This document shows, one piece after another, positions 1 through 64,000 of a stretch of 64,000 bases of DNA. Source of the stretch: Paeniglutamicibacter cryotolerans. Lineage in GTDB: Bacteria > Actinomycetota > Actinomycetes > Actinomycetales > Micrococcaceae. The position numbers were made by a program, and so were the translations under genes. Location of the stretch: contig NZ_JACHVS010000001.1 of assembly GCF_014190875.1 (NCBI RefSeq), positions 2,807,449-2,871,448 of the forward strand, read 5' to 3'. Under the pieces are notes generated by a model that was not told the origin of the DNA, made no database searches, and saw only the letters and a list, made by a program, of their open reading frames with translations. The first letter of the stretch is position 1; each line of letters begins with the position of its first letter.

Positions 1-1
1 C

Positions 2-922
2 CAGGACGTGTACTTCTTCTTTGGCGACAACGAGGAGACCGCAGGTGACACCGCCATCGCCACGGCTGCGCTGCTGCAATCGCGCGGGGTCGCGCCCTGG
101 CTGGTGCTCGATGAGGGCGGGGCTGTGACCACCGGCGCGTTTCCCCTGGTCAAGGCGCCGGTCGGTGTCATCGGTGTCTCCGAAAAGGGGCTGATCGACG
201 TGGTGCTTCAGGCGCACGATGCCGGCGGGCACGCCTCGGCACCGCCGTCATTCGGCGCTGTGCAGCGCATTGCCCGGGCCATCACGCGGCTGCGACGCGC
301 CCCGTTCCCGGCCTCGCTGTCCGAGGTCACCGTCGAAATGATCGACCGGCTGGCCGCCACCGCACCGGCTGGGGCCCGGGGGCCGATCGGCCTGTTGGGC
401 CGTGGCGGACGAGCCACTGCGTGGATCGTCTCGCGGATCGGCGCCGAGCCGGCTGCCTTGGTGCGCACCACTGTCGCAGCCACCGAGCTGGCCGGCAGTG
501 ACGGGAGCAACGTGCTGGCCAGGCGCGCCGCAGTCACGCTGAACATCAGGATCGCCGCCGGGGAAAGCGTGAACTGCACGCTGAGGCGCATCAAACGGAT
601 CATCAGGGACGGAAAGATCACCATTGATGTGCTTTCGGCCAGTGAACCGTCGCCGGTGTCACCGCACGACTGCGACCAGTTCCGGCTGCTGGAGGCCTGT
701 CTGGCCACCTCCCACCCGGCGGCAGTACCCGTTCCCTACATCATGCTCGCAGCGACCGATTCGCGCCGCTTCACCGGGATCAGCGAGAACGTGTACCGGT
801 TCGCGCCGCTGGGCATGGACAACTCCGAGCGCGCCGGGATCCACGGGACAAATGAATCGGTACTCGTCTCCGAGCTGGGCAATGCGGTGGCCTTCTACAC
901 CCGGCTGATTCGCTCGCTGTAG
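2..922 (+). CDS. M20 family metallopeptidase, N-terminus cut off by window edge
   Basis: Zinc-dependent amidohydrolase or carboxypeptidase of the M20 family, closest in style to the carboxypeptidase S / PM20D1 branch. The frame is already open at base 2, so the first GTG (base 8) is an internal valine and the true start lies upstream. Visible motifs are GDNEETAG near the left end (the acidic metal/catalytic segment), GGHASAPP (lid/dimer-domain histidine motif) and HGTNESV close to the C-terminus, which carries the last metal-site histidine of the family. About 307 codons remain of the 440-490 usual for this branch. No partner gene is visible; the next gene runs the other way. The substrate cannot be told from sequence. 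Confidence 0.85.
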   Translation, partial: QDVYFFFGDNEETAGDTAIATAALLQSRGVAPWLVLDEGGAVTTGAFPLVKAPVGVIGVSEKGLIDVVLQAHDAGGHASAPPSFGAVQRIARAITRLRRAPFPASLSEVTVEMIDRLAATAPAGARGPIGLLGRGGRATAWIVSRIGAEPAALVRTTVAATELAGSDGSNVLARRAAVTLNIRIAAGESVNCTLRRIKRIIRDGKITIDVLSASEPSPVSPHDCDQFRLLEACLATSHPAAVPVPYIMLAATDSRRFTGISENVYRFAPLGMDNSERAGIHGTNESVLVSELGNAVAFYTRLIRSL

Positions 923-947
923 GCGGGTCCCCGGGTGCTTGCCGCCG

Positions 948-1238
948 CTACTGACAGCTCAGCGCCCGGGACGCCGTGGAAGCTGAGAGCAACGTGCCGA
1001 AATTCCGGTTCAGGGACGTGGCCCAGGCCCCGGTGGAGGCCATGCGCGGCAGCGTGTTGAGGCTGTACCTGCCCGGAGTAATCAGGTGTTCACTTGGTTG
1101 TTCCTCGGTGGGGAGCAGCCGCAGCAGCTCCGCCCTCGGGTAGCCGCCGAGGTCGGCAGGTGTGGCGCCAGCGGGATCGGCCCGTGCCTGTGGGGTGCAA
1201 CCGCTGAGCAATGAGACGAGGGCCGCGGCCCCCGCCAT
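948..1238 (-). CDS. small putative lipoprotein
   Basis: A 96-residue protein that begins with a short hydrophobic stretch ending in LLSGC, a lipobox that predicts lipid attachment at the cysteine near residue 14 after export. The rest is short, has no recognised domain and ends in a cysteine. The ATG at 1238 gives an unusually short signal sequence. In-frame CTG codons just upstream (HLRLTPKP before the Met) would give a more typical charged n-region, but CTG is a rare start. The gene converges on the M20 peptidase with 25 bp between stops. Function unknown. Confidence 0.5.
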   Translation of the reverse strand: MAGAAALVSLLSGCTPQARADPAGATPADLGGYPRAELLRLLPTEEQPSEHLITPGRYSLNTLPRMASTGAWATSLNRNFGTLLSASTASRALSCQ

Positions 1239-1633
1239 GGGTTTCGGCGTAAGGCGCAGGTGTTCCCCGGACGAGCCTGTGACGCGTGGAAGGCCCGGCC
1301 CCAGCCTAAACCGAGCGGTGGCCGGTTCTGGTGACTGGCCACCGCTCGGCTCCCGTTGGAGGCAGCGGCGAATCGGATCCCCCGCAGTGGTGCGCCGCTT
1401 CGTTGTCCGATGGCGACGCCATCGTGCCCCAGGTGCCGGAGTAGCACCCGGCGAAGCTGCGGAAGCCCTGATCAGAGCCTGATATACGATGAATCTACGA
1501 TCGGGTCGGTGACCCGGCCGGAACTGCCCTGCATGAGACAGATGCACGCCGTGGTGAACCCGTTTCCGGCATGGCAGGCGCGGGGCATTGATGCTGCGCG
1601 TGCCGGGACACCAACGAACATCAAGGAGAACGC
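1239..1633. other. intergenic stretch without a supported gene
   Basis: About 395 bases between the lipoprotein (leftward) and the secreted protein (rightward), so it probably carries divergent promoters. Short open frames exist on both strands but none has a ribosome site or recognisable protein pattern. A GGAG ribosome site for the rightward gene lies near 1624-1627. Confidence 0.5.
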
Positions 1634-2758
1634 GTGCCAGAACGCGGCAAATGGCCCACCGTCGGTTCGGGGTTCAGGGGATTGCGCATGATTGCAGCGG
1701 CACTGGCCATGGTGGGCCTGCTGGCCGGTGCGACGCCGGCGGTGGCCACGGCGGCCCCGGCCAAGTCAGCGGTGTCCGTGGGTGTCATTGCCACGAAGAG
1801 CGTGGCGCCCGGGAAGAAGACCACCATCAAACCGGTGCTGGTGAAGCGCGGAACCGTCAGGATCGCCTCCTCGACACTGAGCGTCACCCGGAGCAAGAAA
1901 TCCGTGGCGAAGAACAAGAAGTCGGTCAGCCTGGCTGCCGGCAGCTATGTGGTCAAGACCAGGGTCACTTACCAGCTGAAGAGCGGTAGCAAGTGGGCCA
2001 GGGCGAAGACCGCGACGAAGTCGCAGAAGCTGATCATCAAGACTGCCAAGGCGTCGGCCAAGGTCAATACCGTGGCTGGCAAGAAGGAGCTCGTCTCCCG
2101 GATAAATGCCAAGCGCAAGAGCAACGGGCTCAAACCCCTCACGCTGGTGCATGAGGACGTGTTGCCGCCGGTGGAGCAGTTCCTCCACTCGGCCGGGGAT
2201 AGTCTGACCTGGCCCTATTTCTTCGAGGGCAGCCACTGGCCCACCGCCAAGGAATGGCTGGAGGTCTGGTACGCACATGACTACCAGGTCAAGCGGCTGT
2301 TGAAGAACAAGAAGGCCGCCTCGATCACGATGGTCAATGCCGTGGCGCATGAAGTGAACCACGGGTTGACGCTCAACGTGCTCGACATCGACCTGTATCA
2401 GGGAACCAAGGGCGCAGTGCGGTTCAAGAAGGGGACCCGGCTCGGCCAGGAGCTGGGCCCGGCCGGAAGCCGCGACCGGATAGTGGGCGCCCTCCAGCAG
2501 GTGCGTGCCGCAGCCAAGCTTCCCCCGCTCAAGGTCGGCAAGGGCGAGCCGGTGCTGAAAAAGGGAGAAAAGTCGGGTGGTTCCATCGGAACCGGGCGGA
2601 CCGGACGCTTCAGCCTGCGGGACGTGCTCGTCGACGAACACAGTGGAGTCATGCGCTACGCGATGGACAAGAAGTACACCCATCTGATGGTCTCCTTTAA
2701 GAAGCAGGGCTCGGGCTACCGCAGTTCGTTGACGTTCTACCAGATCGCTAGGTCCTAG
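1634..2758 (+). CDS. secreted lysine-rich protein, possible divergent CAP-like domain
   Basis: A 374-residue exported protein. The GTG start has AGGAG about 7 bases upstream. A hydrophobic segment at about residues 18-40 followed by ATAAPA looks like a signal peptide with an Ala-x-Ala cleavage site. Residues about 45-140 are rich in Lys, Ser and Thr and look like an extended or beta-sandwich linker. From about residue 150 the segment LVSRINAKRKSNGLKPL resembles the first helix of CAP/SCP domains, and later VAHEVNHGL could be a metal or active-site histidine cluster. The rest does not match the family well, so the domain call is tentative. A hairpin at 2778-2804 follows the stop. Confidence 0.6.
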   Translation: MPERGKWPTVGSGFRGLRMIAAALAMVGLLAGATPAVATAAPAKSAVSVGVIATKSVAPGKKTTIKPVLVKRGTVRIASSTLSVTRSKKSVAKNKKSVSLAAGSYVVKTRVTYQLKSGSKWARAKTATKSQKLIIKTAKASAKVNTVAGKKELVSRINAKRKSNGLKPLTLVHEDVLPPVEQFLHSAGDSLTWPYFFEGSHWPTAKEWLEVWYAHDYQVKRLLKNKKAASITMVNAVAHEVNHGLTLNVLDIDLYQGTKGAVRFKKGTRLGQELGPAGSRDRIVGALQQVRAAAKLPPLKVGKGEPVLKKGEKSGGSIGTGRTGRFSLRDVLVDEHSGVMRYAMDKKYTHLMVSFKKQGSGYRSSLTFYQIARS

Positions 2759-2777
2759 CAACCGGCGCCAAGTCAGT

Positions 2778-2804
2778 GTCCCCCCACCTACGCCGGTGGG
2801 GGAC
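2778..2804 (+). terminator. hairpin terminator after the secreted protein gene
   Basis: GTCCCCCCACC and GGTGGGGGAC form a GC-rich stem of about ten pairs, with one unpaired C, around a short loop, 20 bases after the stop at 2758. There is no U-tract, as is common in actinobacteria. Confidence 0.55.
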
Positions 2805-2960
2805 GCTGCCGCCCCCCGCACAGGGAATTCTCCCTGGATGAGCACGATGGCTCCGGGGCCGGAGGACTACCGGGGACCGAGAGCTCCGGCGTATCGTGGG
2901 GAAAAACGGGCCCGGACGCCGCACCGCCGGGGCCCGACGTGGTGCCGGGAGGGCGGGGAC

Positions 2961-4475
2961 ATGGCCGAAGCGGGGGATGTGGATACCCGGATGCAGGCGC
3001 TACTGGAGCTCTTTGCCGCGCTCGCCGGTGACTTGGAGGTCCACGAGGTACTCCAACGCATGGTCGATGCCGCACGGCGGCTCTTCGAAGCACGTGGCGC
3101 CTGGCTGGTGGTGCTTGACCCGGCCGGCGCTACCGGAGACATCGTCTCCTCCGGCGGCGTGACAGTGGTCCGCGGACCACACAAAGTCCCGGCGTCCGGG
3201 CCCGGGGACCTTGAATTGGAGATCCCCGTGCGTGGGCTTCTCTACGGCCGGTTGTTCCTCGAGCATCGCAGGGCGGCCGCCGGCTTCACCCCGGCGGACC
3301 GGACCCTGGCCGAAGCGCTGGCGGCGGCGGCCGGGGTGGCCATCGACAATGCCGGGATCTACCGCGACGCCCGGCTGCGTGCCCGCTGGCTGGAAGCCTC
3401 GATGCATGTCGGGCGGATGCTTGTCGATTCGGCACCTGGGCGCCGCGGCGGAGGATTGGACCCGGTCACCGAACTGATCCGCCGTGAATCCGGCTCCCGG
3501 CAGGTGCTGCTGCTGATGCCGGTGGGCGAGGGTCCGGTGTACCGGGTTTCCTCGGCCGCCGGGTCCGGGCGTCGGCGCATGCATGGAAGGTTGTTGGAGC
3601 CCGGGACACCCGAACTGCTCACCGTTGCCGGAAACGGTGTGCCGGCGGTGTTGGGCGCGCTACCCGAACTCGGTGAGCTCGGGGCCATCGGAGGCGAATC
3701 CGAAACCCTGGCGGTCGATCTACATGCCCATGGGATCCACTACGGGCTGCTGCTGCTGGTCCGGGCGGCCGGAGCCGAACCGTTCACCGACACCGACCAG
3801 GAGATGAGCGCAGTGCTGGGCGCGAACATCGGGCAGGGCCTGGGATTGGAGCGGCTGCACCGGCTGCGTGAGCAGGTGCTGCTCTTCAGCGACCGCGAAC
3901 GTATTGCGCGGGACCTGCACGACGTGGTCATCCAGCGGATCTTCGCCGCCGGGCTCTCCATCCAGGCGCTGGGCCGGCACCTGGATTCCGAGGCGGCCCG
4001 CACCCGTGCGCTGGACATCACCGGTGAGCTGGACGAGACCATCAGGGAGCTGCGCGAGACCATCTACGCGCTGCGCTCCAGCGCCGGGGAGGCCGAACAG
4101 CTCTCCAGCCGTATCCTGCGTGCCGTACGCACAGCGAGCGAGCCGCTGCCCTTCACCCCGCAGCTGCGCCTGAGCGGGCCCCTCGACGGGATCGACGACG
4201 AGGCGGTGATCTCCAACCTGCTCGCTGTGCTCACCGAATCGGTGTCGAACGCTGTGCGCCACGCAGCGGCCGAGAGCATCTCGGTGGAGGTGGTGGCCGG
4301 CCCCGACGCGCTGCGCCTGCAGGTGAGGGACGATGGCGCGGGCATGAGCTTCCCGGTGACCGAAAGCGGGCTGGCGAACATGGGCCAGCGCGCGCGGGAA
4401 CTGGGCGGGCGCTTCAGCGTCGACTCGAAGCCGGGCGCGGGCACCACGGTGAAGTGGAGGGTCCCGCTGCCCTGA
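2961..4475 (+). CDS. GAF-domain sensor histidine kinase, DevS/NarX-like
   Basis: A 504-residue cytoplasmic sensor kinase. Two GAF-type regions (about residues 20-140 and 160-300) precede a HisKA_3 dimerisation helix with RERIARDLHDVVIQ, whose phospho-accepting histidine is about residue 320. The ATPase domain shows LTESVSNAVRHA (N-box) and DDGAGM (G1 box) towards the C-terminus. The open frame extends upstream to 2796, but the ATG at 2961 follows GGGAGGGCGGGG and starts a typical amphipathic helix. No membrane segments are seen. It converges on a NarL-type response regulator with only 14 bases between stops, so the two are very likely partners, as in DevS/DevR (DosR) redox or hypoxia systems. 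The ligand of the GAF domains is unknown. Confidence 0.9.
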   Translation: MAEAGDVDTRMQALLELFAALAGDLEVHEVLQRMVDAARRLFEARGAWLVVLDPAGATGDIVSSGGVTVVRGPHKVPASGPGDLELEIPVRGLLYGRLFLEHRRAAAGFTPADRTLAEALAAAAGVAIDNAGIYRDARLRARWLEASMHVGRMLVDSAPGRRGGGLDPVTELIRRESGSRQVLLLMPVGEGPVYRVSSAAGSGRRRMHGRLLEPGTPELLTVAGNGVPAVLGALPELGELGAIGGESETLAVDLHAHGIHYGLLLLVRAAGAEPFTDTDQEMSAVLGANIGQGLGLERLHRLREQVLLFSDRERIARDLHDVVIQRIFAAGLSIQALGRHLDSEAARTRALDITGELDETIRELRETIYALRSSAGEAEQLSSRILRAVRTASEPLPFTPQLRLSGPLDGIDDEAVISNLLAVLTESVSNAVRHAAAESISVEVVAGPDALRLQVRDDGAGMSFPVTESGLANMGQRARELGGRFSVDSKPGAGTTVKWRVPLP

Positions 4476-4489
4476 ACCGCACCGGTTCC

Positions 4490-5188
4490 TCAGGTGCCGC
4501 CGTCGTTGGGCGAGGGCATCGGGTGGGTTATGAACACCGCCGCCTGGGTCCGGCGCTCGAAGCCCAGCTTGGCAAGCAGCGAGGAGACGTAGTTCTTCAC
4601 CGTTTTCTCCGCCAGGCGCATGCGCTCGCCGATCTGCCTGTTGCTCAGCCCTTCTCCGACCAGTTCGAGCACCCGGCGCTCTTGCATGGTCAGCGTGGCG
4701 ACGCGCGGGTCCACCTTGTCGGCGGAGAACAGGCCGTGGATGATCGCGGACTTCAGTCCGGGGGTGAACAGGGATTCCCCGCGCGCCGCACGGCGCAGTG
4801 CCCCGAGCAGGTCGTTGCCAGCAATCTGCTTGAGCACATAGCCGACGGCGCCGGCGAGCACCGCCCCGCGCAGCGCCTGCTCGTCATCGTAGGAGGTAAG
4901 AATCAGGCAGTTCAGGGTGGAGTCCACGGAACGCACGTCGCGGCAGACCTCGATGCCGGTGCCATCGGGCAGCCGGGCGTCGAGCACGGAGACATCAGGG
5001 CGCAACGCGGGAATCCTTCGGCGGGCGTCTTGGGCGGATCCGGAGGTGCCGACGACCTCGAACCCCTCGCCTTCGAGCAGCTCGCGCAGGCCGCGGCGCA
5101 CCAGCTCGTGGTCATCGAGGATGAAGACCCTGATGGCGGGCGTGGGTGGAGCCGGGGCACCGGACGGCGAAATAGTTTCGGTGACCAT
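4490..5188 (-). CDS. NarL/DevR-type response regulator
   Basis: A 232-residue two-domain regulator. The receiver domain shows the acidic pair LDDHE, the phospho-acceptor Asp at about residue 70 (VSVLDARLPDG), and the conserved Lys in GYVLKQ. The C-terminal LuxR-type helix-turn-helix contains LTMQERRVLELVGEGLSNRQI and KTVKNYVSSLL. The ATG at 5188 is preceded by GGGAAGAG. The order and convergent placement with the GAF histidine kinase suggest a DevR/DosR-like pair controlling redox, nitric oxide or dormancy genes; Dps and a GlsB-type stress protein lie just beyond. Which genes it controls cannot be read here. Confidence 0.9.
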   Translation of the reverse strand: MVTETISPSGAPAPPTPAIRVFILDDHELVRRGLRELLEGEGFEVVGTSGSAQDARRRIPALRPDVSVLDARLPDGTGIEVCRDVRSVDSTLNCLILTSYDDEQALRGAVLAGAVGYVLKQIAGNDLLGALRRAARGESLFTPGLKSAIIHGLFSADKVDPRVATLTMQERRVLELVGEGLSNRQIGERMRLAEKTVKNYVSSLLAKLGFERRTQAAVFITHPMPSPNDGGT

Positions 5189-5558
5189 GATCTCTTCCCT
5201 CTGCGCTGAAGCACGCTCCGCAATCCACAGGGGCGGCCGGATGGCTGCGGGGTTCCCCTCACAGTCATTGTGCTGGGCCGATGGCGTGACTACAAGGGGC
5301 AAAAGGCCCGCCATTCGGGGGTGTTTACGGGCGGGCGGGGGGGTCGGTTCGCCGCGTCCGACCCGGTGGCTTCGGCCCTACCGGGATTCTGGCCTGCGGA
5401 GCAAGGCCCGTGCACGGCGCGGCGGCTACGATGGCGTTTCACCGGCCCTTGATGGCTGGCGCGAACGGTAGCCAAGGACGGATTCGCCATGGAACGATGG
5501 ATGTCCGGGCGTCCTGGAAACGGTGCGCCAGCGCGCCAGATACAAGGAGGAACCCCTC
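5189..5558. other. intergenic stretch
   Basis: About 370 bases between the leftward response regulator and the rightward proline-rich gene, so two divergent promoters are expected. I see no recognisable protein and no strong hairpin. AAGGAGG at 5544-5550 is the ribosome site of the next gene. Confidence 0.5.
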
Positions 5559-5864
5559 ATGTCCACCTTCGAAACAACGGCCGGAATTTTGGGCCGTGTC
5601 CCGACGCCGTCGCCGCGGGATCAAAGTCTTCCGCCGGTCCACGAGCCGCCACCGGAACCACCCACCGCCCCGCCTCCGGGCCCGGATCCCGTGGGGCCGC
5701 CATTGCCGCCGACAGGTCCGTCCCCGGCGCCAGAACCCCCTCCGGGGCCCATGCCCGACCCCGGTCCGCTACCGGATCCGTTCCCAGTCCCCAACCCCCT
5801 GCCGGGTCCGGATCCGATGCCCCATCCCGATCCGACCACGATTCCTTTTCCCTCGGCGGGATAA
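5559..5864 (+). CDS. proline-rich small protein
   Basis: A 101-residue protein with a perfect AAGGAGG eight bases before its ATG. After about 22 ordinary residues (MSTFETTAGILGRVPTPSP) it consists largely of Pro, with Gly, Asp and Pro-x-Pro repeats such as PPEPP, GPDP and PLPDP, giving a stiff extended polyproline chain. No signal peptide or membrane segment is visible. This composition can arise in disordered linker or cell-wall-spanning proteins. The opposite strand is also open but has no ribosome site. Function unknown. Confidence 0.55.
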   Translation: MSTFETTAGILGRVPTPSPRDQSLPPVHEPPPEPPTAPPPGPDPVGPPLPPTGPSPAPEPPPGPMPDPGPLPDPFPVPNPLPGPDPMPHPDPTTIPFPSAG

Positions 5865-6216
5865 GGGCCAAGGCGGGTTACCGCGCCACGTATCCGTTCC
5901 GGTCCCCGGCCCTGTGCTTCACGATGCGCACTGGCCGACGGCACGGCATGAGTGGATTCATATGTCCGGAAGGGACCGACTTGTGCCGGTGGGCGGACCC
6001 GGTTTCAACAGCGGTCCGAGGTCGGGCCTTCCCGGTCATACGGGGACGGGAAGGCCGTTGAAGACCTGAAAATTCACCGGCAGGTCATGGTTTCACACTG
6101 AAGCCCCCGTGGGCGCGGGGTGAATTTATGGCTGGACGATTCGCTTTGCATGGGGTTACGGTGAAGTAACAAGCCGACAGAAAGCGGCGGCGAAGAGGAA
6201 CTCCAAGGAGCTGAGT
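5865..6216. other. intergenic stretch upstream of dps
   Basis: About 350 bases without a supported gene. The last part, around 6060-6180, is the most AT-rich of the neighbourhood and probably holds the dps promoter. AAGGAGCTG at 6204-6212 is the dps ribosome site. Confidence 0.45.
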
Positions 6217-6777
6217 ATGGCTACGAAGAAAACTCCCCGGGCCGGATATACCGTCCCCGGAATGAGCATGGACGATGGGCAGAAGGTCGCCGAAATCCTG
6301 CAGGGTAGGCTGCATGCGCTCAACGATCTCCAGTTGACCCTGAAGCACGCGCACTGGAACGTTGTCGGACGCGATTTCATCGGCGTCCATGAAATGCTCG
6401 ATCCGCAGATCGATCTCGTTCGGGCGATGATCGATGAAATGGCCGAGCGTATCGCCACGCTGGGAACCTCACCCAACGGCCTTCCAGGCGCCTTGGTCAA
6501 GGAGCGGGATTGGGATGACTATTCGATCGGCCGGGCCAGGACAAGCGAGCACCTGGCCGCACTTGACCTGGTGTACGACGGCGTCATCGCCAGCCACCGC
6601 AAGGCCATGGCCGCCACCGGAGAGCTAGATCCGATCACCGAGGACATGCTCATCGGACAGAGCGCCAAGCTGGAACTGTTCCAGTGGTTCATGCGGGCCC
6701 ACCTCGAAGACGACGCCGGTAACCTCAGCGATGCCGGCGCCCGTACCGAGACCGCGGCCGCCAAGAAGGCCACCTAG
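6217..6777 (+). CDS. dps: Dps family ferritin-like DNA-protection protein
   Basis: A 186-residue Dps/ferritin-like protein that forms a 12-subunit shell, oxidises Fe(II) with peroxide and shields DNA in starved or oxidatively stressed cells. The dimer-interface ferroxidase site is intact: His46 (KHAHWNVVG), His58 (GVHEMLD), Asp73 and Glu77 (MIDEMAERI), with the family's exact 12-15-4 spacing. The N-terminus (MATKKTPRAG) and the C-terminus (AAAKKAT) carry lysine-rich tails of the kind that bind DNA in other Dps proteins. It sits close to a GlsB-type stress membrane protein and the DevR-like regulator. Confidence 0.95.
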   Translation: MATKKTPRAGYTVPGMSMDDGQKVAEILQGRLHALNDLQLTLKHAHWNVVGRDFIGVHEMLDPQIDLVRAMIDEMAERIATLGTSPNGLPGALVKERDWDDYSIGRARTSEHLAALDLVYDGVIASHRKAMAATGELDPITEDMLIGQSAKLELFQWFMRAHLEDDAGNLSDAGARTETAAAKKAT

Positions 6778-6903
6778 CTGTTTTCCGCACCGGGCAAGGA
6801 GTTGGGCGCACTGAGTGGCTGAGGTTCATGGCTGGGGCCAGGAAATCCTGTCTCTGTTCCGCGGCGGAGAACGAAGAAACAGCATCTACTACGAGGAGGA
6901 ATC

Positions 6904-7173
6904 ATGGGTTTCATCGGTTGGATTATTTTGGGTTTGATCGTCGGCGCCATCGTCAAGGCGGTTCTTCCTGGCAGGGTCGGCGGCGGCTGGGTCACCAGCT
7001 TGATCCTGGGTGTGGTCGGAGCCATCGTGGGCGGGTGGATCGGTGACGCGCTCTTCAATGACGGCAGAATGAGTTTTTGGAGCGTGGGCTCGTGGCTGCT
7101 GGCCATCGTCGGTGGATTGGTGGTCGCGGGGATCTATGGCGCCATCACCGGACGGAACAAGTCCACGGCCTGA
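6904..7173 (+). CDS. GlsB/YeaQ/YmgE family stress-response membrane protein
   Basis: An 89-residue, almost wholly hydrophobic protein with three membrane helices (about residues 3-24, 30-50 and 58-82) separated by glycine-rich turns (GRVGGGW, GGWIGDAL), the pattern of the GlsB/YeaQ transglycosylase-associated family. GAGGAGGA precedes the ATG. Members are induced in stress and stationary phase, but the molecular role is not established. Its position just after dps suggests a shared stress response. A strong hairpin follows. Confidence 0.85.
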   Translation: MGFIGWIILGLIVGAIVKAVLPGRVGGGWVTSLILGVVGAIVGGWIGDALFNDGRMSFWSVGSWLLAIVGGLVVAGIYGAITGRNKSTA

Positions 7174-7192
7174 CGCCGGTCATATGAACCCT

Positions 7193-7228
7193 CGGGGCCG
7201 GTCGGTGCATACGCATCGACCGGCCCCG
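7193..7228 (+). terminator. hairpin terminator after the GlsB-type gene
   Basis: CGGGGCCGGTCG (7193-7204) pairs perfectly with CGACCGGCCCCG (7217-7228); the loop GTGCATACGCAT can extend the stem. It lies 20 bases after the stop codon, with no clear U-tract. Confidence 0.7.
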
Positions 7229-8697
7229 TTAGATCACGGCGAGCGGGAAATTCAGGCGCCACAGCGGTGGCGCAAGCATCTTGGTGGGTACGGCCGGAGC
7301 GGCCTGGCACCTGACGGTCTGCCAATCGTGGCCCATGCACCACAAAACACGAGGGCGGCCTTCTCCCACACGCTGCCGGGGGCCGGTTCCGCGTTGCCCT
7401 GGCATCCACGGATTCACGGAGCCCAGGAGCGCTGGATCAAGGGCCTGAACGCGACCTCCCGTAACGGCCATGGCCGTTCCCTGCCCGCCCCCACTGAGCC
7501 AACTGGACAGGAGATTCTGTGCGTAGAGCTCCCACCAGCGCTTTCCGATGCAAACGCCGAAAGGGTCGGGATCTTGGAAATCGTTTCGCGATGGGTGGAC
7601 CTCATTCTGTGTCGGGTCCGGCGTGGGGGATTAAACGTTCGCCCACGCAATGCCGGGCCGCAGAGCCGGTACCGATCGTGGTCTGGAAAGTCCGGCCCGG
7701 GATTCACATCGCGCAGGAACGCGGCCAAGCCACGGGGCGTAAGAGCGTTCAATGGCGAGGATGTCGCGACGCGTAAGGACGCGGTACGTGCAATTCGTGG
7801 CCCGCATCACTCGATCAACGAAGCAGGCTGAACATTCTCGTCAGATTTCAGCGTGGCGAAACCGTCTACGCCCCGGTAGGTTGTAGCAATCAGGGCAAGG
7901 TTCGCACAGTGTACGCGGACGAGGCGTAGGCCACTGAGCTGGGCCCGCTCGCTGGACGGCGCGATCCCCTCGGGGCCGGGACCTACGGTTCCCATGAGAG
8001 CATCCACTCTCCTCTCCAGACCGCCAACCCCGTTCCGGGCTGACGCGCGCGTCGGCGTGGGTGCAGACCACCAGTGTTCTGGTTGCACTGCATCGAAGCC
8101 CGGACCAGACACGGACCATGCCTGCGGAGCGGGCGCACCATCCCAGTTCTCCGAGGAAAATGATCTGAACCCTCCAGCGACTCCGAGCCGCCATTGCCGA
8201 GATGCCCGGCCAGGTAGACCGGATCCCACGACGCACTGTGGGAAGTACAGCCCTCGGGAAGTGTGCTCCCCGCGTGTGGGTTTGGATCCGAAGCCGAGCG
8301 TATTCACATGGCCTCTTTTCAAGGTGGTCATGGGGCCATCGGGCATCGTTGTCACCAGGTTGTCGGGTGCCAAGGATACGGTGTTCCTCAGCCGCTGTGG
8401 ACCGTCAGCGGACTACACGCAGTCCAGTGCGAATAAGGGATATGCCCGAGTGTCTGGCCCAGCCGAATCCGCACAATAGCGTGGGGATTCCGGGCGCCTG
8501 CGATCACCTCTAGGTTCCATGACTCAATGGACAGACCGATGCATGCCGCCAGCCCCCTGACGGCGTGGATTGACAACCGAAGGGTGCCTCCGATGGCGGC
8601 CAACAGGGGAACCAGCAGGATAGGAAAGCATGGTTCCGTTGCGGTGCCGTAGCTCCTTCGACTGGTTTACCTCAGGGTAGAGCGTAGCCGGTGCTGA
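7229..8697. other. gene-poor stretch, about 1.5 kb
   Basis: No convincing gene. The longest open frames (for example a 188-codon frame on the minus strand, 7807-8373) lack a ribosome site and recognisable domains. The DNA looks less GC-biased and less periodic than the neighbouring coding DNA. With the transposase remnant at 9.6 kb this suggests a decayed or accessory region. Confidence 0.5.
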
Positions 8698-9135
8698 CTA
8701 GCTGCTACTCAAGTCTGGATCGGTATGCGTGCCAGACTGATCCTGCTCGCTGACGGAGGCCAGCGGTGCCCGGGCGACAACCCCGGTCCTTCGAGTAGCC
8801 TTCCAAGCCCAGAAGGAAATGATGCCGGCAGCAAGGACAGCGGCCCCAAACCAAAACATGGTTCGGCTCCGGGCGGGCTTTTTTCCGGTAAGTTTCCGTT
8901 GGGCCGATTCCAGCGCATCCTCCACGCTTTCACGAGCCTTCCGTGCCAGTTTATGGTTGCCGGTCAGAGTGGCCACTACTTGTTCGGATGCCCTCGAAAT
9001 TGCCGATGGGTCCAAATGGTTGACGGCCTGCTGGAGGCTGGCCTCAAGCTGGCGCGGATACTCCTGTCCAGCCTTCTTCGCCCAGCGCTGAAGTTGTTTC
9101 TGGATGTCTTCCATGCTTTTTTCGGACCGTGACAT
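8698..9135 (-). CDS. small tail-anchored-like membrane protein, function unknown
   Basis: A 145-residue protein. The ATG at 9135 is preceded by CGGGAGG. The N-terminal 90 residues are charged and probably helical (MEDIQKQLQRWAKKAGQEYPRQ, LARKARESVEDALESAQRKL), followed by a basic stretch (GKKPARSR) and a single membrane helix (MFWFGAAVLAAGIISFWAW), then a polar tail. This shape suggests an inner-membrane protein with a cytoplasmic helical domain. The longer open frame reaching 9354 is not needed. It stands alone in an otherwise gene-poor region. Confidence 0.65.
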   Translation of the reverse strand: MSRSEKSMEDIQKQLQRWAKKAGQEYPRQLEASLQQAVNHLDPSAISRASEQVVATLTGNHKLARKARESVEDALESAQRKLTGKKPARSRTMFWFGAAVLAAGIISFWAWKATRRTGVVARAPLASVSEQDQSGTHTDPDLSSS

Positions 9136-9610
9136 TCTTGCCTCCCGTAGTGCTGTCGGTGATCCTGGCTGTTTGGTTCGGGCCCCTTGGCGTGAGGTGC
9201 GGTCACACCCGGCTATCTGCCGGTTGCTGCCCATCTGGCCATGTCGAATCTCCAGGTTTTCCGGCCAATGATTCGGCTGATTCGATATTGAGGGCCCGTC
9301 ATCCCGGTCTGTCCGGATGCGGAATTCAAGGACTACTTTCCCATGCGGATTCATGGGGTACCGGGATCCGGTAGTCCGACTCGACTATCGGATTTCCTCT
9401 TCGGCCAACCTATCCGGCGAGGGCCTTCGCTGCAAGTGGGTATCTGCACGGCTCTGCCAGTCAGGCCGATGGCTAGCCCGGGGGGGCCTATCTTTTTCGC
9501 AAGGTCTTTTCGGGGCTTGCGAAAGAATCGTTGGCTCCGGATCCGGGCATGAGGCAGTGCTCCGGTGCGGGTGTTTCGAGCCAAAATGCACCTGCGCAGG
9601 GTGGTGGGGT
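9136..9610. other. gene-poor stretch with one inverted repeat
   Basis: No supported gene. An inverted repeat TTTCGCAAG (9495-9503) / CTTGCGAAA (9516-9524) with a 12-base loop is present and may be a terminator or the relic of a mobile-element end. Confidence 0.4.
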
Positions 9611-9778
9611 TTAGGCTGCGGCGGTCTCCAGACCTTGATAGGGGACTCCGTCACGTAGCATCGCGAAGCGCACGTTGCAGCGTCGGCGGGGCCAGAGCGA
9701 TCAGTATCTGGTTGTGTTTCTTGCCCTCCGAGCGTTTCCTCTCGTCGTAGATCCGCGAAGTCGGGTCGTTGCATTGAT
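9611..9778 (-). pseudogene. IS110-family transposase, C-terminal remnant with frameshift
   Basis: On the minus strand the residues CNDPTSRIYDERKRSEGKKHNQILIALA match the C-terminal part of IS110/IS116/IS902 transposases. In the next frame the sequence continues as RRRCNVRFAMLRDG, then a typical IS110 ending, and stops at TAA (9611-9613). The two frames join at a run of C (near 9690), where one extra base breaks the reading frame. The DEDD catalytic domain and the rest of the gene are missing, so this is a dead fragment of about 55 codons. It marks past insertion activity in this gene-poor region. Confidence 0.75.
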
Positions 9779-10030
9779 GCAACGTGAACGCGCAAGCGGT
9801 GTCCGGGTAGCGGGTGTTAAAGCCATGGACCATTGATATTGATCCCCTCGACAGATATCGCAGTGCAGTCTTTTATCCTGACCCCGACGAACCGGCCGGC
9901 CCACTGCGGATGCGGGGCCTGAGTATCTGCGTGGGGCATCAGCTGGCACATTGGGAAAACATCGACGCGGTCAGGGATGCAGGAACCCGGAGGTGGCCAG
10001 AACGCTGGAAGGGGGCACTGCTGTGCCGCG
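9779..10030. other. intergenic stretch
   Basis: About 250 bases between the transposase remnant and the PLP dehydratase stop codon. No gene and no further transposase sequence is recognisable. Confidence 0.4.
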
Positions 10031-10975
10031 CTAGGCCCTGGCGACCAGGCTCGCCGGGTCCGTGTTCGCTCCGCAGAGCAGCAGCCCTACCCGTTCCCCG
10101 GGTGCTGCGAGGTAGGCCCCCGAGCGAATGGCGGCGATCACCGCAGCAGCTCCGTGTTCGAGCGCCATCCGCTGGTTTTCCCACATCCATGCACGCCCCT
10201 CGGAGATTGACTCATCCGTTACCAGAGGCGATTCAACGCCATGGGCAACCGCTTGGGTGAAGCCGATCGCGCCAATCTTGGCGGCTCCGAGTGAATCGGC
10301 AGCAACGCCCGAGACGCTGATGTCCACCGGCGCTCCGGCCTCGAGAGCCTGGCGCAGCGTCGGGCAGATTCCGGGCTCGACGCCGATCACCCGGATCCGG
10401 TGGCCCACCGCGGCCGCGATGCCGCCCATTAGCCCACCGCCACCCACGGCGACCAGGATGGTATCCAACCCGGTGGATTGTTCGAGTATTTCGAGCCCAA
10501 TGGTGCCAGCCCCGGCAACGATCTCGTCTTGGTCGTAGGCGTGGCAGACCAGGGCGCCGGAGGCCCGGGCGTGGTCCATTGCCGCGTCGTAGGGGTGGAG
10601 GTATTCGGTTCCGGACAGGTGCACGATGGCCCCGTAGGAGCGCAACCGGGCGACTTTGACCTCCGGTGCGGTCGCGGGAACGAACACGTGGGCCGGGACG
10701 CCGAGCTCGCGCGCCGCGTAGGCGTGGGCCATGCCGGAGTTGCCGCCGGAGGCGGCGACGATTCCGACGGCCGGATCCAACATTTCGGCCTCGTCTGCGG
10801 CCAGCTGCCGGTTGAAGGCTCCGGGAGCCTTGAACGTGCCGGTGTGCTGGGTCTGCTCGAGTATCAGGAAGGCAACGCCGGGAAGCTCCGGTTCGTCGAG
10901 TTTCATCGTCGGGGTGGTGCGCAGGTGCCCGGCGATGCGGTCGCAGGCCACTTGGATATCGTCGGGGACTAGCAT
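10031..10975 (-). CDS. threonine/serine dehydratase-like PLP enzyme
   Basis: A 314-residue fold-type II PLP enzyme of the threonine/serine dehydratase or racemase group, which deaminates hydroxy-amino acids to oxo acids. The PLP lysine is about Lys49 in TGTFKAPGAFN, the phosphate-binding loop is GGGGLMGG, and ASGGNSGMAHAYAA is the typical substrate/PLP segment. There is no ACT regulatory domain, so it is the short catabolic type. The start is uncertain: ATG 10975 (MLVPDDIQ) fits the family N-terminus, while an in-frame ATG at 11023 would add 16 basic residues. Neither has a strong ribosome site. The exact substrate cannot be told. Confidence 0.85.
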   Translation of the reverse strand: MLVPDDIQVACDRIAGHLRTTPTMKLDEPELPGVAFLILEQTQHTGTFKAPGAFNRQLAADEAEMLDPAVGIVAASGGNSGMAHAYAARELGVPAHVFVPATAPEVKVARLRSYGAIVHLSGTEYLHPYDAAMDHARASGALVCHAYDQDEIVAGAGTIGLEILEQSTGLDTILVAVGGGGLMGGIAAAVGHRIRVIGVEPGICPTLRQALEAGAPVDISVSGVAADSLGAAKIGAIGFTQAVAHGVESPLVTDESISEGRAWMWENQRMALEHGAAAVIAAIRSGAYLAAPGERVGLLLCGANTDPASLVARA

Positions 10976-11253
10976 TTTTACTCGTTTCTGTGGGGTGCGG
11001 TGGGCGGGCGGCCGGGATTTCATTCATATCTAACGCGTTGCGCCGTGTGGCGAGGCGCGGAGCTCGGAAGGTGTGACCGTCGCCATGCTCCGAGGGGCGG
11101 TCGGGGGATGCGGGAAGAAAGCGGGAACGGGTATTCGGATGCAAGTCGGCGGTTTCTCCAAGCCGATGCATAGCTTCAGCGCGCATGCTCAAGGCAGGAA
11201 AGCGGTCGACGCAGCGTCTGCTGCACGCCCCCTGCGAGCGGAAGGAGCCTGAC

Positions 11254-12693
11254 GTGAGCACCTTCCATGCCCGGGCCCATCGTCCCACCCGCAGCTCCCG
11301 CGGTGCCCACGGCCTTAACCGCCTGCCGGTGGCCGAGCAGCGCCGGCGCCGACAGCGGGGCCGAATGCGTTCGGCCGACCTGCTCGCAACGGCCTGCTGG
11401 AGTTCGGTGGCGGTGGCTGTGGCGCTGTTTCTGGCCAGCGGCGGCGCTCAGGTCACCGACGTCGCCTCCGGACTCACCGTGGCGGGGATCGTCGCGGGTC
11501 TGGTCGCAACGGACCTGATTCTGGTGATGGTACTGCTGGCGGCACGCGTCCCGCTGATCGATCGTGCCGTCGGCCAGGACAGCGCGATGGTGCTGCATCG
11601 GCGGCTGGGCAAGCCGGTGCTGTATCTGGTGCTCGGGCACGTCGTGCTGGTGACGCTCGGCTATGCGCGCAGCGACGGCGTGGGTTTCGTCGATGAATCC
11701 GGGATGCTGCTTTCCGGGTCGGACCTGGTGCTGGCCCTCATCGGAACCATCCTGCTGATTCTGGTGGTCGCGACGTCGATCGTCGCGGTGCGCCGACGGT
11801 TCCCCTATGAGGTCTGGCAGGGCATCCACCTGTTGAGCTACGCCGCCGTGTTCTTCGCGCTGCCGCATCAGCTTTCCAGCGGCATGGTGCTGGCTACCGG
11901 AACCTGGCAGCGGGTCTACTGGATCGCGCTGTACGTGCTGGTGTTCGGCGCGATCGCCTGGTATCGCCTGACGGTACCGGTGATCCGCACGCTACGCCAC
12001 CGGATTCGCGTGGAGGCCGTCGAGGCCGTGGCTCCCGGGGTCTTCTCCATCCACCTCAGCGGGCGCGACCTGGACCGCCTGGGCGCCCTGGGCGGTCAGT
12101 ACGCCATCTGGCGCTTCTGGACGGCGGGAACCTGGTGGCATGCCCATCCCGTCTCCTTCTCCGCCGTGCCGAACCGGACTTCGGCACGCATCACCGTCAG
12201 GGAACTCGGCGCCGGGACCGGCAGGCTCGGCCTGCTCGCGCCCGGCACCCCGGTATCGATCGAGGGCCCCTACGGCATTTTCACGCCGATGACGCGCACC
12301 TCCCCGAAGTTGGCGATCGTCGCCGCCGGCATCGGCGTCACACCGGTCCGTGCGCTGCTGGAACACTCCACTTTGGAAGCCGGAGAGGTCACGGCGGTGT
12401 TGCGCGGTACCGAACACGGCCACCTGTATCTCTGGGACGAGATGGAGGAGCTGACGGTGCGCCGCGGCGGGATGCTCTATGCGATGTTCGGCCGCCGGCC
12501 CCCGGGGAGCGAGACCTGGCTCTCCGCGGAGGCCGCTTCCCGCGGTGTCACCCTCCTCTCGGTATTCCCCGACCTGTTCCAATCAGACCTGTACGTATGC
12601 GGCCCGACTCGCTGGGCCATGCTGGTCGTGCGTGATGCACGCGAGGCCGGGCTCCGGGAAGAGCAGATCCACCTAGAAAGGTTCGACTGGTGA
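11254..12693 (+). CDS. ferric-reductase-like transmembrane flavoprotein (FAD/NAD-binding)
   Basis: A 479-residue membrane oxidoreductase. The GTG start follows GAAGGAGCC. Residues about 45-240 hold about six membrane helices with histidines placed for b-type haem (MVLHRRLGKP, VLGHVVLV, WQGIHLLSY, LPHQLSSG), as in ferric reductase / NOX-like domains. The C-terminal half (about 250-479) is a ferredoxin-reductase-type module: WHAHPVSFSAVP is the FAD site, GPYGIF and AAGIGVTPVRALL the nucleotide sites, and VCGPTRWA the terminal NAD(P) motif. It would move electrons from NAD(P)H across the membrane. The stop overlaps the next start (GTGA), so it is translationally coupled to the FMN-binding protein. 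Confidence 0.9.
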   Translation: MSTFHARAHRPTRSSRGAHGLNRLPVAEQRRRRQRGRMRSADLLATACWSSVAVAVALFLASGGAQVTDVASGLTVAGIVAGLVATDLILVMVLLAARVPLIDRAVGQDSAMVLHRRLGKPVLYLVLGHVVLVTLGYARSDGVGFVDESGMLLSGSDLVLALIGTILLILVVATSIVAVRRRFPYEVWQGIHLLSYAAVFFALPHQLSSGMVLATGTWQRVYWIALYVLVFGAIAWYRLTVPVIRTLRHRIRVEAVEAVAPGVFSIHLSGRDLDRLGALGGQYAIWRFWTAGTWWHAHPVSFSAVPNRTSARITVRELGAGTGRLGLLAPGTPVSIEGPYGIFTPMTRTSPKLAIVAAGIGVTPVRALLEHSTLEAGEVTAVLRGTEHGHLYLWDEMEELTVRRGGMLYAMFGRRPPGSETWLSAEAASRGVTLLSVFPDLFQSDLYVCGPTRWAMLVVRDAREAGLREEQIHLERFDW

Positions 12694-13166
12694 GAACACG
12701 AGGAGCAGTTGCCAGCGTGCTCGCTTCCGCATCCATCCTCCTGGTGAGCTGGGAGATGGGCCTGGGACAGCTGGCTGCCGAACACGCGGCCGCCACGGCC
12801 CCTGCGGAACGGGTCGCTGTGGCATCCACCCGGCCGGGCGCCGGCCCGTCGACCACGTCGCCGACGCCTGCCAAGGCGAAGGCGCCGGCCTCCGGCAGCT
12901 ACGCCGGCCTGACCGAATCCACCCAATACGGCAACGTACAGGTGCGGATCACTGTCGTCGCCGGCAAGGTCACCGACGTCGCAGCGTTGCAGCTGACTGA
13001 CAGGGATACCCGGTCGGTGTCGATCTCCAATCAGGCGGCTCCCATCCTGCGCCAGGAAATTCTGCGTGCGCAAAAGGCATCGGTGCAAACGGTCAGCGGG
13101 GCGACCTACACCAGCGATGCCTACCTGTCCTCGCTGCAGTCGGCGCTGGACCAGGCCGGGTTGTAG
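12690..13166 (+). CDS. exported FMN-binding domain protein (covalent flavin carrier)
   Basis: A 158-residue exported protein. A hydrophobic N-terminal segment (ASVLASASILLVSWEMGLG) acts as signal or anchor, followed by a low-complexity Ala/Pro/Thr linker to about residue 68 and an FMN_bind domain. The motif SGATYTSDAYLSSLQSAL contains the threonine to which ApbE enzymes attach FMN by a phosphoester bond. The start GTG overlaps the stop of the reductase by four bases, and the ApbE gene follows at once, so the three form one operon in which the reductase probably passes electrons to this extracytoplasmic flavin. Confidence 0.9.
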   Translation: MRTRGAVASVLASASILLVSWEMGLGQLAAEHAAATAPAERVAVASTRPGAGPSTTSPTPAKAKAPASGSYAGLTESTQYGNVQVRITVVAGKVTDVAALQLTDRDTRSVSISNQAAPILRQEILRAQKASVQTVSGATYTSDAYLSSLQSALDQAGL

Positions 13167-13955
13167 GTGCCCGTGATCCATGCGTTCACCACCATGGGCA
13201 CGATGGCGAGCCTGCGCCTGCCCGGCGAGGATCAAGCGCGTTGGCCGCTGGGCGCAGTGCGGGAGGTCTTCCGCCAGGCCGATTCCCGGTTCAGCCTGTA
13301 CCGCCCGGAATCGGAGGCGAGCGCGATGGCGCGTGGCGAAACGGCGGTGGCGGACGCCAGTCCAGTCATGCTCGATGCCTATGCGGACGCCCTGGAGTGG
13401 AGGGGTGCCACCGAGGGGGCCTTCACCCCGCACCGCGCCGACGGGGTCATCGACCTCTCAGGCATCGTCAAGGCGCTGGCGATGGCGGAGGCCGGGCGTA
13501 CGCTCAGGGCCGCCGGGTGCGCCAGCTGGCTGCTGAACGTGGGTGGGGACGTGCTGTGTGCGGGAACCGACGGGCCCCGGGGCTGGTGCGCCGGAATCGT
13601 CGACCCACAGGCACGCGATGCCCTGCTCTGCGCCGTCGCGCTGGGGCGCCACCGGCATGCCATCGCCACCTCGGGCATCGCCGAACGCGGCGAACACATC
13701 AGGCGCACCACTCCCGGAACCGGCCCCTCGGACCTGGTCCAAGTCACCGTGATGTCGGCAGGCATCGTGCAGGCGGACGTGCTGGCCACGGCAATCCTCG
13801 CCGGGGGCCGGCAAAGCCTGGATACGGCCACCGGGCGGTGGGACATCGACGTGCTCGCGGCCACCCGGGACGGAGAGCTGTTGGCCAGCGCCGGGATGCG
13901 CGCGATGATCACCCGGGAGCCGGGCCAGGTCCCTAGGCCAGCACCCCTGTGGTGA
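13167..13955 (+). CDS. apbE: ApbE-family FAD:protein FMN transferase
   Basis: A 262-residue flavin transferase that moves FMN from FAD to a Thr/Ser in an FMN-binding domain protein. Visible family elements are the N-terminal TTMGTMASL, FRQADSRFSLYRPESEAS, DLSGIVKALAM (the Gly-x-x-Lys segment), LNVGGDVLCAG and HAIATSGIAERGEHI. No signal peptide is seen, and the protein is short for the family (usually 300-350), lacking the usual lipoprotein leader, so it may act in the cytoplasm before export. The GTG start comes directly after the stop of the FMN-binding gene. The last 23 bases overlap the end of the convergent ABC-F gene. Confidence 0.9.
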   Translation: MPVIHAFTTMGTMASLRLPGEDQARWPLGAVREVFRQADSRFSLYRPESEASAMARGETAVADASPVMLDAYADALEWRGATEGAFTPHRADGVIDLSGIVKALAMAEAGRTLRAAGCASWLLNVGGDVLCAGTDGPRGWCAGIVDPQARDALLCAVALGRHRHAIATSGIAERGEHIRRTTPGTGPSDLVQVTVMSAGIVQADVLATAILAGGRQSLDTATGRWDIDVLAATRDGELLASAGMRAMITREPGQVPRPAPLW

Positions 13956-15579
13956 GTTGCCCGTCCTGGACCTGCCAGCGCTCATCGAGCCGGACGTTGT
14001 CCAGCAGCCGGCGGTCGTGGGTGACCAGCAGCAGGGCGCCCTCGTAGGCTTCCAGCGCTTCCTCAAGCTGCTCGATGGCAGGCAGGTCCAGATGGTTCGT
14101 CGGCTCGTCGAGCACCAGCAGGTTCACCCCGCGGGCCTGCAATAGCGCCAGCCCGGAGCGGGTGCGCTCGCCCGGGGACAGGTCGGCGACCAGGGACGTG
14201 GTCTGGTCGGCCTTGAGCCCGAACTTGGCCAGCAGCGTGCGGGCCTCGGCGGCGGAGAGTTCGGGCACGGCGTCCTCGAAGGCGGTGCCCAGGTCCTGGT
14301 CCTCGGCCAGCTGGCTGCGGGTCTGGTCGATCTCGCCGATGGCGACCGAGGAGCCCAGCGACGCGGTGCCGGTGTCCGGTGCCAGATCGCCCAGCAGCAG
14401 GCGCAGCAGCGTGGATTTACCGGCTCCGTTGGGTCCGGTGATGCCGATCCGGTCCCCGGCATTCACCTGCACCGAAACCGGGCCGAAGGTGAAATCACCG
14501 CGGGTGACTGACACGTCGTTGAGCGTGCTGACCACCGAGGAGGAACGCGGGGCGGAGGCGATTTCGAACTGCAGCACCCATTCCTTGCGTGGTTCGAGGA
14601 CCTCGTCGAGCCGGGCGATCCGCGATTCCATCTGGCGGACCTTTTGTGCCTGCTTCTCCGAGGACTCTGTGGACGCCTTGCGGCGCATCTTGTCGTTGTC
14701 GGGATTCTTCTTCATGGCGTTGCGCACGCCCTGGGACGACCATTCGCGCTGGGTGCGGGCGCGGGAGACCAAGTCGGCCTTCTTGTCGGCAAATTCGTCG
14801 TAGGCCTCGCGGGCATGCCGGCGGGAGATAGCGCGCTCCTCCAAATAGGAGTCATAGCCGCCGTCGTAGACCGCCACCGAGTTCTGGGCCAAGTCCAGTT
14901 CGACGATGCGGGTCACGCAGCGGGCCAGGAACTCGCGGTCGTGCGACACCAGGATGACGGCAGTGCGCAGCGAGGAGACGAAGGACTCCAGGCGCTCCAG
15001 GCCGGCCAGGTCCAGGTCGTTGGTCGGCTCGTCGAGCAGGACCAGGTCGAAGCGGCTCAGCAGCAGCGCGGCCAGGGCCACGCGGGCCGCCTGGCCGCCG
15101 GAGAGCGCCGTCATCGCGGTGGCGGGGGGCAGGGTCAGGCCCAGTTCGGCGAGCACGCCCGGGGCCCGGTCCTCGATGTCCGCCGCGCCGGAGGCCATCC
15201 AGTGGTCGAAGGCAGCGGCGTAGGCATCATCGGAGCCCGGGGCCCCGGAGCCCAGTGCCTCGGCGGTTGACTCCATGGCGGCTGTGGCCTCGGCACATCC
15301 GGTACGTCGGGCCAGGTAGCCGGTGATGGTTTCCCCGGCGAGGCGTTCGTGTTCCTGCGGCAGCCAGCCGATGAACGCGCCCTGCGGGGCCGTGGAGACG
15401 GAGCCTCCCATGGGGGTATCGACACCGGCGAGCAGCCGCAGCAGCGTGGATTTGCCGGCGCCGTTGGCGCCGACGACACCGATCACGTCGCCGGGTGCGG
15501 CGGTGAAGCTGAGCTTGGAAAAAAGGGTGCGGTGGGCGTGGCCGCCGGCCAGGTCCTTGGCCACGAGTGTTGCAGTCAT
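13933..15579 (-). CDS. ABC-F family ATP-binding protein
   Basis: A 548-residue soluble protein with two ABC ATPase domains and no membrane segments. Domain 1 has Walker A GANGAGKST, signature LSGGQAARVALA and Walker B LVLLDEPTNDLDL; domain 2 has Walker A GPNGAGKST, signature LSPGERTRSGLAL and Walker B LLVLDEPTNHLDL. A charged linker (KKNPDNDKMRRKASTESSEKQ) joins them, the ribosome-probing interdomain linker of ABC-F factors. Members are translation factors or protect ribosomes from antibiotics of the MLS/pleuromutilin groups; which applies here cannot be read. The 3' end overlaps apbE by 23 bp on the opposite strand. Confidence 0.92.
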   Translation of the reverse strand: MTATLVAKDLAGGHAHRTLFSKLSFTAAPGDVIGVVGANGAGKSTLLRLLAGVDTPMGGSVSTAPQGAFIGWLPQEHERLAGETITGYLARRTGCAEATAAMESTAEALGSGAPGSDDAYAAAFDHWMASGAADIEDRAPGVLAELGLTLPPATAMTALSGGQAARVALAALLLSRFDLVLLDEPTNDLDLAGLERLESFVSSLRTAVILVSHDREFLARCVTRIVELDLAQNSVAVYDGGYDSYLEERAISRRHAREAYDEFADKKADLVSRARTQREWSSQGVRNAMKKNPDNDKMRRKASTESSEKQAQKVRQMESRIARLDEVLEPRKEWVLQFEIASAPRSSSVVSTLNDVSVTRGDFTFGPVSVQVNAGDRIGITGPNGAGKSTLLRLLLGDLAPDTGTASLGSSVAIGEIDQTRSQLAEDQDLGTAFEDAVPELSAAEARTLLAKFGLKADQTTSLVADLSPGERTRSGLALLQARGVNLLVLDEPTNHLDLPAIEQLEEALEAYEGALLLVTHDRRLLDNVRLDERWQVQDGQLTTGVLA

Positions 15580-15645
15580 TTGACCAGTTTAGTGAGTCCG
15601 CGGGCAGGTCTCCGACCGGCCCCCTTCGCGGACTCCGGGGCGGGC

Positions 15646-16752
15646 CTACTTCAGGAAGCGCCCGGACAGCCATCCGGTCTTCTTGGCGTATGCGACCTGG
15701 TACCAGGTGCCGCTGCGCCGGCCGGTCGGGCGGACCACCGTGCCGCGGGGAAGGGATGCGAGCCTGGTGCCCGTGATCGCTGGGAGGGAGTAGAGGTTGA
15801 GGGCAAGCGTGGTGGTCTTGGCCGCAGGCGTTGCCTTCCGGGAGTTCCCGGTCTGGATCCAGCCAGTTCTTCCCTGATGCTGCACCTTCAGCCAGCTGCC
15901 CCTGTTGGCCGAATAGTAGAGCTCGGTGCCCGTGGGAATGATGGCCAGGAGCTTCGCCGAGGTGCCGGCGGTGGCGTACATGCGCACGGGGGCAGTGGTT
16001 TTGCGAACGCCCCACTGGGCCGGGGGCCCGGGAACCAACCCGTCATACTGCTCCAGGGTCGTGGCCCCGCTGGCAGTGTAGGCGGCGGCGAGCCTCGGGC
16101 CGAGGTAGCGGAAGTGCCAAGGTTCGTAGATGTAGCCGGTGACAGCCTCCATGCCCGCGGGGTAGCGCAGGATGAAGCCGTAGGTGGCCGCGTGCTTCCG
16201 CATCCACCTGCCCTCGGTCGTGTTGGCGAAGCACTTCGCCACCCGGCATGATCCGCTTGCCGTTCCGACGTCCATTCCCCATCCGGTTTGATGTTCAGAG
16301 TAGCCGGGGCGTGCCGAAAAGCGGCTGGCCGCCTTGGCTCCGTCCCGCCGGGCATAGCTGGCGAAGAGCGCTTGCTGCGTGGAATATGAACGGTAGCCGG
16401 AGACCAGCCGGATGCGGGCACCGTCCTTTTTGGCTGCGGCGGCCATCTTGTTGAAGGCCAGTGCGGCTTCAGGCTGGAGCGAGGCTCCGCTGCCGGGGAC
16501 GGCCCGGAGCCGGGGGACGAACTTCAGCGGCTGCAGCGGGTGTTTCTTGTTGACCATGACATTGGGCAACCTGGGATCGCGCGGCAGTGGTTTCCCGGCC
16601 GCAGTGGCCGATGACATGGCGGCCGTGGCCGCACGTGCCGTCGGTGCGTTGCCAACACCGGTGGCCGCCGTGGTGGGCGCCATGCCGAGCCCGAGCGAGG
16701 AAACCAGGGCAAGGATGATGAGGGCCGGGGCAAGCGCGGGGGTCAAGCGCAT
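15646..16752 (-). CDS. exported VanY-type D-Ala-D-Ala carboxypeptidase with SH3-like repeats
   Basis: A 368-residue secreted zinc peptidase that trims D-alanine from peptidoglycan stems. A signal peptide covers about residues 1-30 (ALIILALVSSLGLGMAPTTAATG). The VanY/peptidase M15B domain shows SGYRSYSTQQ, SEHQTGWGMDVG (Zn ligands His and Asp) and EPWHFRYLG (catalytic Glu and the last Zn His). Two SH3-type cell-wall-binding segments follow, one ending RTGWIQTG and one ending KTGWLSGRFLK. The ATG at 16752 is preceded by TTGGCGGC; the frame is open upstream to 17133, but that extension has no signal sequence. Confidence 0.92.
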   Translation of the reverse strand: MRLTPALAPALIILALVSSLGLGMAPTTAATGVGNAPTARAATAAMSSATAAGKPLPRDPRLPNVMVNKKHPLQPLKFVPRLRAVPGSGASLQPEAALAFNKMAAAAKKDGARIRLVSGYRSYSTQQALFASYARRDGAKAASRFSARPGYSEHQTGWGMDVGTASGSCRVAKCFANTTEGRWMRKHAATYGFILRYPAGMEAVTGYIYEPWHFRYLGPRLAAAYTASGATTLEQYDGLVPGPPAQWGVRKTTAPVRMYATAGTSAKLLAIIPTGTELYYSANRGSWLKVQHQGRTGWIQTGNSRKATPAAKTTTLALNLYSLPAITGTRLASLPRGTVVRPTGRRSGTWYQVAYAKKTGWLSGRFLK

Positions 16753-17032
16753 CGGGAATGCCGCCAATCCGGTAGTCGAAGCCAAGTGCAGCGAGCCTAT
16801 CGCGGCGGCGAGGCTCCGGTGAAGGGGGCGGACCCGGAATCCGGGGTGGGACGGGGCATCGAAGACGCATAGCCGATTCCCAGCAGCCTGTCCCTTGTGT
16901 CCGGGGTGAGGCAGTCGTAGCGTGGGCACTAGGGGCAGGGAACAGAGCCGGAGGACCGGTGGCCCCGATATCGGATCCAAGCCGCCCCCACGCGTGCGCG
17001 CCGACGGCTTCAGCAAGAAACGGGGCAGGACC

Positions 17033-17263
17033 ATGGCAGGGCAAATGACCAAGAAACCCAAGAACCACGTCCATGTCGGGGTCTTGTGGCTGGTCGGTGG
17101 AGTGGTGACGATGGCGGTCTTCCTCGGGTCCATCGCCAGCGGGACCCACCAGGACTACGGCACAGTCAGCCCGATCTGGTTCGTGGTGCTCATCGGGGCG
17201 GTGATGACGATCTTCGGGATCATCGGATTGACCAAGCGCCGGCATACCGGCGACAGCCACTGA
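17033..17263 (+). CDS. small two-helix membrane protein
   Basis: A 76-residue protein. After a basic start (MAGQMTKKPKNHVH), helices at about 15-34 (GVLWLVGGVVTMAVFLGSI) and 45-66 (PIWFVVLIGAVMTIFGIIGL) are followed by KRRHTGDSH, giving a positive-inside tail. GGGGCAGGA lies just before the ATG. It is divergent from the VanY gene. No family function is known to me. Confidence 0.65.
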   Translation: MAGQMTKKPKNHVHVGVLWLVGGVVTMAVFLGSIASGTHQDYGTVSPIWFVVLIGAVMTIFGIIGLTKRRHTGDSH

Positions 17264-17302
17264 TGCGTTCCGGCGTCCGCGGGCCTGCTGGCGTGCGGGC
17301 GC

Positions 17303-17794
17303 CTATTTCCGCTGCCCGCTGACGTCCCGCCGCGGGGGAGTACCGGGTGGCCGGGGCAGTGCCTCAGAAATTTTCCGAGCAAGTTTCGTCAGCTCCCTGA
17401 ACTGGGCAGGGGTCATGGCGTCGCCGAGCAACCGGTGGATGTTCTGCACGTGTTCACGACCGATGTGCTTTTGCAGCGCGCGACCGGCATCACTCAGCGA
17501 AACCAGGACTGCGCGTTGGTCCTCGGGGTCAGGCTCCCGGGTGACCAGGCCCTTGGCCTCCAACCGCTCGGCCATGCGGCTGAGCGAGGGTTGGCTGATC
17601 AGCAGGTGTTCGTTCAGGTCGCCCAGGCGGCTGCTGCCGTCTTCGCAGCGGCTGAGGTTGAAGAGCACATCGTATTCGCCCATGCCCAGTTCCTTGAACT
17701 CGGGCAGCTTGCGCAGTTCGCGCATGACCGACACCTGGCTGCGGAAGAGCGCTTCCCAGGCCTCGGAGACCTCCCTGACGCTGGCCTTAGGCAT
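17303..17794 (-). CDS. MarR family transcriptional regulator
   Basis: A 163-residue winged-helix regulator. The wing-helix core runs MGEYDVLFNLSRCEDGSSRLGDLNEHLLISQPSLSRMAERLEAKGLVTREPDPEDQRAVLVSLSDAGRALQ, with the conserved D-x-R-A wing motif (PEDQRAVLV). The ATG at 17794 has GGAAGGA seven bases upstream and lies inside the 3' end of the LLM oxidoreductase gene, overlapping it by 8 bases, so both are on one transcript. A palindrome upstream of that operon (18938-18949) is the likely binding site, giving autoregulation and control of the divergent MFS exporter. Confidence 0.92.
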   Translation of the reverse strand: MPKASVREVSEAWEALFRSQVSVMRELRKLPEFKELGMGEYDVLFNLSRCEDGSSRLGDLNEHLLISQPSLSRMAERLEAKGLVTREPDPEDQRAVLVSLSDAGRALQKHIGREHVQNIHRLLGDAMTPAQFRELTKLARKISEALPRPPGTPPRRDVSGQRK

Positions 17795-18893
17795 TCTCGG
17801 TCCTTCCGGCAGCGAGTTTCGCATCCCGGGCGGCGACCCGGTTGGCGTGCGTGGGTGCCTCGGGGTGGTCGGCCGGGGCGCGTGAGGCGAGCTCCTTGCG
17901 CAGTTCGGGCAGCACGTGTTCGCCGAACAGGTCCAGTTGTTCCAGGACGGTCTTCAGTGGCAGGCCGGCGTGGTCCACGAGGAAGAGTTGGCGGTGGTAG
18001 TTGCCGAAGTGTTCCTGGAAGGAGAGCGTCTTTTCCAGCACTTCCTGCGGGGAGCCGACGCTCAGCGGGGTCTGCGCGGTGAAGTCCTCCATCGAGGGTC
18101 CGTGGCCGTAGACCGGGGCGTTGTCGAAGTAGGGGCGGAACTCGTTGACCGCATCCTGGGAGTTCCTGCGCATGAAGAACTGTCCGCCCAGTCCGACGAT
18201 CGCCTGGTCCGCACGGCCGTGGCCATAGTGCTCGTAGCGTTCGCGGTAGAGGTCGATCAGCTGTTGGTAGTGCTCCTTGGGCCAGAAGATGTTATTGGCG
18301 AAGAACCCGTCGCCGTAGTACGCGGCGATCTCGGCTATCTGCGGGGTGCGGATCGAGCCGTGCCAGACGAAGGGCGCGACGCCGTCCAGCGGGCGCGGGG
18401 TGGAGGTGAAGTTCTGCAACGGGGTGCGGAACTTGCCCTCCCAGTTCACCGTGTCCTGATCCCAGAGTCGGCGCAGCAGGTTGTAGTTCTCGATGGTCAG
18501 TTCCAGCGAGTCCTGGTTCCGCTTGCCGAACCAGGGGTAGACCGGGGCGGTGTTGCCGCGGCCCAGCACCAGGTCCACGCGTCCCCCGGAGAGGTTCTGC
18601 AGCATGGCGAAGTCCTCGGCGATCTTCACCGGGTCGTTGGTCGTGATCAGCGTCGTGGTGGTGGAGAGGATGAGCTTTTCGGTCTGTGCCGCGATGTAGG
18701 CCAGGGTCGTGGTGGGCGAGGAGGAGAAGAAGGGGCGGTTGTGGTGCTCGCCGATGGCGAACACGTCCATGCCGATCTCCTCGGCCTTCTTAGCGATGGC
18801 CACCGCGGCCTGGATGCGCTCGTATTCGGTGGGCGTCTTGCCGGTGGTGGGGTCGGTGGTCACGTCACTGACGCTGAAGATGCCGAACTGCAT
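17787..18893 (-). CDS. LLM-class flavin-dependent oxidoreductase
   Basis: A 368-residue luciferase-like monooxygenase using reduced FMN or F420. The TIM-barrel start MQFGIFSVSD, AIGEHHNRPFFSSSP and LVLGRGNTAPVYPWFG are typical of this large actinobacterial branch. GAGGAACACC precedes the ATG. It shares its message with the MarR regulator (8-bp overlap) and faces an MFS exporter across a 143-bp intergenic region with a palindrome. This regulator/oxidase/exporter trio suggests detoxification of a small aromatic or quinone-like compound; the substrate is unknown. Confidence 0.9.
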   Translation of the reverse strand: MQFGIFSVSDVTTDPTTGKTPTEYERIQAAVAIAKKAEEIGMDVFAIGEHHNRPFFSSSPTTTLAYIAAQTEKLILSTTTTLITTNDPVKIAEDFAMLQNLSGGRVDLVLGRGNTAPVYPWFGKRNQDSLELTIENYNLLRRLWDQDTVNWEGKFRTPLQNFTSTPRPLDGVAPFVWHGSIRTPQIAEIAAYYGDGFFANNIFWPKEHYQQLIDLYRERYEHYGHGRADQAIVGLGGQFFMRRNSQDAVNEFRPYFDNAPVYGHGPSMEDFTAQTPLSVGSPQEVLEKTLSFQEHFGNYHRQLFLVDHAGLPLKTVLEQLDLFGEHVLPELRKELASRAPADHPEAPTHANRVAARDAKLAAGRTENA

Positions 18894-18937
18894 GGTGTTC
18901 CTCCTGGTCTTCCGAGTCCAAGTGTCTCAGAATTTCT

Positions 18938-18949
18938 ATGCATTTGCAT
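18938..18949. promoter_or_regulatory. candidate MarR operator between LLM and MFS genes
   Basis: ATGCA-TT-TGCAT, a perfect 5-bp inverted repeat in the most AT-rich part of the divergent intergenic region. It is of the size and type bound by MarR dimers, and the MarR gene lies in the adjacent operon. Confidence 0.55.
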
Positions 18950-19036
18950 GTAATAGCGCACAGGCCGGCCAAAGCATTCCCGGTACGCATCGTGAGGATC
19001 CTCACGTCACGGCCGAATCCGGGGTAGTCTGCCGCC

Positions 19037-20539
19037 ATGAGCCAAAAGCCCCCTCCCGCCACCGGCGCCACCCCTGGAACTCCGGTGCGCTGGGGAGCGG
19101 TGGCCGGCATCGTCGGATTCCTGGCCATCGTCGAACTGACCAGCGGCATGCTCCAGGGTTACTACACCCCGCTGATGACCGACATCGCCCGGCACCTGGG
19201 CATCCACGACGCCGACGTGAACTGGTTCGAGGCGGCCCAACTGCTGGTCTCGGCGCTCGCCGTGCCGCTGCTGGCCTCCATGGGCGATATCTTCGGGCAC
19301 AAGCGCATCCTGCTCTACTCTACGATCATCACCGCGGCGGCGTCGTGGGCTGTGGTGTTTTCCGGAAACTTCACCACGTTCCTGCTGGCCTGGGCGCTGC
19401 AGGGCTTCTACGCCGTTTGGCTGCCGTTGGAAATCGCGCTGGTCTTCAGCCGGGCCCGGAAGCTGGGCACGCCCGGCCCGATCACCCGGAGGGCCGCCGG
19501 TTTGCTGGTCGGCGCGCTGGAAGCCGGCGTCATTGCCGGTGCCCTGCTGGGCGGCGCGCTGATCACGAGCTTCGGCGGGAACCTTGCGCTGACCCTGACC
19601 ATTCCCGCGATCGCCACCACGCTGTGCATCTTCGCCGTGGCCTTCGGCGTGCCCGACGGCGGGGAGCGCAACGGAGCGAAGATCGACACCGGCGGCTTCG
19701 CCTATCTGGCGGTGGGCCTGCTGCTGCTCTCGGGTGGACTGAGCTTCCTGCGCATCAACGGTCCGGCGAGCCCGCTGGTCTGGGGTTCGATGGCGGCCGG
19801 ATGCGCCGTGCTCTACCTCTTCTACCGGCACGAAACCAAGCAGTCCGACCCGCTGATTGACTTCACCGTCCTGTTCCAGCGTTCGATGTGGCCGCTGCAG
19901 CTGACCGCCGGGCTGTTCGGCGTCTCCGTGCTCGGCGCGCAGATCCCGATGAGTACCTTCGCGCGCACCGACCCGGCGGTCTACGGCTACGGGCTGGGCC
20001 TGAGCGCCTCATCGGTCTCGATCATCATCGGGGTCTACGTGCTCTCGCTGCTGGTCGGGGCCCTGCTCTTCCCGACCGGTGCCCGCCTGGCGGGGACCCG
20101 GCCCACACTGATCATCGCCAGCACGCTGGTGGGCATCGGCTATCTGATGTTCCTTCCACTGCACGGATCGCTGGGCCAGGTACTGCTGAACATGATGGTT
20201 GCCGGGCTCGGCTCCGGCGCGCTGGTCGCGGCGCTTCCGGCAGCCGCTGCCGCTGCCGCACCGTTCCACCGCACCGGCATGGCCACCGGGCTGACCAACG
20301 CGGTGAAGACCATCGGCGGGTCCTTCGCCTCGGCGGTCTTCGGGCTGGCGCTGGTCGGGCACGTTGTCGCCTCCGGTCCGGGTGCGGGCGCCGAATCGAC
20401 CGCCGCGCCACTGGCCGGCTACATGACGGTGTGGGCCATCTGCGGAATGACGGCCATCATCTGCGCCATGATCCTGCTGGTGGTCCCGCGCGGAGCACTG
20501 GAGGACGTGCCGGAACAGTCCCCGATTCCCACCCGATAG
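19037..20539 (+). CDS. MFS transporter, DHA2-like 14-helix exporter
   Basis: A 500-residue membrane protein with about 14 hydrophobic helices over residues 18-490. The loop LLASMGDIFGHKRILLYSTI between helices 2 and 3 is the MFS signature (GD-x-x-G-x-K/R). Unusually, the N-terminal half contains YAVWLPLEIALVFSRARKLG. The family extrudes drugs or metabolites by proton antiport. It is divergent from the LLM/MarR operon and shares its control region, so it probably exports the same inducing compound or its product. Confidence 0.88.
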   Translation: MSQKPPPATGATPGTPVRWGAVAGIVGFLAIVELTSGMLQGYYTPLMTDIARHLGIHDADVNWFEAAQLLVSALAVPLLASMGDIFGHKRILLYSTIITAAASWAVVFSGNFTTFLLAWALQGFYAVWLPLEIALVFSRARKLGTPGPITRRAAGLLVGALEAGVIAGALLGGALITSFGGNLALTLTIPAIATTLCIFAVAFGVPDGGERNGAKIDTGGFAYLAVGLLLLSGGLSFLRINGPASPLVWGSMAAGCAVLYLFYRHETKQSDPLIDFTVLFQRSMWPLQLTAGLFGVSVLGAQIPMSTFARTDPAVYGYGLGLSASSVSIIIGVYVLSLLVGALLFPTGARLAGTRPTLIIASTLVGIGYLMFLPLHGSLGQVLLNMMVAGLGSGALVAALPAAAAAAAPFHRTGMATGLTNAVKTIGGSFASAVFGLALVGHVVASGPGAGAESTAAPLAGYMTVWAICGMTAIICAMILLVVPRGALEDVPEQSPIPTR

Positions 20540-20699
20540 CCGACTTGCCGTCAGTCGTGGACAGGGCCCCTGACAGTGCCCCGGCCATGCGACCGGGTCA
20601 CCGACGGGACCTGTGGGCCAAGTAGGGGTGGGTAGCCGACCTCGCCCTGGAACCAGCGGGCCCACGGGCTGTTCTGGTGCCACCAGGTGCTGCCTTTAG

Positions 20700-21790
20700 C
20701 GGGCCACCACCGGGACCAGCGTCCGGTCCCGGGCTGTGAGCGCGGCCAGCGGGCCGATCCAGTCCCGGATCACCAGCGGCACATGGCGCAGAAGGGGGCG
20801 CCGAGGTTGCCCATCTTGCAGGCGCGTTCGGGGCGGAAAGCACCGCAGCCGTAGGAGCGTGCGCCGTTGAAAGTGCCGAGGGCCCCGCCGGATGGTGGTC
20901 TGGCCCGGTCTCGGTGCCGCCAGCAGAGACCGGTTCCTCGTCGGCCAGGCCGAATGCCATCTGGGCGGACGCGTGGATGACTAGCTCAGATGCGCCCGGA
21001 TGCCAGCGAGAGCGTGCCGATAGAGCCGTGTGAACCGGCGCGGGTCATGCAGTTGGCCACGAGCAGGGCTGTCAGACCGGTGGCAGATTTGCAGACAAGC
21101 AGCCACCTGATGTCGTTGCAGCCGGAGCCCGCATCGAAGTAGGTGCGTGCGTCGGCTTTCGTGCTACCGCCGGAAACCGGATCGCCCGCGCCGGCAGCGG
21201 TGGAATTCCTGTTCACCTGGAAGGCGTTGATGGTCGTGGACAGGTCGGCGAACGGCGGGGTGTGCCCAATCGCGCCGTGGGGAAGGCGGTGCAGACGGTG
21301 TTGCAGGTGGCCTGTTATACGGCCTGGAATCCGTCGCCGAGCATCATGATGTTGAATGCCATGTCGGGCGGGTTCGATCCGGGGAATTGGGTGATTCCAA
21401 TGCGGGGACCAAGCCGATGACCGTCTCGCGGGACGAGGGAGGTACTGAGGTGTTCGGAACCCGGCTGCCAGCCGGGGCCTCGACGTCGAGCAGTACCCCG
21501 CCGGCAGCCGCGGCCGACGCCGGTACGACGACGGTGAAGACGCCTCATGGATGACCGATCCGCCTGCCAGGCGTCGTGGTCTTGGCGGGGACGGCCTCTG
21601 CGGTGCAGGGGCTTCCGTTGATCTAGTCCCTGGCCAGTGCCCGGGTCATCCGCGTCGCCTTGCCGCCGTCGTGTTCGAAGATCAGGCCCAGGGCGCCCTG
21701 GGTGCGTGCCGGGCCGCTGTCGGGGGGGCAGGTGCATCACGCGGCTTCCGTTAAGGGACTAGCGGATCCAGTGGACTCCCGGTCACAGGA
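20700..21790 (-). pseudogene. decayed M64 (IgA-peptidase-type) metallopeptidase gene
   Basis: Pieces of one protein appear in several frames on the minus strand. In order they are FNIMMLGDGFQA (near 21350-21310), ADLSTTINAFQVNRNSTAAGAGDP with TKADARTYFDAGSGCND (21245-21110), GSIGTLSLASG (near 21020-20990), VIHASAQMAFGLADEE (20980-20935), then LGTFNGARSYGCGAF and CKMGNLGAPFCAMC (20880-20770). This order and wording matches M64 peptidases, whose zinc site reads HExxH before FGLADEY. Here the site is HASAQ, so both the catalytic Glu and the second His are gone. Stops and frameshifts break the frame. The N-terminal boundary is uncertain. No functional product is expected. Confidence 0.72.
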
Positions 21791-21820
21791 AGCCTCGAGG
21801 TGCGGTAATGCGCCACGCCG

Positions 21821-22273
21821 CTAACCGTGGTCCATATGCTTCCACCAGGTCAATGGCGCGGCGATGTGGAAACGCCGGCCGCTGATGATTGTGGGCACGA
21901 TGCGCACGAACGCGTCCTTCGGCCCGGCCTCCCAGGGGAAGAGCATCAGTGAGAAGGAATCAACCATTTCCTCGATGCCGCCGAACACCTCGGCCCGGCC
22001 CTTGATGATCACCGACCAGGCCCGGCCGGACTCGGTATCGACAGAATCCACCTCGAAAGCCACCCGGTCGTCGTTTCCCACCATCGAGAGTTTGGTCCCG
22101 GCCCTGGTCCGGAAGACCACCGTTCCGTGGTCTACCGCGTAGTTGACCGGGAAGAGTTCCGGCCCGTCATCGCCGCAGAGGGCCAGATGCCCGACGGAGA
22201 TCCGTCGCAGCAGTTTCCAGCACTCGTCGGCAGCCAGTGTCTCGGTGGCTGGCATCTCCTGATCATCGGTCAT
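21821..22273 (-). CDS. pyridoxamine 5'-phosphate oxidase family (flavin-binding split-barrel) protein
   Basis: A 150-residue split-barrel protein of the PNPOx-like group that binds FMN, F420 or haem. Typical pattern: ISVGHLALCGDDGPELFPVNYAVDHGTVVFRTRAGTKL, then VAFEVDSVD and WSVIIKGRAEVF. It lacks the extended substrate loop of true PdxH and belongs to the small actinobacterial branch often found among stress or dormancy genes. The ATG at 22273 is the only sensible start. It is followed after 85 bp of upstream DNA by the RND exporter gene on the same strand; no operon link is evident. Confidence 0.88.
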   Translation of the reverse strand: MTDDQEMPATETLAADECWKLLRRISVGHLALCGDDGPELFPVNYAVDHGTVVFRTRAGTKLSMVGNDDRVAFEVDSVDTESGRAWSVIIKGRAEVFGGIEEMVDSFSLMLFPWEAGPKDAFVRIVPTIISGRRFHIAAPLTWWKHMDHG

Positions 22274-22358
22274 GGCCAGAGCCTACGTCCGGGACGTCCC
22301 CTGCGCCAGAGGCAGGATGCTCAGCCACCCTCGGCCGGAGCGGATGTTGGAGTGCCGC

Positions 22359-25300
22359 CTACTCCGGGGGCGCGTGGTGCTTGTGCCCCAGTTCCCCTTC
22401 GACTTCCTTTCGTTCGCGCCGGGTCAGCGGGATGGAGCCGGTTGCCGGGTTGATCAACAGGTGCGGCTCGTGGACCGGGGCCGCATCCGGGACCGCCGAC
22501 CGGTCCACATGCGCGGCCCGGGCATGGTGTTGGGCCGTTGCGGTACCCGCGGGGGCCGTGCCTGCCAGGGCGGGCACCGGCTGGTGCTTGGCCGCACGGC
22601 GTGCTTCGCGCTTGGCGGTGCCGCGTTCCTTGGCGCCCTCGACCAGATGGTAGAGCACCGGAACCAGGATCAGCGTCAACGCGGTGGAGGACACCAGGCC
22701 GCCGATGACCACCACCGCCAGCGGCTGCGAGATGAACCCGCCGCCGCCGGTCAGGCCCAGGGCCATCGGAATCAGCGCGAAGATGGTGGCCAGCGCCGTC
22801 ATCAGGATCGGGCGCAGACGTTGGCGGGCGCCGTGGTGGATCGCGTCGGCCAAGCTCATCGCCGGTTCCTTGCCGCGCGGGTGGCGGTACTGGTTGATCA
22901 GGTCGATGAGCACGATGGCGTTGGTGACCACGATGCCCACCAGCATCAACATGCCGATCAGCGAGGGCAGGCCCAGCGGAACGCCGGTGAGAAGCAGCAG
23001 CCCGATGGCTCCGGTCGCGGCGAACGGGATAGACACCAGCAGGACCAGCGGCTGGACCAGCGACTTGAACGTCGCCACCATCACCACGTACACGATGGCG
23101 ATGGCGGCGAGCAGCGCCAGATAGAGCTGGCCGAAGGACTCGGCCTGCTCGGTGGCCGCTCCGCCCAGTGCGGCCGTCGCCCCGTCGGGCAGCACGAGCG
23201 CATCAAGGCGCTTGGTGACCTCGGCGGAGACCGAGCCGAGGTCCTTTTCGCCGGGGGTGATCGAGACGGTAGCGATCCGGTCCCCGTTGGAGGAGGTGAT
23301 GGTCGCCGGGGATTCGGTGCGTTGAACGCTCGCGACGTCGCCGAGCCGGACCAGTCCGGTGGCCGTGGGCAGCTTGAGGTCGCGCAGCTGGGCCAGCGAG
23401 GTCAGGTCGGTTCCCTCGCCGATGCGCACCGGGAAGTCGGTGTAGCCGATGCGCACCGAACCGGCTGGTACCGGGGAGAGCGTGCCGGCGGTCAGCGCGC
23501 CGACCTGCACCTCGCTGAGTCCGGCCTTGGCTGCCTTGACCCGGTCCACCTCGATGGAGACCTGGGGGCGGGCCGAGCTCAGGTTGTCTTCGACGCCGGT
23601 GGCGCCGTCGATCCCTTCCATCGCTGCCGTCGTCTTCTTGGTTGCTGCCTCGAGGATCTCGGGGGTAGGCGCTCCGACCTGGATGGTGACGGAGCTGGAT
23701 CCGGTCGGGCCGCCCTCGGAACCGGAGACGGTGACCTCGGAGTCGCCGGCCGCCGCTCGTGCCGCGGTGCGGGCCGCATCCTGAATGACCTGCTGGTCGC
23801 CCCCGGTATCGGTCATCACGGTGAAGCTCGCCGTATCGGTCCCGGCGGCAAGGAAGGCGGCGAATCCACCCGAGGGGGTGCCTGCCGTCATCTGGACGTC
23901 AACGACCCCGGGAACCTTGCGCAGTGCCTCTTCGACCGGGGTGGCGGCCTTCAGCGTGGTCTCCAGCGAGGATCCGGCTGGTAGCTTCTGCGAAACGGAG
24001 AAGGTGTTCTGTCCGGTGCCGCCGAGCAGGTTGGTCGGCACCAGCGGCACCATGGCCACCGTGCCGGCCAGGACGGCGACGGCGGCCATCAACGTGATCG
24101 CCGGGTGGCGTTGGGTGCTGCGCAGGATCGGGGCGTAGCCGCGCTGCAGCAGCGAGTTGTGTTCCTTGGCCTCGGCCTTTGCGCGGGCCGCTCCCAGGTC
24201 GGCGGCGCCCGGCTTGGTGTGGCCCAGGAACCAGTAGGCGAGCACCGGCACGATGGTCAGCGATACCAGCAGCGAGGAGAGCAGGGCGATGGTGACGGTG
24301 AGCGCGAACGGACGGAACAGCTCGCCGGCCAGGCCGCCGACCAGGGCCACGGGCAGGAACACGGCGACGGTGGTCAGCGTCGCCGCCGTCACGGCCGTGG
24401 CGACCTCACGCACTGCGGTGAGGATGGCCGTTGCCTTTTCCTCACCGTAGGAGAGGTGCCGCTTGATGTTTTCGATGACCACGATGGAGTCGTCGACCAC
24501 GCGTCCGATGGAGATGGTCAGCGCACCCAGGGTGAGCATGTTCAGAGAGTAGCCGCCGATGCTCAACCCGATGAAGGTGGCCAGCAGCGAGAGCGGGATG
24601 GAGATCGCGGTGACCAGGGTGGAACGGACGGAAAGCAGGAAGACCAGGATGACCACGACGGCGAACCCCAGGCCGAGCAGCCCCTCGACTGTCAGGTCGT
24701 GGATGGACTGCTCGATGAACGGGGCTTGGTCGAAGACCGTGGTGAATTTGGCGTCGTGTCCCAGTTGGGTAGCGAGCTCGGGCAGCAGCGCGTTGACTTC
24801 GTGCGATATCGAGACGGTGTCACCGTCTGGCTTTTTCGTCACCGATACTGCGAGGGTCTGGATGCCATTGGTGCGGGTGACCGAGGTGGCAGTGTCGTCC
24901 TGCATCGAGATGGTGGACAGATCCGCGAGCGTCAGCACGCCGGTGCTGCCCTTGACCGGAAGTGCCTTGACGGCGGCCAGCGAGTCGATGAGCGAACCGC
25001 TGGTGACCGGCAGATCCAGGCCATCGGTGTCCAAGCGGCCCACGGGCATCAGCCCGGACCCTTCCTCGATGACCGATTTCAGGTCGGCTACGCTCAGGCC
25101 GGCCGCGACGAGCTTCGTGTTGTTGGGCAATACCGCGATGTGTTGGCCGGTGCCACCGGAAACATCCGCAGTGCGCACTCCGTTGAGTTTGGTCAGCGTG
25201 GGCAGGACCAGGCGTTCGACGTCGGCACGCAGCGTGTTCAGGTCCGCTCCGCCGGAAACGGCCAGATACACGATGGGGAAGTCGGAGATGGAGCCGGCGA

Positions 25301-25685
25301 ACGCGGTGGGTTCGACGTCCTGAGGCAGCAGGGGCTTGGCGTTCGAGATCGCCTTGTCCACCTGCGCTCGAGCGCGATCAAGATCAGTCCCGTAGACGAA
25401 GGAGAGCGAGATGGTGGTGAAGCCCGTCTGCGAGGTGGACGCGGAGGATTCGAGCCCCTCCACTGCCTGCAGCGAGCTTTCCAAGGGCTGGGCTACCTGC
25501 TTGTCGATCACCGCGGGGGAGGCTCCGGGCTGGGAGGCGACGACCGAGATCTGCGGAAATTCCAGGGCCGGAATCAGTTCCTGCTTCAGCTGGCCCATCG
25601 TAATGACACCGAAGACAGCGACGAAAACGGTGATCAGGGCGATGAGGGCACGGTTGCCCAGGGAGAGTACGGCGAGCCGATACAT
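22359..25685 (-). CDS. RND-superfamily (AcrB-like) efflux permease
   Basis: A 1108-residue inner-membrane proton-driven exporter. The family start MYRLAVLSLGNRALIALITVFVAVFG is followed by a large extracytoplasmic loop (PALEFPQISVVASQPGASP), helices 2-6 with GRVVDDSIVVIENIKRHL (the helix-4 proton-relay acidic pair), and a second equivalent half ending RQRLRPILMTALATIFALIPMALG. The C-terminal 90 residues are Ala/Lys-rich. The ATG at 25685 follows AAGGATGGC. No membrane-fusion or outer-membrane partner is near, as expected for Gram-positive AcrB homologues. A large open frame antisense to this gene is a GC artefact. Confidence 0.93.
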   Translation of the reverse strand: MYRLAVLSLGNRALIALITVFVAVFGVITMGQLKQELIPALEFPQISVVASQPGASPAVIDKQVAQPLESSLQAVEGLESSASTSQTGFTTISLSFVYGTDLDRARAQVDKAISNAKPLLPQDVEPTAFAGSISDFPIVYLAVSGGADLNTLRADVERLVLPTLTKLNGVRTADVSGGTGQHIAVLPNNTKLVAAGLSVADLKSVIEEGSGLMPVGRLDTDGLDLPVTSGSLIDSLAAVKALPVKGSTGVLTLADLSTISMQDDTATSVTRTNGIQTLAVSVTKKPDGDTVSISHEVNALLPELATQLGHDAKFTTVFDQAPFIEQSIHDLTVEGLLGLGFAVVVILVFLLSVRSTLVTAISIPLSLLATFIGLSIGGYSLNMLTLGALTISIGRVVDDSIVVIENIKRHLSYGEEKATAILTAVREVATAVTAATLTTVAVFLPVALVGGLAGELFRPFALTVTIALLSSLLVSLTIVPVLAYWFLGHTKPGAADLGAARAKAEAKEHNSLLQRGYAPILRSTQRHPAITLMAAVAVLAGTVAMVPLVPTNLLGGTGQNTFSVSQKLPAGSSLETTLKAATPVEEALRKVPGVVDVQMTAGTPSGGFAAFLAAGTDTASFTVMTDTGGDQQVIQDAARTAARAAAGDSEVTVSGSEGGPTGSSSVTIQVGAPTPEILEAATKKTTAAMEGIDGATGVEDNLSSARPQVSIEVDRVKAAKAGLSEVQVGALTAGTLSPVPAGSVRIGYTDFPVRIGEGTDLTSLAQLRDLKLPTATGLVRLGDVASVQRTESPATITSSNGDRIATVSITPGEKDLGSVSAEVTKRLDALVLPDGATAALGGAATEQAESFGQLYLALLAAIAIVYVVMVATFKSLVQPLVLLVSIPFAATGAIGLLLLTGVPLGLPSLIGMLMLVGIVVTNAIVLIDLINQYRHPRGKEPAMSLADAIHHGARQRLRPILMTALATIFALIPMALGLTGGGGFISQPLAVVVIGGLVSSTALTLILVPVLYHLVEGAKERGTAKREARRAAKHQPVPALAGTAPAGTATAQHHARAAHVDRSAVPDAAPVHEPHLLINPATGSIPLTRRERKEVEGELGHKHHAPPE

Positions 25686-25740
25686 CTGCCATCCTTCGTG
25701 GTTCGGGGGTACGCATTTGCTTGTGCACCACTCTAGTTGC

Positions 25741-25755
25741 AGTGAAGCAATCACT
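25741..25755. promoter_or_regulatory. inverted repeat upstream of the RND gene
   Basis: AGTGA-AGCAA-TCACT, a perfect 5-bp inverted repeat with extra near-symmetry outside (TTGC on both flanks), about 56 bp upstream of the RND start. It could be a TetR- or MerR-type operator; no regulator gene is adjacent. Confidence 0.3.
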
Positions 25756-25949
25756 TGCGACGTGAGTCTCCCGATCACGCAACGTTGAGGGGTAATCAGC
25801 ATCCGTCAGCGGCTTGCGGCCCGTTTGAAGACGTCTTGCGCCGGAGGAGGGCATCGGAGCGGAAGCGGGTTAAGGAAGGCGGAGGCAGTCCGGCCTGTAT
25901 CACGTTCGAACTGAACGCCGCGGGGCACGCGGCCGTGGCCAGCGGCCAA

Positions 25950-26159
25950 TCAGAGGGATACCAGTGATGGTTTCTCGGCTGCGATGAGTGATATCTCGGC
26001 TGGACTCAGGCCGCTGGACTGAGCCACCTGAGCCTCCGATGCCCCATGCTCCAGTGCCGTCCGAATGATCCCCTGAAGGGCGTGCGTGCGTTCGTTGAGT
26101 AGTACTCGGGCCGAACTGAGATCCTCGGCGGCTGCCCGGATCATCTCCAGATGGGGCAT
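25950..26159 (-). CDS. small helix-turn-helix-like protein
   Basis: A 69-residue protein. AAAGGA lies ahead of the ATG. The first half is a long helix (MIRAAAEDLSSARVLLNERTHALQGIIRTALEHG), and ASEAQVAQSSGLSPAEISLIA has the spacing of a helix-turn-helix of the resolvase/sigma type. It may bind DNA or be a small effector of another regulator. It has no clear operon partner. Confidence 0.55.
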   Translation of the reverse strand: MPHLEMIRAAAEDLSSARVLLNERTHALQGIIRTALEHGASEAQVAQSSGLSPAEISLIAAEKPSLVSL

Positions 26160-26613
26160 GGGACTGTCCTTTTGGTTGTGTCAATGGTTCGCACATCGAT
26201 TTTAGTGAGTAAAGGGTCGGGGTTCAACATTGACAAGACCCGCGGGGTGCGCATTTGGTCCGCCGCCCTGATGAAAGCAGGACCGACTGTCGTTACCGGA
26301 GCGGCCCGCTTGCCTCCAGCCGACGGTCTCGTGGCCGCACGCCCCTTGGCCCGGCTGACGTCGAGCTTTATGCCCAGCTCGACGTCCGTTGTTGGCAGCG
26401 AGCAAAACGGCATCGCGGCGGACAGGATATTGCCGGCTGCCCGGTACCGGTCCTAGCAGAAGGCGCGGGAGCGGAGTACGGCCGCTCCGCTCGACCGGCT
26501 CTGCCCTTCGGTTTCGACTATCGACGATACCCGTGGCAAAGCCGGTGGGAGGGTGGGTGGCCGCCGTGCCCCACTCGTCGGGTACCGCCGAATCGCCGGG
26601 CCCGGTTCTCGAC
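26160..26613. other. intergenic stretch, about 450 bp
   Basis: No supported gene. Open frames on both strands have no ribosome site or family pattern. The region just upstream of 26160 on the minus strand must hold the promoter of the small HTH protein (TTTGGTTGTG... is AT-richer here). Confidence 0.4.
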
Positions 26614-27594
26614 CTAGCGTTCTGCCGGGATTTTGTAGGCAAGCAGGTGTTCGACAAGGACCGGCGGCAGCGGGATGTCGGTGCCCAGGACCACGCGGCA
26701 GTGTGCCCCGGGCTGGTCCACCGGACCCATGCGTTGGCCACGCAGGTCGCAGATGGTTTGGCCCCGGCCCGGCCCGCGGGTCGTGTCGACCTCGATGGCG
26801 ACCCGGGGTGCGTTGGTTGGAATGATGGCACCGGTGGCGATGGCCGCGGCAAGCGGGTCATGCATGGCTGATGCTCGGCGGCCGTAGAGCCCAACATAGA
26901 AATCGAAGTAGAAGTCCAGGATTCTTCCGATCGAGGAAACCACCGGGATTGGGGATTCCTCCAGCGCGACCCGCTGCTCCTCCTCCAGGATGTTCTCGAG
27001 CGTGACGTCCAGAGGGACCAGGGTGAGGTCCCACCGGGCGGCAAGCGTCAGGGCGGCAGCCTCGGGATCGTTCCAGATGTTCGCCTCGGCAACGGGGCTG
27101 ACGTTACCGGCAACTAGCGCGGCGCCGCCCATGATGGTGACGTCCTTGATGCGCGTGGGAAGAGAGGGATCGATGGCCAGGGCCAGGGCGATATTCGTCA
27201 GCGGGCCGATGGCCACGATGGAGAGTTCTCCCGGGTGGTCATGGGAGAGCGAGATCAGCAGCTCGGCCGCGCTGGTGCCGGTGGTTGTTGCCTGCGCCGG
27301 GTGAAGCTTGATGTTGCCGATGCCGTTGTCGCCATGGATGTGCGGGACCCCGCCGTCGAAGTGGCCGGCCAGCGGATCATGGGCTCCGATGGCTACCGGG
27401 ATATCCCCTCGACCGGCAAGCTCGAGCAAGTCCAGGGTGTTTTGTGCGCCCTGGGCGGCGGATACGTTTCCGCTGACCGCACCGATGCCGACCAAATCGG
27501 TGCCGGGCGCCGCCAACAGGAAGGCCAATGCCAGCGAATCGTCGATGCCGGTGTCGCAATCGAGGTAGATGGTGCGGGTGTCCTTGATGTCCAT
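26614..27594 (-). CDS. nucleoside hydrolase (inosine-uridine preferring family)
   Basis: A 326-residue calcium-dependent N-ribohydrolase that splits ribonucleosides to ribose and base. The family Asp cluster DCDTGIDD sits near residue 11 after IYLD, with VGIGAVSGNV, HGDNGIGN and the core MGGAALVAGNVSPVAEANIWNDPEAA following. Ca2+ is bound by the Asp cluster, and the MHDPLAAAI segment supplies the last Asp. The ATG at 27594 has AGGAAA nearby. No transporter or kinase for nucleosides is adjacent. Confidence 0.93.
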   Translation of the reverse strand: MDIKDTRTIYLDCDTGIDDSLALAFLLAAPGTDLVGIGAVSGNVSAAQGAQNTLDLLELAGRGDIPVAIGAHDPLAGHFDGGVPHIHGDNGIGNIKLHPAQATTTGTSAAELLISLSHDHPGELSIVAIGPLTNIALALAIDPSLPTRIKDVTIMGGAALVAGNVSPVAEANIWNDPEAAALTLAARWDLTLVPLDVTLENILEEEQRVALEESPIPVVSSIGRILDFYFDFYVGLYGRRASAMHDPLAAAIATGAIIPTNAPRVAIEVDTTRGPGRGQTICDLRGQRMGPVDQPGAHCRVVLGTDIPLPPVLVEHLLAYKIPAER

Positions 27595-28437
27595 GGTTTT
27601 CCTGTCGGTGAGGCGGGCGCTGGTGGTGAAGGGTGCGGGGCCAGGATCTCCGGATCCCGGCGAGGGGTGTCCCTCAGGCCGGCAGCCAGGGCCGGGACGG
27701 TGATTCGGGCGGAAAACCAAGGCACAGTGCGGTGCCCTGCACAATTCCTCTGCCCGGAGCGGGGAGCGGGGAGCCTGGAGCCGCGATGCGGTTGCCGTGC
27801 TCTGGATAAGGTCGGTCTCGATGATGCCGAGGATGGCCACGAGCACCCCGCTGCCCCGGGGACCAGTTGGAATGATCGACACCTGTCGGGGCCAACAGGT
27901 TCGGCAACAGGACGATGAGCAACAGCTCGATCCAGCCGGAATTTTCCGCGAACCGGCTTGCCGGCGACGCGGAGGAGAAACTTGATCGGGACGGCGGTCA
28001 GCACAATCATGCGCGTGCGAGGCCCTGCGTGCTCATCCCGAAGCCTTGACGGTGCAGGCCCCGGTGCGGAGCGCCCCCTGGTCCTCAACGTGGTAGTCCA
28101 CACGTGCCAAGCGGCCAGCCGTTGCCACACCGGGACGAGAAGTCTCCCGGCTTCAGGACGGCCGCGGTGAGAACGGGATTACCTCCTTGGACGAAGAATC
28201 TTTCGGGGATTCATGTTTCGTCCGTGGATCACTTGGCGTGGGAAACGCATGGCTGATGGGTTGGCGGGCGGACGGCCTCACATCCTGCAGGAGGATGCCG
28301 TTTCCTCGTGTCAGCCGACCTTTCCGCTCCGGACTTGCCGAAGCGGTAGCTGGTGTTCCACGCAACGCAACGCAGGCCCGGCATCCGGCCGCGGTTGCTG
28401 CGGGGAGCCGGGCGCCGAGGCGTGCCTCGTGCCAACG
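27595..28437. other. intergenic stretch, about 840 bp, possible relic of a membrane protein
   Basis: No intact gene. On the minus strand short hydrophobic segments turn up in shifted frames, for example WIELLLIVLLPNLLAP (near 27925) and SGVLVAILGIIETDLIQ (near 27845-27795), which together look like a broken small membrane protein. I do not recognise a family, so this remains a suggestion. Confidence 0.35.
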
Positions 28438-29931
28438 CTAGGCCAGGTCCAGGACCTTATTGGTCGCTGCGGTTACTTCGGCGAGCAAGGCCGGGTTGTC
28501 GTTCAGCGTGGAGCCGTAAGACGGGATGAGCTCGGTCAGTTTGGGCTTCCAGCCAGCGAACTGCTTCGGGAAGCAGCGCTCGAGCAGCTCGAGCATGATC
28601 GGGGTCGCGGTGGATGCTCCCGGGGAGGCGCCGAGCAGGCCGGAGATGGTGCCGTCGGACGAGGTGATGACCTCGGTGCCGAACTGCAGCACGCCGCCCT
28701 TCTTCGCGTCCTTCTTGATGACCTGCACGCGCTGGCCCGCTGTGATCAGTTCCCACTTGTCGCCGGTGGCTTCGGGGAAGTATTCACGCAGGGCCTCGTC
28801 CTTCTTCCCCCTCGACTTCAGCACTTCCTTGATCAGGTAGGTGGTCAGGGACATGTTGTCCTTGGCCACGGCCAGCATCGGGATGATGTTGTGCGGGCGG
28901 ATCGACAGCGGCAGGTCCAGCAGCGAGGAAGTCTTCAGGAAGTTGGTCGAGAAGCCGGCGTACGGGCCGAACATCAGCGAACGCTTGCCGTTGACGAAAC
29001 GGGTATCAAGGTGCGGCACGCTCATCGGCGGGGCGCCGACCGAGGCCTGGCCGTAGACCTTGGCGTTGTGCTGGTTGATGATCTCCTCGTCGGTGCAGCG
29101 CAGGAACTGGCCGGAGACGGGGAAGCCGCCGAAGCCCTTGATTTCCGGGATGCCCGCCTTCTGGAGCAGGCCCAGTGCGCCGCCGCCGGCTCCGACGAAC
29201 ACGAATTTCGCGTTGACCGTGCGCTTGGCCTTGGTCGCGTTGTCCTTGACCATGATTTCCCAGCCGGTCGAGGTGCGGTTCAGCGTGGTGACCTTGTGGC
29301 CGAAGTTCAGCTCGACTCCGTTTTCGCCGATGTGGCTGGTCAGCTGGCGGGTCAGCGAACCGAAGTCCACATCGGTGCCGCCGACGACGCGGGAAGCGGC
29401 AACGCGCTGGCTGCCGTCGCGTCCGCGTGCCACGAGGGGCGCCCACTTCTCGATCACGGAGAGGTCCTCGGTGTGCTCGATGGACTCGAAGAGAGGATTG
29501 GGAGCCAGTGCCTCAAACCGGGTCTTGAGGTAGTCGGAGTGCTTGTCGCCCAGCACGAAGCTCATGTGCTGCAGCGGGTTGATGAAGCTCTTCGCGGCGC
29601 CAATGTGCTGCTGCTCGACCATGTGCGCGTAGAACTGGCGCGTGATCTGGAACTGCTCGTTGATGCCGATGGCCTTGGCCGGATTGACCGATCCGTCGGG
29701 TCCGGCGGCACTGTAGTTCAGCTCGCAGAGGGCCGAGTGCCCGGTGCCCGCGTTGTTCCACGGGGAAGAGGATTCGAGGCCGGCCTCCTGAAGGTTCTCG
29801 AAGAGCCCGATGGTCCACCCCGGTTCAACCTGCTTGATCAGGGTTCCAAGGGTGGAACTCATGATGCCGGCGCCGATGAGGACGACGTCGAAGTTTTGTG
29901 AAGGGGTGGAAGAAGGCACTGTGATCTCCAT
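28438..29931 (-). CDS. mqo: malate:quinone oxidoreductase
   Basis: A 497-residue FAD-dependent peripheral membrane enzyme that oxidises malate to oxaloacetate and reduces quinone, the main malate-oxidising step of many actinobacteria. The N-terminal dinucleotide fold is [18 protein letters not shown]; further family segments are [40 protein letters not shown] and [24 protein letters not shown]. The length is typical. The ATG at 29931 has GGGAG upstream (the plus strand reads GCTCCCTG near 29948). The large opposite-strand open frame is an artefact. Confidence 0.96.
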
Positions 29932-30008
29932 TGAAAGTTCTGCTGGCTCCCTGCAAGGGTAGCGCGGTGCGTGGAGCTGGATGAAATCAGGCCTTGAGGT
30001 ATTGACCC

Positions 30009-31862
30009 CTAAGTGGTGAGGGTCACCTTGTCGAAGACCTCATCCAAGACCGGGGAGGACGGATAGGACCGGACCCGGTCCGCGAATGCCAGCGCCGAGA
30101 TCGGGAAGGTGAGCGGGATCGCGGGAAGGTCGGTGGCCAGGAGGTCCGAGAGCTGTTCGTAGGCGGCAACTCGTTCCGGACCATTGGGCATCGAGCGGGC
30201 CAACAGGATCTGTGCACGGGCCGCGGGGGAGTTGTAGCCGAATTCGTTCCGCTTGGATCCGAAGAGCGAGCCGACGAAGTCGTCCGGATCGCGGTAGCTC
30301 CCGTTGTAGCCCAGCAGGTGCAGGCCCGGATGTTCACCGGAAAGCACCGACGTCAGGTAGCCCTTGGACCAGTCGATGGGTACCGGGACGATGTTCAGTC
30401 CGGCGGCGGTGAGCTGGCGTGAAAGCTCGGCATAGATCAGTTCGGGCAGTGGCAGGTAGGCCCGGGCGATGTTCAGCGGGTACAGGAACGGGATCGGCTC
30501 GCCGGTGTAGCCGGACTGGGCGAGCAGCTCCTTGGCCTTGGGCAGGTCGTAGCCGTAGTAGGTGTCCGACGTCTTGATGCCCAGGGAGGGCGGGACGAAG
30601 CCACGTGCTTCCTTGGTCCCGTCGATGTAGAACTGGCCGATCAGCTTCTGCCGATCGATGGCGTGGGCGATGGCCTGACGGACGATCGGGTCGGCCAGCT
30701 GCGCGTTCGCGCTGTTCATGCCCAGGTAGGACACGGAGAATGGGTCGCGCTGGACGATCAGTTGGCCCTCGCGGACCAGGTCGCGAAGCCCATCGACCGT
30801 GACCATGTCGAAGCCGTCGATATCCTTGCGCAGCAAGGCCCGCAATCGTCCGGAGGGGGTGCGGTGCTCGATGAAGTGGAGTACCTCGGGCCGGGTGGAC
30901 TCCTTGTCCAGGCCGGCGGCCTTTTCCTCGGCCAGCAGCCAGTGTTCGGTATTGCGATCCAGGTTGACCGTGCCGCCGTTCCAGCTCTCGAAGCGGTAGG
31001 GGCCGGTGCCGACCGGGGACTTGCCGAAGGAGCTGAGCCCGGTGGCTGGGTTGACCGTGTTGGCGTCCAGGGTGATCAGTGCCAGCGGGGAGGCCAGGCC
31101 GAAGCCGGGCAGCGTGAGCGCGTCGATGAGCCCGGTCAGTGGCCGGCGCAGGGTGAGGATCACGGTCGAGTCGTCCACGGCCTTGATGCCGCCGTAGTAG
31201 CTGGCGCTGCCGCCGAAGCTGCGCCCGGTGAAGGGGAAAGCGTCAAGCGCGGCCGCAGTGTCCTTGTTGTCCTGCACCATCTTTTCCCACGCGGCGATGG
31301 CCGCCGCATTCTCCGCGTCGGTCGCATCGGGATCGGGTTCGGGTTCGGCGGGGGGCTTGGTCGGGATCACCGGCAGGTCTTCGTGGTGGCGGAAGACCGC
31401 TTCGAAGCCCAGGGCACTGCGTCCGGATTCCGGGGCGGGAAGGGCCGCCCACCGCTTGAAGTTCGCCACGACGGCTGCCGCGTTGAATTCCGTTCCGTCG
31501 TGGAATCTGACGCCCTGGCGCAGGGTGAAGCGCACGTCCAGCCCGTCATCGCTCACCAGCCATTCGGTGGCCAGCGACGGGATCGGGGAACCGGTTTCCG
31601 AGTCGAGTCCGATCAGGCCCTCGAAGATCTGCCGCGTGATCCGAAACGATTCGTTGTCGGCGGCCAGGGCCGGATCGAGGGTCAGTGGATCTGCCGCCGT
31701 GCCAAAGGAGAACGGACGGAGGTCTGGGCGTGCGGCGGGATCGCCGTTGGGCGAGGGCGGTGTCGCGGTGCAGCCCGCCAGGGCCAGCGCGATGGCACCG
31801 AAGCCGAATCCCAGGACCGCTCGGCGGCTGGGCTCCATGGGACCGTCGGTGGTGTTCTGCAC
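30009..31862 (-). CDS. ABC-transporter substrate-binding lipoprotein, peptide/nickel family 5
   Basis: A 617-residue SBP_bac_5 (OppA/DppA-type) protein. The GTG start at 31862 follows AGGAG. A Tat-like RR motif ([22 protein letters not shown]) leads to a lipobox, so the mature protein is anchored to the outer face of the membrane. Family segments include [68 protein letters not shown] and [14 protein letters not shown]. No permease or ATPase genes flank it; it may use components encoded elsewhere. A likely ligand is an oligopeptide, but this is not visible from sequence. Confidence 0.92.
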
Positions 31863-31916
31863 TGTGTGACTCCTGTGTCCGGCCGGATGGCTGATGGTAC
31901 CCGTTTCTCTAACGAG

Positions 31917-31946
31917 CAGGGCCCCCGGAAAGATCCGGGGGCCCTG
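31917..31946 (-). terminator. hairpin terminator downstream of tRNA-Leu
   Basis: Perfect 13-bp stem: CAGGGCCCCCGGA (31917-31929) and TCCGGGGGCCCTG (31934-31946) with loop AAGA. It lies 24 bases after the tRNA-Leu CCA end on the minus strand and just upstream of the binding-protein start. Confidence 0.75.
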
Positions 31947-31969
31947 CGCCGATCGGTCCAGCCGATCCC

Positions 31970-32054
31970 TGGTGCGAGCGGGGGGACTTGAACCCCCACG
32001 TCCGAAGACACTGGAACCTAAATCCAGCGCGTCTGCCAATTTCGCCACGCTCGC
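31970..32054 (-). tRNA. tRNA-Leu (anticodon UAG)
   Basis: A class II tRNA of about 85 bases including an encoded CCA. The acceptor stem is GCGAGCG (32054-32048) with CGCTCGC (31980-31974); the anticodon stem-loop is CTGGA-TTTAGGT-TCCAG with anticodon TAG; the long variable arm (TGTCTTCGGACG) and T-loop GTTCAAGTC are present. It reads CUN leucine codons. Confidence 0.97.
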
Positions 32055-32141
32055 AAGGCCGCACCACCACGTGGTCAGCATCAACCAGTGTAGCGGAAGC
32101 AATTGACTGGTATGGACGAATGCCGTGGTGCGGGTCGAGTA

Positions 32142-32627
32142 TTACTCCGATTCGACTCCCAAATCACGGCGCAGCTTGGCAACATGGCCGGTGGCGCGCA
32201 CGTTGTACTGGGCGAGTTCGACCTTGCCTGCTTCGTCGATGACGATGGTCGAGCGGATCAGGCCCTCGTAGGTGCGGCCGTAGTTCTTCTTCTCACCCCA
32301 GGCGCCGTAGGCCTCGGCCACCGCGTGATCCTCGTCGGCCAGCAGCGGGAAGGTCAGCTCCTCCTGGGCCGTGAACGTGGCGAGCTTGGCCGGCGCATCG
32401 GGGGAGATGCCCACGACCTGGAAGCCGGCGGCGGCCAGCGAGGCCAGCGAGTCGCGGAAGTCACAGGCCTGCTTGGTGCAGCCCGGGGTGGAGGCGGCCG
32501 GGTAGAAATATACGATGGCCTTCTTGCCGAGCAGCGATGACAGGGAGAGTTCCTCGCCATTGGCATCGGGCAAGGTGAAGTCCGGGGCGGTGTCCCCGGC
32601 ATTCAGGCGGGTAGCGGGTACGGTCAT
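32142..32627 (-). CDS. bcp: thioredoxin-dependent peroxiredoxin, BCP/PrxQ type
   Basis: A 161-residue peroxiredoxin that reduces hydrogen and organic peroxides using thioredoxin. The active site reads FYPAASTPGCTKQACDFRDS: peroxidatic Cys50 and resolving Cys55 four residues apart, the PrxQ/BCP arrangement. The ATG at 32627 follows CAGGAGGCA. The longer open frame to 32825 is not needed. It stands between tRNA-Leu and LtrA as a single gene. Confidence 0.95.
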   Translation of the reverse strand: MTVPATRLNAGDTAPDFTLPDANGEELSLSSLLGKKAIVYFYPAASTPGCTKQACDFRDSLASLAAAGFQVVGISPDAPAKLATFTAQEELTFPLLADEDHAVAEAYGAWGEKKNYGRTYEGLIRSTIVIDEAGKVELAQYNVRATGHVAKLRRDLGVESE

Positions 32628-32766
32628 GGGTGTGCCTCCTGTGGTGGGTTGCGGCGCCTGGGGCGCGCGTTGCCGGATGTCCTCGACATTACCGGGATCG
32701 GAGGCAAAGCCCCGAAACCGTTTCGGGACGGTGGCCCACCGCGGCGTGCCCGGGATCCTGGCCGGC

Positions 32767-33963
32767 CTATGCGGGCCGCGTGGCGGCCCTCGCCCTCCGC
32801 CGGATTCTGCCATGGAGCTCGACATAGGCGGTGACCAGGAGCAGCAAGGCCACCGCGGCGCTCAGGACGGCGCTGGACGAAACCGTGGCGCTCAGCGGGA
32901 TCAGGACCAGGCTGAGCACTACCGTGGGCAGCGCCCACGGTAGTACCGTGCCGGGGCGCTGCCCGTAGCGCAGGGACACCACGGCATTGGTCAGGTAAAA
33001 CAGGGCGATGCCGCCTCCGAGGCAGATCCCGGAACCCAGGGGGAGGCTGTCGTGAGGCCCGGGGATGGCCGTGGCGATGGCCCCGGCGATGGCCGTCACG
33101 CCCAGTACGAGCAGGAACGGCATGAACAGGGTGGTCTGCAAGATTCCGGCATAATCCGAACGTGAGCGCAGCGCCTCCAATCCGGCACTCATGGTTCCGG
33201 TTCCGTAGTGGAAGAAGGCCCACCCGAGCAGCGCCACGATCGCGAATCCCAGCGACGCATCCAGCCCGGCCCCGGGTGTCCAGGCATCGGAGAGCTCGGT
33301 GACAATGGTGAACACCGATTCGCCCAGCACGATGATGACAAACTGGCCCAGCCGCTCGGCCGCATGTTCGATATTGATCTCGGCGATCCCGCGCTCGGCC
33401 CAGAACCATCCACTCAGCGCCGCCATGGCCACCTCCGCCACGATGGCAGCCGCCCACAGAATCACCGCTGCCGCGAAGGGCAGGAGCGCCGCGACGAACC
33501 AGAGTACGGCGGTTCCGCCGTTGTAGGCCCAGATCCGCCAGGGGATGCCGTTCGATGTCTCCTGATGGCGGTAGAGCCACAGGATCAGCAAGATGGTGCG
33601 CAGTACCGCGTTTGCCAGCGAAAAGGCCCAGGCCCGGTTGCCCAGCGCTTCCGGGGCTGCGGCTGCCATCACGCCGGCGGCTGCCATGGCAGCTAGCATC
33701 GCCAGGCCGAGCGCTCGGGAGGAGAGCCCGGGTAAGAGGTTGATGATGGAAACGATGTTGACCCATGCCCACCAGGCGGGGAAGAAAAGCAGCACGTAGG
33801 TGCCGAATTCGACCCAGCCGGGGTCACCGTGGATTCCATGGGCGAGCTGCCCGACGAAGACGACGAAGACCAGGTCGAAAAACAGTTCCGTCCAGTGGAC
33901 GCGACCCGGAATCCGAGCAGGTTCGCGGGCTGGCCCGTCCACCGCCGGAGCCTTGTGCATCAT
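32767..33963 (-). CDS. low temperature requirement protein A (LtrA) family membrane protein
   Basis: A 398-residue membrane protein with about 12 helices. The hallmark is the start RVHWTELFFDLVFVVFVGQLAHG. Other LtrA segments are FFPAWWAWVNIVSIINL, IEHAAERLGQFVIIVLGESVFTIV and FHYGTGTM. The name comes from a Listeria mutant needing low-temperature growth; the biochemical role is unknown. The start lies at the double Met MMHK (33963); a Met in the same frame further upstream exists but no clear ribosome site supports it. Confidence 0.88.
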   Translation of the reverse strand: MMHKAPAVDGPAREPARIPGRVHWTELFFDLVFVVFVGQLAHGIHGDPGWVEFGTYVLLFFPAWWAWVNIVSIINLLPGLSSRALGLAMLAAMAAAGVMAAAAPEALGNRAWAFSLANAVLRTILLILWLYRHQETSNGIPWRIWAYNGGTAVLWFVAALLPFAAAVILWAAAIVAEVAMAALSGWFWAERGIAEINIEHAAERLGQFVIIVLGESVFTIVTELSDAWTPGAGLDASLGFAIVALLGWAFFHYGTGTMSAGLEALRSRSDYAGILQTTLFMPFLLVLGVTAIAGAIATAIPGPHDSLPLGSGICLGGGIALFYLTNAVVSLRYGQRPGTVLPWALPTVVLSLVLIPLSATVSSSAVLSAAVALLLLVTAYVELHGRIRRRARAATRPA

Positions 33964-34396
33964 GGGGCCATGGTATTCCCGATTGTTCGTGGGGGAGGGT
34001 GTGGGGGAGTCCTGGATTCCGGAGGCTGAGACGCATCGTCTGCGGATCACCGGCAACGGTCTGGCGGGGTTCACCTGGGGGCGGAGCAATATGAGCGATT
34101 GAAATAAATCAGTCTTTTGGTGGGAAAGCGGGACATGGGACATAAGAAGAAGTCGACGACTGGTGGAATGGCGCTACCCGGGGGGTTGCTTACCCGGAGG
34201 GTGGCATTTGTATCATCGGGAGTGGCAGAAACACCTGCAGGCCAGGCCATGCGGGTCCACCGGGTCGGGACGAGCCGGCGGGTGGGTTCGCGCGCGGCGC
34301 GCAAGCCTGCTGCCGCGAATAACGGGGGCTGGTGGAGCGCCACCCAGCGAGCGTCATGTGCGGCCCGTTTAACGGGGGATGGCCTGCGGGGCAAAC
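33964..34396. other. intergenic stretch, about 430 bp
   Basis: Between LtrA and the first tRNA-Lys terminator. A plus-strand open frame (34117-34464) runs into the tRNA gene and has no family match, so it is rejected. Nothing else is recognised. Confidence 0.45.
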
Positions 34397-34438
34397 AAGA
34401 ACAGCCTCGGATCGCTTTCGCAATCCGAGGCTGTTCTT
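34397..34438 (-). terminator. hairpin terminator of the first tRNA-Lys
   Basis: Perfect 16-bp stem: AAGAACAGCCTCGGAT (34397-34412) with ATCCGAGGCTGTTCTT (34423-34438), loop CGCTTTCGCA. On the minus strand it is followed by TTCTTGTTTG, a U-rich tail. It starts 7 bases after the tRNA 3' end. Confidence 0.85.
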
Positions 34439-34445
34439 TCCCATG

Positions 34446-34518
34446 TGCACCCCTCGGGACTTGAACCCGAAACCCATTGATTAAGAGTCAATTGCTCTGC
34501 CAATTGAGCTAGGGATGC
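34446..34518 (-). tRNA. tRNA-Lys (anticodon CUU), copy 1
   Basis: A 73-base tRNA. Acceptor stem GCATCCC / GGGGTGC, D-arm AGCTCAATTGGCAGAGC, anticodon stem-loop TTGA-CTCTTAAT-CAA with anticodon CTT, T-arm CGGGTTCAAGTCCCG. CCA is not encoded. The same tRNA appears again at 36862-36934. Confidence 0.97.
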
Positions 34519-34643
34519 ATTGTGCTCTTCGGCCTTCTCCGTGGAGAAGACGCCATGACCACGGAAAATATCATAACCATAAAGTGGCTTGAGAGTGAAA
34601 TCGGGGCGCGGGGTGTTTATCGGGAGTGTTCTTGTGGTTGCAT

Positions 34644-35165
34644 TCATGCCGCCCGGCGCCGGGACTTCCCTGTCATGACGCGCCAGGGGGCAGCGAAGAG
34701 GACGAAGGCGGTCACGGCGAAAATAATGACCGGCCATGCGAATCCAGCGAATTCGACACCCATCGAGGACGAAGTGAATACAGTGATTAGGCGCACACCG
34801 AGGAATGACGACTCGGCTTGGTGCTGACCCGTTGATTCCAGAGTCCCGAGCATGCCCAGTATGTAGACGAGGGTGCCGAAGAGCCAGAGTCCGAACACAA
34901 CTGTCACAGCGAGGGCTCCGAGGCCCCAGTTCGGACGACCCTTGGGCTCCAGCTCCACGTATTGTCGGGCCAGTTCGCGAGGCTGCCCCAGCTCGGTCAG
35001 GGCCGATGTCATTCCGTTGACGGCCACCGCTTCGCTCAGGTTCTCGCGCAGCTCGGCCAGGATGGCCCGCCTGCGTTTTCCGGGAACGGGGTCGAGCCAG
35101 AATCCCAACGTCTGGAAATACCAGAAGCTGTTCCAGCGGTCAGAAATTTTCAGTCGGATGCTCAA
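34644..35165 (-). CDS. HAAS-domain membrane protein paired with PadR regulator
   Basis: A 173-residue protein. The start is TTG at 35165, supported by a perfect AAGGAGG and by a TTGA overlap with the stop of the PadR gene. Residues about 1-75 form a charged helical region with LDPVPGKRRRAILAELRENLSEAVAVNGMTSALTELGQPRELARQYV, the HAAS (DUF1700-like) pattern, followed by two or three membrane helices (GLGALAVTVVFGLWLFGTLVYIL, FAGFAWPVIIFAVTAFVLF). HAAS proteins commonly sit next to PadR regulators and act in membrane-linked signalling of unknown detail. It is translationally coupled to PadR. Confidence 0.82.
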   Translation of the reverse strand: MSIRLKISDRWNSFWYFQTLGFWLDPVPGKRRRAILAELRENLSEAVAVNGMTSALTELGQPRELARQYVELEPKGRPNWGLGALAVTVVFGLWLFGTLVYILGMLGTLESTGQHQAESSFLGVRLITVFTSSSMGVEFAGFAWPVIIFAVTAFVLFAAPWRVMTGKSRRRAA

Positions 35166-35512
35166 GGCGCCTCCTTGGTGGGCAGGATTTGCTCGACGAC
35201 GGCAACCAGCGCATTCCATTCGTCGTGGATAGTGGCCAGGGCATTGAGTCCCTCGGCGGTCGCGAGGTAGTACTTTCGCGCAGGACCTGCTGCGGAAGCA
35301 ACAAGTTGAGAGGTCAGGCGACCTTCGCGCTCAAGTCGGGTGAGGACCGGGTAAACCGTTCCGGGCGAGATCCCGTCAAGGCCGGCGCCATGCAAACGGG
35401 TAACCAGTTCATAGCCGTAGGACTCCGCTTCGGAGAGCAGGGCGAGAATCAGCATGGGGAGGACCCCCTTGAGTAACTGGGGATCCCGGGCATGGGCAGC
35501 GGTTTTGGTCAC
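35162..35512 (-). CDS. PadR family transcriptional regulator
   Basis: A 116-residue regulator with an N-terminal winged helix and a single C-terminal dimerisation helix (PadR-s2 type). Family signature: LLKGVLPMLILALLSEAESYGYELVTRLHGAGLDGISPGTVYPVLTRLEREGRLTSQ, then GPARKYYLATAEGLNAL. The GTG start at 35512 is used (GTGACC). It probably represses its own operon with the HAAS protein; its effector is unknown. The two genes lie between the duplicated tRNA-Lys genes. Confidence 0.92.
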   Translation of the reverse strand: MTKTAAHARDPQLLKGVLPMLILALLSEAESYGYELVTRLHGAGLDGISPGTVYPVLTRLEREGRLTSQLVASAAGPARKYYLATAEGLNALATIHDEWNALVAVVEQILPTKEAP

Positions 35513-35903
35513 GATGTTAGGCTATGAGCGCTATTCGGTTAAGTCAAGTAGTTGGCTATGCTGATATAAATGTTTGTTCGAAGAGTCCGATGGGAGAAGG
35601 CCGTCAGGCGCCCGTGGCACGCATCGCGCGGTCAAGCCGGAGATGCGGAACCTGCGGGGGGCCCCGGCTTGCGATCTGATGACGAATTGACGTAGTTGGC
35701 CTAGTGTGCCGAGGTTCGGGGCCCACCCCTGCGCTCTGCGTCGCGGGATCGTTCTCGCGGTTGACCGTGATCTCCACTCGTAGTCTCGCCGTGTCGCTCG
35801 CCAGTGGGTTGGTTGAGTGTCCCGAGTGCGGAGCCGGGGCACCTTGGATCGGGCACTCGGAAAGTGGCGGGCCCTCTCGCGACGACGGGACGTCGAAGAA
35901 GCA
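35513..35903. other. intergenic stretch, about 390 bp
   Basis: The PadR promoter must lie at its left edge, where the DNA is AT-rich (35520-35575, including GATATAAATG). The remainder, to the stop of the GIY-YIG gene, holds no recognisable gene. Confidence 0.45.
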
Positions 35904-36749
35904 TCAGTTCCGGTTGAGTCCGAATTTCCTGGTGAGCAGGGCACGCTTGTAGTGGTTCTCGGATGCATCGATTTCCATCGTTGATGCGCCGGGGCCAAAG
36001 ACCCGCAGGATACTGAACTGGAAGTGCTCCCGATGGGTAAGGTCCAGCTCGGATAGCTCACGCAGGGCAACGTTGCCCCCGTGGCCCGTTTTGGCATAGT
36101 TGCTCCAGCGTCCGAGGATGCGTTCTGCGCCGTCGGCCTTTCCGACGTAGAGCCTTCCCGTTTTGGTGTCGGCTATCAGGTAGATTCCCTGCACGGAACC
36201 GAGCGCTTGGCGCCAATGGTCATAGCGCGAGTCTTCAACGACCGATTGGAGCTCGTTGAACGTCAGCAGTAACTGGTCGAATCCGGGGAAGGGTTCCGGC
36301 CGCGGATCGGAAATCTCCATGATCGGGAAACTCATGGTGTTTTTGGCGCTCTTTGCCCAGTTCACTGCATCTTTCGACCATTCGATGACAAGTCGGCCTT
36401 GAAATGAGGCGAGGAACTGGGTCGGTCGAAGATCAAAGCACCGAAGTGTGGGGGTTCGTTCGTGAACGATTTCGCCGTGGTTCTCGTAAGCGCCGAGGAA
36501 TCGTGAGCGTCGACCGCCGGCGGCGATGAAGTTCATCCAGATGAACGGCGGGGTCCTGCCGATCTTGTTGTCGATTCCCTGCAGGCGAACGTACTCATGA
36601 ATTTTCTCGGGGGTGAGGTCGGAGGGGCCGGTCAAGCCGTCTGCCGTATAGGTGTGTCGAAGGAGCAGCACTTGGCTCGAGTCGACTCCGGTCGCGTCAA
36701 AGAAGTTGCCGAGAGTGAGCTTCCCTGCGGCTGAGGTTGTGAGTGTCAT
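35904..36749 (-). CDS. GIY-YIG nuclease family protein
   Basis: A 281-residue protein. The N-terminal 180 residues are unassigned (PPFIWMNFIAAGGRRSRFLGAY, LRPTQFLASFQGRLVIEWSKDA). From about residue 190 a GIY-YIG domain is clear: GSVQGIYLIADTKTGRLYVGKADG, then a basic RILGRWSNYAKTGHGGN and FSILRVFG. The GIY and YVG elements, an Arg and an Asn of the active site are present, so it may cut DNA. Base composition is less GC-rich than the neighbours. It lies just inside the second tRNA-Lys, a favoured site for integrated DNA, and may be a restriction/defence or phage-derived nuclease. Confidence 0.85.
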   Translation of the reverse strand: MTLTTSAAGKLTLGNFFDATGVDSSQVLLLRHTYTADGLTGPSDLTPEKIHEYVRLQGIDNKIGRTPPFIWMNFIAAGGRRSRFLGAYENHGEIVHERTPTLRCFDLRPTQFLASFQGRLVIEWSKDAVNWAKSAKNTMSFPIMEISDPRPEPFPGFDQLLLTFNELQSVVEDSRYDHWRQALGSVQGIYLIADTKTGRLYVGKADGAERILGRWSNYAKTGHGGNVALRELSELDLTHREHFQFSILRVFGPGASTMEIDASENHYKRALLTRKFGLNRN

Positions 36750-36813
36750 CTGGCTGAGCCTAGCCCCGCTTCCGCCGTCCGGGCCCCGTTCGTGGTGGAG
36801 GGTCGAACATACA

Positions 36814-36853
36814 GGAAAAGCCTCGGACTGCTTTCGCAGTCCGAGGCTTTTCC
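36814..36853 (-). terminator. hairpin terminator of the second tRNA-Lys
   Basis: Perfect 18-bp stem: GGAAAAGCCTCGGACTGC (36814-36831) and GCAGTCCGAGGCTTTTCC (36836-36853), loop TTTC. It shares the AGCCTCGGA core and the CTTTCGCA apex with the terminator of tRNA-Lys copy 1, so gene and terminator were duplicated together. Confidence 0.85.
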
Positions 36854-36861
36854 TTCCCATG

Positions 36862-36934
36862 TGCACCCCTCGGGACTTGAACCCGAAACCCATTGATTAA
36901 GAGTCAATTGCTCTGCCAATTGAGCTAGGGATGC
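36862..36934 (-). tRNA. tRNA-Lys (anticodon CUU), copy 2
   Basis: Identical in sequence over its 73 bases to the copy at 34446-34518: acceptor GCATCCC / GGGGTGC, anticodon CTT, T-arm CGGGTTCAAGTCCCG, no encoded CCA. The 2.3-kb interval between the copies carries the PadR/HAAS and GIY-YIG genes. Confidence 0.97.
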
Positions 36935-37104
36935 ATTTGTGCAGGTTGTCGGTTTCTTTCGGCCCCGTCGCTCTGCAACGACATGAAACACTACCAGTCT
37001 GACGGGGGATTGCAAGTCGAGGAAGCCCTTTGAGGCGCACTTCACAACTTTGAACCATTTCGGCGGCTTTTGGTGTGGTCAATCTCGGGTTCTAGGCTGT
37101 GGTT

Positions 37105-38052
37105 ATGGAACAGATCACCGTTGTCACGCTGCCCGACCAGAAACTTCTTGATGCAGTATCGCCCTTGCCTGAAGGAATGCGCGGGGGAGTGTGGGACTGT
37201 GTGGGCCGACCGGCGGGTGTCGAACTGGAAGAGATCCAGATGGTCGTGTTGCCGTATGCGACCCGGATCGGCAACCTCGTCGCTGTACGCGGGGCTACGA
37301 ACCTGCGACTGGTGCAAACCCAGTCCACGGGGTTTGACGCAGTCCCGGAACTCGTGGGGAAGGACGTCGCCGTTGCGTCGGCCAGCGGCGTCCATGCGGC
37401 GGCAACGGCTGAACTTGCGGTAGGGCTGGTCCTCGCCTCCGTTCGCGGCATCGCCGAATCCGTTCGAGACCAGGCGAAGGGGCACTGGAACCCTTCCCGA
37501 TGGCCGGGACTGGCTGATCGCAAGGTGGGCATCATCGGTGTCGGTGGGATCGGCGAGGAAATCCGCCGCCGGCTGGATCCCTTCGAGGTAGAGATGACCC
37601 GCTTCGGCTCGAGATCCCGCATAGACGAGCACGGTCGGGTGCGGGGCATCGATGAACTGTTGGCACTTGCGCCGGGACTGGAGGTGCTGATCTGCATCGT
37701 TCCGCACAACGAGTCCACCCATCACCTGATAAACGCCGAGGTGATGGCCGCCCTGCCCGATGGCGCGGTGATAGTCAACGTGGCCCGCGGGCCGGTGGTC
37801 GATACCGACGCCCTGGTCGCCGAGGTGGCCTCTGGACGGTTGCGAATGGCCTCGGATGTCTTTGATCCGGAGCCGCTACCGGCCGGCCATCCGCTCTGGA
37901 AGCTACCCAACGCACTGATCGTTCCGCATAACGGGGGCAATACCAACGCCTTCCCTCCGCGGATCGCGGCCTTGCTCAAGCGCCAGCTGGCCGCCGTATC
38001 GCGGGGGATCCTGCCCGAGAACGTGGTGCGGACCGGAACCCGGCTGGGCTGA
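37105..38052 (+). CDS. D-isomer-specific 2-hydroxyacid dehydrogenase family protein
   Basis: A 315-residue NAD(P)-dependent dehydrogenase of 2-hydroxyacids (D-lactate, glyoxylate, phosphoglycerate type). The Rossmann motif is VGIIGVGGIGEEI, the catalytic Arg lies in VNVARGPVVDTDAL, the Glu in DVFDPEPLPAGHPLW and the His in LIVPHNGG. The substrate-binding N-terminal domain is short. The ATG at 37105 is chosen; no ribosome site is visible and TAGGCT at 37093-37098 could be a -10 box, so the message may be leaderless. Substrate not predicted. Confidence 0.9.
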   Translation: MEQITVVTLPDQKLLDAVSPLPEGMRGGVWDCVGRPAGVELEEIQMVVLPYATRIGNLVAVRGATNLRLVQTQSTGFDAVPELVGKDVAVASASGVHAAATAELAVGLVLASVRGIAESVRDQAKGHWNPSRWPGLADRKVGIIGVGGIGEEIRRRLDPFEVEMTRFGSRSRIDEHGRVRGIDELLALAPGLEVLICIVPHNESTHHLINAEVMAALPDGAVIVNVARGPVVDTDALVAEVASGRLRMASDVFDPEPLPAGHPLWKLPNALIVPHNGGNTNAFPPRIAALLKRQLAAVSRGILPENVVRTGTRLG

Positions 38053-38255
38053 GCCGCCGGACGGCGTCACCCGAAGACGATGCAGGGCGGCGGACCGGGC
38101 AGGGTAACTCGCCTGCATCCCGAGGAGGACCGATTGTCGACGGGTGGCAGGCGTGAGCATGTTGCGCCCCGCCCGGTAGCATCGAAGCTGCGAATCATCG
38201 CGCTTACGGGAGAGTGCGCCACCGACATTCCCGCCATCCACTTTCGAGGAATCCG

Positions 38256-38756
38256 ATGCAGTTGAACAAGCAAACGCTCAAAGCCGAGGGGTTCACCGGG
38301 TTCCGGCCCATCGCCGCCGTCGAGATCAACAGGATTCCGCAACGCCCGGGGATCTTCGCCATACTGCGCCCCGCCGGCTTCGAGGCCCGGTTCCTGGCCA
38401 AGAGCACGGCCGGGGTCTTCAAGAAGAAGGACCCGACCTTGCCGCAGGACGCGCTGGCCGCGGAATGGGTCGCCGACGCGGATGTCCTGTTCATCGGCAA
38501 GGCCGGCCCCGGCAGCAAGGGCAACCGGGGCCTCCGACGCCAGATCCAGGAATTCGTGGACTTCGGCAACGGCAAGCCGCCGGGGCACTGGGACGGTCGG
38601 CTGATCTGGCAGCTTGCGGATCCCGGGACCCTGCTCGTGGCCTGGCAGGAATTGCCTGCGGAAGCGCTCAATGCGGCCCAGGCAAACCACCATGCGCAGT
38701 TCATCCAGCATCACGGCAGGCTGCCGTTCGCCAATCTCATCCAGGCCCGCGCCTAG
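38256..38756 (+). CDS. small GIY-YIG-like protein
   Basis: A 166-residue protein. CGAGGA precedes the ATG. The segment RPGIFAILRP, later VLFIGKAGPGSKGNRGLRRQIQEFV, and a GHWDGRLIWQL segment have the order and spacing of a GIY-YIG-type fold (GI-F, FIGKA, then helices). Catalytic residues are only partly conserved, so it could be a structural relative without nuclease activity. The stop shares a CTAG with the convergent neighbour. Confidence 0.6.
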   Translation: MQLNKQTLKAEGFTGFRPIAAVEINRIPQRPGIFAILRPAGFEARFLAKSTAGVFKKKDPTLPQDALAAEWVADADVLFIGKAGPGSKGNRGLRRQIQEFVDFGNGKPPGHWDGRLIWQLADPGTLLVAWQELPAEALNAAQANHHAQFIQHHGRLPFANLIQARA

Positions 38757-39208
38757 GGCATGTCCCGGGGTGCGCGGTCCAGGGTGTCCATGAACAAATC
38801 CATGAACTCGGTGAAGTCCAGCGAGTCGACGTCCTGGTCCAAGAGGACCCGGTGGCCGGTGTCGGGCAGATCAAGGCTCGCGCTCGCCGGGACCTTGAAG
38901 CGGAAGACCCTCCCGGTGCTGGTGCCGATCTCGTAACCTCCGTCGTTGACGAGTGCAAGGTGGGAAAGATTTGTGATGTTGATTTCTATGGCTGCGGACT
39001 TCGGGGTCAGGCTTATCGGGTTCAGCGGCGCCAGCACCACCTCGATCGGTTCGCGCCGGTAGCCGATGACGGCGGGCGCCGATGACCCCGAGGTCCCGGT
39101 GGCCAAGACGAGGTTGTAGCTGCCGAAATTCGGTATCTGGCTCTCGAATGCGATGCGCAGGAGAGCCTTCAGCTCCGCATCCTCGGAATCTTCCTGGGCT
39201 GTATCCAT
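38753..39208 (-). CDS. conserved hypothetical protein
   Basis: A 151-residue acidic, apparently soluble protein ([35 protein letters not shown] at the start). The middle is beta-rich ([39 protein letters not shown]), with [10 protein letters not shown] near the end. No signal peptide or membrane helix. The last four bases overlap the convergent gene at the palindromic CTAG. I recognise no family. Confidence 0.55.
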
Positions 39209-39325
39209 GGTTTCCACTGTAGCGACGGCCAACCTCTGCGGCGGCCCAGGCTGACGGGCGGGGAAATGTGTCGCTTCGTTGTCACGGGTTCGATACCCGA
39301 TGGCAACGGCAATAGAATCGGACCC

Positions 39326-41029
39326 ATGAGCCAGGACACCACACCAGATATCAAACCACGCAGCCGCGTCGTGACCGACGGCATCCATGCCGCCCCGGCA
39401 CGCGGCATGTTCCGCGCCGTCGGCATGGGCGACGATGACTTCGCCAAGCCGCAGATCGGCGTCGCCAGCTCGTGGAACGAAATTACCCCCTGCAACCTTT
39501 CGCTGAACCGCTTGGCCCAGGGGGCCAAGGAAGGCGTTCACGCCGGCGGTGGCTTCCCGATGCAGTTCGGTACCATCTCGGTCTCAGACGGCATCTCCAT
39601 GGGCCATGAGGGCATGCACTTCTCGCTGGTTTCCCGCGAGGTCATTGCCGACTCGGTCGAGGTCGTCATGCAGGCCGAGCGCATCGATGGATCGGTCTTG
39701 CTGGCCGGCTGCGACAAGTCGTTGCCGGGCATGCTGATGGCAGCGGCGCGGCTCGATCTCGCCTCGGTCTTCCTCTACGCCGGTTCGATCATGCCCGGCT
39801 GGGTCAAGCTCGAGGACGGCTCCGAAAAGGAGGTCACCTTGATCGACGCCTTCGAGGCCGTCGGCGCGTGCGCCGCGGGCAAGATGTCGCTCGAGGACCT
39901 GACCCGCATCGAAAAGGCCATCTGCCCCGGCGAGGGCGCCTGCGGCGGCATGTACACCGCCAACACCATGGCCTGCATCGGCGAGGCCCTGGGCATGTCG
40001 CTGCCCGGATCGGCCGCCCCGCCCTCGGTCGACCGCCGCCGCGACGTATTCGCCCACAAGTCCGGCGAGGCAGTGGTGAACCTGTTGCGCCTGGGCATCA
40101 CCTCGCGCCAGATCATGACCAAGAAGGCGTTCGAGAACGCCATCGCCGTCACCATGGCCTTCGGTGGCTCCACCAACGCCGTGCTGCACCTGCTGGCCAT
40201 CGCCCGCGAGGCCGAGGTCGACCTGACCCTGGCCGATTTCAACCGCATCGGTGACAAGATCCCGCACCTGGGCGACCTGAAGCCTTTCGGCCGCTACGTC
40301 ATGACCGACGTGGACAAGATCGGCGGCGTGCCGGTCATCATGAAGGCACTGCTCGATGCCGGTCTGCTGCATGGTGACTGCCTGACCGTCACCGGCAAGA
40401 CCGTTGCCGAGAACCTGGCCGAGATCAACCCGCCGGATGTCGACGGCAAGATCCTGCGCGCGCTGGACAATCCGATCCACAAGACCGGCGGCATCACCGT
40501 GCTGCACGGTTCGATGGCCCCCGAGGGTGCTGTCGTGAAGTCCGCCGGCTTCGACGCGGACGTCTTCGAGGGAACCGCCCGGGTCTTCGACCGCGAGCAG
40601 GGAGCCTTGGCAGCGCTGGACAATGGCGAGATCAAGGCCGGCGACGTGGTGGTCATCCGCTACGAAGGTCCTAAGGGGGGCCCCGGCATGCGTGAGATGC
40701 TTGCCATCACAGGCGCCATCAAGGGTGCGGGCTTGGGCAAGGACGTATTGCTGCTGACCGATGGCCGCTTCTCCGGAGGCACCACCGGCCTGTGCATCGG
40801 CCACGTGGCACCGGAAGCCGTCGATGGCGGCCCGATCGCATTCGTCCAGGACGGCGATAAGATCCGCGTCGACATCGCTGCCCGCTCCTTTGACCTGCTG
40901 GTCGAGGAGGCCGAGCTCGAGGCCCGCAAGGTGGGTTGGGAGCCGTTGCCGGCCAAGTTCACTACGGGTGTGCTGGCCAAGTACGCCAAGCTCGTGAAGT
41001 CCGCTTCGACCGGCGCGTACTGCGGCTAG
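39326..41029 (+). CDS. ilvD: dihydroxy-acid dehydratase
   Basis: A 567-residue Fe-S dehydratase making the 2-oxo acid precursors of valine, leucine and isoleucine. Cluster ligands lie in [11 protein letters not shown] (Cys about 56), [11 protein letters not shown] and [20 protein letters not shown]. Further conserved segments are [37 protein letters not shown] and [17 protein letters not shown]. The ATG at 39326 is preceded by GGACCC and fits the usual N-terminus. It lies just upstream of ilvBNC but has its own terminator (41041-41070) and a leader/attenuator in between. Confidence 0.97.
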
Positions 41030-41040
41030 TCCGATGACTG

Positions 41041-41070
41041 TCCAAGGGGTGGATGCGTCCACCCCTTGGA
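41041..41070 (+). terminator. hairpin terminator after ilvD
   Basis: Perfect 13-bp stem: TCCAAGGGGTGGA (41041-41053) and TCCACCCCTTGGA (41058-41070), loop TGCG, beginning 11 bases after the ilvD stop. Confidence 0.75.
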
Positions 41071-41142
41071 CGACCGTCTCACATTGTGAGATTTGCAACT
41101 GTTTTGTTTGACTATCATTTCTGCGGCGAGCAGACTGGGGTC

Positions 41143-41184
41143 ATGAAGATCCGCACTGAACTCCTAGTAGTTATCAAGCGCTGA
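41143..41184 (+). CDS. ilvL: ilv leader peptide (attenuation)
   Basis: A 13-residue open frame, [13 protein letters not shown], seven of whose residues from Leu7 are Leu-Leu-Val-Val-Ile. Five of 13 codons in the middle encode branched-chain amino acids, next to another Ile at position 3. GGGGTC lies upstream. It precedes a strong U-tailed hairpin and ilvB, the arrangement of transcription attenuators: when charged Leu/Val/Ile tRNAs run low the ribosome stalls here and the terminator does not form. The peptide is too short for usual gene calls. Confidence 0.8.
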
Positions 41185-41221
41185 GCCGGCGGCCCCCACA
41201 AGGGACCCAGGTGCAGCGCAT

Positions 41222-41258
41222 ACCCCAACTCGCCGTGACGGTGCCGAGGGGTTTTTTT
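41222..41258 (+). terminator. ilvBNC attenuator (U-tailed hairpin)
   Basis: ACCCC (41222-41226) pairs with GGGGT (41248-41252), inside it TCG with CGA and CCG-TGA-CGG, followed by seven Ts (41252-41258). It lies 37 bases after the leader-peptide stop and 39 before ilvB. One of the few U-tract hairpins in this GC-rich window, consistent with intrinsic termination. Confidence 0.8.
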
Positions 41259-41296
41259 ATGTGCAGAACGAAGAGATAGAGAAGGAAGAATCCAAC

Positions 41297-43177
41297 ATGA
41301 GTAACGGAATTCCCGCCAGCCCATCGCTGGCGGCCAAAGCCGCCAACCGCACCAAGGATGCCGCTCCTGTCTCTTCCGTCGTGGAGGCGTCGAGCCCCGT
41401 CCAGGGCCCGAACAACATCATTGCCCCCACCGAGATGACTGGCTCACAAGCCATTGTTCGCTCACTGGAAGAATTGGGCGTCAAAGACGTCTTCGGGTTG
41501 CCCGGTGGAGCCATCATGCCCACCTACGACTCGCTCATGGACTCGACCGGGATCAACCACATCCTGGTCCGCCACGAACAGGGCTCGGGCCACGCGGCCC
41601 AGGGCTACGCCATGGTCACCGGAGAGGTGGGCGTGTGCATCGCCACTTCCGGACCCGGCGCCACCAACCTCGTCACCTCACTGGCCGACGCGCACATGGA
41701 CTCGGTCCCGATGGTTGCCATCACCGGCCAGGTGCACAGCGCCTTCATCGGCTCGGATGCTTTCCAGGAAGCCGACATCGTGGGCATCACCATGCCCATC
41801 ACCAAGCATTCATTCCTGGTGACCAAGGCGGAGGATATTCCCCGGGTCCTGGCCAGCGCCTTCTACATCGCAGCCACGGGCCGTCCCGGCCCGGTCCTGG
41901 TTGACATCACCAAGGACGCGCAGCAGTCCAAGATGACGTTCTCCTGGCCTCCGAAGATCGATCTGCCCGGTTACAAGACCGTGGTGCGTGGCCACAACAA
42001 GCAGGTCCGCGAGGCGGCCAAGCTGATTGCCTCCTCGATCCGCCCGGTGTTCTACGTCGGCGGCGGCGTCATGAAGGCCCATGCATCGGCCGAACTGCTC
42101 GACCTGGCCGAACTGGTCGGCGCCCCGGTGGTCACCACGCTGCAGGCCCGCGGCGCGTTCCCGGACTCGCACGATCTGCATGTCGGCATGCCCGGCATGC
42201 ATGGTTCGGTTTCAGCGGTCACCGCGCTGCAGCAGGCCGATCTGCTGATTACCCTCGGAGCCCGCTTCGATGACCGGGTCACCGGCGTGCTGTCGTCCTT
42301 CGCCCCCAACGCGAAGGTCATCCATGCCGACATCGACCCGGCCGAGATCTCCAAGAACCGTACCGCGGACATCCCGATCGTCGGCTCGGCGAAGGAAATC
42401 ATTCCCGAACTGACAGAAGCCTGCCGCACCCGCTTCGCCGAGGACGGCCACCCCGACCTCGCCGCGTGGTGGGAGGTCATCGGCCGCCTGCGCGAGACCT
42501 ACCCGATCGGCTACACTCCGACCGGCGACGGACTCTCCGCCCCGCAGCACGTGATCCAGCGGATCGGCGAGCTGACCGGACCCGAGGCGGTGTATGTCTC
42601 GGGCGTCGGCCAGCACCAGATGTGGGCCGCGCAGTTCATCAAGTACGAGCGCCCGCATTCCTGGCTGAATTCAGGTGGACTGGGAACCATGGGCTACTCG
42701 GTTCCCGCCGCGATGGGCGCCAAGGTCGGCAACCCTGACCGCGTGGTCTGGGCCATCGACGGCGACGGCTGCTTCCAGATGACCAACCAGGAGCTCGCCA
42801 CCTGCGTCATCAACAAAATCCCAATCAAGGTCGCCATCATCAACAACTCGTCGCTGGGCATGGTCCGCCAGTGGCAGACCCTGTTCTACGACGGGCGCTA
42901 CTCGAACACCGACCTGAACACCGGCCACGGAACGGTCCGGGTCCCTGACTTCGTGAAGCTCGCCGACGCGTATGGCTGCGTGGGCCTGCGGTGCGAACGC
43001 GACGAGGACATCGACGACACGATCCGCCAGGCACTGGCGATCAACGACCGCCCGGTGGTCATCGACTTCGTGGTTTCCCGCGACTCGATGGTCTGGCCGA
43101 TGGTGCCGACCGGCGTTTCAAACGACCAAATTCAAATTGCTCGCGGCATGACGCCGGAGTGGGAAGAGGAGGACTAG
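41297..43177 (+). CDS. ilvB: acetolactate synthase, large (catalytic) subunit
   Basis: A 626-residue thiamine-diphosphate enzyme joining two pyruvates, or pyruvate and 2-oxobutyrate, as the first common step of branched-chain amino acid synthesis. The catalytic Glu is in [16 protein letters not shown]; the ThDP/Mg motif is [16 protein letters not shown]...[11 protein letters not shown]-domain sequences ([22 protein letters not shown]) follow. GAAGGAAG precedes the ATG. The N-terminal 45 residues form a variable extension. First gene of ilvB-ilvN-ilvC, controlled by the leader and attenuator just upstream. Confidence 0.97.
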
Positions 43178-43180
43178 AAC

Positions 43181-44750
<1,570 letters not shown>

Positions 44751-44796
44751 GGCCGACAAACCCGGTTTGCCCAGGCCCAGTGCCCTGGCCATCCAC

Positions 44797-44838
44797 CGAC
44801 AATGCCCGTCCCGAAGCAATTCGGGACGGGCATTGTCG
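44797..44838 (+). terminator. hairpin terminator of the ilvBNC operon
   Basis: Perfect 18-bp stem: CGACAATGCCCGTCCCGA (44797-44814) with TCGGGACGGGCATTGTCG (44821-44838), loop AGCAAT, 46 bases after the ilvC stop. Confidence 0.85.
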
Positions 44839-45143
44839 TGCCAGCCGTTGCCCTAGCCGTCGTCCCGTAGCGGGCTCCTGGGATTGTTGGCGCGGCGGGG
44901 GATCACTGGTCCCGGGGCGAAGCCTGGCAACAAGGCGATGGCCCCGGGAACGGTGTGCAGCGGTATTGTTCATCCCTCATACCCGCGCCACGGTGTGTCA
45001 GGCAAACCGGTTGAACCCGAGCTACGGGCAAGTGGCCCGGCTCCAAGCATCGATGCCCGCCCTGAATTGTTTTGGGGCGGACATCGACGGTTCGTTACCG
45101 CTACTGGAGCATGGAGGTGGCCGGCATGCGGGATGAGGGAGTG
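44839..45143. other. intergenic stretch, about 300 bp
   Basis: Between the ilv terminator and the end of the convergent protease gene. Open frames here have no family pattern or ribosome site; nothing else is recognised. Confidence 0.45.
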
Positions 45144-47432
45144 CTAGCGGGGCACCCGGGGGCTCGAGGGCGAGGTCCGGGCCACGGTGGCGTAGCCGGC
45201 CTTCCGCCCGGTGACGCGCACTTTGAGGGTCTTGCCCGCGTCGGCGCGTACCACCTGGTAGGTCTTCTTCTTGGCGCCGGTGATCTGCTGGCCCGAGCGG
45301 TACCAGCGGTAGGTCAGGGCGACGGGCGAAGGCCCCCATTTCTTCATCGAAATACTCAGAGTGGAGCCGACCTGCGCCTTCCCGTTGGTTTTCGGGCCCG
45401 TGGTGGTGAGTTTGCCCTTCACCACGGTCCCGGTGGGCGTCGAAACCTGTCGCGATGGGGAATAGCCGTCCTTGATTCCGGTCACGGCGAGTTTGAGGCT
45501 CTTTCCCGCGTCGGCCCCGACCAAGGTGTAGGTCTTCTTCGTGGCGCCGGTGATCGGCTTGCCCGAGCGATACCAGCGGTATGACAGCGTCACCGGGGTC
45601 GAACCCCAGGCGCCGGGAACCGCTGTGAGCTTGGAAGCGACCCGGGCTGTTCCGTCGACCCGGGGGATCTGGGTTCTAAGCTTTCCCCGGGCGACTGCCG
45701 TTGTCGGTGCCGAGGTCTTCCGGAGGCTCGAGTAGCCCTTCTTACTGCCGGTGACGGCGACCGTGATGGCCTTTCCCGCATCGGCGGGGAGCAGCGCATA
45801 GGTGCTGGCGGTGGCCAGGGGAATCGGATTCCCCGCCCGGTACCAGCGGTAGGCAAGCGCCACCGGGGCCGGTCCCCATGCATTCGTCGAGGCCGATAGA
45901 ACACGCCCCACCCGTGACGTCCCAGAAATCAGCGGAACCGAGGGTTTCAGCGGCGGGAGAGTGGCCCTGACTGCGGCACCGGCGTCAATGATCCCGGCCC
46001 CGCAGCCATGGGCGATGTTGCACTTCAGCGGACGTGCGGTGGCCTTCAGCAGCGATTCGACGGCCGCCGGGGTGAGAGTCGGGTTGCGGGCCAGCATCAG
46101 TGCAATGGTTCCCGCTACATGCGGGGTGGCCATTGAGGTTCCGATATCCATGGCATAGGCCTCGGTCGTTGGCCCCTTCGTTCCCTTGTTGCTGGTGGAG
46201 AGGACGCCAAGCGGATCCAGGGACTCGGGATCATCGCCGCCCGGGGCCATGACGTCCACGTTGCTGCCGTAATTCGAGTATGCGGCCCGGGCGCCGGCGC
46301 TGGTGACGGCTCCGACCACTATGACGTTTCGGCAATTCGCCGGGGAGGAGTCGGAGACCTTTCCGTATTCGTTCCCGGCCGCGACGACCACGGGGATGCC
46401 CTTGCCGACCGCGAAGTCGATGGCCGCCTGATAGGTCCTGGAACAGGTCCCCGAACCGCCGAGGCTCAGGTTGATGACATCGGCCCGGTGTTTGTTTTTC
46501 CGCGCAACTCCTGGCACCGAGCCGCCGGCAGCCCAGATGATGCCGTCGGCGATGTCCGAATTGTAGCCCCCGCAGACACCCAGGACGCGAACGGGCAGGA
46601 TGGACGCGTCCGGCGCCACTCCCGCCACGCCCTTGCCGTTGCCGGTCACCGCGGCAATGGTCCCTGCCACATGGGTTCCGTGCCAGGAGGAAGGCTCGGC
46701 CGGCAGGTCGTCATCGCACTGTCCGAACCGGGTGGTCCAGTCCCCGGGATCGGAGGGGTCCGGGTCACGGCCATCGCCGTCGTTTGCCGTGCTGAAATCG
46801 TTCTTCGCCGCATCGTCGGCGGAGACCATGTCGTATCCGGGCAGGGCCTTCGCTAGCCGGCCGGGAATCGCCGGATATTCTAGGTCCGAGTGCCTGGCTA
46901 TTCCCGTGTCAACCACGGCAACGACCGTGCCCTTGCCTCTCGACAGCTCCCAGGCCTTCTCCATATTGATACCAGCGGCAGTGGACGCCAGGTCCCATTG
47001 CTGGGCGTAGTAGGGATCGGTGGGCACGGAGGCCGTCCTGGAGCGGCCGTCTCGTTCGGCGAATTCGACACCGGGCAGCGCGTTGAGGTCCGCCAGGAAG
47101 GCATCGGCCTGATCGGCGCCGAGCTCCCGGTCGGTGGTGATCACGTTGGTCCCCAAGGAGGTCTCATGCAGCTGCTCCACCACCACGCCGGCATCGCCGC
47201 CGACCGCCCCGTAGGCGTCGTCGCGCCACCGCGAGTCGTCCTGTGACTCGTGGGTGAACTTCACGATGAACCGGTCGGTGGGCTGCTCCCCGCTGCCGGG
47301 CAGCTGGGCTGCGGGAGGGCTTTGCGGGGAATCGGGAGCCGGGGGAAGGGCCGCAGCCGAAGCAGCCACCAGCAGGGTGGAAACAAGAATTGACAAGGCG
47401 GTGGCGGCAACCCGCCTGGCTTGTGCGGGCAT
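45144..47432 (-). CDS. secreted subtilisin-like serine protease (S8) with three C-terminal repeats
   Basis: A 762-residue exported protease. MPAQARRVAATALSILVSTLLVAASAAALPP is the signal peptide; the ATG at 47432 has AGGA upstream, better than the ATG at 47453. A propeptide (DRFIVKFTHES...VEFAERDGR) precedes the S8 domain, whose triad lies in VVAVVDTGIA (Asp), WHGTHVAGT (His) and DIGTSMATPHVAGT (Ser); the oxyanion Asn is in VVVAAGNEYG. The last 270 residues are three related units of about 90 residues, each with a YRWYR-G motif and DAGK-(I/L)-x-V-x-VTG followed by KGY or DGY (motif DNA at about 45850, 45575 and 45303). The units resemble surface adhesion or carbohydrate-binding Ig-like repeats. 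Confidence 0.93.
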   Translation of the reverse strand: MPAQARRVAATALSILVSTLLVAASAAALPPAPDSPQSPPAAQLPGSGEQPTDRFIVKFTHESQDDSRWRDDAYGAVGGDAGVVVEQLHETSLGTNVITTDRELGADQADAFLADLNALPGVEFAERDGRSRTASVPTDPYYAQQWDLASTAAGINMEKAWELSRGKGTVVAVVDTGIARHSDLEYPAIPGRLAKALPGYDMVSADDAAKNDFSTANDGDGRDPDPSDPGDWTTRFGQCDDDLPAEPSSWHGTHVAGTIAAVTGNGKGVAGVAPDASILPVRVLGVCGGYNSDIADGIIWAAGGSVPGVARKNKHRADVINLSLGGSGTCSRTYQAAIDFAVGKGIPVVVAAGNEYGKVSDSSPANCRNVIVVGAVTSAGARAAYSNYGSNVDVMAPGGDDPESLDPLGVLSTSNKGTKGPTTEAYAMDIGTSMATPHVAGTIALMLARNPTLTPAAVESLLKATARPLKCNIAHGCGAGIIDAGAAVRATLPPLKPSVPLISGTSRVGRVLSASTNAWGPAPVALAYRWYRAGNPIPLATASTYALLPADAGKAITVAVTGSKKGYSSLRKTSAPTTAVARGKLRTQIPRVDGTARVASKLTAVPGAWGSTPVTLSYRWYRSGKPITGATKKTYTLVGADAGKSLKLAVTGIKDGYSPSRQVSTPTGTVVKGKLTTTGPKTNGKAQVGSTLSISMKKWGPSPVALTYRWYRSGQQITGAKKKTYQVVRADAGKTLKVRVTGRKAGYATVARTSPSSPRVPR

Positions 47433-47642
47433 GCTGAGTCCTGGAAAGGGCATCGGCGGGTGGACCGGTTCTCTCGGGGAGCGGTGTCGGGAATCGGCAG
47501 CGGATATCCGCCCGTCCCGTCCGTTCCGTGGTGGCTGTACGGCGAACCGTCGAGCCAGCCTAACAGCCGCACTTGCCACGATGCCGCAGTGGCGGAGCTC
47601 CGTGTCCCATTCGTTGTACTAGGTGCGGGGGCCGACGGGGAT

Positions 47643-47879
47643 TCAGCCGGCGCGGCGGTTTAACTCGCGCACGATGGCCTTGGCCACCAGTGAGGACTCG
47701 GCATCGTGGTTCAGCGGTTTGCCGGCGAGGAACAGGCCGTGGGCCATGTGCTGGACCCGAAGCTCGGCCTGCTTCATGATCGCTTCGATGTCATCGGAGC
47801 TGAGGGATTCGATGTAGCGCCGGACCAGCTCCTCGTGGGCAGGGGTGGGCATGGCCCCGGCATTCTCGTTCATGTCCAT
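47643..47879 (-). CDS. small conserved hypothetical protein
   Basis: A 78-residue helical protein. GGGAGGAAC gives the ribosome site; the ATG at 47879 has the better spacing, although an ATG directly before it (47882) is also possible. The body reads EELVRRYIESLSSDDIEAIMKQAELRVQHMAHGLFLAGKPLNHDAESSLVAKAIVRELNRRAG, two or three amphipathic helices without Cys or a metal motif. Function unknown. Confidence 0.6.
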   Translation of the reverse strand: MDMNENAGAMPTPAHEELVRRYIESLSSDDIEAIMKQAELRVQHMAHGLFLAGKPLNHDAESSLVAKAIVRELNRRAG

Positions 47880-48015
47880 CATGTTCCTCCCTGGTATCAG
47901 TTTGGCACCAGCGGCTCTCCTCCTCAACAGGGAATTCGCCTCATGGGAGGCCGGGCATGAAAACGGTGCCGACCCGTCCGGGCCGACACCGTTTCACGGT
48001 GGCGCCAGCGGGGAC

Positions 48016-49476
48016 CTAGAACGGATAGGGCGCGATTTCCGGGCGCATGGTCAGCCACTGCATCTCGGTGAAGGCCTCGATGTTCGCCTTGTGCCCACCG
48101 ATGCGTCCGCCATTGCCCGAGTCCTTCACCCCGCCGAAGGGGGAGTTGGGCTCATCGGACACCGTCTGCTCGTTGATGTGCACCTTGCCCGATTCGAGCC
48201 GGTCGGCAATCGCCATTGCCGTACCGACATCTCCGAGGATCGAGATGGAGAGCCCATAGGCGCTGTCGTTCGCCATGGCCACCGCCTCGTCGATGGTGGA
48301 GAACTTGCGTACCGGTGCGACGGGGCCGAAGATCTCCTGGTTCCAGGCATCGTGCTCGTCGGTGAGGTCGGCCAGCACCGTCGGGTGGTAGTAGAGCCCG
48401 TCGCGGATGGACCCTCCGGCGGCCAGCCGGGCACCGCCGGACACCGCGGCTCCGACGAGGGAATCGATCTTTGCCAATTGGTTCGCATCGATGATCGGGC
48501 CGATGGCCACCGTTCCGGATTTAGGATCGCCCATGGGCAGGTGCTCGGCCTTTTGTGCGAGGGCTGCCACGTAGTCCTCATAGATGTCCTCGTGCACGAT
48601 GTGCCGGCCGGTGGCCATGCAGATCTGTCCCTGGTGCATGAACGAGCCGAATGCCGCGGCAGAGGCGGCCTTGGCCAGGTCAGCGTCGGGAAGCACGATC
48701 ATGGCGCTGTTGCCACCCAATTCCAGGTGGGCTCGCTTGAGCAGACGGGCGGCCGCTTCGCCGATTTTGCGGCCGGCCGCCGTGGAACCGGTGAACGCGA
48801 TGACCCGCACCTCGGGGGCCTCGACCACGGCGGCGCCGACATCGGCGCCGCCGGGCAGCAGCGAGAGCAGCCCCGAGGGCAGCCCGGCCTCCTCGAAGAT
48901 GCGTATGATGCTCACCCCGGCACAGACGGTGGTGCGTGGGTCCGGCTTCAGGAGCACCGCGTTGCCCAACGCAAGGGCCGGGGCCACGGCTCGGATGGCC
49001 AGAATCAGCGGGAAGTTGAACGGTGCGATGACCGAGACGACACCGACCGGGCGATGCCGGGCAAAGGACCAACGATCGTTGTTGCTGGTCAGCACGTCGC
49101 CGGCGGGAAGGCTGGGCAGGGCCGAGGCCTCGTAGCATTCACTGGCGGCTGTGTGGGTCTCCAGCCCCGCTTTTGCCGGAATGCCTCCGGATTCGCGCAC
49201 GATCCAGTCGTTGACCTCCTCGGCGTGCTCCTCCCAGAGCAGGCCGGCCCGGCGCAGCACCGCGGCGCGCTCCTCAGGGTTCCGGGCCGCCCATTCCTTC
49301 TGCGCGGATGCGGCACGGGTCGAGGCCTCGAGCACGTCGGCTGCCGATGCAACGCCGTAGCGGCCCAGGGTTTCTCCTGTGGCCGGCTCGAGCACGGCGC
49401 TGGAGCCGCCGCCTCCGTCGCGCCAGCCGCCGATATAGACCTTGGAGTCCCAGAGCTTGGAGTTCAGTAAATTCAT
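48016..49476 (-). CDS. aldehyde dehydrogenase, benzaldehyde/vanillin type
   Basis: A 486-residue NAD(P)-dependent aldehyde dehydrogenase. The catalytic Cys is in [16 protein letters not shown] and the Glu in [14 protein letters not shown]; the cofactor loop is [19 protein letters not shown] and [35 protein letters not shown] is the conserved Asn segment. The GQICMATGR signature and the C-terminal [24 protein letters not shown] match the benzaldehyde/vanillin dehydrogenase group. The ATG at 49476 follows AAGGA. Upstream lies a possible enoyl-CoA hydratase fragment, which would fit a former aromatic side-chain degradation cluster. Confidence 0.93.
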   Translation of the reverse strand: [486 protein letters not shown]

Positions 49477-49554
49477 GGTGCTGTCCTTATCGAGAGGTGA
49501 CCCGGGAATGGCACTGCCGGGAAACGGCTGGTTGATGTCGAGCAGGGGCGAGCG

Positions 49555-49660
49555 GTGCCGACGCACAGCACTACTGCCTTGATCGTTGCATCGGATGAGC
49601 ATTCGGCCAAGGCCTGTTCGATACCGGCGAATTTGTCATGGCGAACCAGCTCGCCAAACG
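49555..49660 (-). pseudogene. possible enoyl-CoA hydratase (crotonase) fragment
   Basis: The minus strand encodes FAGIEQALAECSSDATIKAVVLC, which fits the first helix and strand of crotonase-fold proteins, where an acidic helix is followed by IKAVVLxGxGxxF. The following residues do not continue the family in any frame, and no start or complete domain is found. If correct, it is a short relic next to the aldehyde dehydrogenase, like the pairing of feruloyl-CoA hydratase and vanillin dehydrogenase. Confidence 0.35.
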
Positions 49661-49860
49661 GGGAGTCTGACGGCCGATGTCGTCCACTTGGAACCGAGCC
49701 CAAGACGCCATTGGAGGCGGTGGAGCCACTCGGTGGCCGGCCGGAACCACGCAATCCGGGTGAAACACTCTGCCGCTGCCTACGGCGGCTTGTTGGACTG
49801 CCAGTGGGAGCTGGCAATGCCCTATTGGCGCGAGGCTAGTGTGCGCGAGGGGACGCTGGA

Positions 49861-50311
49861 GTGCACACGAGCCTCGAGCTGCACCCGCAAAACCTGTTCG
49901 TCTATCCGGCCAAGCTGGTCCGCTTGGTCGAGCGGACGGGGCGAGGAACCTCGGATCCGAAATGGATCCGAGCCATTTTGTTCTGGCAGGGCACTGATCC
50001 GAGAGCCGCCATCCGGTCATTGGAACCGCTCATGTTGCATGCGCCGTCAACGGGGTGTTCGATGACCGATTCCGCACTTTGCAGCCGGATGCGCGCCACG
50101 CTACTAGCAGGGGAGTCTACTTCGTCAACTCCTGTCCGGAGGACTCTAGCTGGGATTTCGGCTCGGCCGGCAAGGGCATGAGTTTGACTTCTGGAACGGG
50201 TTTCTGGCCGCGCCGACGGCGATCGATCCGGAGACGGACGTGAAAATCGAGCACGAGGATGCCGATCTGGGGCGCTTCGATGGGCTGGCCGTGTCCTTGG
50301 CCAAGGCGCGG
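49861..50311 (+). pseudogene. sugar phosphate isomerase/epimerase (xylose isomerase-like TIM barrel), decayed
   Basis: Three stretches in successive frames follow the C-terminal half of IolE-like sugar isomerases. The first frame (49861-50040) reads LELHPQNLFVYPAKLVRLVERTG and LFWQGTDPRAAIRSLEPLMLHA. The second (50041-50160) reads AVNGVFDDRFRTLQPDARH and NSCPEDSSWDF. The third (50174-50311) reads GHEFDFWNGF and VKIEHEDADLGRFDGLAVS, where IEHED is the conserved metal/substrate segment. The N-terminal half is missing and at least two frameshifts separate the parts. A solute-binding protein remnant follows on the same strand, so this was a sugar or polyol catabolic locus. Confidence 0.72.
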
Positions 50312-50340
50312 GGATCCCGGCAGCCAGCAGTAATCAGGGC

Positions 50341-50773
50341 ATCGGTGTCTTTGCCGACCTGGGCTTGTTTACGCACTTCGGTACCGACGCGGTCGAGACC
50401 GGCCGGGCGGTGGGCGAACGGCTAGCGGCAGGGGAGGCCTGAAATCTTCGACAGCTCGAATCCACGCCGAGCACCAGGCCCCAAGGCACCAGCAAGGCAA
50501 AGTCAGCCTCGGCGGACAGCAGCGGGGACCTGGCCTGGAACATCATCGAGGGCACGCTGTTCTTCGGAGCCAACCAGCAGCGCTGGCTGCAGGGCCAGAG
50601 GGGCCGTCCATGCCCGCTGGCAGAACAACGGCAAGGGCTTCAAGGTTGGCGGTGGTCTTCCGGTATTGAGCGGACCGACCAGCATTGATGCCGCCAGCGA
50701 GGAGCAGGTCATCTCCTGCGGAAAAAGACTTCCGATAGTAAATCGCGGGCTTGCCGCGAAAGCCGGGGCGTAG
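50341..50773 (+). pseudogene. sugar ABC-transporter substrate-binding protein, decayed
   Basis: The plus strand keeps LGLFTHFGTDAVETGRAVGERLAAGEA (50360-50440, then a stop), LAWNIIEGTLFFGANQQRWLQGQ (50530-50598) and WQNNGKGFKVGGGLPVLSGPTSID (50618-50690), ending at the TAG at 50773. The pattern GTLFFxxxQQxWLQG followed by GGGLPVLSGPxxID is that of periplasmic sugar-binding proteins of the LacI-like class 1 group. Stops, a frameshift and missing segments show that it is not functional. It follows the isomerase pseudogene, so both seem to be remains of one pathway. Confidence 0.6.
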
Positions 50774-50988
50774 TGGTTGGCGCGAAGCCCCCCGGCAGGA
50801 CCGCGTGGCCCGCTGATGCTCCGGAGGCTCCGCGCAAGCGTCTGTGAAAAGGTTCACAATCATGCTTTTTGCAACGTAACATCCGGGCCGACACGCATAA
50901 TGCCGTACAGGATGGCGATACCGTGGCCTTTGGCCCGGTTGATTCCGGACCAAGCATCAGCCCACTGAAATAGCAAAGGTGCCACTCC

Positions 50989-52584
50989 GTGTCAGAAAAC
51001 AAGCCCGTCGTCCTCTTGGCCGAAGAACTCTCGCCTGCGACCGTAGCAGCGCTCGGTCCCGACTTCGAGATTCGGCAGACTGACGGTGCGGACCGCGCCC
51101 AGCTGCTTGCCGCCATCGCCGACGTCGATGCCATCCTGGTCCGCTCGGCCACTCAGGTCGACGCCGAGGCCATTGCCGCAGCGAAGAACCTGAAGGTCAT
51201 TGCCCGCGCCGGCGTCGGTCTGGACAACGTCGACATCAAGGCCGCCACCCAGGCTGGTGTCATGGTCGTGAATGCCCCGACCTCCAACATCATTTCCGCC
51301 GCCGAGCTCACCGTCGGCCACGTCGTATCGCTGGCCCGCCGCATCCCGGCGGCCAACGCCTCGCTGAAGTCCGGCGCCTGGAAGCGCAGCGCCTACACGG
51401 GTGTGGAGCTCTTCGAGAAGACCGCGGGCATCATCGGCCTGGGCCGTATCGGCGCACTGGTCGCAGCGCGGCTGCAGGGCTTCGGCATGGACGTCGTCGC
51501 ATACGACCCCTACGTCACCCCGGCCCGCGCACAGCAGCTGGGTGTGCGCCTGCTGACCCTGGACGAGCTGCTGGCCCAGTCCGACTTCATCACCATCCAC
51601 ATGCCGCGCACCCCGGAAACCTTGGGCATGCTGGGCAAGGCCGCGTTCTCGAAGATGAAGAACAGCGCCTACGTCATCAACGTCGCACGCGGCGGCCTGG
51701 TTGACGAGGCAGACCTCTACGAGGCACTGAAGACCGGCCAGATCGCCGGCGCCGGCATTGACGTCTTCGTCAAGGAGCCGAGCACCGACCTGGACTTCTT
51801 CCAGTTCGACAACGTCGTTGTTACCCCGCACCTGGGCGCCTCCACCGAAGAGGCACAGGAAAAGGCCGGCGTTTCGGTCGCCAAGTCGGTGCGCCTGGCG
51901 CTGGCCGGCGAGCTGGTTCCGGACGCCGTCAACGTCGCCGGCGGCGTCATCGACGAAAACGTCCGCCCCGGCATCCCCCTGATCGAAAAGCTCGGCCGCA
52001 TCTTCAACGCACTGACCAACGCACCGCTGACCACCATCGACGTTGTCGTCGCCGGTGAGATCTCTTCCCTGGACGTGAAGGCACTCGAGCTTTCGGCACT
52101 CAAGGGCGTGTTCATGGACGTCGTCTCCGAGCAGGTCTCCTACGTCAACGCGCCGGTGCTAGCCGAGCAGCGCGGGGTGACCACCCGCCTTCTCACCACC
52201 AGCGAGTCCCCGGAGTACCGCAACGTGCTCACGATCAAGGGCGCCACTGCCAACGGGGAGCAGCTCTCGGTCTCCGGCACCCTGACGGGCCCGAAGCAGA
52301 TCGAGAAGCTGGTGGGCATCAACGGCTACGAGCTGGAAATCCCGGTTACCGACCACCTGCTGGTGCTGCGTTATGCCGACCGCCCGGGCGTCATCGGCAC
52401 ACTGGGCAACGTGCTGGGCGAGCAGGGCGTCAACATCGCCGGCATGCAGGTGGCCCGCAAGGAAGACCGCAGTGAGGCCCTGGCCATCCTGTCGATCGAC
52501 TCCACGCTTCCGGCCGGCGTGCTGGACATTGTCGGTGCCGCCATCGGCGCCACCGCCGCCCGCGAGGTCGACCTGGAGGCCTAG
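50989..52584 (+). CDS. serA: D-3-phosphoglycerate dehydrogenase
   Basis: A 531-residue NAD-dependent enzyme, the first step of serine synthesis from 3-phosphoglycerate. NAD site TAGIIGLGRIGALVAARLQGFGMDVVAYDP; catalytic residues in NVARGGLVDEADL (Arg), DVFVKEPSTD (Glu) and VVTPHLGASTEEAQEKA (His). After the catalytic part come the intervening (ASB) domain and a C-terminal ACT domain (HLLVLRYADRPGVIGTLGNVLGEQGVNIAGMQV) that binds serine for feedback inhibition, the type-1 length. GTG start at 50989 with AAAGGTG. It lies after the ilv genes with decayed DNA between. Confidence 0.97.
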   Translation: MSENKPVVLLAEELSPATVAALGPDFEIRQTDGADRAQLLAAIADVDAILVRSATQVDAEAIAAAKNLKVIARAGVGLDNVDIKAATQAGVMVVNAPTSNIISAAELTVGHVVSLARRIPAANASLKSGAWKRSAYTGVELFEKTAGIIGLGRIGALVAARLQGFGMDVVAYDPYVTPARAQQLGVRLLTLDELLAQSDFITIHMPRTPETLGMLGKAAFSKMKNSAYVINVARGGLVDEADLYEALKTGQIAGAGIDVFVKEPSTDLDFFQFDNVVVTPHLGASTEEAQEKAGVSVAKSVRLALAGELVPDAVNVAGGVIDENVRPGIPLIEKLGRIFNALTNAPLTTIDVVVAGEISSLDVKALELSALKGVFMDVVSEQVSYVNAPVLAEQRGVTTRLLTTSESPEYRNVLTIKGATANGEQLSVSGTLTGPKQIEKLVGINGYELEIPVTDHLLVLRYADRPGVIGTLGNVLGEQGVNIAGMQVARKEDRSEALAILSIDSTLPAGVLDIVGAAIGATAAREVDLEA

Positions 52585-52600
52585 GGCCCCAAGCGATGAC

Positions 52601-52657
52601 GAGCGCCCCGGCGCGGTCCCTTCCACCCTGGGTGGCTCGGAGCGCGCCGGGGCGCTC
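52601..52657 (+). terminator. hairpin terminator after serA
   Basis: Perfect 15-bp stem: GAGCGCCCCGGCGCG (52601-52615) with CGCGCCGGGGCGCTC (52643-52657) around a 27-base loop that itself holds a CCACCCTGGGTGG hairpin, followed by TTCTTTTCG, a U-rich tail. Confidence 0.85.
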
Positions 52658-52902
52658 TTCTTTTCGCCGTATGCGCGTTGACCGGCGCCGTTGGTGCCTC
52701 CCCGCTTCGGCCGCCGGCGTGTTGCCTGTCAGCCAAAGTGGTGGACACCGCCAGCCTCAGGGGCCACCTTGGTCCCGCCGGCGTCATGTCATGGGCTCCA
52801 TGGATCTTCGGAGGAAAGGGGGAGTAGATTCAAGACCACGGCGCGGGCCCGGGGTAGTGCACACGGAACCCGCTCCGGATCCGTTATCGGGAGGGTGGGA
52901 AC

Positions 52903-54132
52903 ATGGAGCCGAAATCAAGCGGCAACCGGCAGGCGAAGGCATCGAGGTTGCCCGCATCAGGGGTGGGCACCGTCCATCCACGGCTGCCACCGGGCATCGA
53001 CCTGGCCGGACAATGGTCCTGGCGGCTCCTGGGTGTCATCGGTGTGCTGGCCATCTTCGGGTACCTGATAGCGACCTTGGAAGAGATCGTGGTCCCGTTC
53101 CTCATCGCCCTGCTGCTCACGGCGTTCCTCAGGCCGCTGGTGAACTTCCTGGTGCGTCACCGCTGGCCCAGGTGGGTGGCGGTCCTGGTGTCGGTGCTGG
53201 CGGCGTTCGGTGTCATCGCCGGACTGGTGCTCCTGGTGGAAACGCAGGTCAGCTCCGGGCTGCCAGAGGTCGAAAAGCGTTCCCTGCAGGCATACCAGCA
53301 GTTCCGAAACTACCTGAGGACCTCGCCGCTGCAGGTGTCAAGCACCCAATTCGACGCCTACCTGGTCCAATTGGGCCAAGACCTCAAACAGCATGGAAGC
53401 GAGATCTTCAGCGGGGCGCTGGTGGTCGGAAAAACGGCCGGACGAGTCCTGGCCGGGACGCTGCTGACGGTCTTTGCCACGATCTTCATGTTGATCGACG
53501 GCGGACACGTCTGGCGCTGGACGGTGCGGCTCTTCCCCCGTGATGTCCGTGCCGCCGTGGATGGCGCCGGTCAGGCGGGGTGGCTGACGCTGACCAACTT
53601 CGTGCGGGTGCAGATTCTGGTCGCCGCGGGCGATGCAGTGGGCATCGGCCTGTTCGCCTTCTTCCTTGGACTGCCGATGGTCATCCCGATCGCCATCCTG
53701 GTGTTCCTGGCCTCCTTCATCCCGGTTGTCGGCGCGATAGTCACTGGCGCGCTGGCGGTGCTCGTCGCGCTGGTCTACGTCGGGCCCATCCAGGCACTGG
53801 TCATGCTCGCCGGGGTGCTATTGGTGCACCTGCTCGAGGCACACGTGATCCAGCCGCTGGTCATGGGCGCTGCGGTCAAGGTGCACCCGCTGGCAGTCGT
53901 CTTCGCCGTGGCAGCCGGTTCGTACATCGCCGGTATTCCCGGCGCGCTGTTCGCCGTGCCCACGGTAGCGGTGCTGAACGTGATGGTCGGGTACATCGCC
54001 GGTGGAAAGTGGCGGACCGAGAGGGAAGCCGGGGATCCCGACAGGAGCGCCGAAGGCGGCGCCGCCCTCCGCGCAGATGAAGGTGCCCTGGGCGGAGGGG
54101 AAGAAGCCGGTCCCGCCGGGGCTACTCCTTGA
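52903..54132 (+). CDS. AI-2E family transporter
   Basis: A 409-residue membrane protein of the AI-2E (PerM/TqsA) family. GGGTGGGAAC precedes the ATG. Helices at about 40-110 (GVIGVLAIFGYLIATLEEIVVPFLIALLLTAFLRPLVNFL, AVLVSVLAAFGVIAGLVLLVE), a long soluble segment (about 115-170), then five helices from about 180, with the family sequence LPMVIPIAILVFLASFIPVVGAIVTGALAVLVAL and LLEAHVIQPLVMGAAVKVHPLAVVFAV. Proposed roles include export of autoinducer-2 or ion exchange. The C-terminus is acidic and rich in Gly/Ala, and its last 11 bases overlap the convergent permease gene. Confidence 0.9.
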   Translation: MEPKSSGNRQAKASRLPASGVGTVHPRLPPGIDLAGQWSWRLLGVIGVLAIFGYLIATLEEIVVPFLIALLLTAFLRPLVNFLVRHRWPRWVAVLVSVLAAFGVIAGLVLLVETQVSSGLPEVEKRSLQAYQQFRNYLRTSPLQVSSTQFDAYLVQLGQDLKQHGSEIFSGALVVGKTAGRVLAGTLLTVFATIFMLIDGGHVWRWTVRLFPRDVRAAVDGAGQAGWLTLTNFVRVQILVAAGDAVGIGLFAFFLGLPMVIPIAILVFLASFIPVVGAIVTGALAVLVALVYVGPIQALVMLAGVLLVHLLEAHVIQPLVMGAAVKVHPLAVVFAVAAGSYIAGIPGALFAVPTVAVLNVMVGYIAGGKWRTEREAGDPDRSAEGGAALRADEGALGGGEEAGPAGATP

Positions 54133-54937
54133 TTGCGCCCTCGAGCATGCCCTTGATGAAGTGGCGCTGCATCAGGAAGTAGAGCACCACCACCGGCAGG
54201 GCGACCATGACGGCGGCGGCAGCCAGGAGCGCGGTTCCCTGGGTGTACTGGCCCTGGAAGAAGGCCAGGCCGAGCGGGGCGGTCCTGAATTCGCCCGAGG
54301 GGGACATGACCAGCGGGATCAGGAACTCGTTCCAGGTCCACATGAACATCAGCACGATCATCGTGGTGATGGCCGGGCGGCCCATCGGGACCAGGATGGA
54401 GAACAGGATCCGGGTCTTGGAGGCACCGTCCACCCGGGCGGCGTCCATCACCGAGGGGCTCACTCCCTTGAAGTAGGCACGCATCCAATAGGTGCCGAAC
54501 GCAACCGACTGGGCAACCTGCGGCAGCGCCACCGCCCACACGGTGTCGGTGATCCCGAGCGTGCGCAAGTCGAAGAACAGCGGCACGATGATCGCCTCGG
54601 ACGGCACCATGATGCCGAGCAGGAACAGGTAGAACAACACCTGCTCACCGCGGAAGCTCATGGTGCCGAAGGCGTACCCGGCCAGGATCGAGAGCGTCAC
54701 TGCCAAGGTCACCACAATCACCGCGACGAGCACCGAGGTGGCCATGTACTGCCCGAAGCGGCCCTGGACCCAGGCCTCGGCAAAGTTGCCCGGGTGGAAG
54801 GAACCTTCGCGCGCGGCGGCGGCGTTGGCCGGACCGAACGCGGTGACCAGGATGGAGAAGATCGGGGTCAGCACGATCAGCGAGAAGACGATCAGGATCG
54901 CGTAGTTCAGCGTGCGTTCGGTGCTCGATACCTTCAT
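54122..54937 (-). CDS. carbohydrate ABC transporter permease (MalG-like)
   Basis: A 271-residue inner-membrane permease with six helices. The EAA loop reads MDAARVDGASKTRILFSILVPMGRPA, the site for the ATPase subunit. The ATG at 54937 overlaps the stop of the partner permease by four bases (ATGA). It forms with the next gene the membrane channel of an ABC sugar importer. The shared ATPase (MsiK-like) is not in this window, as is common in actinobacteria. The 3' end overlaps the AI-2E gene by 11 bases. Confidence 0.94.
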   Translation of the reverse strand: MKVSSTERTLNYAILIVFSLIVLTPIFSILVTAFGPANAAAAREGSFHPGNFAEAWVQGRFGQYMATSVLVAVIVVTLAVTLSILAGYAFGTMSFRGEQVLFYLFLLGIMVPSEAIIVPLFFDLRTLGITDTVWAVALPQVAQSVAFGTYWMRAYFKGVSPSVMDAARVDGASKTRILFSILVPMGRPAITTMIVLMFMWTWNEFLIPLVMSPSGEFRTAPLGLAFFQGQYTQGTALLAAAAVMVALPVVVLYFLMQRHFIKGMLEGAIKE

Positions 54938-55860
54938 GCTGCACGCTCCGAGATCCGGTTCACGCCGAGCGTGATCACGAAGATCAGTGCCGTCAGCGTG
55001 ACGCCGATGGCCGCGGCCGAGCCGACCTGCCCGGTTTCGAATGCCCTGCGGTAGACCTCGTAGCTGGGCACTGTGGTGGAGGAGCCCGGACCGCCGGCCG
55101 TGGTCATGTAGATCAGGTCGAAGGTCTTCAGCGAGGCGACGATGGTCAGCGTGAGTGCCACGGTAACTTCGGCGCGGACCGCCGGGACGATGATGGAGAA
55201 GAACTCGCGCACGGCGCCGGCCCCGTCGAGGCGCGCCGCCTCGAACTGTTCGGTGGGGATCTTGGACATGCCGGCCAGCAGCAGCACGGTGACCAGCCCG
55301 GTGGAGACCCACGTGCCGATCAGCCCGACCGCGGGCAGCGAGAAGGCATAGTCGCCGAGCCAGGGCCGGGTCAGCACATCCAGGCCGATGGCCCGCAGTG
55401 CGGTGTTCAGTCCGCCGTCGGGCGCGTAGATCTGCTTCCAGGCAACGGAGACGACGACCATGGCGATGACCTGCGGCAGGAAGACCAGGGTGCGGAACAG
55501 CGGCAGTCCGTGCACCTTGGCCCTGGTGAGCACCGCAGCGAGCACCAGGCCGATGGCCGTGGGCAGCACGGCATAGAAGAAGATGAAGCTCAGCGAGTGG
55601 CCGAACGCGGCACGCAGGCGCGCGTCGGCGAAGATGTCCGTGTAGTTTCCGAAGCCGACGAACGTGGCCAGCGTCAGCCCATCCCAGTCGAAGAGCGAGA
55701 GGTGCACCGAGCGTGCCAGCGGATAGAGCATGAACGCGGCGTAGACCACCAGCGCCGGGGCGATGAAGAGGTAGGGAGTGAGGGCACCGCCCTGGCGGGC
55801 CGAGCGCTTGCCCGGCCCGCCAGCGGTGGTGGTCTTACTTGGCTTGGGTAAAGCCCGCAT
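54934..55860 (-). CDS. carbohydrate ABC transporter permease (MalF-like)
   Basis: A 308-residue permease with an N-terminal basic tail (MRALPKPSKTTTAGGPGKRSARQGG) and six helices (LTPYLFIAPALVVYAAFMLYPLARSVHLS is the first). The EAA loop EQFEAARLDGAGAVREFFSIIVPAVRAE is intact. The start lies inside the end of the solute-binding protein gene (26-base overlap), and the stop overlaps the next permease. The arrangement binding protein, MalF-type, MalG-type is the usual order for oligosaccharide importers. Confidence 0.94.
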   Translation of the reverse strand: MRALPKPSKTTTAGGPGKRSARQGGALTPYLFIAPALVVYAAFMLYPLARSVHLSLFDWDGLTLATFVGFGNYTDIFADARLRAAFGHSLSFIFFYAVLPTAIGLVLAAVLTRAKVHGLPLFRTLVFLPQVIAMVVVSVAWKQIYAPDGGLNTALRAIGLDVLTRPWLGDYAFSLPAVGLIGTWVSTGLVTVLLLAGMSKIPTEQFEAARLDGAGAVREFFSIIVPAVRAEVTVALTLTIVASLKTFDLIYMTTAGGPGSSTTVPSYEVYRRAFETGQVGSAAAIGVTLTALIFVITLGVNRISERAA

Positions 55861-57199
55861 AGTCTGCTTCCATGGCTTCGGTGAACTTCTTGGCGTCCAG
55901 CTTGCCGTCGAGCAGTCCCTGCAGGGAGTCGCCGAGGGTATCGCCCATGGTGGGGGTCGCGTAGTCCAGGTACGGCAGCAGCGTGCCCTTGGTGGTCACG
56001 TTCTCGAACTCGGTGAAGACGTCCTTCTGCACACCGGCGGCCGGTGCGTACTTCTGGGTATTGAGCACCGGCAGGTTGCCGGTGTCGGCCAGGATCTGCA
56101 TCGCGTCGTCGTTGGTGATGAAGTCGATGTAGGCGGCGGCCAGGTCCGGGTTCTTGGTCTTGGCTGTGACGGTGAACGGCAGCCCGGTGCCCCCGGTGGT
56201 GTTGGCGCCCTCGCCGGCCTTGACCGGGGGGGTGAAGAATCCGACGTCATCGCCCATGGCGTCCTCGAGGTCGGCCGACATCCACGAGCCGCCCATGAGG
56301 AACACGCCCTCGCCCTTGGTCAGCTTCTGCCAGGCGGCATCGTATTCGGTGCCGTTGACGCCCTTGTTGAAGTAGCCCTGGGCGTTCCAGTCGGCGAGCT
56401 GTTGTGCCGCAGCCTGGTTCTCCGGGGTCAGCCAGCTGGCGCCGGCGTTGCCGAAGCCCAGCTTCTCGATCTGCTCGGCCAGGACCTTGGAGCCCTGGAT
56501 CGGGCCGAAGACGTGGCCGGCCGGCCACTTCTCGATGTTGCCCAGCAGCATCGCGGTCTCGCCCTTGTCCTTGGCGGTGGTGGCGGCCGCCTCGAACGCC
56601 GCCCAGTCCCGGGGCACCTCGATGCCCAGGGACTTCAGCTTCTTCTTGGAGTAGAAGACGCCGACGACCTCCCCGACCTGCGGCAGGCCGAAGACGGAGC
56701 CGGAGCCGAACGTGGTGCCATCGGTGGAGTACTGCGAGTACTTCAGCACGCTGGCCGGGTAGCGGTCGGCCCAGCCGTAGGCCTCGGCCCAGGGATCCAG
56801 CGGCAGCAGTTGCCCGGCCTTGACGAACGCGCCCATGGTGTTGCGGGCATTGTTCGCCTGGACCACATCCGGGGCGTCGGTGCCGGACAGGGCCAGGCGC
56901 AGCGTCTTGCCCAGGTCCTCGAAGGACTGGGAGTTGCGCTTGATGGTGATGTTCGGATACTTCGCCTGGAAGGCGGCGTTGAGCTTGGTCATCTGCTCGT
57001 TCTGCCCGCCGCGGACCTCCTGGTCCCAGACCGTCAGGGTCGTCTCGCCCATCTTGGCGACGTCCTTCTCGATGGCTCCCGTGGACTGCGGGGCCGAGGG
57101 TGCGGGGGTGTTGGAGCCGGGGGTGCAGGCCGAAAGCGTCAGCGCCAGGGCCGCGGCGGCGGCCAGTGCGCCGGTGAGGGTCTTGCCTCGGAGTTTCAT
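55835..57199 (-). CDS. carbohydrate ABC transporter solute-binding lipoprotein
   Basis: A 454-residue extracytoplasmic binding protein (SBP_bac_1/MalE class). Signal MKLRGKTLTGALAAAAALALTLSAC ends in a lipobox at Cys25. The binding-cleft segments are VWDQEVRGGQNEQMTKLNAAFQAKYPNITIKRNSQSFEDLGKTL and PDVVQANNARNTMGAFVKAGQLLPLDPWA. It delivers a sugar, probably a di- or oligosaccharide, to the adjoining permeases. It follows the PfkB kinase by 49 bases and is probably in one operon. The ligand is not known. Confidence 0.94.
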   Translation of the reverse strand: MKLRGKTLTGALAAAAALALTLSACTPGSNTPAPSAPQSTGAIEKDVAKMGETTLTVWDQEVRGGQNEQMTKLNAAFQAKYPNITIKRNSQSFEDLGKTLRLALSGTDAPDVVQANNARNTMGAFVKAGQLLPLDPWAEAYGWADRYPASVLKYSQYSTDGTTFGSGSVFGLPQVGEVVGVFYSKKKLKSLGIEVPRDWAAFEAAATTAKDKGETAMLLGNIEKWPAGHVFGPIQGSKVLAEQIEKLGFGNAGASWLTPENQAAAQQLADWNAQGYFNKGVNGTEYDAAWQKLTKGEGVFLMGGSWMSADLEDAMGDDVGFFTPPVKAGEGANTTGGTGLPFTVTAKTKNPDLAAAYIDFITNDDAMQILADTGNLPVLNTQKYAPAAGVQKDVFTEFENVTTKGTLLPYLDYATPTMGDTLGDSLQGLLDGKLDAKKFTEAMEADYAGFTQAK

Positions 57200-57248
57200 G
57201 GTGTTCCTTTCATGCGGTGATGCAGGCGTCGATGGCTGCAGGTCAAAA

Positions 57249-58376
57249 TCAGTGGCTGGAGGGCAGCGGACGGTGCTCCCCGGGCCGGTAGTGGGCCTCG
57301 GCCTCGGTCAGCAGGCCGAAGGTGGCTTCGGCGCGGCGTACCGCGTTGAGCTTGTGTCGCGGCAGCACGTCGTCCAGGAAGCCGTAGCGGCGGGCGATGT
57401 CGGCGCATTCGGCGTTGTCGCGGGCGCGCAGCTTCTTGTATTCCCACCAGTCGGCGATGTCGCCCCAGCCGGGGGAAGCCAGCGAACCGCCGAAGTGCTT
57501 GACCGCCAGGCCCGAGCAGAGGGTGGAGAAGAGCAGCCGCTGTTCCAGCGGCCATCCTGCCAGCGTGCCCAGCACGATGCCGGCGGAGAAGACGTCACCG
57601 GCGCCGGTCGGATCGATCGCAGGGACCGGTAGGGACGGCACCTTGGCCCGTTCCCCGGTGCTCGAATCGATGGCCATCGCGCCCTCGACGCCCTGGGTGA
57701 CCACCACCAGCGGAGCGCGGCTGGATAGTGCCTCGAGCGCCGCCTCCGGCGTATCGGTGCGCGAGTAGGCCATGGCCTCGACGTGGTTGGGCAGGAAGCC
57801 GTGGCAGAGTTCCAGATCCCGCAGGATTCCCTGGTCCCACTTCTCGGTGGGGTCCCAGCCGACTGCGGCAAACACCTTGCCCTGGTGCGGGACGGTGTCC
57901 CTCCACCACGGGGCCTCGTCGCCGGGCAGGGCCAGCTCGGCGATCATGGCCCGGGAGCTCGGCGGCTTGCCGATCAGTTCGCGCTGGGTGATGGGCATCG
58001 GGTGCCCGTGGGTGACCATGGAACGGTCCCCGCCGCGGGCCAGGGAAACGGTGACGGCCGAATGCCATTCGGGGAAGACCCGAGAGCGGCTCAGGTCGAT
58101 GCCCTCCTGTTCGCCGAGCAGCGACCATGACCAGGTGCCGTAGGCATCGTCGCCGAACCCGGCTGAGAGCCCGGTCTTCAGGCCCAGCCGGGCAGCTGCT
58201 ACAGCGAGGTTGGCGATGCCGCCGGGGACTGATCCCATGCCCTCGGCCCAGACCTCGGTACCGGGCTGCGGCGCGGAGGGCAGTCCGGTGAAGATGATGT
58301 CGAAGAAGAGCGAACCGGTCAGGAACAGGTCAAGCTCCGTGTCGCCGGCCGCTCCGGGGTCTGATGCTGTGTTCAC
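57249..58376 (-). CDS. PfkB-family carbohydrate kinase
   Basis: A 375-residue ribokinase/PfkB-type kinase. The start region is ELDLFLTGSLFFDIIFTGLP; the substrate motif is GGIANLAVAAARLGLKTGLSAGFGDDAYG; the C-terminal ATP/anion motif is AIDPTGAGDVFSAGIVLGTL with the catalytic Asp of GAGD. The GTG start follows GGAGGACCCCGCAG. It is upstream of the ABC importer genes and divergent from DeoR/GH4, so it probably phosphorylates the imported sugar. The frame is open upstream to 58511 but has no better start. Confidence 0.92.
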   Translation of the reverse strand: MNTASDPGAAGDTELDLFLTGSLFFDIIFTGLPSAPQPGTEVWAEGMGSVPGGIANLAVAAARLGLKTGLSAGFGDDAYGTWSWSLLGEQEGIDLSRSRVFPEWHSAVTVSLARGGDRSMVTHGHPMPITQRELIGKPPSSRAMIAELALPGDEAPWWRDTVPHQGKVFAAVGWDPTEKWDQGILRDLELCHGFLPNHVEAMAYSRTDTPEAALEALSSRAPLVVVTQGVEGAMAIDSSTGERAKVPSLPVPAIDPTGAGDVFSAGIVLGTLAGWPLEQRLLFSTLCSGLAVKHFGGSLASPGWGDIADWWEYKKLRARDNAECADIARRYGFLDDVLPRHKLNAVRRAEATFGLLTEAEAHYRPGEHRPLPSSH

Positions 58377-58512
58377 CTGCGGGGTCCTCCACGTGTGCCG
58401 CTGCCGGCAAGGGGGGTTGGTGCGCTCCATGGATCCTGCGTAGGACATGCGCAAGGACGGTGGTTCACCGCCCATGGGTTGGACGTTAGCACGGGCAAAA
58501 TGGCGGTACAAG

Positions 58513-58530
58513 TGATTGTTTCTGATCGTT
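58513..58530. promoter_or_regulatory. candidate DeoR operator (direct repeat)
   Basis: TGATTGTT (58513-58520) and TGATCGTT (58523-58530), a direct repeat with ten-base period, one helical turn, in the AT-rich part of the divergent gap between the kinase/ABC operon and deoR. DeoR-type regulators often bind such repeats. Confidence 0.45.
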
Positions 58531-58561
58531 ATTGCGCGGTTATGACTGATACTCTGGGCGC

Positions 58562-59311
58562 ATGCTTATCAGTACGCGACAGGGGTCGATCCTGCGCCGG
58601 ATCCAAGAGACCGGAGATGTATCGGTCCTGCAACTCGCCGCTGACTTGGGTGTGAGTCCATCAACGATCAGACGCGACCTGAATCTGCTCTCCCGGGAAG
58701 GCCACATGCGCCGCGTTCACGGCGGGGGCGCCTTGGACTCGGACAAGATCCCCTTCCACGAAGTCCTGGCCCGCGGCTCCGCCACCAAGGAAAAGATAGC
58801 CGTCCGCGCCGCCGGACTCGTCAACGACGGCGACGTGGTGCTGCTGGATATCGGCACCACCACGGCGATGCTGGCCCGGGCCCTGCGCGGCCGCCAGATT
58901 ACGGTGATGACCTCCAGCATTGCGGTGCTCGACGAACTGCGCACCGACAGCGAGGTGGAACTGATCATCCTCGGCGGGGTGCTTCGCCGCTCCTACCATT
59001 CGCTCGTTGGATCGCTGACCCTCGAGTCCCTCGCCCAGGTCCGCTCCACCATCAGCTTCCTGGGGTGCAGCGGCATCCGGCCCGACACCACGGTGCAGGA
59101 CACCACCAGCATCGAGGTACCGGTCAAGCAGGCCATCCTGGGCACCAGCGCCAGGGTCGTACTGCTTGCCGATGAAACCAAATTCCCCGGCGTCGGCGTC
59201 CGCGACGTCTGTACGGCATCACGGATCGCCACGCTGGTGACCTGCGATGGCGCGGACCCCGATACGCTGGCAGCATTCAAACAAGCAGGAAGTGAAGTGA
59301 TTCTGGCGTGA
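58562..59311 (+). CDS. DeoR family transcriptional regulator
   Basis: A 249-residue repressor. The N-terminal winged helix reads DVSVLQLAADLGVSPSTIRRDLNLLSREGHMRRVHGG, with the family signature IRRDL. The sensor domain resembles sugar-phosphate isomerases and keeps VVLLDIGTTTAMLARAL and GGVLRRSYHSLVG, DETKF near the end. A phosphorylated sugar is the usual effector. It overlaps the GH4 gene by four bases (GTGA) and is divergent from the kinase/ABC operon, which it probably controls. Confidence 0.94.
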   Translation: MLISTRQGSILRRIQETGDVSVLQLAADLGVSPSTIRRDLNLLSREGHMRRVHGGGALDSDKIPFHEVLARGSATKEKIAVRAAGLVNDGDVVLLDIGTTTAMLARALRGRQITVMTSSIAVLDELRTDSEVELIILGGVLRRSYHSLVGSLTLESLAQVRSTISFLGCSGIRPDTTVQDTTSIEVPVKQAILGTSARVVLLADETKFPGVGVRDVCTASRIATLVTCDGADPDTLAAFKQAGSEVILA

Positions 59312-60651
59312 AACTCACGATCATCGGCGGCGGCGGATTCCGCGTACCGCAAATTTTCGAGGCGCTGGCCGCCGAAACCAAGACGGTCAGGATCACCGAA
59401 CTCTGCCTCTTCGACGCCGATCCGCAGCGTGTGGCGACCATCGCCTCGGTCCTTGGGCAGATGGCACCGGATCTTCCGCGACCGCCACGGGTCACCACGC
59501 AGGCGCGCCTCGATGACGCCATCGCCGGCGCCGCCTTCATCTTCTCCGCCATGCGCATCGGCGGGACCCAGGGGCGCACCCTGGATGAGCGCATCGCACT
59601 TGATTTGGGCGTGCTGGGCCAGGAGACCACCGGACCCGGAGGCCTGGCCTACGCGCTGCGCACGCTTCCCGCCGCCCGCGACCTGGCCGAACGCGTCGCC
59701 AGGCTCGCGCCCGAAGCAACTGTCATCAACTTCACCAATCCCGCGGGCATGATCACCGAGGCCATGCGCGAGGCGCTGGGGGACAAGGTCATCGGGATCT
59801 GCGATACACCCATCGGGCTCATCCGCCGGGCCATCGACGCCGTCGGCTCCACCCCGGACGCCGTCGACTTCGACTACATCGGCCTGAACCACCTGGGCTG
59901 GCTGCGGTCGCTGAGCGTCGACGGCGTCGATCGGCTGCCGGGCCTGCTGGCCGATGACGCGGCGCTGGAAAAGATCGAGGAGGCCCGGCTCATGGGCTTC
60001 GATTGGATCCGGGCCCTGGGCGCCATCCCCAACGAGTACCTCTACTACTACTACTTCCAGCGCGAGGCCACCGAGCGCCTGCGCGCGAGCGCCGAAACCC
60101 GCGGTGAGTTCCTGCACCGCCAGCAGGGCGGCTTCTACGAGCAGGCCTGCGCACACCCGGACAGTGCGTTGGAGCTGTGGCACCGCACCAAGCACGACCG
60201 CGAGGCCAGCTACATGGCCGAAAGCCGCCCCGAGGAGGAGCGCACCAACCGCGAGGCATCGGACATCGAGGGCGGGGGATACCAGCAGGTCGCCCTGGAC
60301 CTGATGACCGCGCTGCTCGGAGGCAAGCCCGCCACCATGATCCTGAACGTCGCCAACCGCGGCACCGTGCCGCAGCTGCCCGATGACGCCGTCATCGAGG
60401 TCCCGTGCACCGTCACGGCAGCTGGCGTGGTGCCTAAGCAGGTTGCACCGGTCACCGGGGAGATGCTCGGGCTGCTGCAGCAGGTCAAGGCAGTTGAGCG
60501 GCTGACCATCGCAGCGTCGAGGGAACGCGACGAGACGCTGGCCTGGCGCGCGCTCGCCGCGCACCCGCTGGTCGACTCGATCACCGTGGCCAAGCAGCTC
60601 TTGACGACCTACCGCGAGCAGATTCCGGGGGTTGCCGCAGCGTTCGGGTAA
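59308..60651 (+). CDS. 6-phospho-beta-glucosidase-like glycosidase, family GH4
   Basis: A 447-residue NAD- and Mn2+-dependent glycosidase of the GH4 family, which hydrolyses (phospho)glycosides by a redox-elimination mechanism. The NAD fold is KLTIIGGGGFRVPQIFEAL; FSAMRIGGTQGRTLDERIALDLGVLGQETTGPGG is a family hallmark; FTNPAGMITEAM and GICDTPIGLIRRA contain the metal-binding Cys and the Asp (CN-x-P in many relatives, here CDTP); LNHLGWLRSL supplies the metal His. GTG start overlaps the deoR stop. With an ABC importer and a kinase it suggests a route in which the sugar is phosphorylated after import. Confidence 0.92.
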   Translation: MKLTIIGGGGFRVPQIFEALAAETKTVRITELCLFDADPQRVATIASVLGQMAPDLPRPPRVTTQARLDDAIAGAAFIFSAMRIGGTQGRTLDERIALDLGVLGQETTGPGGLAYALRTLPAARDLAERVARLAPEATVINFTNPAGMITEAMREALGDKVIGICDTPIGLIRRAIDAVGSTPDAVDFDYIGLNHLGWLRSLSVDGVDRLPGLLADDAALEKIEEARLMGFDWIRALGAIPNEYLYYYYFQREATERLRASAETRGEFLHRQQGGFYEQACAHPDSALELWHRTKHDREASYMAESRPEEERTNREASDIEGGGYQQVALDLMTALLGGKPATMILNVANRGTVPQLPDDAVIEVPCTVTAAGVVPKQVAPVTGEMLGLLQQVKAVERLTIAASRERDETLAWRALAAHPLVDSITVAKQLLTTYREQIPGVAAAFG

Positions 60652-60774
60652 ATTCCTCGAGTGCTGATTGTATGATCCTGAGGCTGCCGCAGGGGTCACC
60701 GTTTTCGGCCCGTCCAGACCGACGGAGTAATGAAAATCCGGGTACGATTGATGCTTCGCGGCTAGTCAGCGAGT
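60652..60774 (+). promoter_or_regulatory. CRISPR leader
   Basis: A 123-base stretch between the GH4 stop and the first repeat, without a gene, less GC-rich than its neighbours and ending in GAGT before repeat 1. Repeats are intact at this end and variant at the far end, and the repeat strand matches the I-E convention, so this side is the leader, where new spacers enter and transcription starts. Confidence 0.7.
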
Positions 60775-63700
60775 ATGTTCCCCGCGCCTGCGGGGATGAG
60801 CCCACCCGGCCCAGACATCTCACCGCCAGAGGTTTATGTTCCCCGCGCCTGCGGGGATGAGCCCAAGAGTCGCGCCCAACCGCCCCACATCGGAAAATGT
60901 TCCCCGCGCCTGCGGGGATGAGCCCGACTCCGCGTAGGCAGGCATTACCGCTAGAGCATGTTCCCCGCGCCTGCGGGGATGAGCCCAAACCATCGGGGTG
61001 TCCGTCAAGGATGCCCCGATGTTCCCCGCGCCTGCGGGGATGAGCCCATGCGCGTCGGCTACGACCCGCGACGGCAACTATGTTCCCCGCGCCTGCGGGG
61101 ATGAGCCCTCCGGTTCCGTGGCAATTCATGCCCGCTGGCTATGTTCCCCGCGCCTGCGGGGATGAGCCCATTCCCACATCGTCCAATGCGGCGCCCGTAG
61201 CATGTTCCCCGCGCCTGCGGGGATGAGCCCTACACCCGACGCCATGACGCGATAGACGATGGATGTTCCCCGCGCCTGCGGGGATGAGCCCGACGGAGGT
61301 TGCGGCGAATCGGTTTGCCGCAAATGTTCCCCGCGCCTGCGGGGATGAGCCCAGTGCGTCAGATTCACGGATGCCCGTGATGCCATGTTCCCCGCGCCTG
61401 CGGGGATGAGCCCTCCTGCGACAGGACCTTGAAAGTATCCGACGCATGTTCCCCGCGCCTGCGGGGATGAGCCCTTCCTCGCCCGGCTCCAGCAGCTTCG
61501 TTTCGTATGTTCCCCGCGCCTGCGGGGATGAGCCCGCCTCGGCAGCCGTGTAAAAGCGCAGCTGCACATGTTCCCCGCGCCTGCGGGGATGAGCCCAAGG
61601 ACTTGTCGAAGAGTGGGCGTCGCACTGCATGTTCCCCGCGCCTGCGGGGATGAGCCCATCGGCGGGCGTCAGTTCTTCGGCGTCATGCAATGTTCCCCGC
61701 GCCTGCGGGGATGAGCCCAGTATGGGAAGCTTCCGGCTCCGTGGTCCTCCATGTTCCCCGCGCCTGCGGGGATGAGCCCCCCATCGGTAACAGTGTGGGA
61801 AGCTTCCGGCTATGTTCCCCGCGCCTGCGGGGATGAGCCCTCGCCTCATCGCGAAAGGAGTTCCCATGTTCAATGTTCCCCGCGCCTGCGGGGATGAGCC
61901 CGCAGCATCCAGCCAGTACACGCAGTCTCTTTCATGTTCCCCGCGCCTGCGGGGATGAGCCCTCGCGCAAGCCCTCAACCCGTGAGTGCCCACCATGTTC
62001 CCCGCGCCTGCGGGGATGAGCCCTACACGCCCGCATCGAAGGTCCGCGCCGTCTAATGTTCCCCGCGCCTGCGGGGATGAGCCCTCGACATGCTTCGTCC
62101 CGTACGTGGCCCGCACATGTTCCCCGCGCCTGCGGGGATGAGCCCATGGCCAACGACTGCCCGCCACCCTCGGTGATATGTTCCCCGCGCCTGCGGGGAT
62201 GAGCCCGTCCGACGGGATTCTCTGGCGACTAGGAGCCCATGTTCCCCGCGCCTGCGGGGATGAGCCCTGCGGACCTTCTCCGCGGCGGCCGCAGTCACCA
62301 TGTTCCCCGCGCCTGCGGGGATGAGCCCCGGAGTTGTTCCCGGGTTATACACGACGCAGAATGTTCCCCGCGCCTGCGGGGATGAGCCCATCCCGCCTTT
62401 TTTCTTCTGGTCACACCGTGGATGTTCCCCGCGCCTGCGGGGATGAGCCCTACGCCCCGGCCGTAGCGGACGTGACCGGATTATGTTCCCCGCGCCTGCG
62501 GGGATGAGCCCGCGCCATACGACGGGTAACACTGTCCTGGTGCATGTTCCCCGCGCCTGCGGGGATGAGCCCCCGGGCACAACTCCGGTTCCGTGGCAAT
62601 TCATATGTTCCCCGCGCCTGCGGGGATGAGCCCCAGTGCCACGACGAAGATCCGGGCTGTAGCTAATGTTCCCCGCGCCTGCGGGGATGAGCCCGTTGCC
62701 GTCTGGCTGGTCCCGGCAATTGCGGAATGTTCCCCGCGCCTGCGGGGATGAGCCCATGTCCCGAGTTGTTCAGCTCACTGTGCAGTAATGTTCCCCGCGC
62801 CTGCGGGGATGAGCCCACCAACAGCATCAACGAGACGACCGCGAACAAATGTTCCCCGCGCCTGCGGGGATGAGCCCATCCCGCCTTTTTTCTTCTGGTC
62901 ACACCGTGGATGTTCCCCGCGCCTGCGGGGATGAGCCCGGGGGCCGGAAGGATGCGCTCAGTCACCATTGATGTTCCCCGCGCCTGCGGGGATGAGCCCA
63001 GCATTGCGCCCGCCGTGCCGGTCATGCTTGGATGTTCCCCGCGCCTGCGGGGATGAGCCCAAGGTCGGCCCTGTTTTCACGTGGCTCTGGAAATGTTCCC
63101 CGCGCCTGCGGGGATGAGCCCTGCCTGATGAGCATCACCCACGGGCTGGAGGAATGTTCCCCGCGCCTGCGGGGATGAGCCCTCGGCATAACCGACATCG
63201 CGCGACTCGCCGGCATGTTCCCCGCGCCTGCGGGGATGAGCCCCCGTGCCCGGCCAGCAGTGCCGCATATCCGGCATGTTCCCCGCGCCTGCGGGGATGA
63301 GCCCACGTCCCAGTCGTGGGGAGTCACCGTCGAGGAATGTTCCCCGCGCCTGCGGGGATGAGCCCCGCAGTGAGCGTGCCGTGCGCCGGTCATCGTCATG
63401 TTCCCCGCGCCTGCGGGGATGAGCCCAGTCTTGACGGTCATGTGTGGCGATCCTTAATATGTTCCCCGCGCCTGCGGGGATGAGCCATGGCACCGGTGGG
63501 GGGATTATCGCCACGACACATGTTCCCCGCGCCTGCGGGGATGAGCCCACATCACCTAGCGCCTCCTCGGCCGCCATTATATGTTCCCCGCGCCTGCGGG
63601 GATGAGCCCGGTGGCGCTGCGCCACCACTGGATGCAGCGGCATGTTCCCCGCGCCTGCGGGGATGAGCCCTCCAATACTCTTCTGCCACCTGCTCGTTAG

Positions 63701-64000
63701 GTATGTTCCCCGCGCCTGCGGGGATGAGCCCGTTAGCCGCTTGGCCGCTCCGCCCGTGTACTGATGTTCCCCGCGCCTGCGGGGATGAGCCCAAGCAACC
63801 CGCTACTGTTTTGCACATACAAGAATGTTCCCCGCGCCTGCGGGGATGAGCCTCGGTAGGCTACGGCCATGGTTTATGCTCCTGCCATGTTCCCCGCGCC
63901 TGCGGGGATGAGCCCGAGGCCACGAGGGCATCATGGCGGGCGGCGACATGTTCCCCGCGCCTGCGGGGATGAGCCCCCGAACGCCAACGCCTCGTCTCAC
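60775..64000 (+). CRISPR. CRISPR array, type I-E-like repeat, 53 repeats, continues beyond the window
   Basis: The 29-base repeat reads ATGTTCCCCGCGCCTGCGGG followed by GATGAGCCC, with a CCCCGC-GCCT-GCGGGG hairpin. 53 copies start every 61 bases from 60775 (spacers of 32 bases); the last lies at 63948-63976 and a partial spacer runs to the window end. The exception is a 33-base spacer at 63854-63886. Repeat 45 (63459-63487) ends in A and repeat 51 (63825-63853) ends in T in place of C; all other copies are identical as far as I can see. The repeat is a close relative of the E. coli and actinobacterial I-E consensus. Spacer 27 (62390-62421) and spacer 35 (62878-62909) are identical. Spacers 6, 26 and 30 overlap each other in target, as do 16 and 17. 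No cas genes are present in this window. Confidence 0.97.

Follow-up and report, generated by a model that had tools for sequence, protein, structure and literature searches.

We find that the CRISPR array at the end of a 64,000-nucleotide stretch of Paeniglutamicibacter cryotolerans DNA (hereafter the window) is best explained, as a whole, by the capture of spacers from sites beside the motif AAC, the last base of each repeat being taken from the third base of this PAM. We assign this reading a probability of about 0.9. The evidence supports AAC as the acquisition PAM and a PAM origin for the final C of the repeat; it concerns which DNA was captured, and AAC is presumably accepted by Cascade in interference as well. 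According to the mechanism that we propose, the two A's of AAC would mark foreign DNA, and the third PAM base would enter with the prespacer and become the last repeat base, C instead of the G of E. coli; the trimming chemistry would be as in E. coli.

The array in the window (array A) comprises 53 repeats with 52 full-length spacers; it extends to the end of the window, which is also the end of contig C1. A second large array (array B), with 81 repeats, begins at the end of contig C2 in the same orientation, which brings the total to at least 134 repeats. Because the two arrays share one direction and both break off at contig ends, they may be a single array of at least 134 repeats, upstream of cas3. 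The contig break falls within CRISPR sequence, at position 64000 of the window on one side and at the start of the reversed locus L015 on the other. Units recur with a period of 61 bases and, of the 133 spacers counted over A and B, 126 are 32 nt long, as expected of type I-E with its palindromic repeat of about 29 nt. In what follows, A and B numbers denote the spacers or units of the two arrays.

Eight cas genes lie on C2 beyond array B in a single direction, and they form the type I-E set: cas3, cse1 (cas8e), cse2 (cas11), cas7, cas5, cas6e, cas1 (cas1e) and cas2 (cas2e). Cse1, Cse2, Cas5e, Cas6e, Cas1e, Cas2e and the Cas3 core exceed their NCBIfam cut-offs; Cas7, scanned as a fragment cut at a locus boundary, scored 175.4 against a cut-off of 178.05, and its gene is one open frame. 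PADLOC gave concordant names for seven of the eight Cas proteins, those that were submitted (Cas7 was left out). The locus is a type I-E system of the ordinary kind and is apparently intact. A small decayed array stands after cas2 (L014, 8880-9270, minus strand); its last repeat bases vary, and its first repeats have a common altered stem base (GCGGGT).

Table 1. Features of the window, in window coordinates; fractions give matching positions.
Feature	Position	Strand	Remarks
Presumed leader, upstream of repeat 1	60641..60774	+	Inferred from repeat orientation and from the degenerate repeat at the far end
Array A	60775..64000	+	Repeat ATGTTCCCCGCGCCTGCGGGGATGAGCC[C]; 53 repeats, 52 full spacers
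Spacer 6	61109..61140	+	Begins inside spacer 30 after AAC; overlap 21/21
Spacer 10 (A10)	61353..61384	+	AAC in L086 (28/32) and L085 (27/32); AGT in L037 (28/32)
Spacer 16	61719..61750	+	Begins inside spacer 17 after AAC; overlap 19/20
Spacer 17	61780..61811	+	Contains the PAM of spacer 16: AAC at 61789-61791 (+)
Spacer 26	62329..62360	+	Opposite-strand overlap with spacer 30, 14/15; PAM of spacer 30 visible as GTT at 62344-62346 (AAC on -)
Spacer 27, identical to spacer 35	62390..62421 and 62878..62909	+	From the all-against-all spacer comparison
Spacer 30	62573..62604	+	Contains two PAMs: that of spacer 6 (AAC, 62581-62583, +) and that of spacer 26 (AAC on -, seen as GTT at 62588-62590)
Spacer 32 (A32)	62695..62726	+	AAT in three relatives (29/32, 27/32, 26/32); AAC only at 25/32
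Spacer 34 (A34)	62817..62848	+	Viral contig L038, 27/32, AAC
Repeat 45	63487..63487	+	Last base A instead of C; from repeat parsing
Repeat 51	63853..63853	+	Last base T instead of C, its spacer 33 nt; from repeat parsing

A sequence-only reading of the window had proposed AAC on the grounds that several spacers overlap one another, so that the bases 5' of one protospacer are visible inside another spacer. The five spacers concerned (6, 16, 17, 26 and 30) lie exactly where it placed them, and all four of its readings of AAC as the three upstream bases were reproduced (Table 1). The overlaps are real, but two of the three contain one mismatch each, a correction to that reading, which implies that the spacers derive from variants of a target. 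AAC accounts for 1.3% of the trinucleotides in the spacers, and by our own arithmetic three further agreements with the first would occur by chance about twice in a million, which is rarer than the 1 in 260,000 given before.

When all 133 spacers of arrays A and B are compared with each other on both strands, only the three overlaps and three identical pairs (A27 with A35, B36 with B66, B56 with B57) stand out. No further partial overlap of such strength occurs among the 133, the next best score being 8.6 versus 14.1. Three pairs among the 130 distinct spacers score at least 14, and a pair that strong appeared in only one of 200 shuffled sets, a simple control in which letters were permuted within each spacer. 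The members of the A27/A35 pair stand eight units apart without any larger duplicated block, so that repeated capture of one site is possible.

Protospacers outside the arrays offer a second view of the PAM. We searched the joined spacers in 15 genomes from Paeniglutamicibacter, a relative of Arthrobacter, with the present genome among them, and obtained three matches outside the strain's own arrays. The best, for B65, agrees at 31 of 32 positions, lies in a likely prophage tape-measure gene and is preceded by AAC. A scan around the two matches in genome G001 gave A10 (28/32, AGT), B69 (29/33, AGT), B25 (27/32, AGC) and A32 (26/32, AAT). We then scanned 142 loci of phage relatives, 1.6 million bases with some contigs repeated, with the 130 distinct spacers. 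At a threshold of at least 26 positions, 13 spacers matched and no reversed spacer did; in a smaller scan the reversed control gave one match, at 24. AAC precedes the protospacer in at least one context for five of the 13 (A10, A34, B65, B69 and, after a shift of one base, B46), and it is absent at this threshold for the other eight (A32, A52, B9, B24, B25, B27, B55 and B58).

Several of these cases deserve comment. The repeat before B46 is one base short, and in the L072 match (26/31) AAC is displaced upstream by exactly one base, which would fit loss of the final C in trimming; a second match, in L082 (26/31), has no AAC at that place. B69 has AAC at 30/33 and 29/33, and matches of equal quality carry AAG or CCG. 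For B25, AAC is found in none of five contexts. B58 is preceded by CTC both in its phage match and in an overlap with spacer 45 of genome G150, the one readable pair among overlaps between spacers of different arrays, in which spacer 45 itself reads AAC. Targets without AAC are either diverged relatives or chance matches, and they constitute weak but real counter-evidence. Since most outside matches are diverged, they provide a weak test of the PAM. The best of them has AAC, and the more diverged ones are mixed.

Other searches added little. With array A, repeats included, as the query, INPHARED and PLSDB returned matches of low identity or high E-value and no convincing protospacer; the PLSDB matches listed (30 of 123 records) resemble arrays. 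The 21 bases common to spacers 6 and 30 have no exact match in viral_contigs; a degenerate pattern built for that target hit five loci, which agree with the spacers at no more than 21 of 32 positions and were taken as chance, and the pattern for the other overlap hit no locus. A family-wide scan of 395 genomes, with two candidates scored per genome, produced only weak additions such as A52, which resemble conserved genes or chance matches. A phage-like region of Paeniglutamicibacter antarcticus W2 (L037 / L059) is matched at 25 or more positions by A10, A15, A32, B25 and B69, around tail-like genes; genome G001, from the same genus, carries this stretch too, and the spacers match it in the same way.

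Taken together, the upstream bases begin with AA, as in type I-E generally, in all four internal readings and in at least one outside context each for B65, A34, A10 and B69. It is conceivable that the acquisition PAM is AAN, and that C is common only by virtue of base composition or the small number of readings. AAT or AAG at some diverged protospacers speaks for this possibility, as do the mixed last repeat bases of some actinobacterial type I-E arrays. Yet C occupies the third position in four of four internal readings and, if the last repeat base records the base at PAM -1, it does so in 129 of 133 units, unlike the mixed arrays. We therefore regard a PAM of AAN as improbable. The same counts separate this strain from the E. 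coli kind of system, which would have G both at PAM -1 and at the end of the repeat. They agree with an AAC consensus of the Bifidobacterium kind in the internal readings (4/4), the outside protospacers being few and mixed (5/13).

AAC as the acquisition PAM leads to the question of the repeat itself. The statement that the repeat ends in C holds for 51 of the 53 copies in array A, the exceptions being repeats 45 and 51; no protospacer was found for the odd units A45, A51 and B75. Position 29 takes four of the 11 substitutions over 134 repeats, an excess with a binomial P of about 0.0004 under the null that substitutions are spread evenly across the 29 positions, or 0.004 with B46 set aside as a missing base. 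Apart from B46, the last base is too invariant in this strain alone for a unit-by-unit comparison with PAM -1. The strain's own repeat ends in GAGCCC, so that base -1 is common to self and target; the two would be told apart by the C's at -2 and -3 versus the A's of AAC.

Related genomes allow the comparison, for each of the 14 further family members with parsed arrays has more than one kind of last base. For example, G066 has 149 C, 21 G and 2 T; G150 has 35 C, 9 G, 9 T and 1 A; G166 has 54 C, 9 T and 3 G; and G016 has 54 G, 4 T, 1 C and 1 A. Repeat bases 1-3 show at most two deviations per base and array, and the core is constant by construction, as it was matched exactly. Flanks of the family's 32-nt spacers were read in 220 non-array loci. 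For genus g12, the spacers of G054 and G077 (mostly C-ending) and of G099 (G-ending, with a repeat otherwise the same) were compared with the four genomes of that genus; for genus g3, about 101 of 253 spacers were searched in its 35 genomes. Spacers or phage genes, never the flanks, led to these loci, which leaves the comparison unbiased toward any PAM.

PAM -1 and the last repeat base are the same in 45 of 53 distinct spacers from eight genomes (best match at least 28/32). Agreement is 14/14 among matches at 32/32 and 50/59 when the threshold is lowered to 27. The other 19 flanking positions agree with the last repeat base in 3 to 22 of the 53, and permutation within genomes gave a mean of 33.9, with none of 20,000 trials reaching 45. 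The protospacer PAM is AAC for 20 of 25 C-ending repeats, AAT for five of eight T-ending repeats and AAG for eight of 19 G-ending repeats; the single A-ending case has ACA. The eight discordant spacers (G054b.27, G054b.34, G099.32, G099.31, G099.9, G166.35, G166.26 and G077.1) each have one to four target mismatches. The last repeat base is thus usually PAM-derived in the relatives, which explains the C of this strain's repeat and agrees with the earlier suggestion that the final C fits an origin in AAC.

Two further features of these genomes may be recorded. G166 has eight perfect matches of its own spacers outside the array (six with AAC, one with AAT, one with GCT; L251, L252, L254), that is, self-targeting, and it is a candidate for anti-CRISPR genes, or else for an assembly of mixed origin. 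L047, from G066, is an array of about 170 units in which many near-identical spacers (mostly 28-32 of 32) lie close together, as if blocks had been duplicated and had drifted.

The final C might instead be copied from the previous repeat, its match with AAC being a coincidence. Given the near-invariant C of this strain, the array alone cannot separate copying from an origin in the PAM. But position 29 is the most variable position of the repeat, and its variants are not inherited by neighbouring repeats; in relatives the base tracks PAM -1 inside single arrays (in G166, PAM -1 is C for 10 of 11 C units and T for six of seven T units); and there is a precedent in E. coli (PMC3338789, in the portion used here). 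We consider copying less probable still than a PAM of AAN. Finally, that the overlapping spacers are rearranged array DNA, so that AAC would not reflect the surroundings of a target, is scarcely credible and was rejected: the identical pairs can arise by recombination, but offsets of 11, 12 and 17 bases on both strands, two of them with a mismatch, are not a product of repeat-mediated recombination, and phage-like DNA also gives AAC for A34, A10 and B65. Acquisition beside AAC is accordingly the reading that we retain, carried by the four internal readings and by AAC at B65, A34, A10, B69 and, adjusted for its slip, B46.

If the last repeat base is a record of PAM -1, arrays of other organisms can be read in the same way. 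We surveyed last repeat bases beside cas1 in the Actinomycetes, among best matches only, and parsed 51 of 69 loci, the counts for four of these coming from arrays fetched apart. The commonest last base is C in 40 loci, G in 10 and T in one, and several loci are evenly mixed. In a Cas1 tree built from 49 rows, the label G requires seven changes, at least five of them forced by well supported branches, with one G row based on three repeats and another lying inside a mixed clade; G-ending repeats are therefore not one lineage. One Cas1 clade with a GGVNW-like end has mixed last bases (L275, L282, L300, L301, L303, L305, L308-L310, L315 and L316), from which a relaxed AAN PAM is predicted. A general link between an aromatic residue (W) in the Cas1 tail and mixed last bases was discarded, as it concerned a single clade and the regular expressions mislabelled some rows (L260, L265 and L013 among them).

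Two natural pairs bear upon what sets the third base. The first joins G328, with C at the end of 41 of 50 repeats, and G016, with G at the end of 54 of 60: their Cas1 proteins agree at 271 of the first 280 alignment columns and at 11 of the 34 that follow; the stretch matching that reported for Megasphaera Cas1 (in the portion of PMC10284694 used here) is unchanged. Between G099 (G) and G077 (C), Cas1 is identical over the first 160 columns and then diverges, with 13 of 36 in common at the end, versus 34 of 36 for G077 and G054, which both end in C. The rest of the operon is 91-97% identical between G099 and G054, with gene names assigned by order and size. Judged from the sequences, a natural exchange of the Cas1 cap thus coincides with a switch of the third base in both pairs, which we offer as a lead, and the C-terminal end of Cas1 would help to choose that base. 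Against this idea, divergence in the G099 pair starts before the end of Cas1, and the cases are few (two). When G328 is set beside G111, divergence extends to the final 77 residues of the likely Cse1 (69%) and to the gene that follows (72%).

The broadest form of the proposal is that every type I-E unit records PAM -1, so that the third base and its stringency could be read from any array without a virus, and that C and G have switched repeatedly in Actinomycetes through replacement of the Cas1 C-terminal end (the PAM cap), the AA-reading part staying constant. We regard this proposal as evenly balanced between right and wrong. Its interest is practical: finding a PAM usually requires matching viruses, which most strains lack, and the last repeat base of type I-E offers the third PAM base for each spacer, a guide that is usually predictive unit by unit (45/53). 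The mixed arrays of the survey predict relaxed PAMs, and the two C/G pairs single out a short Cas1 stretch as the candidate part.

An AAC PAM is not new in kind, being already in print for type I-E of Bifidobacterium (PMC8482600, Table 1, and PMC7284854, both in part); that system is likewise actinobacterial, and it belongs to another genus. What is extended here, to AAC, AAT and AAG in wild arrays, is the mechanism known from E. coli, in which the repeat owes its final base to the third PAM position, brought in with a 33-base prespacer (PMC3338789 and the review PMC10011333, in the portions used). Among the matches listed by our searches of open-access literature, none describes a unit-by-unit rule for actinobacteria or treats the Cas1 end as a switch. 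A Genome Biology survey, in the section drawn upon here, holds that the repeat does not allow PAM -1 to be predicted, and it connects the matching bases of type I-E with AAG. Directed evolution of Cas1-2 toward other PAMs is cited in PMC10415146 (likewise in part), so the choice of PAM by Cas1 is known to be changeable.

The gene set, the repeat stem, the 32-nt spacers and the PAM-derived last repeat base are those of E. coli type I-E as far as the cited portions describe it; the two systems differ in the third PAM base and the last repeat base, G there (AAG) and C here. The system of Streptomyces avermitilis (PMC4762764, in part) is also type I-E and is active there, with AAG as its PAM, and its last repeat base was altered by inverted insertion. 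The Megasphaera Cas1-Cas2/DEDDh complex (PDB 8FY9-8FYD) contains the solved Cas1 that ranks second in sequence similarity, behind 8HI1; its C-terminal end is comparable and caps the PAM in that organism; the cited portion of PMC10284694 describes base-specific contacts only to two T's, the complement of AA. Megasphaera Cas2 is fused to an exonuclease, unlike the Cas2 of the present locus.
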